From assembly GCA_003818205.1 (NCBI GenBank), contig RPRQ01000046.1, positions 1 to 35,186 on the forward strand: a stretch of DNA of 35,186 bases, read 5' to 3'. The notes beneath the pieces are model-generated. The model was not told the DNA's origin and searched no databases. It was given only the letters and a program-made list of their open reading frames with translations. Origin of the DNA: Bacteroidales bacterium (GTDB lineage Bacteria; Bacteroidota; Bacteroidia; Bacteroidales; Tenuifilaceae). Both the position numbers and the translations under genes were made by a program. Shown here in pieces: positions 1-35,186 of this stretch. Position 1 is the first letter of the stretch. Each line of letters opens with the position of its first letter.

Positions 1-1
1 A

Positions 2-1366
2 ATTTACGATAGAGCCTCATTTTTACCAAGTAATCCATCAGGGTTTAGGATCACAAACTTCTCACAAACGAATAATACGGTTCAAAAGCTAAACAGCTCC
101 GACAATTCCATTATTATTTATTTCTCCTCCCCTTTCTTCGGGCAGAACCAAAAAATGAAATACAGCTATAGGCTTGAAGGTTACGATAAGGAATGGAGTG
201 GTTGGACAACCGATCAGAAGAAAGAATACACAAACCTCCCATCGGGAAACTATAAATTTATCGTAAAAGCTCGTAATGTTTTTGATACCGAAAGCCCTAT
301 CGCATCATACTCGTTCTTTATTAAACGACCTTGGTTTAAAACACCCTTTTCATTCTTACTATACCTGATTATTCTTGCTGGTATCATTTGGATATACGTA
401 ACGATAAAAACCAATCTCCTAAAAGGCTCAAATATAAGACTACAGGCTCTTGTCAAGGAACGAACTAAGGATTTAATCCTATTTCAGGAGGAGATAATTG
501 AAAAGAATGAAGAGCTGATGCAGCAGAAAGAGGAGATGCAGGTTCAGCGCGATGAACTCCATGAGCAGAATCGGCAAACCGCAGCTAGCCTAGAGTACGC
601 AAAAACAATACAGCAAGCTATTCTGCCCGATTTGAGTGCCCTCAAAGATCGCTTAGAGCATTTCATTATCTATAAACCGAAGGATGTTGTATCAGGCGAT
701 TTTTATTGGGCCTCCCGAATAGCATCGAAGTCAAAGCAAGGTGAAAAAATATTCGTAGCCGTTGTTGATTGTACGGGACATGGTGTACCCGGTGCATTTA
801 TGTCGATGATTGGGAGCAGGATGCTTAGCGAAATTGTGAATGAAAGAAAAATTCATAACCCTGCCGATATACTTACCGAACTAAACAACTCCGTCAATCA
901 GGCTCTTCGGCAAGATGTTAGCGAAAGTTTTGATGGTATGGATGCATGCATTTGTCTGATCGAGCAAAAAATTGCAAATCAGCACATTATCACTTTTGCA
1001 GGGGCAAACCGAATGCTCTACTATTACCAAAAGGGAATTCACAAGATTCAAATCCTCAGAGGAAATCGTAAAACCATTGGGGGTATAATGCCCGATGTTG
1101 ACCCCGAATTTCTGAACAATAGGATCTACCTAAGCCCTGGTGATGCCATTTTCCTAAACTCCGATGGCATTGTCGATCAGAACAATGAACATAGAAGAAA
1201 ATACACCGCTAGCCGCTTTCACGCATCGCTCCTTACCAATATCGATAAACCTATGGAGAAAATAGGCATCGAAATCAACAAGGATTTTGAACAGTTCAGA
1301 GGCAATGCTTTCCAACGCGATGACATTACCGTATTGGGCCTTCGATTACTAGAAGATTCTGACTAG
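2..1366 (+). CDS. Y_Y_Y / SpoIIE-type sensor phosphatase, 5' end missing
   Basis: The frame is open from the left edge, so this is the C-terminal part of a larger protein; the first ATG inside (155) lies within a recognisable domain and is not the real start. The visible order is a Y_Y_Y extracellular beta-sandwich (key residues YSYRLEGYDKEWSGW), one membrane helix (about residues 66-86 counted from ATG 155), a Gln/Glu-rich coiled coil (about 100-150), then a PP2C-like SpoIIE phosphatase domain. That domain has the metal-site motifs SGDFYW and DCTGHGVPGAF, and a late Asp in RDDITVL. In this family the missing N-terminus is normally a periplasmic two-component-regulator propeller. It probably dephosphorylates an anti-anti-sigma-like partner on sensing a periplasmic signal. 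No partner is encoded nearby, so the target is unknown. It ends 90 bp before the S9 peptidase gene. Confidence 0.88.
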   Translation: MYDRASFLPSNPSGFRITNFSQTNNTVQKLNSSDNSIIIYFSSPFFGQNQKMKYSYRLEGYDKEWSGWTTDQKKEYTNLPSGNYKFIVKARNVFDTESPIASYSFFIKRPWFKTPFSFLLYLIILAGIIWIYVTIKTNLLKGSNIRLQALVKERTKDLILFQEEIIEKNEELMQQKEEMQVQRDELHEQNRQTAASLEYAKTIQQAILPDLSALKDRLEHFIIYKPKDVVSGDFYWASRIASKSKQGEKIFVAVVDCTGHGVPGAFMSMIGSRMLSEIVNERKIHNPADILTELNNSVNQALRQDVSESFDGMDACICLIEQKIANQHIITFAGANRMLYYYQKGIHKIQILRGNRKTIGGIMPDVDPEFLNNRIYLSPGDAIFLNSDGIVDQNNEHRRKYTASRFHASLLTNIDKPMEKIGIEINKDFEQFRGNAFQRDDITVLGLRLLEDSD

Positions 1367-1456
1367 TAAATAAAAAACTTTTTTAAATGTAGCAGCACTT
1401 CTCAAAAACTTTTGCATTTGATCAATAAAAACCTAATAAACTAAATTAATATCGTT

Positions 1457-3541
1457 ATGAATTACAGATTATCCCTCGCTGTATTAATGGTTACATTCGC
1501 CTCATGCAACTCACCAGAACAACCCAAAGAGATTGCCATTGGCCCAACAGCACCAAAAATTGAGAACGGAGTTTTAACCCCCGAAGTGCTTTGGTCGTTT
1601 GGAAGGCTTGGTGAAAAAGTCATTTCGCCCAACGGTACTACCATTGCCTACACCATTTCATACTACTCCATTGAGAGGAACAAGAGTAACTCCGACCTCT
1701 TCGTTATGGATACTGATGGCAGTAACAAGAAACAGCTAACCTTAACCAGCGCCCATGAATTTAACCCTGCATGGGTCAACGACCATGAAATAGCCTATAT
1801 TTCAACCGAAGGAGAAACTGCGCAGATATGGACAATCAACACCGATGGCAGCAATAGCCAAAAGATTTCATCCTTTGAATCCGATATCAATGGGTTTCAG
1901 ATATCGCCAAAAGGCGATAAAGTACTGTTCATCGGCGAGGTTAAAATCGACAAAACAACCGCCGACATTTACCCTGATTTACCCAAAGCTAGCGGTACGA
2001 TGATCGATGACCTGATGTATCGCCATTGGGATTCATGGGAGGATGGGCTATATAGCCATATTTTTGTTGCCGACTTCGCCAATGGTAAAGTATCAAACGC
2101 AACGGATGTAATGCCCAACGAGCCCTACGATAGCCCAATGAAACCTTTCGGTGGCATGGAGGAGATTTCATGGACCCCAGATGGAAAGGGGATTGCCTAT
2201 ACATGTAAGAAATTAGTAGGGAAAGAGTACGCCTTTAGCACAAATTCCGATATATACCTTTACAATACCGAAAGCAAGGAGGTTAAAAACCTTACGGAAG
2301 GGATGGTTGGCTACGATAAATCGCCTGTTTTCTCGCCTGATGGCAGCAAAATGGCTTGGCTATCGATGGAACGAGCAGGTTTCGAGGCGGATAAGGATCG
2401 TTTATTTGTTCTTGATATTGCAACAGGACAAAAGACCTACATGACTCCTAATTTTGATCACTCTGTTTCAAGCATTCAGTGGTCATCCGATGGAAATTTA
2501 ATGTACATGATTGCTGGAGTTAACGCTAGTTATCAGATTTACAAGATGGATTTTGCAACTAAAGTTATAATGCCTGTTACTCAAGGTAAACACGATTATC
2601 ATTCAGTGTCCATCGCAGGAAATTTACTTATTGGTGATAAGGTTACGATAACAAAACCAGCAGAAATATACTCTATTGACCCAAGCAATGGCAGTGAAAC
2701 CGAAATATCTTTTATCAACAAAGATATTCTTGACCAGCTAACAATGCCTACCGTTGAGCAGCGATGGGTAAAATCAACCGATGGTAAATTGGTTCATTGC
2801 TGGGTAATCCTTCCTCCTAACTTCGATAAAACAAAAAAATACCCAGCACTTCTTTACTGTGAAGGGGGCCCTCAAAGCGCAGTTAGCCAATTCTGGAGCT
2901 ATCGGTGGAATTTCTCCATTATGGCATCCAACGGATACGTTGTAGTTGCCCCTAGCCGTAGGGGAACTTTAACCTTCGGACAAGCATGGACCGATCAGAT
3001 AAGCAAGGATCATGGAGGACAAGAGATGAAAGACCTATTATGCTCAATTGATGAGGTTAGCAAAGAGCCATGGGTTGATAAAGAGCATCTAGGTGCAGTT
3101 GGAGCAAGCTATGGAGGGCAAACGATATTCTGGCTAGCAGGCAATCATAACAAACGCTTCAAAGCATTCATTGCGCATTGCGGTGTTTTCAATTCCGAAA
3201 TGGAATACCTTACAACCGAAGAGATGTTTTTTGATAATTGGGAGAATGGTGGCGCACCCTGGGAAACCAACAATAAGGTTGCAATGCACAGCTACGCACA
3301 AAGCCCCCACAAATTCTCAAGAAACTGGGATACTCCAATTCTTGTTATCCATGGTGGTAAAGATTTTAGAATACCTTATACCCAAGGGATGGCTGCTTTC
3401 AATACAGCCCAGATGCTAGGGATTCCAAGCAAATTCCTATTCTTCCCCGATGAAAACCATTGGGTGCTAAAGCCTCAAAACGGAATACTATGGCAGAGGG
3501 AGTTTAAGGGATGGCTCGATAAATGGCTAAAAGATAAATAG
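1457..3541 (+). CDS. S9 family prolyl-oligopeptidase-type lipoprotein peptidase (paralogue 1)
   Basis: A 694-residue serine peptidase of family S9 (DPP/acylaminoacyl-peptidase type). It begins with a lipoprotein signal peptide with lipobox FASC (Cys17), so it is probably membrane-anchored in the envelope. An N-terminal beta-propeller follows, with repeated TolB/WD-like strands (for example SPDGSKMAW), then a C-terminal alpha/beta hydrolase. The triad can be placed: Ser551 in GASYGG, Asp636 in GGKDFRIP and His668 in DENHW. The family removes dipeptides or acylated residues from oligopeptides; the exact specificity cannot be read. It closely resembles the gene at 8574-10685 over the whole length, including the YRWNF and NFDKTKKYP blocks, which indicates duplication. 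Transcription probably ends in the hairpin just downstream. The start is fixed by the signal peptide. Confidence 0.92.
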   Translation: MNYRLSLAVLMVTFASCNSPEQPKEIAIGPTAPKIENGVLTPEVLWSFGRLGEKVISPNGTTIAYTISYYSIERNKSNSDLFVMDTDGSNKKQLTLTSAHEFNPAWVNDHEIAYISTEGETAQIWTINTDGSNSQKISSFESDINGFQISPKGDKVLFIGEVKIDKTTADIYPDLPKASGTMIDDLMYRHWDSWEDGLYSHIFVADFANGKVSNATDVMPNEPYDSPMKPFGGMEEISWTPDGKGIAYTCKKLVGKEYAFSTNSDIYLYNTESKEVKNLTEGMVGYDKSPVFSPDGSKMAWLSMERAGFEADKDRLFVLDIATGQKTYMTPNFDHSVSSIQWSSDGNLMYMIAGVNASYQIYKMDFATKVIMPVTQGKHDYHSVSIAGNLLIGDKVTITKPAEIYSIDPSNGSETEISFINKDILDQLTMPTVEQRWVKSTDGKLVHCWVILPPNFDKTKKYPALLYCEGGPQSAVSQFWSYRWNFSIMASNGYVVVAPSRRGTLTFGQAWTDQISKDHGGQEMKDLLCSIDEVSKEPWVDKEHLGAVGASYGGQTIFWLAGNHNKRFKAFIAHCGVFNSEMEYLTTEEMFFDNWENGGAPWETNNKVAMHSYAQSPHKFSRNWDTPILVIHGGKDFRIPYTQGMAAFNTAQMLGIPSKFLFFPDENHWVLKPQNGILWQREFKGWLDKWLKDK

Positions 3542-3551
3542 AAGAACGTCC

Positions 3552-3598
3552 ATAAAACGAAGAGCGTCCATTTAAACTATGGACGCTCTTCGTTTTAT
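3552..3598. terminator. Bidirectional hairpin terminator between convergent genes
   Basis: A perfect inverted repeat: arms ATAAAACGAAGAGCGTCCAT (3552-3571) and its exact reverse complement (3579-3598), with a 7-nt loop. The flanking A and T runs allow it to work for both the S9 gene on the left and the membrane-protein gene on the right. The right arm includes the stop codon of the minus-strand gene (3595-3597). Confidence 0.85.
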
Positions 3599-5547
3599 CG
3601 TTTATAGCAATATCCTAGCTGATAGTCATCTACCAAATACCTTCCTTTATTACGGTTCAAGAAATAGGTCTTCAACGTCCCCTTAAAAGAAATATCGTTG
3701 GGTAATTTTACCCTATAATCAAAATTAACCCAACTTTTCAACAGGCTATCCGAATGCTCGAGCTTAATTTCGTTGTAAAATATCTGCTTATCGCTTTTAC
3801 GGACCTCCGTAACAAATAGCAAAGGCATTTTAAAGGTATCCTGTTGATTAACTTTTATCTTAAGGAAAAGTTCTAACGGTTTCTCGAAGCTGATGGTTGA
3901 CAAATCGAACTCTTTCGTCAAGAACCTCTCATTATCCTCATTAACCCGAATACACTTATTTTCGCTTTTATTATCGAAAAACAGAAGGGCAGAATCGGGC
4001 TGATGAGCATTTCGATCGAAATCATACATTACCAATGATTTGAACTCCTCCTTCGAACCGTAGGCTAACATCCTGTTCTGATTGAGTATTGCGCTATCGG
4101 GCTGAATACGCTTAAAAATGGCAATGCGATAGTCTCTGCCAAACACCTTGAAATTCTCGTCGGGTTCAAACACCTTTTGCAGCTCAAAATTATGATTCTG
4201 AACAATCGAATCGTACTCAATGCCATCGATGGGAAAATAACGCCCATCATAAATGATGGTTGAGCCTATCTTTATTTCACTATTTAATGTGGTTTTCTGA
4301 CGATAAAGGCTTTGGTATTTTGAACTATCGAAAGGGTCAAAACCGAGGCTATTCAAGAATGCTGCGTCCTTAAAATATACCTTCTTGTTATCAAAACCAT
4401 TCGTTTTCACCCAATCAGCCACCTGCGAAACCATCTTGTCGTATGAATCGAGGCCAATGGGATAATTCTGAACAGCAAAAGGGATATGTACCACCGAGAT
4501 TACACCAATATAGAGTGCCGCAATTTTAATCCAGGGTCTGTTAAATAGAATCTCAAACATGAGCGAGAATAAAGTCAACCCACGGGTTGACATAATCGCC
4601 ATCAATGGCACTATTGCAGCCATATAACGGTTGCTCCCCTGCGAGTTCCCAAGACCCGACCACCACATAAACGAATGTACAAATAGGTAAGTAAAGAATG
4701 GGAGAATGACTAACAAAAACTCTCTTGAGAATTCCCTCTGGCTGCGAAGGTATAAAGTAACCCCTGCTACTAAACCTGTAACATAGAATAATTCATTAGG
4801 AATACCGAAATACCCTGGGCTTCGCTTTATAAACTGAAAAAACCATCCCTTACCATACAGTCCAACATCGGTTCTATACGGATTTTGATTTATTAACCAT
4901 AAAAAGTCATGATTAACAATGCCTCCAATTACTGTATATACAATTGGACCAACAAGCATAAAAAGAATTGTTCTATACTGTTTTCTGTAAATCAGGAAGA
5001 AAGCATAAATAGGTATCAGGAAAATCCCCTCGCTTCGTATCAATGGTAGAAACGATATCACAACCGATGCGAATAAATACTTGTTCTTCAGCATCAGATA
5101 GGTTGTAACGACAGTAACGAATGCAAATAAAATCTCCGTTAGCCCTGAAAAAACGGTATAGGTGAATACAGGTGTGAAGCAACAAAGAATAATGGCAAGT
5201 ATTGGTTGTTTCATTTTTAGCTCCTTAGCAACAAGATAGGAGAACAACCCTACGAGGATAGCTATTAGAACATTAAAGAACTGCAATGATTTAAAACCAA
5301 AATAAGCAAATGGAGCGCTTAGAGCAGTAAAAACTGGGTTTGCCCAACTATTAAAGAACAATTGTGGGTATTTTGCGGCATAATGAGAAAATGTATAGTG
5401 CCAAATGCTATCGGAGTCACCGATAAACCCATCGGATAAAAACAAGTTGGTTAGGTAGAGAATAAATATCACCGATAGAGTAACGACCACAAAACGCTTC
5501 TCGTTAAAGAAATCATGCAACGAATGAAAAAAGTCTGATATCTTCAT
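3595..5547 (-). CDS. GT-C-like multi-pass membrane protein with soluble C-terminal domain
   Basis: A 650-residue protein. Roughly the first 380 residues are hydrophobic helices (about ten, the first at 17-38). The last 270 or so residues are hydrophilic and probably extracytoplasmic. After the first helix comes an acidic loop (GDSDSIWHYTF), the position where GT-C glycosyltransferases (GT39/PMT and related) keep their catalytic Asp residues. The helix pattern and residues such as RSEG in a cytoplasmic loop also fit that fold. The family moves sugars from polyprenyl-phosphate donors onto lipids or proteins. The assignment is by fold resemblance only, and the acceptor is unknown. No other envelope-glycan gene is adjacent. 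It is transcribed towards the S9 gene and separated from the M28 gene upstream by 80 bp of A/T-rich DNA. Confidence 0.6.
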   Translation of the reverse strand: MKISDFFHSLHDFFNEKRFVVVTLSVIFILYLTNLFLSDGFIGDSDSIWHYTFSHYAAKYPQLFFNSWANPVFTALSAPFAYFGFKSLQFFNVLIAILVGLFSYLVAKELKMKQPILAIILCCFTPVFTYTVFSGLTEILFAFVTVVTTYLMLKNKYLFASVVISFLPLIRSEGIFLIPIYAFFLIYRKQYRTILFMLVGPIVYTVIGGIVNHDFLWLINQNPYRTDVGLYGKGWFFQFIKRSPGYFGIPNELFYVTGLVAGVTLYLRSQREFSREFLLVILPFFTYLFVHSFMWWSGLGNSQGSNRYMAAIVPLMAIMSTRGLTLFSLMFEILFNRPWIKIAALYIGVISVVHIPFAVQNYPIGLDSYDKMVSQVADWVKTNGFDNKKVYFKDAAFLNSLGFDPFDSSKYQSLYRQKTTLNSEIKIGSTIIYDGRYFPIDGIEYDSIVQNHNFELQKVFEPDENFKVFGRDYRIAIFKRIQPDSAILNQNRMLAYGSKEEFKSLVMYDFDRNAHQPDSALLFFDNKSENKCIRVNEDNERFLTKEFDLSTISFEKPLELFLKIKVNQQDTFKMPLLFVTEVRKSDKQIFYNEIKLEHSDSLLKSWVNFDYRVKLPNDISFKGTLKTYFLNRNKGRYLVDDYQLGYCYKR

Positions 5548-5627
5548 TTTTCAGATTATTTTGGGCAAAAATATTGTTTTTTTTAAACAACTGATTGAAC
5601 TTTTTCTTTTCAAAAAGAGCAATTGGT

Positions 5628-7259
5628 CTATCTGTTCACATAAAACTCTGATTGCTTGTTCCATTTAGGGAATGATGATTCATTGGCTAACCTATTACCG
5701 ATAGAATAAAATAGTTTTGCATCCTCGCAAAGACCGTCGAGATTATCGGTTTCAGGGTAAAAATTATCGCATTGCTTATGATAAATTGTACGCCAGTACT
5801 CATCTATTTTTTGCTGCGTTTTCTCCTTTCCAAGCTCTACCTGTTCGCTATACCCCTTTGCAAATATTGCCGGAACGCCTGCTTTCAGAAAGGGGAGTTG
5901 GTCAGAACGAAAGAACATGCCGTTCTCAGGATTCGGATCAGCGCACACGTAACGACCTTGCTTTTTGGCCTCGTCAACTATATAATTATCTAGCTCCGAA
6001 TGCCCATAACCGGTTACGGTGACATCCTTGAACTTACCTAGAAAAAGTATTACATCGTTATTGATACAAGCCACGGTTTTCGACATGTCAAACGGTGAGT
6101 TATCGACAAAATAGGTTGAGCCGAGTAAACCTGCCTCTTCAGCTGTTGGAGAGAAGAATAGCACCGATCGCTTTGGTGCTTTGCCTGTTTTAAAGGCTTT
6201 TGCAATAGATAGCATCCAGCTCATCGCCGCTGCATTATCAGAAGCGCCGCTGTATATAGAATCGCCATTTACTGCTGGGCCAATCCCTAGATGATCCCAA
6301 TGGGCGCAAAATACAATAACCTCATCGGGTCGCTCACTACCTTTAATAAAACCTGCAACGTTACTCGAAATGGATTTCACCCATTTATTATTTATACCAA
6401 TGCTATACTTTGCATTCATATCAACAGAATGAAACCCCTTTACTGAGGCCTTCCCTTTCATCGTTTCATAATCCATATTGCACGATGAAAAAAGTTTGAT
6501 GGCAGCATCCTTGGTAATCCATCCTGTAATCAAACATTTCGGATTAAGCAACCTGTCATCATCAATATTATAATCCGCCTTGTTCGTCCTCAAACTCGAA
6601 ACTGTCCACGGATAACCAGCACTCCCCTCTTCATGAACCACAAAGCAGGCAGCTGCACCTTGACGTTCTGCCTCCTCAAACTTATATCGCCACCGCCCCT
6701 GATAGGTCATGGCTTTTCCATTGAAAAGAGTAGTGTCACCCGAATAGTAATCAGGGTCGTTCACCAAAACGATTATGGTTTTACCCTTTACATCAATCCC
6801 CTTAAAATCATCCCAACCCTTATCGGGTGCAGATATTCCAAAACCCGCAAACACTATTTCGGAGGAATTCAATTTTATCTCCTCTTGAAGAATGGAGCAC
6901 CATGCGGTATATTCATCGCCCGATTTTAAAGAAATTTCACCTTTGGGGGTTTGAATAATAAATTTATCAGGGATATGGCTAGTCAACTCAACCATAGGAA
7001 CACCTTGAGTAAATTTACCATCGAAAGCGGGTTCAAGGCCAATCTCTTTCATACGCTTTTCGAGATAAGCAACTGTTCTTGTTTCACCCACCGTAAAGGG
7101 TGCTCTTCCCTGAAGGCTATCGGCAGATAGGACTATTAAATCCTTCGCCAAATCATTATTATTGAATGATTTCAAGGCCAATTCATGTTTACTTGTACAC
7201 GATCCAATAATTAGTATTAGAAGAAATAACGATTGTCTCATATGGTTTTGTTTAAACAT
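5628..7259 (-). CDS. M28 family zinc aminopeptidase lipoprotein with PA domain
   Basis: A 543-residue metallopeptidase. The lipoprotein signal ends in IIGSC (Cys21); starting at Met7 would give a shorter, more usual signal. A protease-associated (PA) insertion occupies about 130-250, including the GFGISAP and KGKTIIVL strands. The M28 catalytic domain follows with probable co-catalytic zinc ligands: His320 and catalytic-base partner Asp322 in AHWDH, bridging Asp341 in GASDNAA, Glu374/Glu375 in TAEEAG, Asp402 in NND and His494 in YHKQCD. The full ligand set predicts an active exo-aminopeptidase in the envelope. With the S9 and S12 enzymes around it, it suggests extracytoplasmic peptide breakdown. 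It is divergent from the S12 gene, which starts 98 bp away. Confidence 0.92.
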   Translation of the reverse strand: MFKQNHMRQSLFLLILIIGSCTSKHELALKSFNNNDLAKDLIVLSADSLQGRAPFTVGETRTVAYLEKRMKEIGLEPAFDGKFTQGVPMVELTSHIPDKFIIQTPKGEISLKSGDEYTAWCSILQEEIKLNSSEIVFAGFGISAPDKGWDDFKGIDVKGKTIIVLVNDPDYYSGDTTLFNGKAMTYQGRWRYKFEEAERQGAAACFVVHEEGSAGYPWTVSSLRTNKADYNIDDDRLLNPKCLITGWITKDAAIKLFSSCNMDYETMKGKASVKGFHSVDMNAKYSIGINNKWVKSISSNVAGFIKGSERPDEVIVFCAHWDHLGIGPAVNGDSIYSGASDNAAAMSWMLSIAKAFKTGKAPKRSVLFFSPTAEEAGLLGSTYFVDNSPFDMSKTVACINNDVILFLGKFKDVTVTGYGHSELDNYIVDEAKKQGRYVCADPNPENGMFFRSDQLPFLKAGVPAIFAKGYSEQVELGKEKTQQKIDEYWRTIYHKQCDNFYPETDNLDGLCEDAKLFYSIGNRLANESSFPKWNKQSEFYVNR

Positions 7260-7357
7260 TTGTAATTTTATAACGTCGAAAACAAAAACAATTCAAAATT
7301 CTAAAACTATACATTTTTTTAATCACTTTAGGTTATCCTTAAAAAACAAAAAAAACT

Positions 7358-8527
7358 ATGGCAATATTTTCATTTAAAAAATTAGCATTGGCAATGATTA
7401 CAACACTTTTCATTGCATGCAATTCTCATGCTGACAGAAAGAATACCGTTAACAAAGCCATCCAACTCAAGCTCGACAGCATAACTAGGTTGATTAACGC
7501 ACCCGGTGCAAATCTATCAATAATTCTAACCAATGGCGACAGCCTAACCTTTTCATCAGGTTTTGCTGATATTGAACGAGCTATTCCAATGAAGCAATCC
7601 AACAAGATGCTCTCGGGAAGTATAGGTAAAACCTACGTTGCGGCCATTGCTTTTCAGCTCATTCAGTCCGAAAGGCTGAAATTGACCGATAAGGTTATCG
7701 ATCTGCTTAAAGATGAGAAATGGATTAGCAGAATACCCAATATCAATGAGCTAAACGTTGATATGCTTCTTGCCCATACAAGCGGGTTACCCCGCTATGA
7801 ATTTTACAATGGGGTATGGAATGAAATTAAGTCAAACCCCGATATGGTATGGTCGGTTTACGATAGGATGAAATATATTCTCGATGCAAAACCCTTAAAC
7901 CTTGCAGGGAAATCGTGGGATTACTCCGATTCAAACTATATTCTCATTGGTGCAATCATCGAAAAGATTACCGGGAAAGAATACTACGATAGTTTTAGAA
8001 CACTAATATCAAATCAAAAAGATTTAAAAAATACTGTCCCTGCAAACCAACGACAAATTAAAGGTTTAGCGAGCGGCTATACAGGTTTCCTTACCCAATA
8101 CGGATTCCCCGAAAAAATGGTTGAAAACGAAATTGTACTACTCAACCCTCAAATGGAGTGGTGTGGTGGTGGCGTTGCCTCAACGGCAACTGATATAGCC
8201 CGTTGGGCTAAACACCTATATGAGGGAGATGTTATCTCTACTGAATCGGTAATAAAAATGGTAACACCATCAATCTTTGAAACAGACCTACCCGATGGAC
8301 AAAAGTATGGGTATGCAACAATAATCTCAGCCTATAAAGGTGATCCCTTCTTTGGACATACTGGCTTCTTCCCCGGTTATCGCTCAATTGTTCAGTATAG
8401 CCCAAAATATAAGTTTTCGATTGCCTTACAGATAAACAGAGATAATCCGAATACTAAGCAAAGTTTAAATCAGCTAATAGAACCAATCAAAGAATTAGTA
8501 ATTTTATACGTTGAAAAATCGAACTGA
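7358..8527 (+). CDS. S12 serine hydrolase lipoprotein (beta-lactamase / DD-peptidase fold)
   Basis: A 389-residue protein of the class-C beta-lactamase/penicillin-binding (S12) superfamily. The lipoprotein signal ends at Cys21 (LFIAC). The three active-site elements are present: Ser88-x-x-Lys91 in GSIGKT, Tyr189-Ser-Asp in DYSDSNY (replacing the usual YxN) and His334-Thr-Gly in the KTG position. It therefore looks catalytically complete. The family includes D-aminopeptidases, DD-carboxypeptidases and esterases, and the sequence does not separate these. Its stop lies 46 bp before the likely start of the second S9 peptidase on the same strand, so the two may be co-transcribed. Confidence 0.88.
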   Translation: MAIFSFKKLALAMITTLFIACNSHADRKNTVNKAIQLKLDSITRLINAPGANLSIILTNGDSLTFSSGFADIERAIPMKQSNKMLSGSIGKTYVAAIAFQLIQSERLKLTDKVIDLLKDEKWISRIPNINELNVDMLLAHTSGLPRYEFYNGVWNEIKSNPDMVWSVYDRMKYILDAKPLNLAGKSWDYSDSNYILIGAIIEKITGKEYYDSFRTLISNQKDLKNTVPANQRQIKGLASGYTGFLTQYGFPEKMVENEIVLLNPQMEWCGGGVASTATDIARWAKHLYEGDVISTESVIKMVTPSIFETDLPDGQKYGYATIISAYKGDPFFGHTGFFPGYRSIVQYSPKYKFSIALQINRDNPNTKQSLNQLIEPIKELVILYVEKSN

Positions 8528-8573
8528 CATTACAATTGAAAAACCCAAAGCATTAATTCAAATAAATCAAACC

Positions 8574-10685
8574 ATGAAAAGAAAATTTAATTTTATCAAT
8601 CTAATCGCTATGACTTTAGTAATAGCAGGCACATCCTGTTCAACAGGAGAAAAAGAGATAAAAAAAGAGCCACTAAAAATCGATGTTTCGTTAACACAAG
8701 ATGAAATATCGAAGGGATTGCTAACTCCTGAAATTATGTGGAAGTATGGTCGGGTTAATAATCCGTGCCTCTCCCCTGATGGAAAGACATTGGCATACAC
8801 CATTACATACTACAATCTTAAAGAAAACAAAGGAGCTACCCACCTATACGTTATACCAACCGATGGTGGTGAGCCTAAAAAGTTAACCGTCGGCGTTGGC
8901 TCCGATTCAAATCCGCTTTGGAGTGCCGATGGGCAAATCCTAAGATTTTTATCTACAGAGAGCGGAAGTTCGCAGCTTTGGGAGGTTAAAGCGGATGGGG
9001 CTGGTCTTCGCCAAATTAGCAGCATCGATGGTGACATTGACGGATTCAGCATTTCAGCCGATGGCTCTAAAATCCTTTATTCCAAAGCAGTAAAAACTGA
9101 AAATAGCACTGCGGACATTCATCCTGATATGGATAAAGCGAATGTTCGAATCATCGATAATTTGATGTATCGCCACTTCGACTACTGGGAGGACGACTCA
9201 TATAGCCATATTTTTATTGCCGATTTAAAGGATGGCGCATTGCTGAACTCAAAGGATATTAACGAGGGTGAAAAATGGGACACACCTATGGCAACCGACT
9301 TTGATATTGCTGAGGTACAATGGAGCCCCGATGGGAAAACAGTTGTGTATTGCTCAAAGAAACTAATTGGCAAGGAGTACGCGGTTAGCACAAATTCAAA
9401 CATATACGTCTATGATTTAGAAAGCGGCAAAACTGAAGATATTACCTCTGATAACCTTGGCTACGATAGAAATCCATCATACTCTCCAAACGGACAGTTC
9501 ATTGCATGGACAAGCATGGCCACACCAGGAAATGAGGCTGACCAAAGACGATTATTCATTCTTGATTTAAAAACAAATCAAAAAACTTACTTAACCCAAG
9601 GGTTCGACCAGAACGTCGAGCAATACATTTGGGCTGACGATAATCAAACCATCTACTTTGCAAGTGGAGTGAAGGGAACTGAGCAGCTTTATAAAATAAA
9701 CATTGAGACAAAAGCAATTGCTCAGATTACAAAAGGAGTTCACAACTATACCCTATGCCAAAAGAGCAATGGAGTTTTAATTGGACAGAAGATGAGCATG
9801 AGTATGGCTCCTGAATTCTTTAAGGTTGACGAGGCAACCGGAGCAGAAACCCAAATAACATTTACCAATAAGAATATTACCGATAATATCAAAATGGGCG
9901 AAGTTCAGGAGCGTTGGGTAAAAACCACCGATGGAAAGGATATGCTTGTATGGGTAATTCTTCCTCCGAACTTCGATAAAACTAAAAAGTATCCAACCCT
10001 TCTTTACTGCCAAGGTGGTCCACAGAGCACTGTTAGCCAATTCTGGAGCTACCGTTGGAACTTCCAGATTATGGCTGCCAATGGTTATGTTATTGTAGCA
10101 CCTAACCGTAGAGGCGTTCCATCATTCGGACAGGCTTGGAATGCACAGATTTCGGGCGATTATAGCGGTCAGAACATTAAGGATTACCTCAGCGCAATTG
10201 ACGATGTAAGCAAAGAATCATGGGTAAATAAAGATAAACTTGGTTGCGTAGGTGCCAGCTATGGTGGTTACTCAGTTTATTACCTTGCAGGGCATCATCA
10301 AAAACGATTTAAGGCTTTCATTTCGCATTGCGGTATGTTTAACCTTGAGAGTTTTTACGCAGCAACTGAAGAGACCTTCTTCCCTAATAACGATTTAGGC
10401 GGACCATACTGGGATAAGAACAATGCCATTGCCCAAAAATCGTATGCTAACTCACCTCACAGATTTGTTCAAAACTGGGATACCCCAATAATGATTATTA
10501 CAGGGGAGATGGATTTGCGTATTCCTTATACTGAAAGTTTACAAGCGTTCAACGCGGCACAGCTGAAAGGCATACCTAGCAAATTGCTTGTCTATCCAAA
10601 AGAAACACACTTTGTAACCAAGCCACAGAATGCTGTTATTTGGCAGCGAGAGTTCTTTGGATGGTTGGATAAGTGGCTGAAGTAG
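8574..10685 (+). CDS. S9 family prolyl-oligopeptidase-type lipoprotein peptidase (paralogue 2)
   Basis: A 703-residue S9 peptidase. The frame opens further upstream (ATG at 8511, overlapping the S12 gene), but the start at 8574 is preferred because it begins directly with a lipoprotein signal ending GTSC (Cys22). A TolB/WD-like propeller is followed by the hydrolase domain, with Ser562 in GASYGGY, Asp647 in GEMDLRIP and His679 in KETHF. It aligns almost without gaps to the protein at 1457-3541. The nucleophile elbow ends GGY here but GGQ there, so substrate pockets may differ. It probably cleaves dipeptides or N-capped residues from peptides in the envelope. Transcription stops at the hairpin at 10720-10748. 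Confidence 0.92.
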   Translation: MKRKFNFINLIAMTLVIAGTSCSTGEKEIKKEPLKIDVSLTQDEISKGLLTPEIMWKYGRVNNPCLSPDGKTLAYTITYYNLKENKGATHLYVIPTDGGEPKKLTVGVGSDSNPLWSADGQILRFLSTESGSSQLWEVKADGAGLRQISSIDGDIDGFSISADGSKILYSKAVKTENSTADIHPDMDKANVRIIDNLMYRHFDYWEDDSYSHIFIADLKDGALLNSKDINEGEKWDTPMATDFDIAEVQWSPDGKTVVYCSKKLIGKEYAVSTNSNIYVYDLESGKTEDITSDNLGYDRNPSYSPNGQFIAWTSMATPGNEADQRRLFILDLKTNQKTYLTQGFDQNVEQYIWADDNQTIYFASGVKGTEQLYKINIETKAIAQITKGVHNYTLCQKSNGVLIGQKMSMSMAPEFFKVDEATGAETQITFTNKNITDNIKMGEVQERWVKTTDGKDMLVWVILPPNFDKTKKYPTLLYCQGGPQSTVSQFWSYRWNFQIMAANGYVIVAPNRRGVPSFGQAWNAQISGDYSGQNIKDYLSAIDDVSKESWVNKDKLGCVGASYGGYSVYYLAGHHQKRFKAFISHCGMFNLESFYAATEETFFPNNDLGGPYWDKNNAIAQKSYANSPHRFVQNWDTPIMIITGEMDLRIPYTESLQAFNAAQLKGIPSKLLVYPKETHFVTKPQNAVIWQREFFGWLDKWLK

Positions 10686-10719
10686 ATTAGATACTAGATT
10701 TCAGACTTCAGATACAAGA
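10684..10719. repeat. Degenerate 7-10-nt micro-repeat after S9 gene
   Basis: Short tandem units such as AGATACT, AGATTTC, AGACTTC and AGATACA lie between the stop codon and the terminator stem. Similar low-complexity blocks occur at 11735-11825 and 33581-33662. Confidence 0.5.
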
Positions 10720-10748
10720 TAAACCCCGAATTTTACTTTCGGGGTTTA
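10720..10748. terminator. Hairpin terminator between S9 gene and miaA
   Basis: Perfect 11-bp arms, TAAACCCCGAA (10720-10730) and TTCGGGGTTTA (10738-10748), with a 7-nt loop. The G/C-rich stem and flanking A/T suit both converging transcripts. Confidence 0.85.
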
Positions 10749-10813
10749 TTATTTATCATCTGCAATGACTTTAAAAATCAATAAGACAAAAGATTTACAG
10801 CTATTATTGAAAT

Positions 10814-11731
10814 TTACTTAATCATTTCTAATACAATATTTACCTTCTCGGCTATAGGCAAATTCCCCTGAATCCATTTAATATCTATTCCGTTGCGTTC
10901 CATTCTACGAAACCATGTCATCTGACGTTTTGCAAACTGCGCAATGGCATTGTTTAGCTGGGTAAACATCTCGTCCCAGGTAATCTGACCTAAAATATGC
11001 TGTGTAATAAACTTATACTCCAAACCGTAGTATATCAAATCATCGGCACTGACCCCTGAATTGAGTAGTGCTTTAACCTCATCAACCATGCCATCCTTGA
11101 GCCGCTGCTTTAATCGGCACGAAATCCGATTCCTCTCACTATTCCGGCTATACCTAACACCAAAAATAATGTTATTGATTTTGGGTAATGGGGTCGTATC
11201 AACATCATTGTTTAAGTAGTACTCCTCAATCTCAATAGCCCTTTCCAACCGTTTACGGTTGGTGGTATCGGTTTGGTTATGCAGGTTTTTATAGGATGAT
11301 AGCCGCTTTATCAGCTCTTCATCGGTTTTACCCTTAAAGCCATTGCGAAGTTCTATATTATCAGGAACTGCAATCAATCGGTATTCTTTTATCACCGATT
11401 CGATATACAAACCGCTTCCTCCGCAAAGGATAGGTTGTTTCTCCCTCGCTTTTATATCGTCATAAACCCTAAAGAAATCTTTCTGAAACTCATATACATT
11501 GTACTTACTTCCGGCATCAACAATATCAATTAGATGATATGGAATACTCACATTATCGATGGTATAATCACCTAAATCCTTACCTGTTCCAAGGTTCATA
11601 CCCCGATACACCTGACGTGAATCGCCACTTATTATCTCACCCTTCAGTATCTTAGCCACATGAGCTGCCAGTTGGGTTTTACCGCTAGCAGTGGGCCCAA
11701 TTATTGTTATCAAATCGTATTTTGAGGACAT
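10814..11731 (-). CDS. miaA: tRNA dimethylallyltransferase MiaA
   Basis: A 305-residue protein, the normal length for MiaA. It transfers a dimethylallyl group to N6 of A37 in tRNAs reading UNN codons, a modification that supports decoding accuracy. The Walker A loop GPTASGKT (12-19) binds the pyrophosphate donor. The catalytic-Asp block ISGDSRQVYRGM (Asp37) and the LCGGSGLY and QMTWFRR segments are typical. The gene stands alone on the minus strand, converging on the second S9 gene and divergent from smpB. The 219 bp upstream contain A/T-rich micro-repeats and the smpB promoter. Confidence 0.97.
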   Translation of the reverse strand: MSSKYDLITIIGPTASGKTQLAAHVAKILKGEIISGDSRQVYRGMNLGTGKDLGDYTIDNVSIPYHLIDIVDAGSKYNVYEFQKDFFRVYDDIKAREKQPILCGGSGLYIESVIKEYRLIAVPDNIELRNGFKGKTDEELIKRLSSYKNLHNQTDTTNRKRLERAIEIEEYYLNNDVDTTPLPKINNIIFGVRYSRNSERNRISCRLKQRLKDGMVDEVKALLNSGVSADDLIYYGLEYKFITQHILGQITWDEMFTQLNNAIAQFAKRQMTWFRRMERNGIDIKWIQGNLPIAEKVNIVLEMIK

Positions 11732-11734
11732 TAA

Positions 11735-11825
11735 ACTAAGGTTAAAAGTTAAGGTTAAGAATTAAACACATTGATTGGTTCGCTTTGCTTCTTTTCGCTT
11801 CCGACTTCCACCTTCCAGCTACTCA
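11735..11825. repeat. Micro-repeat block upstream of miaA
   Basis: Degenerate units of AGGTTAAA/AGTTAAGG type (11738-11766) are followed by CTTCCGACTTCCACCTTCC (11808-11816 region). The composition resembles the other micro-repeat blocks at gene ends in this window. No coding potential is visible. Confidence 0.4.
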
Positions 11826-11895
11826 TCAACAAACAAATCAATCAACCAATTATCACATTAATATCTAATCCCATTCCTGTTGGTGTAAAAATAAC

Positions 11896-11903
11896 TATTT
11901 TTG
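11896..11903 (+). promoter_or_regulatory. Candidate -7 box for smpB
   Basis: TATTTTTG matches the Bacteroidota -7 consensus TAnnTTTG and lies 47 nt before the smpB start. No clear -33 TTTG is seen at 19-21 nt spacing. Confidence 0.5.
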
Positions 11904-11950
11904 CGCAGGCCTTATAAAAAAAAGGAAAACTAAACGATTCTGATTAACCC

Positions 11951-12400
11951 ATGTATAGCAACCCGCAAATAAGGAACAAACGAGCTACCTTTGAGTTCGA
12001 AATAATCGAAAAACTAATTGCTGGAATCGTGCTTACCGGTACCGAAATCAAATCGATTCGGTTGGGTAAGGCTAATTTTCTGGATGCTTATTGCCACTTT
12101 GTTAACGGAGAGCTTTGGGTTAAAGGGCTGAATATCTCCGAATACGATTGGGGAACCTATAATAATCATGACCCACGTCAAGAACGTAAGCTTTTGCTGA
12201 ATCGAAAAGAACTTTCGAAACTCTCACGTCAATCGCAGGAAAAAGGGCTTACCATCGTAGCGCTCAAACTATTTATCAACGATAAAGGTTACGCCAAACT
12301 TGAGATTGCCATTGCCCGTGGAAAGAAAACTCACGATAAGCGAGAAAATCTAAAGGAGAAAGACGCCAAGAGAGAAATGGACCGATTCTCAAAAAGATAA
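11951..12400 (+). CDS. smpB: SsrA-binding protein SmpB
   Basis: A 149-residue protein, the usual SmpB length. It binds tmRNA and mediates trans-translation, which frees stalled ribosomes and tags incomplete proteins. Family blocks are clear: [20 protein letters not shown] near the start, then TEIKSIR, the oligonucleotide-binding beta-barrel, and a basic C-terminal tail (GKKTHDKRE and the following charged helix) that enters the ribosomal decoding centre. It is monocistronic as far as can be seen. The tmRNA gene is not in this window. Confidence 0.97.
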
Positions 12401-12620
12401 TATAACGCTCATTCTTCTATTTACACCTCTTAAATTCGCTGAATAAACAATCGATTGGCACTTCTCCATACAAATCGCTTTCATCAAAAAAGGATTAAAC
12501 AGCTGTTTTAAATAGAAAATGAATACCTTAGAGTCCTGAAAATGGATTAACAATTGCCTTCTTAAATCAATCAAGCCGCTGAACACATTTGGTTTTTGGG
12601 TTCAATGAGATCATTAAATT

Positions 12621-13289
12621 ATGGAGTACATAGTCATTAGTTTGCTTATTTGCTACATTGCATACGTTCATTATCAAATGAATAAGAAGGATCGCCTAAT
12701 TGAGACGATGGTTAACAAGTTTAGTAGAATCGAGAAGGATTGGGATACTAATCAAATACTTTTGCTGCTCGAAGAACATCGGTTACTGCACAGCACAACA
12801 ACCATTAGCCGTAATAGACTATTCGATGAACCTGTAATAAAATTTCTATTCGCAAACGAGAATGACTCAAAAATATTTATTCACTACACCAAGGACGAGT
12901 TAACGGCAAAAAAGATATTGAGAGAGGGTTTTAGGTTTATTGAAGCCTTCGAGAAAACTGCAGAGCAGGTGTATAACGACTCTGTTGACCTGAGCTACAA
13001 GCATAACGTTCGGAAGTACTACGGGAAATACATTGTAGTGATTTGCATAGGAAATGAAATATACAACCATTTCAACGAGGAGCTAATACATCTTAACAAA
13101 CAAAACACTCAACCCGAGCATATTCTATCGGGCATCCCATCATTCATAAACGAAAACGAGGAGGAGGTATTTACCCTCTCCAAGCAATTCGTTAAGGGCT
13201 ACATCAACTACGAAACGGGAACAATCGTTCAAAACTCTGAATTCAGCCCGAGCTATAAATACTTCGTTACCAAGGAGCAACTTAACTAG
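12621..13289 (+). CDS. Membrane-anchored hypothetical protein with ART-like pattern (paralogue 1)
   Basis: A 222-residue protein of no family I can name. It has one N-terminal membrane helix (about 2-19), a charged possible coiled coil (20-60) and a C-terminal soluble domain. That domain contains HYTKDE (His88-Tyr-Thr), then KKILREGF, a YYGKYIVVI strand and an acidic stretch leading to VFTLSKQFVKGYINYETG. An H-x-T followed about ten residues later by IL-x-x-GF, and a late E-V-[FV] strand, is the arrangement seen in many ADP-ribosyltransferase-fold proteins (DarT and relatives). The similarity is inferred by eye. The protein at 16497-17177 is a gap-free paralogue. An arrangement with residues 60-222 in the cytoplasm is plausible. 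Function is unknown. Confidence 0.75.
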   Translation: MEYIVISLLICYIAYVHYQMNKKDRLIETMVNKFSRIEKDWDTNQILLLLEEHRLLHSTTTISRNRLFDEPVIKFLFANENDSKIFIHYTKDELTAKKILREGFRFIEAFEKTAEQVYNDSVDLSYKHNVRKYYGKYIVVICIGNEIYNHFNEELIHLNKQNTQPEHILSGIPSFINENEEEVFTLSKQFVKGYINYETGTIVQNSEFSPSYKYFVTKEQLN

Positions 13290-13500
13290 CATAATTTTAG
13301 CTTTAACCCATCGGTTTTATAGCTGCAAGGTCATAATATCGCTGATATAATGCTATACGTTCGGGTGTAGAAGACAATCGGTTGTAATTCAATCCTGTCC
13401 TTAACAAAGAATTTACCCTTATTATCTTATTCATTCTCCTAATAACTATTACTAGCGTTTCGTGGTAAGGGTTATAAATGAGCCGTAAAGCGAAAAATCC

Positions 13501-13564
13501 CGATAAAGGGTTGCCCGAATTCGGGAAGCGCTAACGCTCCCAAATTTGCGGCAGCCCTTAATCG
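13501..13564. repeat. Long imperfect hairpin
   Basis: Two 30-nt arms (13501-13530 and 13535-13564) around a CTAA loop pair at 22 of 30 positions by hand count, with the apex AGCG-CTAA-CGCT perfect. It could be a REP/MITE-like remnant or a structured RNA; no tail of U residues follows on the plus strand. Confidence 0.5.
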
Positions 13565-13589
13565 TCAAAATTATTATGAACAGGAGTCT

Positions 13590-13615
13590 GCCTACCGGGC
13601 TAGAGGCAGGTAGGC
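13590..13615. repeat. REP-like hairpin
   Basis: GCCTACC (13590-13596) and GGTAGGC (13609-13615) form a perfect 7-bp stem. A related segment with CTGCCTACCG, followed by GGTAG, occurs at 34809-34825 near the right end, so this may be a dispersed genomic repeat. Confidence 0.45.
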
Positions 13616-14335
13616 GTAGCGAAGCTCGATGAAGTCAATAATTCGGGTTAATAGGGCTTTTACCTTTACTCAAATACGTCATAAATCAGGACTCCTTGAT
13701 TTACGGTATTGAAACAATCTTGATGTTTTTCTAATATATCTATATAGAATTTGTCTATAAAATAAAAATTACCACAGAAACATTAACCCTCTAATATATA
13801 TCTTTAATAAACAAGGAAATGAGCAAATTCCGAAGGGATCGATGAGGTCAACCAATTTCATGAACAAAGCGATTAATTCGCAACTAATTATTCATTCCTT
13901 TTTAACAATGCTATTATTGTGAACTAAAACCATATAGCATGTATTATTTTTTTTTATTTTTATACAATATATTATACTAATATTTATTAAAATCTATTGC
14001 ATTCAAAATAAACAGGAATTGGTAAAATATCTAAAATTTAATAATTATGATAACGTATAAAAAACATTAGAAGAAAGAACGGCAAGGATCAAAAAATGTT
14101 TCTCATTGAACAGCTTGGTTATTCTAATGGCTTAAGTTTAATTGAGTGTTTTAAAAGTTCATTCGTGATATTTTGTACCCCTAGCTATACTGCTTACTAG
14201 CATGAGGCCTTCTGGTTTTAGGCAGATATACGCCTAATTGGTAATATTCTTTTTAGCCTCAAAATCGCTATTCTAAACTACATACATTCTAATTTATTAT
14301 TTCAGCACACCCTTTTTGCTTTAAAACTTTGCTCC

Positions 14336-15964
14336 ATGAAACATCCTCATGTTTATCTAATAAGAAATCTTCTAAAAAATAACGGAATAAAAATAAACGA
14401 GGAAGAGCTTGAATTTCAACTCTTATCCCATCCAACATTTCCTAGCTTACATGCTATTACAGGAGTACTTGATCATTTTTCAGTTAAAAATTATGCGCTA
14501 GAAGTTCCAATAAATGCAGAAGCATTAAATCTCTTACCTAACTCTTTTTTGAGTGTCATTAAAGATAATCGACAAAACGGTTTTGCTTTAGTGAACAAGT
14601 TTAACCGTAATTTCTATTTATCATATAATGAAACGAATAAAAGCACTATTTCTGAAAATGAATTCTTAGATATTTGGCCGGGATTAGTTGTTATCATTGA
14701 TGAGGATAACAAGAAAAATATTTCAACGCCTAAAAGGAACTCTACAAACAGGAATATTTTAATAGCTGTAATCTCAACACTGGCAATCTTCTTTATTTAT
14801 AGAAACTCTATATTCCCATCAATTCATTTCATACTATCACTTGTTGGACTTGCAATATGCATCCTAATATTATATCATGAATTAGGAATTAGCTCAAAAA
14901 TGCTTAGCAAATTTTGCTCCGAAGACAATAAAAAAACAAGCTGTGATGCCGTATTGAATTCAAAAAGAGCTAATCTTTTTGGTTCATTTAAGCTAAGCGA
15001 TGTTGGAATAATCTATTTTGTTTCCATAATCCTATCATGGGCTCTACTACGAAATAGTAACACTAACTATAGTTCAATTGTTTTAATCACCCTTTTAGCA
15101 ATCCCCTTCACATTATTCTCAATTTACTATCAGTATAGAATCGTAAAAAAATGGTGTTTGCTTTGCCTAAGCGTTGTTTCAGTACTTTGGCTCCAAGCTA
15201 TCTCACTACTTTTTAGCGATTTTAGGTTTAATCAAATTTATCCTGATTTAAATAGCATATTAACAGCTGCTTCATGCTTTCTGATATCATTTGCATTATG
15301 GCAGTTTATCTCTCCAATACTAAAAAAAGAGCAAGAACTAAATACATTAAAGATTGAGCATTTTAAATTTAAGCGAAGCTACAGCATATATAAATCACTA
15401 ATCAATAATTCCGAGCAGATTAATACAAACATTAGCGATACTAATGAAATAGTTTTTTGCAACAGCAAAGAAACTCCACTTCTTAATATTGTAATCATTA
15501 CCAATCCTCTATGCGGATTTTGTAAAGAAGCTCATGATTTAGTTGAAAAACTATTAAAAATAGAGAATGGATCTATTAAAATCATCATTCGGTTTAATGT
15601 AAAGGAGGAATCCGATTCCATCGACACCAAAATAGCATTAAAACTAATTGAAATCTACAAAACAGATAGGGAAAAATGTTTAGAGGCCATGCATGATATT
15701 TACGGCATTTTATCACCTAAAGATTGGTTGCTCAAATGGGGTGAACCTACTGAGCAAAAATATACTGCGGTTTTAAGCAAAACCAAATTCTGGTGCAAAC
15801 AGAATAACATCAATTTCACCCCTGAAATTTTAATAAATGGAAGGTCATTCCCTCGGGAATATAACAGAGCCGATTTGGTTTATTTTATAGATGATATTAT
15901 TGAAGAGGAAATAGAATTAGTATCAATACAAACACCAACGTTTAGTCTCGAATCAACGATATAG
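14336..15964 (+). CDS. C39-like / VKOR / thioredoxin fusion oxidoreductase
   Basis: A 542-residue fusion. Residues 1-125 resemble a C39 peptidase domain (HPTFPSLHAITGVLDHF, LPNSFLSVI), but the catalytic Cys is absent and the catalytic His position reads Phe (GFALV). Residues 140-330 are hydrophobic helices of the VKOR family, with loop cysteines Cys194 and Cys203 and the active CxxC Cys274-Leu-Leu-Cys277. Residues 370-530 form a thioredoxin/DsbA-like domain with Cys393-Gly-Phe-Cys396 and a cis-Pro-type TPEILING segment. VKOR passes electrons from a thiol-oxidase domain to quinone, so the protein should form disulfides outside the cytoplasm. C39-VKOR fusions occur near double-glycine peptides in Bacteroidota. 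Here the precursor gene follows 97 bp downstream and has four core cysteines, the likely substrate. No C39 exporter is encoded in the window. Confidence 0.85.
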   Translation: MKHPHVYLIRNLLKNNGIKINEEELEFQLLSHPTFPSLHAITGVLDHFSVKNYALEVPINAEALNLLPNSFLSVIKDNRQNGFALVNKFNRNFYLSYNETNKSTISENEFLDIWPGLVVIIDEDNKKNISTPKRNSTNRNILIAVISTLAIFFIYRNSIFPSIHFILSLVGLAICILILYHELGISSKMLSKFCSEDNKKTSCDAVLNSKRANLFGSFKLSDVGIIYFVSIILSWALLRNSNTNYSSIVLITLLAIPFTLFSIYYQYRIVKKWCLLCLSVVSVLWLQAISLLFSDFRFNQIYPDLNSILTAASCFLISFALWQFISPILKKEQELNTLKIEHFKFKRSYSIYKSLINNSEQINTNISDTNEIVFCNSKETPLLNIVIITNPLCGFCKEAHDLVEKLLKIENGSIKIIIRFNVKEESDSIDTKIALKLIEIYKTDREKCLEAMHDIYGILSPKDWLLKWGEPTEQKYTAVLSKTKFWCKQNNINFTPEILINGRSFPREYNRADLVYFIDDIIEEEIELVSIQTPTFSLESTI

Positions 15965-16061
15965 CTAAATAGTATTTAATCGAATCTCTCGCGATGAGTA
16001 GACACAAACCCTGAGTGTCTTTAAATGATCGGGGCTTTTAAATAACCTAAAATTAATAACT

Positions 16062-16232
16062 ATGAAAAGTTTAAAAGACTTAAAAGGGGTGAGAATCCTA
16101 AGCAAAGTGGAACAAAAGCCTATTACAGGTGGTGCTCAGCAATGTGATGAAACACATCGTTGCAAACCAGGTTTTTATTGCTATTACTCTTCGGGCAATT
16201 CAGGCTATTGCCTTAGAGGAGAAGAGCCCTAA
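16062..16232 (+). CDS. Double-glycine leader peptide precursor with four-Cys core
   Basis: A 56-residue peptide. The leader starts MKSLKDLKGVRILSK and ends ITGG at residues 21-24, the pattern of the Bacteroidales GG natural-product precursor family. Cleavage after Gly24 would give a 32-residue core with Cys28, Cys34, Cys40 and Cys50 (spacing C-x5-C-x5-C-x9-C), rich in Tyr and Gly, with an acidic end. The even cysteine number and the thiol-oxidase fusion immediately upstream suggest two disulfides made during or after export. A 13-bp hairpin follows at 16295-16326. A weak AGACAC/GTGTCT stem (16000-16020) lies between the oxidoreductase and this gene. Activity (bacteriocin, signal or other) cannot be told from the sequence. 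Confidence 0.8.
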   Translation: MKSLKDLKGVRILSKVEQKPITGGAQQCDETHRCKPGFYCYYSSGNSGYCLRGEEP

Positions 16233-16294
16233 TTATTATGGATATGAGTAATAGCCTTATCTATATAAAAAGATAAAATACATTACTCCATCGA

Positions 16295-16326
16295 GAAGTT
16301 ATCTGAATTAAATTTCAGATAACTTC
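16295..16326. terminator. Hairpin after precursor peptide gene
   Basis: Perfect 13-bp arms GAAGTTATCTGAA (16295-16307) and TTCAGATAACTTC (16314-16326) with a 6-nt loop. The following tract (ATTTAC) is a poor U run, so termination may be partial. The remaining 170 bp to the next gene hold only A/T-rich DNA and a small ACAAAAAA/TTTTTTGT stem (16433-16451). Confidence 0.65.
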
Positions 16327-16496
16327 ATTTACAAATCATAAAAAGTTACTTTTTGCAAGTAAATAAACTACCATTTGTATTTCAGGGTAAAAGCTAATAC
16401 CTTGGTTTGATTTTTTCACCGACAAGTTGAACACAAAAAATTGTTTTTTGTTAGTTTAAAAAAGTCAAGGTTAATCCCATTTTCTAGCAGAAACAG

Positions 16497-17177
16497 ATGG
16501 AATACATAGCGGTTACCATACTAATCGGTTACATCGTTTACCTACACTATAATTTGAATAAGAAGAATAATCTTATCGAATCGATGGTGGGCAAACTTAC
16601 CAAACTCGAAAAGGAGTGGGACACTGAGCATGTACTAAACCTGCTCGAAAAGTTACGCCAGCTGAGCAACGAAAGTAACCTAAAACGCGATAGGTTATTC
16701 GATGAAAAAGTGATGAAATTCCTTTTTGCCAATGATGATGATTCAAAAATCTTTGCTCATTACACCAAAGATGAAAAGGTGGCAAAAAAGATTTTTGAAG
16801 AGGGATTTATGTTTGTAGATTCATTCGAGAAAACCGTAGAGCAAATCATCGACGATAGCGTTGACCTAACCTACAAGCACAATATCCGCAAATACTACGG
16901 AAAATACATTATTATTATTTGCATTTCGAATGAGGTATATAACCATTACGACTCGGAGCTCAAACGCTTAGACAAGCATAATATTCAGGTTGAACAAATT
17001 CTTACTGAGCACCCATCGTGCATAAACGAGAATAATGATGAGGTTTTTACTCTTTCGAAGCACTTCATCAAGGGTTATGTTAATTACGAAACGGGGGCGA
17101 TTGAATACAACCCAAAATTCAAGCCTTACTTTAACACTCCTGCATTTAACGATAACCTCAACAGGTTAAAGGACTAG
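16497..17177 (+). CDS. Membrane-anchored hypothetical protein with ART-like pattern (paralogue 2)
   Basis: A 226-residue paralogue of the protein at 12621-13289. It aligns without gaps through nearly the whole length, with the N-terminal helix (2-19), the RLFDE and KFLFAN blocks, and the soluble domain all conserved. The strictly shared positions include SKIF-x-HYTKDE (His88), AKKI-x-x-EGF, DSVDL-x-YKHN-x-RKYYGKYI, INEN-x-x-EVFTLSK and KGY-x-NYETG. These are the residues expected to matter if the ADP-ribosyltransferase-like reading is right. The tails after about residue 205 diverge. Its position directly after the peptide locus, with the other copy directly before, makes a role tied to that locus possible but unproven. 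No immunity-protein family is recognised. Confidence 0.75.
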   Translation: MEYIAVTILIGYIVYLHYNLNKKNNLIESMVGKLTKLEKEWDTEHVLNLLEKLRQLSNESNLKRDRLFDEKVMKFLFANDDDSKIFAHYTKDEKVAKKIFEEGFMFVDSFEKTVEQIIDDSVDLTYKHNIRKYYGKYIIIICISNEVYNHYDSELKRLDKHNIQVEQILTEHPSCINENNDEVFTLSKHFIKGYVNYETGAIEYNPKFKPYFNTPAFNDNLNRLKD

Positions 17178-17274
17178 ACAACCAAAAGTTCGTTTCCCTT
17201 AATTTCTTCTGAGGCTTTAAATACCTTTACAAACAATCATTAATCCAAATCGGGTGATTAAAATGATAAAATGC

Positions 17275-17282
17275 TATATTTG
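17275..17282 (+). promoter_or_regulatory. Candidate -7 box for radical SAM gene
   Basis: TATATTTG fits TAnnTTTG, 41 nt before the start at 17324; no good -33 element is seen. Confidence 0.4.
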
Positions 17283-17323
17283 AAACCTTTCAACAGCATA
17301 ATTATTGTTAGCATTTCAAAAAT

Positions 17324-18808
17324 ATGAATATCCTTCTCGTCTATCCCGAAAACCCTGATACATTTTGGAGTTTCAAGCATGCACTTCGGTTTACAAATAA
17401 AAAATCATCCATTCCACCATTAGGATTAATCACAGTATCAGCACTTTTACCTAAGAATTGGAATAAAAAGCTGATAGATCTTAATGTAAACAAGTTAAGA
17501 CACGATGATCTAACATGGGCTGACTATGTATTTATTAGCGGGATGTACGTTCAAACTGATTCGGCAAACAGAATAATTGATGAGTGCAGAAAGTATAATG
17601 TAAAAATTGTAGGCGGTGGTCCACTCTTTACTCAGAACTACAATCATTATTTGCATATCGACCACTTAGTGCTTAACGAAGCAGAGGTTACCCTTCCCAT
17701 GTTCATTAACGATATTGAATCGGGCAAAAAACCTCAAAAGATATACAGGAGCGATGAGTATGCTGACATGACGCAAACCCCAACACCTGATTTCAGCTTG
17801 CTTTCGTTGAAGGACTACGTCGCAATGAATATTCAGGTTGCCCGCGGATGCCCTTTCGCCTGCGACTTCTGCGAAATCACCTCTCTTCTAGGGCATAAGG
17901 TTCGTATGAAAGATACCTATCAGGTAATTGCTGAACTCGATGCGCTTTATCAGCAAAACTGGCGAGGTATCGTCTCCATTGTTGACGATAATTTCATTGG
18001 AAACAAAAAGCAGATTAAATACGACCTACTCCCTGCAATGATTGAGTGGATGAAGGAGCATAAATACCCATTCACATTCAACACCCAAACTTCCATCGAC
18101 CTTGCCGATGACGATGAGATGATGACGATGATGATAGAGGCAGGGTTCTTCTCCGCATTCATAGGCATCGAAACCCCCGATGAGCAAGGGCTAAAGGATT
18201 GCAATAAAATTCAAAACCGGAATAGAGATCTACTCCAAAGCGTTAAAAAAATACAAATGGCTGGATTTCAGGTCACAGGTGGATTTATAGTGGGTTTCGA
18301 CAGCGATTCGCCAACCGTTTTCGAGCGTCAAATTGATTTTATACAGCAAAGCGGAATCGTTTCCGCTCTGGTTGGCATGCTCAATGCTCCCAAAAACACC
18401 AAACTATACGATCGGCTTGAAGCCGAAAACCGCATCTTGTCCGATGCAACGGGCAATACCACCGACTTAACCATAAACTTCATACCCAAAATGGATATGG
18501 ATGAGCTGATGGAAGGCTACAAATCAATTATACATAGCATTTACTCATCAAGACCTTACTATAAAAGGGCACGCATGTTCTTGCTAAATCACCAACAGCA
18601 TCATAAGCGTCAAAAGAAATTTGAGCTATCGCTAATTAGCGGTTTTATCAAATCGGTTATCGTAGTTGGTATAATTAAACGGGGCAGAAGGGAGTACTGG
18701 AAGTTTATTGCATGGACATTATTCCGAAGACCCGACCTATTCGTCAATGCCGCAACTTTAACAGTTTTTGGTTATCACTATCGCACAATTTTCAAGATTA
18801 GGAAATAA
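17324..18808 (+). CDS. B12-binding-domain radical SAM protein
   Basis: A 494-residue protein. An N-terminal cobalamin-binding Rossmann domain (about 1-140, starting NILLVYPENP, with IPPLGLITVSALLP and VGGGP) is followed by a radical SAM barrel with the cluster motif Cys176-x3-Cys180-x2-Cys183 in RGCPFACDFCE. The C-terminal part (about 390-494) is basic and resembles the DUF4070 tail found in this subfamily. Members use SAM and often methylcobalamin for methylation or rearrangement of lipids and other small molecules. The substrate here is unknown. The canonical DxHxxG cobalamin ligand is not seen in the N-terminal domain, so B12 may bind without a lower His ligand or not at all. The next gene (S9) starts 56 bp downstream on the same strand. 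Confidence 0.88.
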   Translation: MNILLVYPENPDTFWSFKHALRFTNKKSSIPPLGLITVSALLPKNWNKKLIDLNVNKLRHDDLTWADYVFISGMYVQTDSANRIIDECRKYNVKIVGGGPLFTQNYNHYLHIDHLVLNEAEVTLPMFINDIESGKKPQKIYRSDEYADMTQTPTPDFSLLSLKDYVAMNIQVARGCPFACDFCEITSLLGHKVRMKDTYQVIAELDALYQQNWRGIVSIVDDNFIGNKKQIKYDLLPAMIEWMKEHKYPFTFNTQTSIDLADDDEMMTMMIEAGFFSAFIGIETPDEQGLKDCNKIQNRNRDLLQSVKKIQMAGFQVTGGFIVGFDSDSPTVFERQIDFIQQSGIVSALVGMLNAPKNTKLYDRLEAENRILSDATGNTTDLTINFIPKMDMDELMEGYKSIIHSIYSSRPYYKRARMFLLNHQQHHKRQKKFELSLISGFIKSVIVVGIIKRGRREYWKFIAWTLFRRPDLFVNAATLTVFGYHYRTIFKIRK

Positions 18809-18864
18809 ACTTATTTCTCTCAAATCTGTCTTATTAGAAATTCTACTAACTAAAAAAGTAATCG

Positions 18865-21282
18865 ATGAAAAATTTCATTCCATTAATTATGTTATTTCTT
18901 GCCCTCCAATTCCCTGGTTTGGCACAGGAAAACATTACCTATCAAAAACCATCGGCGGAGATTCTAGCATTGGCCGAATACGAAAGAACGCCATCGGTTA
19001 ACATGGATACAAAAAAGGAGTTCATGCTGCTCAGCTATCGCAACACTTACAAATCGCTTATCGATTTGAATCAGGAGGAGATGCGCTTAGCAGGGCTACG
19101 AATAAACCCAATTACAAACATTTCGAGCAACGTTACCTATATCAATAACCTTAAAATCAGGAAAATCTTAGCACAAGATGAGATTCAGGTAGTTGGATTA
19201 CCTCAAAACCCAAGGATAAGCAACGTTTCGTGGTCGCCCAACGAGAAAAAGATTGCGTTTACCCACACCACCGAAAAAGGTGTTGAACTTTGGCTACTTG
19301 ATATTGTTACCGCTCAAGCCACAAAGCTAACCGATGGGGTTATCAATGCAAACCTTGGAAATCCTGTAAAATGGTTTAATGATAACGAAACCCTTCTGGT
19401 TCGCTTTTTACCTAAAAACAAACCTGTCCTTATCGATCAAAAGAAAGATCTTCCAAAAGGGCCAATCGTATCAACCAGCACAGGTGCAAAATCGCAGAAT
19501 GCAACATTTCAGGATTTGCTTAAAAACAAAACCGATGAGCAAAACTTCGAATCGCTTGTAACATCTGAACTTTACAAAGTAACCATTGCTGGCAAAGCCG
19601 AACTTTTCAAATCAGCAGCCATGTACGCTGGTGAAAGCATCTCGCCCGATGGCAGCTATGTAATGATTACCACCATTCAAAAGCCATTCTCGTACATCGT
19701 TCCTTACTACAGATTTCCACAAACAGCCGTTGTTTACGATATTACAGGCAAGGAGATTAAGGTGGTTAACGAGGTTCCGCTTACTGAGATTATGCCTAAA
19801 GGTTTCGACTCGGTTCGAAAAGGCAAAAGGGATATGTCGTGGAGAAGCGATAAACCCGCTACGCTAAGCTACACCGTTGCTCTTGATGAGGGTGACAAGG
19901 AGAAAAAGGTTGATTTTAGGGATGAGGTTTTCCTATGGGATGCTCCATTTGCAGCAGAACCAAAATCGATATTCAAAACCCAACAACGATGCGAGTGGAT
20001 TATCTGGGGTAACGATAATGTTGCCGTTGTTTACGATGGCTGGTACGATACCCGCAGCACCCGTACCTTCCTTTTCAACCCAATGAACCCAGCCGAAGGG
20101 CTCAAGATGATATCGGACAGGAACTCGCAGGATATTTACTCTGATCCAGGCAATTTCGAAACCAAGAAAAACCAATTTGATCGCTACACTCTTGCAATCG
20201 AGAAGGACAACGCTTACCTAATTGGAGATGGCTTCACCAAGGATGGTCAATTCCCATTTATCGATGAGTTTAACCTCAAAACGCTAAAGAAGAAACGCCT
20301 GTATCAATCGGCTTACACCGATAAAAAGGAAGATCTATTCTCAATCGAAGATTTGAAAAAGGGCGATGTGCTAGTTCAAATTCAATCTAAAAACGAATTC
20401 CCTAACTACTACTTCCGCAACCTTAAATCAAAAGGAAAGCTAACCCAAATCACATTCTTTAGAAATCCATTCGAAAGCATTAAAGACGTGCATAAGGAGG
20501 TTATCAAATACAAACGTAAGGATGGCGTTGAACTATCGGGCACACTTTACTTACCTGTTGGTTACGATAAGACCAAAAAGGAAAAACTACCATTGCTAAT
20601 TTGGGCTTACCCACAGGAGTTTAAGGATAAAAATAGTGCAGGGCAAAGCGCTCAAAACCCCAACGAGTTCACATTCCCATACTACGGCTCGTTCGTTTAC
20701 TGGGTAACCAAAGGTTATGTGGTTTTAGACGATGCAGCATTCCCAATTATTGGCGAAGGAACAACCGAGCCCAACGACAACTTTGTTGAGCAGCTGGTTG
20801 CCAACGCCGAGGCGGCAATTGATGCAGTTGACAAACTAGGCTATATTGACCGTACAAAGGTGGCCGTAGGCGGGCACTCCTACGGAGCGTTTATGACAGC
20901 AAACCTGTTAACCCACTCCAACCTATTTGCCTGCGGCATTGCCCGTAGCGGAGCATACAACCGTACTTTAACCCCATTCGGTTTCCAAAGCGAGCAGCGT
21001 AACTACTGGGATGCTCCAAATATTTACAACAGCATGTCGCCATTCATGAATGCCGAGAAGATGAAAACCCCGCTCCTACTCGTTCATGGCGATGCCGATA
21101 ACAACCAGGGAACATTCACATTCCAAACCGAGCGCTACTTCCAAGCCCTAAAGGGCTTAGGCGCACCAGTACGAATGGTGCTACTACCCAAAGAGGCTCA
21201 TGGCTATGTGGCAAAGGAGAATATCTTCCATCTGCTTTGGGAGCAAGATCAGTTCTTGGAAAAATACTTAAAAGGCAAGTAA
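18865..21282 (+). CDS. S9 family peptidase, glutamyl-endopeptidase-like (S9D type)
   Basis: An 805-residue secreted serine peptidase with a Sec signal (hydrophobic residues 5-20, probable cleavage near LAQ) and no lipobox, unlike the two other S9 enzymes. A long propeller domain (about 90-540) is followed by the hydrolase, with Ser672 in GGHSYGAFM, Asp745 in HGDADNN and His779 in KEAHGY. The GGHSYGAF elbow and overall length resemble the S9D group, which includes the plant chloroplast glutamyl endopeptidase. Cleavage after Glu is therefore suggested but not shown. It is only distantly related to the paralogue pair further left. A rho-independent terminator follows. Confidence 0.9.
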   Translation: MKNFIPLIMLFLALQFPGLAQENITYQKPSAEILALAEYERTPSVNMDTKKEFMLLSYRNTYKSLIDLNQEEMRLAGLRINPITNISSNVTYINNLKIRKILAQDEIQVVGLPQNPRISNVSWSPNEKKIAFTHTTEKGVELWLLDIVTAQATKLTDGVINANLGNPVKWFNDNETLLVRFLPKNKPVLIDQKKDLPKGPIVSTSTGAKSQNATFQDLLKNKTDEQNFESLVTSELYKVTIAGKAELFKSAAMYAGESISPDGSYVMITTIQKPFSYIVPYYRFPQTAVVYDITGKEIKVVNEVPLTEIMPKGFDSVRKGKRDMSWRSDKPATLSYTVALDEGDKEKKVDFRDEVFLWDAPFAAEPKSIFKTQQRCEWIIWGNDNVAVVYDGWYDTRSTRTFLFNPMNPAEGLKMISDRNSQDIYSDPGNFETKKNQFDRYTLAIEKDNAYLIGDGFTKDGQFPFIDEFNLKTLKKKRLYQSAYTDKKEDLFSIEDLKKGDVLVQIQSKNEFPNYYFRNLKSKGKLTQITFFRNPFESIKDVHKEVIKYKRKDGVELSGTLYLPVGYDKTKKEKLPLLIWAYPQEFKDKNSAGQSAQNPNEFTFPYYGSFVYWVTKGYVVLDDAAFPIIGEGTTEPNDNFVEQLVANAEAAIDAVDKLGYIDRTKVAVGGHSYGAFMTANLLTHSNLFACGIARSGAYNRTLTPFGFQSEQRNYWDAPNIYNSMSPFMNAEKMKTPLLLVHGDADNNQGTFTFQTERYFQALKGLGAPVRMVLLPKEAHGYVAKENIFHLLWEQDQFLEKYLKGK

Positions 21283-21301
21283 TATAACCTTAAAATCTTT
21301 G

Positions 21302-21331
21302 AGGGTGCTACTGAAAGGTTGCACCCTTTTT
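21302..21331 (+). terminator. Rho-independent terminator after S9D gene
   Basis: AGGGTGC (21302-21308) pairs with GCACCCT (21321-21327) across a 12-nt loop, followed by a T run. The 260 bp from here to the next promoter show no coding frame or recognised site. Confidence 0.75.
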
Positions 21332-21591
21332 GTTTTATAAGTTTAAAGTGGTAATTTTGACTAGGGATATTTTATTGTTAAGATTGGTGGAAGTAAACAT
21401 ATAAGTAAGTTATGCCTCTCCCTAAAAAACGAGACGGCCAACATTGACAAATAGGAAAATTAATAACAAATTACCGATACTTCTGCAAAATCAAAAGAAC
21501 TGCCCCCAAGGCTCAAAGCCAATACAATGCAGCACATTTGCTTTTGCCCTGCCGAGCCGAAAAAAAACTAACTGATTTACTAAAATATCAA

Positions 21592-21599
21592 TATCTTTG
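21592..21599 (+). promoter_or_regulatory. -7 box of the defence-like operon
   Basis: TATCTTTG is an exact TAnnTTTG match, 18 nt upstream of the ATG of the XRE-like frame at 21617. It implies a very short leader. Confidence 0.6.
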
Positions 21600-21611
21600 C
21601 ATTAAATGCAA
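21597..21611. promoter_or_regulatory. Palindromic operator candidate
   Basis: TTGCATT-A-AATGCAA is a perfect 7-1-7 inverted repeat overlapping the -7 box and the expected start of transcription. Its position suits an autorepressor such as the XRE protein encoded just downstream. Confidence 0.55.
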
Positions 21612-21616
21612 TTAAC

Positions 21617-21817
21617 ATGAGTCGAAAAGCAATAAATAGAATCAAGGTAGTACTAGTTGAAAAGAATCTAAGTTGTAAATGACTTGCTGAACAGCTTGGC
21701 AAGAACGCAGCTACTATTTCAAGATGGTGTACTAATGATGTACAACCAAACTTATCAACTCTTTTTGAAATTGCTCATCTCCTTAAAGTTTCACCAAGAG
21801 AATTAATCCTCGAATAA
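21617..21817 (+). pseudogene. XRE-family regulator interrupted by in-frame TGA
   Basis: Conceptual translation gives a 66-codon helix-turn-helix protein (NRIKVVLVEKN, then LAEQLGKNAATISRWCTND, then LSTLFEIAHLLKVSPREL). This is the compact XRE type often controlling restriction-modification genes. Codon 22 (21680-21682) is TGA in ...SCK-stop-LAEQLG; relatives normally have Trp (TGG) just before LAEQLG, so a single G-to-A change explains it. The rest of the frame is intact and ends at a TAA directly abutting the ATG of the next gene. As written, only a 21-residue peptide would be made, and no in-frame ATG restores the helix-turn-helix. Read-through, recoding or a sequence error are alternatives. 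Loss of this regulator could leave the operon without autoregulation. Confidence 0.75.
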
Positions 21818-24310
21818 ATGGATGAAAAATTAAACATATCAACTAAAATTCCATTTAAGGTTTCGGCAAGGACTGCAAAACTAATTGGTCTCGAAAATTT
21901 CTCGACTGAAGAAGGTGCGATAATTGAACTTGTCAAAAACACCTATGACGCAGATGCATCAAACTGTATCATAATCTTCGACTTAAAATATAAAAAGGGA
22001 AATTCAACGACTGAAGAAGTTCCTTCGGAAAAGTTTGACAAAGAAAATAGTATAATCTATGTCATTGACAATGGCATTGGGATGAATGATAAAATCATTC
22101 AAAACCAATGGATGACAATTGGAACTGACAACAAACTTTACGAGCACACCACAAAAGCAGGAAGAATAAAGACTGGAGCAAAAGGTATTGGTCGATTTGC
22201 ACTCAATCGACTTGGTATGTTTACGAATATGATTACTTTACCAGATCAATTAGATTTAAATGGAGAGGAATTAATTAAGAATCAAGAGAAAATTGGTTTT
22301 GACTGGACTGTTGACTGGAAAGATTTTGACAAAGTTGGGGCAACCGTTGCAGATGTTCAGGCAGTTTTAACGTCAAAAGAAAGTACTAACCTAAAACAAG
22401 AATTTGCAGGTCGTTTTTCAAACTACAAAAAAGTACTAGAAACAATAGAAGAAATAAACTTTGAATCTGGTACCGTTATCGAAATAACTGAATTAAATGA
22501 CGATTGGAGTGAAGAAAAATTAACAAAACTATTTGGCAACCTAGAAATGCTTCTTCCTCCTGAGGAACAAAATGAGTTTAAAATTGATCTCTTCCTTCTC
22601 AATAATCTCGAAGAGTTTGGTACTGTCAAAAGAGCCTATTATGATGATTATGATTATAAATTAAAAGCCTCATATGAAACATCTATAGGTAAAATCTTAA
22701 AGATTGAAATAACACGAAACGAACTTGATGTAGATGCTTTAGAAAATAGGTATGCAGAAGTATTTCAGTTTGAAATGATGAAAAATTCACCATTCAAACT
22801 TGAAGATTTTAAAAAAGGAAGTATTCAATCAGAGATACCTATCGAAAAATTGATATCGGAAAAAGTAGATACGGATTTACTTGAAAGGATTGGTAAATTT
22901 GATTTTTCATTTTATTTCTTAAAGAATACGATTTCGGATGACAAAGATGATGGTGATCTAAAAAAATATCCTTATAAAAGTATCAATAGTGCAAACAGAA
23001 AATCATGGCTTAAAAAGTTTGGTGGTGTAAAAATATTTAGAGACGATTTCCGTATCAGACCTTATGGAGAAAATGGAGATGATTGGTTGCGATTAGGAGA
23101 AAGACAGGCTCAAAGTCCTGGAGGGACAGGACAAAGACTTGGTGGATTTAGAATCAGACCGAATCAAATAGCTGGAACCATCAGAATATCAAGAATTCAC
23201 AATGCTAATTTTCAAGACAAATCTGGGCGTGAGGGAATTATCGAAAATGATGAGTTTGAGTTATTTAAAAATATCTTAATTGATATCATTGGTCTTTTCG
23301 AGAAAGATCGTAACATTATAATGCATAACCTTTTTAAACTTCACAATGACAGAAAAAGTGAAGAAGAGAAGGTAAGAAAAGCAAAAGAGGATGCTGAACG
23401 GGTAAAAAAAGAGAAGGAAGAAAGAAAAAATAAAGATGAAGAAAGAAAGAGTGAAAAGAATAATGAAAATTCTAAAACTGAACCAGCAGACTCATATGAA
23501 AATATGGCTGAGGCTTTCTTGATTCTGGAAAGAGAGAACGAGAAAAAAGATGAAGAATTGAGATTATTAAGGAGTTATGCCAGTGTAGGGCTTATTATTT
23601 CATCTTTTGCTCATGAGGTTAAAAGCTTAAGAGCACGACTAATTCCCAGAACAAAATTCTTGATAAGCGAGTTAAAAAAACATTTAAATGAAAAAGAATT
23701 AGAATCAACCTTAGACAAAGATGATAATCCTTTCTATATGATTGATTTAATGAGTGAAGAGGATTTTAAGTTGAAACATTGGCTTGATTATTCATTAAAT
23801 ACTCTAAAACCTGATAAACGAGAAAGGATCAATTTAAACTTTACTGAATATTTTGAAAAGTTTAAAGCTAATTGGAGTAAGGCTTTAAAACAAAGAAATA
23901 TTAAAATTGAGTTATATAAACTCGATGACCAAGAGTGCATCATTAGAGCGTTTGAAGTAAATATGGATTCTATTTTCAATAATTTGCTTTCCAACTCAGT
24001 TAATGCTCATTATGGTCATAATAAGGAGGAGAAAAAAATTGAAATAAAATGGAAGAAAAAGGACAGAGATATTGAAATCTTTTTTTCTGATAATGGCAAA
24101 GGATTGGATAAAAAGTATTCAAATAATCCAGAAGAGATTTTCAATTTGAATGAATCATCAAAAACTGATAATAAAGGAAATAAAATTGGAACAGGATTGG
24201 GTCTTTACATTGTAAAATCAATCATCGAAGAGTATAATAACTCGTCCATTTCAATTATCAAGATTGATGAGGATTTAACTTTTAAAATAACCTTTAAGGC
24301 TAGGAAATGA
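21818..24310 (+). CDS. Dual GHKL ATPase / histidine-kinase-like protein
   Basis: An 830-residue protein with two GHKL (HSP90/MutL/histidine kinase) ATP-binding folds. The first, N-terminal and MORC/HSP90-like, has the N-box IIELVKN (Glu37, Asn41), DNGIG (84-88) and GAKGIG (120-125). A Lys/Glu-rich coiled coil lies at about 510-590. Next is a dimerisation-type helix with His599 in SFAHEVK, at the place of a kinase phosphoacceptor. The second GHKL domain has Asn726 in the N-box, DNGKG (758-762) and GTGLG (791-795). Both ATP lids look complete. MutL/MORC-like GHKL ATPases are known in restriction-modification contexts. The kinase-like half, with a receiver gene overlapping by 4 bp (ATGA), suggests phosphotransfer. 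It is probably the sensor or motor of the defence-like operon. Codon use is clearly more A/T-rich than in the left flank. Confidence 0.85.
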   Translation: MDEKLNISTKIPFKVSARTAKLIGLENFSTEEGAIIELVKNTYDADASNCIIIFDLKYKKGNSTTEEVPSEKFDKENSIIYVIDNGIGMNDKIIQNQWMTIGTDNKLYEHTTKAGRIKTGAKGIGRFALNRLGMFTNMITLPDQLDLNGEELIKNQEKIGFDWTVDWKDFDKVGATVADVQAVLTSKESTNLKQEFAGRFSNYKKVLETIEEINFESGTVIEITELNDDWSEEKLTKLFGNLEMLLPPEEQNEFKIDLFLLNNLEEFGTVKRAYYDDYDYKLKASYETSIGKILKIEITRNELDVDALENRYAEVFQFEMMKNSPFKLEDFKKGSIQSEIPIEKLISEKVDTDLLERIGKFDFSFYFLKNTISDDKDDGDLKKYPYKSINSANRKSWLKKFGGVKIFRDDFRIRPYGENGDDWLRLGERQAQSPGGTGQRLGGFRIRPNQIAGTIRISRIHNANFQDKSGREGIIENDEFELFKNILIDIIGLFEKDRNIIMHNLFKLHNDRKSEEEKVRKAKEDAERVKKEKEERKNKDEERKSEKNNENSKTEPADSYENMAEAFLILERENEKKDEELRLLRSYASVGLIISSFAHEVKSLRARLIPRTKFLISELKKHLNEKELESTLDKDDNPFYMIDLMSEEDFKLKHWLDYSLNTLKPDKRERINLNFTEYFEKFKANWSKALKQRNIKIELYKLDDQECIIRAFEVNMDSIFNNLLSNSVNAHYGHNKEEKKIEIKWKKKDRDIEIFFSDNGKGLDKKYSNNPEEIFNLNESSKTDNKGNKIGTGLGLYIVKSIIEEYNNSSISIIKIDEDLTFKITFKARK

Positions 24311-24957
24311 AATATAAAATTGCATATTTAGACGAAAATAATGGTTGGATAAATACTTTTTATCAAACTTTCAAGACCGAATTTGATATATTAAGAATCA
24401 AAGTGGATAACAATTCTTCGATAGGGGAATTAGTAGAACAATTAATGGCAAGTAATCTAGACGCAATTGTTACTGATTACTTACTGGAAGAGGAGGGGGA
24501 TGTTTCTTTTAATGGAAATAAAATTGTTGAAGCAATAAAGCAAATTAAACCTCATTTCCCTTTAATAATGCTTACTTCTTACCAAAAGCAAGCAATTAGT
24601 TTTACAGATGATGTTCACATAATATACAGTAAGGATATTTTAGATGGAGAGAATGAAGATGAATTGGAAATCTTCAAAACCAAAATCAAGTCGAATATTT
24701 CAAACTATTACAAGAAAATTGAAGACACAAATGATCGAATAGAGAATCTTGTGGAAAGAAGAAATACCCATGGTTTAGAAATCCCTGAAGAGGAAGAGCT
24801 TACTAAGTTGTATATCTTGTTTGATGAACTTAATCCTGAGGGAAAAGATATGCCAGCAAATTTAATTCATAGAGATTCAATATCTAAACTCAATGAGTTT
24901 GTAACCGAAACAAAGGAAATTCTGGAGGAGCTTAAGAAACTAAATAAGAAGAAGTAA
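24307..24957 (+). CDS. Response-regulator-like receiver-domain protein
   Basis: A 216-residue protein. The first 120 residues or so fit a receiver domain: acidic pair Asp9/Glu10 in AYLDEN, probable phospho-acceptor Asp57 in IVTDYLL, Thr90/Ser91 in MLTS and Lys109 in YSKD. The remaining 95 residues are helical and highly charged (EELTKLYILFDELN, a Lys-rich tail), with no DNA-binding domain recognised. It therefore probably acts by protein contact. It overlaps the GHKL gene by 4 bp and sits 1 bp before the HNH gene. It is most simply the phosphotransfer partner of His599 in the preceding protein, controlling the nuclease or methylase. Confidence 0.82.
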   Translation: MKYKIAYLDENNGWINTFYQTFKTEFDILRIKVDNNSSIGELVEQLMASNLDAIVTDYLLEEEGDVSFNGNKIVEAIKQIKPHFPLIMLTSYQKQAISFTDDVHIIYSKDILDGENEDELEIFKTKIKSNISNYYKKIEDTNDRIENLVERRNTHGLEIPEEEELTKLYILFDELNPEGKDMPANLIHRDSISKLNEFVTETKEILEELKKLNKKK

Positions 24958-24958
24958 T

Positions 24959-25537
24959 ATGATTCCATTTAGAAAAGAGACTCCGAAAAGAAGAGATATA
25001 AAAACTGCTGTTACAATATATTCTGACCACAGAGATGAATTAAAAAAGGATTATAAATGTCGTTGTGGATATTGTAATGATATTGATCTTTGGCGAACAG
25101 TTTGGTTTGAAATTGATCATTTTGTTCCGCAGAAATATTTAAAAACCATTAAAGATACAGATTATTCAAACCTAGTGTATGCTTGTAGGTCATGTAATAA
25201 TTCTAAATGGGCCCATTGGCCAACTGGTAATGAATTAATTCACAATCTAAATGATGAAGGTTTTATAGACCCTTGCAATGATGATTACGGAGTACAATTC
25301 GAGAGAGGGCTTGACGGAAAAATCACATATAAAACTAAGTTAGGAAAATGGATGTTTTACAAATTAAAACTTCACAAGCCACAACACGAAGTAATATGGA
25401 ATATTGAAGAAACTTATAACTTAATTAATGAGTGTAAGGAGATTTTAAATAAGATTGACAGCCCAGAAATTAAAAATAGGCTACTGATTTTGTACGGTAA
25501 ATATGTTGAATATACCTTAAAACTTAGTGAGACATAA
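24959..25537 (+). CDS. HNH endonuclease
   Basis: A 192-residue HNH nuclease. Zinc-binding cysteines Cys36-x2-Cys39 (RCGYC) and Cys76-x2-Cys79 (ACRSC) frame the motif: Asp53-His54 in EIDHFVP, Asn71 in SNLVYA and Asn80 in CNNSKW. The first HNH block is within 60 residues of the N-terminus. The C-terminal half (100-192) is of unknown type and may hold a recognition or partner-binding region. In this operon it is the only candidate for DNA cleavage. Translation is probably coupled to the gene before (1-nt gap) and to the methylase after (ATG 1 nt past the stop). Confidence 0.9.
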   Translation: MIPFRKETPKRRDIKTAVTIYSDHRDELKKDYKCRCGYCNDIDLWRTVWFEIDHFVPQKYLKTIKDTDYSNLVYACRSCNNSKWAHWPTGNELIHNLNDEGFIDPCNDDYGVQFERGLDGKITYKTKLGKWMFYKLKLHKPQHEVIWNIEETYNLINECKEILNKIDSPEIKNRLLILYGKYVEYTLKLSET

Positions 25538-25538
25538 A

Positions 25539-27377
25539 ATGAGAAACGCATTCAAATATTTAAGTCAATATTCCACTATCCCTAAGGATGTGGACAGGCT
25601 TATTATTTCTGCTTTTCTTGAAATCAATAGATTGAAGCCTCAAAACAATAAACTTCTAAAGTCATATTCAATCAATAAGAATGATAAAAATGAATATACC
25701 TCACTTATTGAATTTATATCAGTAATTAAAACAGATGAAACGACTTTAGGATTTGAAAAACTTATTGAACTTTTTGAATTTGTAATTTCACCTGCCGATA
25801 GAATCGTAAACGGTGCAATTTATACTCCTGAAAGCATCAGAGACTACATTGTGAAAGAAGCATTTATAAAAGCAACCAATATTAATACTCAAATAAAGAT
25901 TTCAGATATTGCTTGTGGTTGTGGCGGTTTTTTGTTCAATACTTCATTAGAACTAAAAAAACGATTTCAAATACCTTATTCGGAAATTTTTAAATACAAC
26001 ATTTTCGGTCTTGATATTCAAGAATATTCGATAACGAGAAGCAAATTATTACTTTCGCTATTGGCTTTGCAATCAGGTGAGGACGAAAATGAGTTTGAAT
26101 TTAACTTGTTTCAAGGTGATTCGCTAGATTTTGATTGGACAACTAAAATTGATGGATTCAATGGTTTTAATATCATTTTGGGTAACCCACCCTATGTTTG
26201 TGCTAGAAATCTAGACGAAATCACTAAAGAAAAATTTAAAAACTGGGAAGTGTGTAAGTCAGGCAATTCTGACCTTTATATCCCTTTCTTTCAAATCGCA
26301 GTAGAAAATTTAACAGCAGATGGGGTTCTTGGCTTTATTACAATGAATTCATTCTTCAAAAGCTTAAATGGAAGGGCTTTACGAGACTATTTTCAAAAAA
26401 AGAGACTTGCAATTAGTATAATTGACTTTGGGTCTGAACAGGTTTTCAAATCTAAGAACACATATACTTGTATTTGTTTTATTGAAAACAGAAATCAGAA
26501 TTTTATTTCATATACCACATCTGAAAGTGATAAATTAAAAAGAAAACAATCATTTGAAAAAGTGCGTTATGAAATCCTTGATTCAAAAAAAGGATGGAAT
26601 TTGAAAAACAACCAGACCATTTCTAAAATTGAATCTACAGGTATTCCTTTTGGTGAACTTTACCAAACTAGACACGGGATAGCGACCCTTAAGAATGACA
26701 TATATATTTTTAGACCAGTTGATGAAGATGAGAACTATTTTTACTTACAAAATGGCAGTTTGTATAAAATAGAAAAAGGAATTTGCAAAGACATAGTTAA
26801 TTCAAATAAATTAAGTCGTGAGATAAGTTTGAACAATCTAATGGAGAAGGTCATTTTCCCATACGATCAGCAAGAACGTCCAAAACTTTTAGAAGAGAAA
26901 TTAATCAAGGAATACTTCCCAGAAGCATACAAATATTTGCAAAACAAAAGAAAAGCCCTAGCACAAAGGGACAAAGGAAATGGAAACTATGAAAACTGGT
27001 TTGCTTTCGGTCGCACTCAGTCATTGGAGAAAATTAAGAACAAAATGTTCTTCCCAAAATATTCCGACAGAACACCGAATTTCATAATCAATACTGATGA
27101 TGACTTACTTTTTTATAATGGATTAGCAGTCGTTGGAAGTTCAGAGATTGAAATGAAAATTATCAAGAAAATAATGGAATCTAATGTCTTTTGGTACTAT
27201 ATCAAGACAACAAGTAAACCCTATTCTTCAAACTACTATTCATTAAATGGAAACTATATCAAGAATTTCGGTGTTTGTGAATTGACAAATGGAGAAAAGG
27301 AATTTTTAATGGAAGAAACTGAACAAAATATTTTGAATGATTTTTTTGAGGTCAAATATGAAGTAAAAGTTACATAA
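25539..27377 (+). CDS. Eco57I/TaqI-type N6-adenine DNA methyltransferase
   Basis: A 612-residue gamma-class amino-methyltransferase. The frame extends to a GTG at 25527, inside the HNH gene, but the ATG at 25539 is preferred. Motif I is DIACGCGG (123-130) for SAM binding; motif IV is Asn216-Pro-Pro-Tyr219, the adenine-N6 catalytic loop. Residues from about 370 onward (LYQTRHGIATLKNDIYIF, then WFAFGRTQS, ending SNYYSLNGNYIKNF) resemble the TaqI-type C-terminal target-recognition domain. It should methylate adenine in a specific site. It could protect self DNA from the HNH nuclease, or itself be part of the effector. No separate specificity subunit is seen. Confidence 0.9.
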   Translation: MRNAFKYLSQYSTIPKDVDRLIISAFLEINRLKPQNNKLLKSYSINKNDKNEYTSLIEFISVIKTDETTLGFEKLIELFEFVISPADRIVNGAIYTPESIRDYIVKEAFIKATNINTQIKISDIACGCGGFLFNTSLELKKRFQIPYSEIFKYNIFGLDIQEYSITRSKLLLSLLALQSGEDENEFEFNLFQGDSLDFDWTTKIDGFNGFNIILGNPPYVCARNLDEITKEKFKNWEVCKSGNSDLYIPFFQIAVENLTADGVLGFITMNSFFKSLNGRALRDYFQKKRLAISIIDFGSEQVFKSKNTYTCICFIENRNQNFISYTTSESDKLKRKQSFEKVRYEILDSKKGWNLKNNQTISKIESTGIPFGELYQTRHGIATLKNDIYIFRPVDEDENYFYLQNGSLYKIEKGICKDIVNSNKLSREISLNNLMEKVIFPYDQQERPKLLEEKLIKEYFPEAYKYLQNKRKALAQRDKGNGNYENWFAFGRTQSLEKIKNKMFFPKYSDRTPNFIINTDDDLLFYNGLAVVGSSEIEMKIIKKIMESNVFWYYIKTTSKPYSSNYYSLNGNYIKNFGVCELTNGEKEFLMEETEQNILNDFFEVKYEVKVT

Positions 27378-27623
27378 CTCAACGCTACTGGTGGCTTTTA
27401 GAAATTTCCCTCAAACCAACGCACCAAGTCTGACCCCAAATGGCAAGGCGCCAAACTGGGCAGAAGAAAACATACATAACAGCCTCTAAACCCAATCAGA
27501 GTAGACTTGCAGAAAAGAAAGTTTTTTTACATTAAGAAGGGGTTACCTTTATATAAATTTCTGGAGCATACCAACAAATACCCAACCATAAACACGTTAG
27601 AGGTAAACTTGAAAAGTTAGTGC

Positions 27624-27717
27624 ATAACTAATAGTTTTTTAATAGTTATATTATATTTTTAAATATAACTAATAAAATATAAATAGTTATACTTAATTCA
27701 TCTCTTTACAATAACTA
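27624..27717. repeat. Five alternating ATAACTA/TAGTTAT heptamers
   Basis: ATAACTA occurs at 27624-27630, 27665-27671 and 27711-27717, and its reverse complement TAGTTAT at 27643-27649 and 27684-27690. They form perfect longer arms, TAGTTATATT (27643-27652) with AATATAACTA (27662-27671), and AATAGTTAT (27682-27690) with ATAACTATT (27711-27719). The orientation alternates strictly at 19-27 nt spacing. It may be a multi-site protein-binding region at the island's right edge; no gene is obviously controlled. Confidence 0.55.
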
Positions 27718-27779
27718 TTAATATGAAATCTTTGCAAAACCTATTAGTTTTTGTTTTTCAGGTTTAAAATCTCGTTTTG

Positions 27780-27905
27780 CTACTTTTTAGAGTCTATTTT
27801 GACAAAAATATTCCATGTTTTTTGACCTTTTTTCATCCACCTTACGGTTATTTTTTCCACTATTGGGGCGATAGGGTTTGCTATTTTGCCGATCCTGATG
27901 ATCAT
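27780..27905 (-). CDS. Possible small lysine-rich ORF (41 aa)
   Basis: Minus-strand frame ATG (27905-27903) to TAG (27782-27780) encoding 41 residues, starting MIIRIGKIANPIAPIVEKI and ending in a Lys/Trp-rich part (RWMKKGQKTWN). It is unusually free of A/T-biased nonsense for this spacer and encodes a basic amphipathic peptide. There is no identified promoter or family, so it could be chance. Confidence 0.22.
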   Translation of the reverse strand: MIIRIGKIANPIAPIVEKITVRWMKKGQKTWNIFVKIDSKK

Positions 27906-27976
27906 ATTATTGCATTTGCAGAAAATTAATACCCAAAGCTAGCGCATATCTAAAGATGTGTGCAATCTTACCCGTT

Positions 27977-28060
27977 CTCTGTGTTACTCTGTGCTACTCT
28001 GTGTTATCAATTAATATTGTTTCACAGAGAGCCACAGAGGAGGCACTGGGTCACACAGAG
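27977..28060. repeat. CTCTGTG tandem units facing CACAGAG units
   Basis: Three exact-period 10-bp units, CTCTGTGTTA, CTCTGTGCTA and CTCTGTGTTA (27977-28006), are followed by three inverted CACAGAG copies (28023-28029, 28033-28039, 28054-28060). The whole can fold as a long imperfect hairpin. A short open frame across it on the plus strand is not considered real. It lies just past the 3' end of the MarR gene. Confidence 0.6.
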
Positions 28061-28107
28061 AAAAAATGTTTTTCACCACTCTTCAAACGTGTACTATTAA
28101 ACCTCAA

Positions 28108-28536
28108 CTATTTCTTTTCAAGAATGTCCCTAATCTCCGACATATTCTTAACGAGACGCTCGCAATCTTTAGCGCTCAATTGCGACAAAAGTCCTTCAAC
28201 CTGTATATCTGATGCTTGATTAAGTTTTTCAAACTCTTTCTTCCCATACTCAGTAATGGATAATCTTATCGATCGTCCATCGCTTGAGGACTTGTTTTTT
28301 GTAATAACTTTCCTTTTTTCGAGGCTGGTAATAATTCTACTTAAATAGCTTTTATCGATATTGAGCAATGCAACAATCTCGGATGGCATAATGCCATCCT
28401 TGTTAATAGCAGTATGCATAACCCTTGTCTCAACAAGCGAAAAATCGCTTTCCAAGTAACTTTTGTTTAGGATACCCATAAACACAGTATAAACCCTATT
28501 AAAAGCCCTTACCTCTTCTATGCTTTGTTTTTTCAT
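28108..28536 (-). CDS. MarR family transcriptional regulator
   Basis: A 142-residue winged-helix protein of normal MarR length. Helical dimerisation segments lie at both ends. The recognition region is IMPSEIVALLNIDKSYLSRIITSLEKRK, followed by the wing DGRSIRLSIT. MarR proteins bind palindromes as dimers and usually repress their own gene and a neighbour until a ligand or oxidant releases them. It is divergent from a GNAT acetyltransferase gene, with 75 bp between, containing the palindrome at 28556-28574. The pair is probably a regulator and its target. Confidence 0.9.
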   Translation of the reverse strand: MKKQSIEEVRAFNRVYTVFMGILNKSYLESDFSLVETRVMHTAINKDGIMPSEIVALLNIDKSYLSRIITSLEKRKVITKNKSSSDGRSIRLSITEYGKKEFEKLNQASDIQVEGLLSQLSAKDCERLVKNMSEIRDILEKK

Positions 28537-28555
28537 GCATCAAAAATATAAATTC

Positions 28556-28574
28556 TAGTTGACTTTGTCAACTA
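28556..28574. promoter_or_regulatory. MarR operator candidate
   Basis: TAGTTGAC-TTT-GTCAACTA is a perfect 8-3-8 inverted repeat between the divergent marR and GNAT genes. It overlaps a possible -33 (GTTG, 28558-28561), which is 20 nt before a -7-like TACTTTTA (28582-28589). Confidence 0.6.
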
Positions 28575-28611
28575 TTTATTTTACTTTTACACAAAAATTA
28601 AAAGTGTAATT

Positions 28612-29127
28612 ATGTCATACGAGATAAGAAATGCTAAACCAGAAGAGTTCAAGGCAGTTGGGCGGCTTATGACTCAAGTGTACTCACAATTGGAGGGATT
28701 TCCAAAACCAACCGAGCAACCCATGTACTACAAAATGCTTGAGAATGTTGGCGATTTTACCAACAAGCCTGTAACAGAAATATTAATAGCAGCATCGAGC
28801 GAAGGGAGAATTGATGGAGCAGTGGTTTACTTTGGCGATATGCAATACTATGGCTCTGGTGGGACTGCAACAAAAGAGAAAAACGCTGCTGGATTCAGGC
28901 TTCTGGCAGTAAATCCGGATGCTAGAGGATTAGGGCTTGGAAAACTTTTAACTATAAAATGTATTGAAAAAGCCAAGGAGATGAAATTGGGACAGGTTGT
29001 TATTCACACCACAAAGACAATGCAGACTGCATGGGCGATGTATGAAAATATAGGTTTTAAAAGATCCGAAGACTTAGATTTTATGCAAGGTGAACTCCCT
29101 GTTTTTGGGTTTAGGCTGAAGTTATAA
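28612..29127 (+). CDS. GNAT family N-acetyltransferase
   Basis: A 171-residue acetyltransferase. The acetyl-CoA loop is ARGLGLG (104-110), preceded by strand FRLLAVNPD and followed by the AWAMYENIGFK block typical of GNAT motif B. The protein transfers acetyl from acetyl-CoA to an amine, but the substrate cannot be inferred. Control by the divergent MarR regulator is likely from the shared palindrome. Confidence 0.9.
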   Translation: MSYEIRNAKPEEFKAVGRLMTQVYSQLEGFPKPTEQPMYYKMLENVGDFTNKPVTEILIAASSEGRIDGAVVYFGDMQYYGSGGTATKEKNAAGFRLLAVNPDARGLGLGKLLTIKCIEKAKEMKLGQVVIHTTKTMQTAWAMYENIGFKRSEDLDFMQGELPVFGFRLKL

Positions 29128-29443
29128 GAAATTCAATATTTATTTAACTCTAGATATTAGGCTTTATACTGATTAAGCAACAACTGTTGCGCCTAACGTT
29201 TACTCAAAAACTTGAAGCCAAAAAAGAGGTTATACGTTAGAGTTCCGAGCTTTTAAAAAGTTCAGAACTCCTATCAAACTCAAACGGCACAATTCAATGT
29301 CTATTGAGCCCATAGTACCTGAACTATCGTTATACTTTTAAAAAATCTATTTAACATTAAACAAAACAATTCGAGAGGCATCAAATCAATGTATCATTAA
29401 ATAATTATTATCATATTTACGCTAACTAAACAAATCGAATACT
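29128..29443. other. Intergenic region before PQQ-propeller gene
   Basis: No gene seen. It contains a small palindrome, GCAACA-AC-TGTTGC (29177-29190), and a CTAACGT/ACGTTAG pair (29193-29240). The last 100 bp are A/T-rich with a weak -7-like TATTTACG before 29444. Confidence 0.5.
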
Positions 29444-30664
29444 ATGAATTTAAAAAAGTTATCAATCCTTGTCGCATTTGGCCTTTTGTCGGCAGCAAGT
29501 AGTTCTGCTCAGGAAATTCTGGAGTGGCGTGGAGCCGATCGAAGCGGAATGTACAAGGAATCGAATCTATTAAAAACTTGGCCTGCAAATGGGCCAACTG
29601 TTCTTTGGGAAGCTAAAGATCTTGGTAATGGCTATGGCTCTCCAGCAATTACAAAGAAGAATATTTTTATTGAAGGAGAGATAGATACAGTAAACTATCT
29701 ATTCTCACTTGACCTTTCTGGTAATATACTTTGGAAAACCAAGATTGGCAAGGAGTGGATTATAAACTATCCTGGTGTCCGCACAACTCCTACCGTTGTT
29801 AACGATTTGATTTATGTATCAGCAGGCTGGGGCGCAGTTGCTTGCGTTGAGGCTAATACTGGCAAAATAAAATGGTCGGTTGATATGATGAAGGATTTCC
29901 ATGCGAAGCAAATCACCTTTGGATTCTCAGAATCATTACTAATGGAAGATAATAAAGTTTATATCTCTCCCGGAAGCAAAGATACTAACATTGTTGCACT
30001 TGACCGCTTCACAGGAAAAACCCTTTGGATTAGCAAGGCGCTTGGTGAAAAAACAGCTTACTGCTCACCAATACTAATCAAATTAAAAGCACGCAATGTT
30101 ATTGTAACCTTCTCGGCACACGCATTACTAGGCATTGACTCAAAGGACGGAAAACTACTTTGGTCGCACAAGCAGGATTCAGAAGGCGATGTTCATTGCA
30201 ATACTCCGTACTACGAAAATGGTTATATCTACTACATCTCTGGCGATGGAAATGGTTCAGTAAAACTTAAACTTGCTGATGATGGCTCAGCCATTACGGA
30301 GGTTTGGAGAAACAAGAAATGCGACAATACCTTTGGCGCATTCATTAAGGTAAACGATTATATCTACACCTCTGGTTACGAAAAAAGACAATATTATGCA
30401 GTTAATGCAAACACAGGTGAAATAACTGACTCCGTTAAGTTTGACAGAGGATCAATTATCTCTGCCGATAACCTCCTTTATCTATACAATGAGCGCGGAC
30501 AAGTTGGTTTATTCAATCCAAATGGACCAAAACTTGAGCAAATAAGCACATTCAAATTAACTCAAGGTACAAAAGCCCACTACGCACACCCTGTTATTTT
30601 GAATGGAATTATGTATATTCGTCATGGTAAATCGCTTATAGCATACGACATTAAGAATAAATAA
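29444..30664 (+). CDS. PQQ-binding-like beta-propeller envelope protein
   Basis: A 406-residue secreted protein with a Sec signal (about 1-23, ending SSAQ). The mature part is a series of propeller blades with the PQQ/BamB-like motif, in which a Gly-Lys/Lys-x-x-W turn repeats (NTGKIKWSV, FTGKTLWIS, KDGKLLWSH). It starts with a WRGADRSG block seen in PQQ-like dehydrogenase relatives. No catalytic Asp/Glu pair for a true quinoprotein dehydrogenase is evident, so a scaffold or binding role is more likely. It is 25 bp upstream of, and probably co-transcribed with, the LolA-like gene. Confidence 0.85.
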   Translation: MNLKKLSILVAFGLLSAASSSAQEILEWRGADRSGMYKESNLLKTWPANGPTVLWEAKDLGNGYGSPAITKKNIFIEGEIDTVNYLFSLDLSGNILWKTKIGKEWIINYPGVRTTPTVVNDLIYVSAGWGAVACVEANTGKIKWSVDMMKDFHAKQITFGFSESLLMEDNKVYISPGSKDTNIVALDRFTGKTLWISKALGEKTAYCSPILIKLKARNVIVTFSAHALLGIDSKDGKLLWSHKQDSEGDVHCNTPYYENGYIYYISGDGNGSVKLKLADDGSAITEVWRNKKCDNTFGAFIKVNDYIYTSGYEKRQYYAVNANTGEITDSVKFDRGSIISADNLLYLYNERGQVGLFNPNGPKLEQISTFKLTQGTKAHYAHPVILNGIMYIRHGKSLIAYDIKNK

Positions 30665-30689
30665 CTCTCACTCTAATCCTAAAAAGACA

Positions 30690-31412
30690 ATGAAGAAAAC
30701 ATTCAGTTTGGTTGGAGTGCTACTACTCGCTTCTTCAACGCTATTTGCCCAAGAACTCACACTTGATGATGTGTTAAACAACTATTACAAAGCATCAGGC
30801 TTTGATAAATTACAACAGGTTAACACCATTATCATGTCGGGAATGCAAACCACTCACGTGGTAATGCCAGCAAAGATTTACAAAGTTCGACCCAACAAAG
30901 TTAGGATGGAGAGAGATGTCAATGATATCACTGGCTTAACCGTTTACGATGGGCAAACAGGATGGACTACAGCACCTTGGTCAAGAAACCCAAATCCACA
31001 GATTGCCGCTGGTCCCATTTTAATCGATATTCTTAATGCTGCCGATTTTGATGGAATTCTTTACAACTGGAAGGCAAAGGACCATAACGCCGAACTAGTT
31101 GGCAAAGAAGCCATTGACAATACTGAGGTATATAGAATTAAGTTCACTCGTAAAGACGGGGGTATTGAGTTCTACCTAATTGATAGCAAAGCATTCCTAC
31201 TCCAAAGGAAAATCTTCAAAAGGATGGTTAGGGATAAAGAGATGGAGGTTCAAAATGTTTATAGCGATTACAAGCCAATTGAAGGGGTAATGTTCGCTTT
31301 CACAAACGAAACCTTAATGGGAGGTCAAGTTACATCTTCCACTCAGTACGAATCAATCGAGGTGAATAAACCGGTTGATGATAAACTGTTTTTGATGCCT
31401 GCCGCAAAGTGA
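30690..31412 (+). CDS. LolA/LolB-like outer-membrane lipoprotein carrier-fold protein
   Basis: A 240-residue secreted protein with a Sec signal (1-20, ending LFAQ). It begins LTLDDVLNNYYKASG and continues as an antiparallel beta-sheet, with KVRPNKVRMERDV and IEFYLIDSKAFLLQRK strands as in the LolA/LolB/DUF4292 lipid-binding half-barrel. Such proteins carry or sense lipids or lipoproteins in the periplasm. It is paired with the propeller protein upstream, and both end at one terminator, suggesting a shared envelope function. Confidence 0.75.
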   Translation: MKKTFSLVGVLLLASSTLFAQELTLDDVLNNYYKASGFDKLQQVNTIIMSGMQTTHVVMPAKIYKVRPNKVRMERDVNDITGLTVYDGQTGWTTAPWSRNPNPQIAAGPILIDILNAADFDGILYNWKAKDHNAELVGKEAIDNTEVYRIKFTRKDGGIEFYLIDSKAFLLQRKIFKRMVRDKEMEVQNVYSDYKPIEGVMFAFTNETLMGGQVTSSTQYESIEVNKPVDDKLFLMPAAK

Positions 31413-31433
31413 ACTAATTTATTGTGTATTTAT

Positions 31434-31467
31434 AAAGGAGCATCATCAGAAGGGATGCTCCTTTTTT
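31434..31467 (+). terminator. Rho-independent terminator after LolA-like gene
   Basis: AAAGGAGCATC (31434-31444) pairs with GATGCTCCTTT (31454-31464) over a 9-nt loop, followed by a T run to 31467. Confidence 0.9.
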
Positions 31468-31500
31468 ATTTCCTAAAAAATATCATAAAATATTTTTTAA

Positions 31501-31514
31501 TGAATATATATTCA
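31501..31514. promoter_or_regulatory. TetR operator copy 1
   Basis: TGAATATATATTCA, a perfect 14-bp palindrome. It ends 2 nt before the -7 box of the tetR gene, between the expected -33 and -7 positions. The same 14-mer recurs at 32135-32148. Confidence 0.7.
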
Positions 31515-31516
31515 CT

Positions 31517-31524
31517 TATATTTG
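31517..31524 (+). promoter_or_regulatory. -7 box of tetR gene
   Basis: TATATTTG matches TAnnTTTG, 17 nt before the ATG at 31542. The operator palindrome sits immediately upstream. Confidence 0.65.
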
Positions 31525-31541
31525 CAGCATAATTTTAAAGA

Positions 31542-32117
31542 ATGCCAAAGCTAAAGGACGATAATAAAGTAAAAGCCATTCATGATGCAGCGATGAAACT
31601 AGTGATTAAAACTGGTTTTGTTGGTCTCAGAATGGCTGATGTAGCGAAGGAAGCAGGAATTGCAACGGGTACACTTTATATATACTACAAAAGCAAAGAG
31701 GCATTAATCAACGATGTTTTTCTCGAAACAAAAAAGGAGGTAGCAACCAACTTACTAAATCCAAAGCATCAATCGGAGACCTTTTACATCTCGTTTAAAA
31801 ACATGTGGATATCGTATTTTAAGTTTTGCTTTGAGAACCCTGAGAAAATGCTTTTCTGCGAGCAGTTCCTTTACAGTGGCTACATTCCGAAGGAACTTAT
31901 CGATGAGATAGAACTTATGTTTGAACCATTACATCAAACCCTGCGCGATGCACAGGCCAATGGACTTATAAAACAGATTGAGGTTGATATATTAATCGCC
32001 CAAATGCATGGAGCAATCCATGAAATAGTAAAAGTGTTGATGAAACAGAATAAGCAGATTGGCCCGACCCAGCTCCAACGATGCTTCGATATGGCGTGGG
32101 ATGGCATTAAACAATAA
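31542..32117 (+). CDS. TetR/AcrR family transcriptional regulator
   Basis: A 191-residue regulator of normal TetR length. The N-terminal helix-turn-helix is clear (FVGLRMADVAKEAGIATGTLY, then IYYKSKEALINDVF). The C-terminal ligand domain begins about residue 60 and is unlike any I can name. A perfect palindrome just upstream of its own -7 box, and an identical one before the next gene, argue that it represses itself and the SDR/nitroreductase genes, released by an unknown small molecule. Confidence 0.93.
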   Translation: MPKLKDDNKVKAIHDAAMKLVIKTGFVGLRMADVAKEAGIATGTLYIYYKSKEALINDVFLETKKEVATNLLNPKHQSETFYISFKNMWISYFKFCFENPEKMLFCEQFLYSGYIPKELIDEIELMFEPLHQTLRDAQANGLIKQIEVDILIAQMHGAIHEIVKVLMKQNKQIGPTQLQRCFDMAWDGIKQ

Positions 32118-32134
32118 TTTTTTTATTTTGTTGC

Positions 32135-32148
32135 TGAATATATATTCA
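32135..32148. promoter_or_regulatory. TetR operator copy 2
   Basis: TGAATATATATTCA, identical to 31501-31514, in the 64-bp gap before the SDR gene. It follows a -33-like TTTG (32127-32130) and precedes a weak -7-like TAAATAAA (32152-32159), so a bound repressor would block a second promoter. Confidence 0.7.
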
Positions 32149-32181
32149 CTTTAAATAAAAGGAAACTAAAAACAATAAACG

Positions 32182-32964
32182 ATGAAAAAGACAGCATTAA
32201 TAACCGGCGCATCAAGCGGAATAGGATTAGAACTAGCAAAAATTCACGCATCAAAGGGCGATAACTTAGTACTTGTTGCACGAAGTACAGGGAAACTTGA
32301 AGAGCTAAAAAACGAACTTGAGCCCAAAGATGGCGTGACAGTTTATATCATCGGCAAAGACCTTTCGTTACCAAACGCTGCCGCTGAAGTATATGCCGAA
32401 CTAAAGCAAAAAAACATGGCAATTGATTATCTAATCAACAATGCCGGTTTTGGTGACTATGGATTGTACTACAACTCTGTATGGGAAAAACAGGAACAAA
32501 TGATTAATCTTAATATTACCGCACTCTCCCATTTTACAAGGCTATTCCTCAAAGATATGGTTGAACGAAAAAGTGGAAAAATCATGAATATTGCATCAAC
32601 GGCATCATTTCAACCCGGACCAACCATGGCTGTTTATTGCGCTAGCAAAGCCTATGTACTAAGTTTCTCTGAAGCAATCAATAACGAGGTAAAAGAATTT
32701 GGAGTAACGGTTACAGCGCTTTGTCCTGGTGCAACAACTAGCGGTTTTCAAGCCGCCGCATCACTTGAGGGTAGCAACCTATTTGAAGGCAAGAAACTAC
32801 CAACATCACTAGAGGTTGCTAAATATGGCTACAAATCAATGATGAAAGGTAAGGCTGTTGCCATACATGGGTTTATGAATGCTCTTATGGCAAACTCCTC
32901 AAGATTCTCTCCCCGATTTCTTGTTGTAAAAATAGCAAGGATGATTCTTGAAAAAAAGAATTAA
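32182..32964 (+). CDS. Short-chain dehydrogenase/reductase
   Basis: A 260-residue classical SDR. The dinucleotide loop is TGASSGIG (8-15), with NNAG at 86-89. The catalytic tetrad is Asn111, Ser139, Tyr152 and Lys156 (VYCASKAY). An Arg at the end of the second strand (VARS, 32-35) suggests preference for NADPH. The substrate is unknown. It lies between tetR and a nitroreductase, under a shared operator, suggesting reduction of a toxic or electrophilic compound. Confidence 0.93.
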   Translation: MKKTALITGASSGIGLELAKIHASKGDNLVLVARSTGKLEELKNELEPKDGVTVYIIGKDLSLPNAAAEVYAELKQKNMAIDYLINNAGFGDYGLYYNSVWEKQEQMINLNITALSHFTRLFLKDMVERKSGKIMNIASTASFQPGPTMAVYCASKAYVLSFSEAINNEVKEFGVTVTALCPGATTSGFQAAASLEGSNLFEGKKLPTSLEVAKYGYKSMMKGKAVAIHGFMNALMANSSRFSPRFLVVKIARMILEKKN

Positions 32965-32984
32965 TACAATTTGAACAAAATGTG

Positions 32985-33015
32985 TTTATTATCATTGTAT
33001 CAATAGGATAATAAA
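32985..33015. promoter_or_regulatory. Palindromic hairpin between SDR and nitroreductase
   Basis: TTTATTATC-ATTG-TAT-CAAT-AG-GATAATAAA: a 13-bp stem with one 2-nt bulge, ending 12 bp before the nitroreductase start. It could be an operator, an mRNA-processing or stability element, or a weak terminator. Confidence 0.45.
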
Positions 33016-33026
33016 TTCAAAACAAA

Positions 33027-33584
33027 ATGATATTAGAAACAATACAGAAGCGTAAGAGCAATTTTTCATATTCTGAAAAGCCTATCGAGAAGGAGAAAAT
33101 GAATGAAATATTCGAGGCGGCAACTTTAGCCGCTTCGAGTATGAATGTTCAGCCGTGGAGATTTATCTATGCTAATAAAACTGAACCCGAATTCCAACTC
33201 ATTTTAAATGCACTTGCTGAAGGAAATCAGAGGTGGGCAAAGGAGGCTGCAACTCTTGTTATTTCTATAGCCCAGACTGAATACTCACACAAAGAGAAGA
33301 TGATAAATAATGCCTACGCTTGGCACGATACCGGTATGGCAAACGCTCATCTAATGCTGCAAGCAGCAAATCTTGGTTTGGTTACACATCCTATGGGCGG
33401 ATTCGACCATCAAAAAATAAAGGAAAATTTTAGTCTGCCTAATGAACTTGAACCAATACTGATAATTGCACTTGGTTATATAGGTGATGAAAGCAAATTG
33501 CCCGAAGATTTACTAAAGAGGCAGAGTTCTCCACGGAAACGAAAGCCAATTAAAGAGGTGGTTTTTAAGGGTACTATTGAGTAG
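33027..33584 (+). CDS. Nitroreductase family protein
   Basis: A 185-residue flavin enzyme. The N-terminal FMN-binding block is KRKSNFSYSEKP, then AASSMNVQPWRF, with the late TH-PMGG-FD and ALGYIGDE segments of the family. These proteins reduce nitroaromatics, quinones or enals with NAD(P)H, usually as FMN dimers. Its place after the TetR-controlled SDR suggests a detoxification or redox role. Its stop codon lies within the left arm of the inverted repeat at 33581-33598. Confidence 0.88.
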   Translation: MILETIQKRKSNFSYSEKPIEKEKMNEIFEAATLAASSMNVQPWRFIYANKTEPEFQLILNALAEGNQRWAKEAATLVISIAQTEYSHKEKMINNAYAWHDTGMANAHLMLQAANLGLVTHPMGGFDHQKIKENFSLPNELEPILIIALGYIGDESKLPEDLLKRQSSPRKRKPIKEVVFKGTIE

Positions 33585-33662
33585 TCAGAAGTCAGAAGCC
33601 AGAAGAATTCATCAAGTTACTTAATAATTGTTACTGATTTATAACTTCTGACTTCTAACTAC
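33581..33662. repeat. Heptad micro-repeat forming an inverted repeat
   Basis: GTAGTCAGAAGTCAGAAG (33581-33598) and CTTCTGACTTCTAACTAC (33645-33662) are inverted copies with one mismatch; the left arm is itself a GTCAGAA heptad repeat. The stem could end nitroreductase transcription. Confidence 0.6.
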
Positions 33663-33669
33663 TTTCTAT

Positions 33670-33677
33670 TATCTTTG
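33670..33677 (+). promoter_or_regulatory. -7 box for ywbE-pseudouridine synthase operon
   Basis: TATCTTTG, an exact TAnnTTTG match, 17 nt before the ATG at 33695. Confidence 0.6.
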
Positions 33678-33694
33678 CCTCAAATTAACTCCTA

Positions 33695-33889
33695 ATGAAC
33701 GCAAACAAAAGAGCAGACATCACAAAGGGTCTACATGTAAATATTATCCTTAAAAAGGACCAGCGAAGTGGCACTTTAACTGAAGGTTATGTAAAAGATA
33801 TTCTTACTAGTGCTCCGATTCACCACAGAGGAATTAAGGTTAGGCTTGAGGATGGCCAAATTGGACGTGTAAAGGAAATACTCGATTAA
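33695..33889 (+). CDS. ywbE: YwbE family protein
   Basis: A 64-residue protein matching the YwbE/DUF2196 family by its KGLHVNIILKKDQRSG, then TEGYVKDILTSAPIHHRGIKVRL and DGQIGRVKEIL blocks. The family is widespread, small and uncharacterised, with an SH3/KOW-like look. The next gene starts 1 nt after its stop, so the two are probably translationally coupled, hinting at an RNA-related role. Confidence 0.9.
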   Translation: MNANKRADITKGLHVNIILKKDQRSGTLTEGYVKDILTSAPIHHRGIKVRLEDGQIGRVKEILD

Positions 33890-33890
33890 G

Positions 33891-34793
33891 ATGGCAAGAA
33901 TAGAAAATCTGCATAATCCAAAATTTAATAAGCCTGATATCAATATAGAGGTATCTCAAAGCTGTGTTTTAATGAAGTTTTTACTCGAAAATGTAAAAGG
34001 CAAAAATCGAGATAACTTTAAAACGCTTCTCAATGATGGTCAGGTATCGGTAGATGGAGAGGTTATTACTTGGTACAATCAACCCTTGACTGCAGGGCAA
34101 AAGGTTAAAATAACTTGGGAGAAAGCGATAAAAACCCACTATCCTGGCATTAGAATTATATTTGAGGATGAACATGTAATCGTTATTGAAAAGGACGCAG
34201 GAATCCTATCTATCTCAACAGAAAAAGAGAAAAACAAAACAGCATACAGCATTTTAAGTCAGCATGTTAAGGAGCAAAGTCAAACTAATAAAATCTTTGT
34301 AGTTCACCGACTCGATAGAGAAACATCTGGGATTATGATTTTTGCTAAAAACGAGGATATTCAAAAACGTCTTCAGGAGAATTGGAATGATACAATTATC
34401 GAACGAACATACATCGCAGTAGTTGAGGGTTCGGTTGACAAAGACAAAGACATAATCACTTCGTATCTGAGGGAGAGTAAGGCGTTAATTGTATACTCAA
34501 GCAAAAACCCAACAGATGGGCAAAAAGCCATTACCCATTACAAAACAATAAAGAAAAATGCAAAATACTCACTTCTAGAGGTTAACCTTGAAACGGGTCG
34601 CAAGAATCAAATCCGAGTTCACATGCAGGTAATTGGGCATAGTGCAATTGGGGATAAGAAATACGGTTCAACGGTAAGCCCAATAAATCGCTTGGGATTA
34701 CACGCGCAAGTACTTGCATTTACTCATCCCATCACAAATGAGTCGATGCGATTTGATACACCAATCCCAAAATCCTTCCTTAAATTATTCTGA
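33891..34793 (+). CDS. RluA family pseudouridine synthase with S4 domain
   Basis: A 300-residue enzyme. The N-terminal S4 RNA-binding domain (about 20-75, FLLENV then NDGQVSVDGEVI) is followed by the RluA catalytic fold with Asp142 in HRLDRETSG, the nucleophile of the family. KKNAKYSLLEVNLETGRKNQ and HSAIGDKKYG are the remaining family blocks. It isomerises uridine to pseudouridine in rRNA or tRNA; the target position (RluC-, RluD- or other-type) cannot be given. It is coupled to ywbE upstream. No terminator is seen before the right-end repeat element. Confidence 0.92.
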   Translation: MARIENLHNPKFNKPDINIEVSQSCVLMKFLLENVKGKNRDNFKTLLNDGQVSVDGEVITWYNQPLTAGQKVKITWEKAIKTHYPGIRIIFEDEHVIVIEKDAGILSISTEKEKNKTAYSILSQHVKEQSQTNKIFVVHRLDRETSGIMIFAKNEDIQKRLQENWNDTIIERTYIAVVEGSVDKDKDIITSYLRESKALIVYSSKNPTDGQKAITHYKTIKKNAKYSLLEVNLETGRKNQIRVHMQVIGHSAIGDKKYGSTVSPINRLGLHAQVLAFTHPITNESMRFDTPIPKSFLKLF

Positions 34794-34850
34794 TTCTTTA
34801 CCGCAGACCTGCCTACCGATTGGTAGAGTCGCAGAGCAAGCTGAAATAAC

Positions 34851-35186
34851 TAGGGTCTGCTGATTAAGTCCCAAATAGGTTTATGAAGCCACTAAAAACA
34901 AACCTCAGAGGAGTGAAAATATGATAGAAAATATATCAATATAGTATTTTAGTTCTGTAGAGACGACATTACAAAGCAGATAGGACAGAGAATAATGTCA
35001 TTCCTACGGCATTTCATCTGTTCCCAGCTATATTTTCTAACATAATATCATCCCTACGGGATTAAAATTAGAATAACAAGTGCACGTATTTTAGGCTTTT
35101 ACATAAAAAATGCTTGCGCTTACACAACAAAAAATTGTTGTAATATTTTATATTTCTGTGTTTTAACACTTAATCAGCAGACCCTA
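34851..35186. mobile_element. MITE-like element with 19-bp terminal inverted repeats
   Basis: TAGGGTCTGCTGATTAAGT (34851-34869) and its exact reverse complement (35168-35186) enclose 298 bp without a coding frame. The outer TA may be the target duplication, which would leave 17-bp repeats. Inside are further inverted pairs, such as GACATTA/TAATGTC (34965-34971, 34993-34999) and ATAGAAAATATA-type arms near 34924 and 35029. There is also a degenerate direct repeat around CCTACGG (35003 and 35053 areas). With no transposase, it would be mobilised in trans. The window ends at the last base of the right repeat. Confidence 0.75.

Follow-up and report, generated by a model that had tools for sequence, protein, structure and literature searches.

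The HEF_HK and Response_reg_2 domains (PF19191 and PF19192) belong to a two-component-like system (Bellieny-Rabelo et al. 2021, PMC8011034). In the available part of that paper, an association of a kinase-like GHKL protein and a receiver with restriction-modification (R-M) genes is described computationally, and a paraMORC ancestry is proposed. MORC and paraMORC ATPases in restriction systems were reported by Iyer et al. 2008 (PMC2292703, in the text available). VcSduA, a GHKL-fused Shedu protein, protects against phage and needs both its GHKL ATPase and its nuclease activities, according to the available text of PMC12137116. Here we analysed a window, the whole 35,186-nucleotide stretch of a Bacteroidales contig, that encodes a kinase-like protein (HK), a receiver protein (RR), an HNH nuclease and an N6-adenine methylase. 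The general kind has been known since 2021, as the accessible text of PMC8011034 indicates; what is new here, judging from the comparisons below, is that HK, RR and HNH do not reassort and that the methylase does.

A reading of the DNA made from the sequence alone (the sequence-only reading) had proposed a tight five-gene operon. Four open reading frames and the spacings were confirmed: HK starts directly after the XRE stop (0 bp), HK and RR overlap by 4 bp, RR and HNH are 1 bp apart, and the HNH to methylase gap is also 1 bp provided that the methylase starts at ATG 25539. The remaining frame, for a small XRE/Cro-type helix-turn-helix protein (21617 to 21817, + strand, as are all genes below), is interrupted, not intact. 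Its in-frame TGA at codon 22 (21680-21682) rules out XRE as an intact controller in the window. When this codon is read as Trp, the residue found there in intact homologues of the same class, the frame matches HTH_3 (E 2.6e-9), and in relatives this place is occupied by intact XRE homologues of 65-85 aa; the stop may be an assembly error. Position 21592, which had been taken as the start of the operon's frames, falls outside the XRE frame and is the first base of the promoter-like TATCTTTG (21592-21599), which resembles the Bacteroidota -7 box. This element and an overlapping inverted repeat, TTGCAT-TAA-ATGCAA (21597-21611), form a leader at 21592-21611 on the + strand. The repeat is a candidate XRE operator; by eye, the ATGCAA half was kept in 13 of the 18 leaders listed for the same XRE class (window excluded) and both TTGCA/TGCAA halves in 7.

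Co-conservation was checked, and HK, RR, HNH and the N6 methylase are kept together in the same order in other genomes, so a chance arrangement is excluded. The operon is real, and its four genes besides XRE constitute a conserved cassette. It lies in an accessory stretch (21361 to 27863, without assigned strand) delimited by blastn of the window against the congener locus L147 and by the open reading frames of L147, which has other genes between the same flanks, an S9 peptidase upstream and MarR downstream. The GC content of the cassette (0.29-0.32) is below that of most of the window. Five neighbour proteins from other loci were compared with PADLOC, and one matched, to a caspase model, which gives no argument for a defence island.

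HK (830 aa, 21818-24310) contains a HATPase_c_3 domain (aa 32-133) and a HATPase_c domain (aa 717-827), both of which were matched in 43/43 HK sequences. Its layout runs from a MORC/MutL-type GHKL half through an S5-like middle, a coiled coil and DHp-like helices to HATPase_c. The predicted structure (pLDDT 79, pTM 0.58, with residues 579-600 around His599 below pLDDT 50) matches histidine-kinase cores as well as the modules of MORC2, MORC3 and SMCHD1 (Foldseek E about 1e-9 to 3e-11). By the Foldseek matches and the GHKL motifs, the order of GHKL then S5 fits MORC/paraMORC, with S5 judged solely via the Foldseek matches. His599 (codon 23612-23614) lies in the DHp-like helices and is invariant in all 43 sequences including the window, as are N722/N726, D758xGxG, G791, G793, G795 and, in the N-terminal half, D84xGxG; the GAKGIGRF motif is invariant or at least 90% conserved in this set. 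The kinase boxes of HK are N, G1 and G2.

For RR (216 aa, 24307-24957), the Pfam receiver match was weak (E 8.7e-5, below the cut-off), and the model (pLDDT 86.9) has a receiver fold followed by a helical tail. RR carries an acidic pair (D9/E10), D57 (24475-24477), T90 and K109. D57, P85 and T90 are invariant in 43/43 RRs, and D9 and K109 occur in at least 90% of them. No DNA-binding or enzyme domain was recognised in the tail by Pfam or in the model, and with no recognised DNA-binding domain, output by protein contact is likely.

The HNH nuclease (192 aa, 24959-25537) matches Pfam HNH (E 2.2e-8), and C36, H54 (25118-25120), N71, C76, N80 and K83 are invariant in 10 sequences. It is Septu PtuB-like: PADLOC PtuB models matched 10/10 HNHs at E <= 1e-5, the window match being modest (43 bits), and matches to NCBIfam PtuB and TIGR02646 lie below their cut-offs. 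Reciprocal searches found this HNH confined to HK-bearing genomes (6 of 395 class genomes, identical in both searches), and in plasmids it accompanied HK in 5/5 records. The Eco57I/N6_Mtase-type N6-adenine DNA methyltransferase (25539-27377) is 612 aa long from ATG 25539, or 616 aa from GTG 25527. It matches Eco57I (E 2.6e-29) and PADLOC MTase_II (348 bits), its translation shows NPPY and GCGG motifs, and it is conserved in uneven blocks. Thus, the sequence-only reading was right about two GHKL ATPase domains with a kinase-like His599, the link of GHKL to MORC, a receiver protein with Asp57, an HNH nuclease and an N6-adenine methylase. The architecture of a His-Asp relay that it had proposed is likewise present, with a conserved candidate phospho-acceptor His and boxes in HK and the acidic pair, Asp, Thr and Lys in RR.

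The same reading knew of no precedent for the combination. A lack of precedent is not supported, since a kinase-like GHKL protein, a receiver and R-M genes were published together in 2021 (PMC8011034, in the text available), though the Pfam domains of that system were not found here. The HEF_HK system, as described in the available text, and our cassette have in common a soluble protein with an N-terminal HATPase_c_3, a DHp-like His helix and a C-terminal HATPase_c, a neighbouring single-domain receiver-like gene and R-M surroundings. HEF_HK (PF19191) was matched by 0/43 HKs at E <= 0.1 and was absent from the window's own genome at E <= 1e-5, while 3/198 class genomes matched as a positive control. 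Response_reg_2 (PF19192) gave nothing over the cut-off in 12 genomes or records including the window's own, where the best match (E 0.013) lies on another contig, and it does not figure among the 25 commonest of the 82 families matched. The RR profile did not match three HEF_HK neighbourhoods. Membership of the HEF_HK/Response_reg_2 system is rejected, as neither of its two Pfam domains was found in these searches. In addition, HEF_HK systems favour C5 methylases and Vsr, with HNH variants and N6/N4 methylases mentioned, and the fixed HNH-N6-methylase cassette and the exchange of its core are features here that the available text of PMC8011034 does not describe.

Other systems share single aspects of the cassette. 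Like MORC/paraMORC systems, the cassette has a GHKL-S5 module at the N terminus of a protein encoded next to restriction genes, HNH among them, but here the MORC half is fused to a histidine-kinase core with a receiver partner, and the available text of PMC2292703 uses neither the word receiver nor the word two-component. The cassette resembles Septu PtuAB in having a PtuB-type HNH effector with a partner ATPase (available parts of PMC13096335 and PMC11555353). In contrast to Septu, it has no PtuA-type ABC ATPase, its only other proteins being XRE, HK, RR and the methylase; control is by a GHKL kinase and receiver, and a methylase is present. VcSduA likewise couples a GHKL ATPase, of paraMORC3 type, to a nuclease, but it is a single protein with a PD-(D/E)xK nuclease, and a kinase half, receiver or methylase is not mentioned in the available text of PMC12137116. 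Detocs is a defence system that shares a three-gene, two-component-style signal to an effector; its best-described effector is an ATP-cleaving PNP, and a methylase or MORC half is not mentioned in the portion of PMC11249213 available. In a comparison aimed at DtcA/DtcB/DtcC, HK and RR matched no model in PADLOC-DB 2.0.0, a release that possibly lacks the Detocs models.

Carriers of the cassette include Bacteroidota, Proteobacteria, Campylobacterota, Bacillota, Deinococcota, an archaeal MAG, plasmids and prophage-like contigs. Gene order was counted in the best-scoring 80 of 492 genome loci, a set biased to Bacteroidota and close relatives and with many MAG contigs. RR directly follows HK in 79/79 of these loci whose contig continues past HK, and HNH comes next in 76/76 with enough sequence. 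An N6 methylase adjoins the triad in 74 of 75 (72 downstream, 2 upstream, 1 none), the other 5 of the 80 loci ending at a contig edge. Damaged copies are included in all of these counts. The triad is present at L089, where 18.6 kb of locus sequence gave no match to methylase models, and at L083 a split methylase lies beside an intact HNH. A search with the HK alignment found an HK relative on 22 viral contigs, whereas a viral scan with a single HK sequence found none; phage records gave 2 partial matches below 60% cover. The presence of the cassette on plasmids, the HK relatives on these viral contigs and the lack of a match in the 30 other relatives searched, some incomplete, show that it is mobile.

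The genome scan supplied 66 of the 79 loci in which co-inheritance was analysed; of the others, 5 were whole-genome loci, 3 plasmid loci, 4 viral loci and one the window. They derive from 83 loci that had RR, HNH, an HK longer than 600 aa and, following HNH, an ORF of 400 aa or more. From these we dropped L096, whose ORF after HNH matches no methylase model, L101 and L043, which coincide in position with L022 and L020, and L046, a near-copy of L045. One unrooted FastTree tree was built per protein, and labels for HK clusters K1-K4, covering 62 of the 79 loci (the other 17 are outside the count), were mapped onto each. The labels change 3 times on each of the HK, RR and HNH trees, the minimum for four states, and 23 times on the methylase tree; shuffle means were 31.5-31.8. 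None of 100 shuffles (range 28-36) gave as few changes as the 23 of the methylase. HNH and methylase barely co-evolve (Spearman 0.09), and the correlation of the methylase with HK and HNH is weak, yet above 500 permutations, so by these measures the methylase is not wholly independent of the triad. DNA mosaics have a conserved methylase next to an HK-RR-HNH block that was exchanged as one unit; between the window and the swapped cassette L103, DNA homology starts at 25538. These patterns indicate that HK-RR-HNH is co-inherited and the methylase reassorts, which speaks for a phosphorelay-gated effector and makes a classical HNH enzyme paired with its own methylase less likely. The description of the operon as restriction-modification-like holds in part: HNH and the N6 methylase are co-conserved, but the PtuB-like nuclease hardly co-evolves with the methylase.

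We give even weight for and against reading the cassette as a mobile and probably anti-phage element whose PtuB-like HNH nuclease is gated by a phosphorelay. That PtuB is the nuclease of an ATPase-partnered defence system (PMC13096335 and PMC11555353, in the parts available) counts for a gated effector. So do the fixed HK-RR-HNH order, the invariant H599 and D57, the confinement of HNH to HK-bearing genomes and records, the label changes, the mobility and the phage protection by VcSduA. Against it count the low model confidence around His599, the lack of a PADLOC match for HK and RR, the absence of a methylase-model match at L089, the split methylase at L083 and the residual link of the methylase to the triad. 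We infer the cassette's biochemical steps, signal and nuclease substrate, a role in defence and XRE autorepression along the following lines. The methylase would mark host DNA, and the MORC-type half of HK would serve as a DNA clamp or sensor driven by ATP. When it encounters DNA that is foreign or unmarked, or a structure specific to infection, this half would cause the C-terminal half to autophosphorylate on His599; the phosphate would move to Asp57 of RR, and phosphorylated RR, via its helical tail, would free or activate the HNH nuclease. Repression of the operon would fall to the small XRE protein. That the methylase is freely exchanged is compatible with a self-mark only for a sensor that needs no particular site. 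As a tentative and rather doubtful extension, self and non-self may be read by the MORC-type DNA-clamp kinase and not by the nuclease, with an interchangeable methylase mark, an interchangeable HK-RR-HNH decision unit and recognition independent of any one DNA sequence.

Three other explanations bear on these data. The cassette could be a classical type II R-M system whose HNH is a sequence-specific restriction enzyme paired with the methylase, the kinase and receiver doing no more than tune its activity or expression, as one operon holds both a methylase and a small HNH nuclease, and small HNH restriction enzymes (KpnI, PacI, Hpy99I) exist. We consider this improbable. At six loci, HNHs 52-61% identical to the window HNH stand beside methylases 17-20% identical to the window's, and at five others methylases of 80-86% identity stand beside HNHs of 30-31%. 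Homology breaks at most 20 bases from the HNH stop in 26 of 31 swapped pairs, although a single target site could be common to methylases from different families. These mismatches and boundaries, together with the label changes, argue against a matched pair, as does the lack of a recognised DNA-binding domain in RR against the type II reading. Still less probable is that no phosphorelay exists, with the GHKL protein serving as a MORC/MutL-type clamp, a structural adaptor role for the receiver-like protein, and the His and Asp being relics or allosteric sites. The strong match to MORC ATPase modules would suit this, and some receiver-like domains function without phosphorylation; but H599, N722, N726, D758xGxG and G791/G793/G795 are invariant across 43 HKs whose mean column identity is 40%, and across 43 RRs whose mean column identity is 32%, D57 and T90 never vary and D9 and K109 are kept in 90% or more.

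The HNH could also be an abortive effector that, once triggered by the phosphorelay, cuts tRNA or DNA regardless of methylation and kills or arrests the cell, with the methylase acting as bait or guard, sensed when phage inhibits it, or forming a separate layer. PtuAB, whose nuclease the HNH resembles, is reported to cut tRNA-Tyr (PMC13096335) or DNA (cited in PMC11555353), in the text available of both. The near absence of co-evolution between HNH and methylase (Spearman 0.09, 23 label changes) and the L089 triad speak for this explanation too. However, the methylase beside 74/75 cassettes among the best 80 of 492 loci would be hard to explain if it were irrelevant to the nuclease, and we regard the abortive effector as unlikely.

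If the phosphorelay-gated reading is true, a His-Asp phosphorelay would decide nuclease release, joining two usually separate fields, two-component signalling and restriction, and bacterial MORC relatives would gain a biochemical output open to testing. From the pattern of exchange it is predicted that a single HK-RR-HNH triad is compatible with methylases of differing specificity. A triad that travels as a unit while the methylase is swapped freely looks less like an ordinary restriction enzyme and suggests an immune switch that a phosphate signal operates.

The window carries four intact genes in tandem on its forward strand, encoding a GHKL/MORC-like histidine-kinase protein (HK, 21818-24310), a receiver protein (RR, 24307-24957), an HNH nuclease (HNH, 24959-25537) and an Eco57I-type N6-adenine methylase (MTase, 25539-27377). 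The GC content of this cassette is 0.29-0.32, AT-richer than most of the window. The sequence-only reading had described a five-frame operon from 21592, the first base of a promoter-like TATCTTTG box. The nuclease and methylase are both present as proposed, but the fifth frame, a small XRE-type HTH gene at the operon head (21617-21817), is broken by an in-frame TGA at codon 22. Same-class XRE homologues in relatives are intact, 65-85 aa long and in the same place, with Trp at the position of the TGA, so XRE is part of the system, and the window carries an interrupted copy or an assembly error. An inverted repeat, TTGCAT-TAA-ATGCAA (21597-21611), overlaps the promoter-like box. Among 18 leaders compared within this XRE class, 13 retain the ATGCAA half and 7 retain both (counts by eye), and this recurrence makes the repeat a likely XRE operator.

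The two GHKL domains proposed for HK were borne out by domain search. The HK structure model (pLDDT 79, pTM 0.58) matched two groups of solved structures, the histidine-kinase cores of ZraS and HK853 and the ATPase modules of MORC2, MORC3 and SMCHD1. On this model, HK is best understood as a fusion of two halves, a DNA clamp of the MORC type and a kinase. The kinase-like His599 is invariant in 43/43 HK sequences (the window and 42 others), as are N722/N726, D758xGxG and G791/G793/G795. Pfam recognised the receiver in RR weakly, with a Response_reg match in 30/43 RRs at E <= 1. The RR model (pLDDT 86.9) shows a receiver fold followed by a helical tail, and the predicted phosphoacceptor, Asp57, is invariant (43/43), as is T90 (43/43). 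No DNA-binding domain was recognised in RR, and its output is therefore probably a protein contact, most simply with the neighbouring HNH. In HNH, C36, H54, N71, C76, N80 and K83 are kept in 10/10 aligned sequences, and at least 9 of the 10 also have C39 and C79. It is closest in kind to Septu PtuB, whose models match 10/10. PtuAB systems are reported to cut DNA or tRNA (PMC13096335, PMC11555353), and by analogy the substrate of the cassette HNH could be either.

Conservation of the neighbourhood was searched in one genome from each of 84,980 species, which gave 492 HK relatives, the best 80 of which were kept. The gene order and an adjacent N6 methylase recur across these 80 loci: where the contig reaches far enough, RR follows HK in 79/79, HNH follows in 76/76 and the methylase is adjacent in 74/75 (72 downstream; 2 upstream, L033 and L096). 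The one exception, L089, has no methylase-model match anywhere in its 18.6-kb stretch; its HK-RR-HNH triad (L089:7947-15624) adjoins a 1215-aa protein matching a PADLOC caspase model. By record title, most of the 80 are from Bacteroidota, and the others include Desulfobacterales, Methylotenera, Sulfurovum, Paenibacillus, Saccharibacteria, Verrucomicrobia and an archaeal Methanolobus MAG, with the proviso that MAG contigs may be misplaced taxonomically. Plasmid cassettes extend the range to Ensifer, Salipiger and Deinococcus; in the Deinococcus cassette the methylase gene comes first. An HK relative is also found on 22 viral contigs, several distant ones being without HNH or with other methylases. 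In reciprocal searches of 395 class genomes, HNH occurred only where HK is (the same 6 genomes), and in plasmids HNH was with HK in 5/5 records. The methylase also occurs without HK: of 5 matches in the class genomes, 2 are in other settings, one of these adjoining an ORF that reads, from a motif recognised by eye, as a C5 methylase. Campylobacter accounts for 41/86 plasmid records with a kinase match; on a Campylobacter coli plasmid (L018:8007-12460), a related kinase and a longer receiver protein lie beside a C5 methylase gene, without HNH.

Inheritance was compared across 79 loci with HK, RR, HNH and a methylase. Pairwise identities of HK, RR and HNH covary (Spearman 0.62-0.67), but those of the methylase scarcely correlate with the triad (0.09-0.17). 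The observed value was reached by 0/500 permutations in each of five pairs tested, including two methylase pairs, so the methylase is weakly linked to the triad, not wholly free. Labels for four HK clusters (K1-K4; 62 loci) require the minimum of 3 changes on each of the three triad trees (HK, RR, HNH) but 23 on the methylase tree, where shuffles gave 28-36 (100 shuffles per tree, means 31.5-31.8). DNA mosaics were sought in 31 pairs whose methylases share 75% identity or more and whose HKs share less than 50%, among them the window and L103 (HK 37%, RR 24%, HNH 31%, methylase 86%). In 26/31 pairs the sequences become homologous again no more than 20 bases from the HNH stop; in 3 they do so 466-509 bases earlier, inside HNH, and in 2 about 200 bases later. 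This homology runs out close to the methylase stop, at a median of 1 base beyond it. Upstream homology, reaching into the first 116-871 bases of HK, was also seen in 20/31; in 15 pairs its start lies over 200 bases ahead of HK, so that it spans the XRE region, and in the other 5 it lies 4-89 bases ahead. The remaining 11 pairs, with no upstream match recorded, involve L076, L082 and L071, and a difference in how the HK starts of these loci were called is the probable reason; a separate DNA comparison did show the match for L098/L082. The small XRE class tracks the methylase class (15:3 vs 1:11 in 30 loci; Fisher p 9e-5, uncorrected for relatedness). Collectively, the identity correlations, label changes, DNA mosaics and XRE classes show that HK-RR-HNH is replaced as one block within a frame of XRE and methylase.

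Three loci in Aquimarina, Luteirhabdus and Dokdonia records (L030, L031 and L079) share a chromosomal neighbourhood, but the core of L079 is K4, not K1, a case of core exchange at one site. HK had no match among 30 other relatives searched, some incomplete, and in a congener (L147) the two genes flanking the window cassette enclose different genes. The cassette is a real, conserved and mobile four- to five-gene system. Outside it, window ORFs of 222 and 226 aa (12621-13289 and 16497-17177; no Pfam match at E 0.001) look paralogous, as blastn places both on a single stretch of L147. The region 14336-18808, also separate from the cassette and low in GC in its first half, encodes a VKOR/thioredoxin-type protein and a radical-SAM/B12-binding DUF4070 protein.

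For the combination of a His-Asp relay with HNH and methylase, the sequence-only reading had named no described precedent. MORC/paraMORC ATPases are known to occur with restriction genes (Iyer et al. 2008, PMC2292703), and a GHKL-fused Shedu nuclease restricts phage (PMC12137116). The closest description (Bellieny-Rabelo et al. 2021, PMC8011034) concerns HEF_HK and Response_reg_2 proteins, which are associated with R-M genes, most noticeably those for C5 methylases and Vsr, and connected to paraMORCs; the window proteins have this architecture and context in common with them. Unlike that system, the window-type proteins lack its two Pfam domains: 0/43 HKs match HEF_HK, and Response_reg_2 gave no match over cut-off. 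HEF_HK proteins in class genomes match the cassette HK profile (E 5e-36 to 3e-44); the RR and HNH profiles had no match in three HEF_HK neighbourhoods examined. From these profiles we infer sister families of one kind. In a DefensePredictor figure legend, HATPase and REC are listed among the domains of systems that are predicted but still to be validated (PMC13092281). The gene set is not described in the available text of a BREX survey (PMC12839542), and the four-gene cassette and its core exchange were not found in full-text literature whose coverage largely leaves out subscription papers and preprints.

A site-specific nuclease matched to the methylase is unlikely, since the methylase accompanies nearly all cassettes yet is interchangeable. 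Damaged copies include L034 (HNH in pieces, methylase ORF intact), L094 (short RR ORF), L047 and L080 (split HK) and L083, where the methylase is split and HNH intact; unless this is a sequencing error, L083 would be harmed if HNH freely cut unmethylated host DNA. In a signalling chain with tight kinase-receiver and receiver-nuclease contacts, the three genes would be expected to stay together, as the triad does. Given the co-inherited triad, the interchangeable methylase and an RR with no recognised DNA-binding domain, we favour a phosphorelay-gated effector; its anatomy and co-inheritance are observed, and from them we infer the remainder. The methylase would mark self DNA, and the MORC-like half of HK would sense foreign or unmarked DNA, or infection state. 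Phosphate would then pass from His599 to Asp57, and HNH would be switched on after this transfer. A distant kinase relative of 1137 aa (L119:5443-10253) has a weak N-terminal EcoRII-N match (20.9 bits, below cut-off), and its gene adjoins an EcoRII-C endonuclease gene; here a DNA-reading domain may be fused to a kinase, a hint of direct DNA reading by kinases of this type. The cassette is a variant of an already described kinase-GHKL/receiver/R-M association with an unexpected inheritance pattern, and it is this pattern that makes its mechanism testable.
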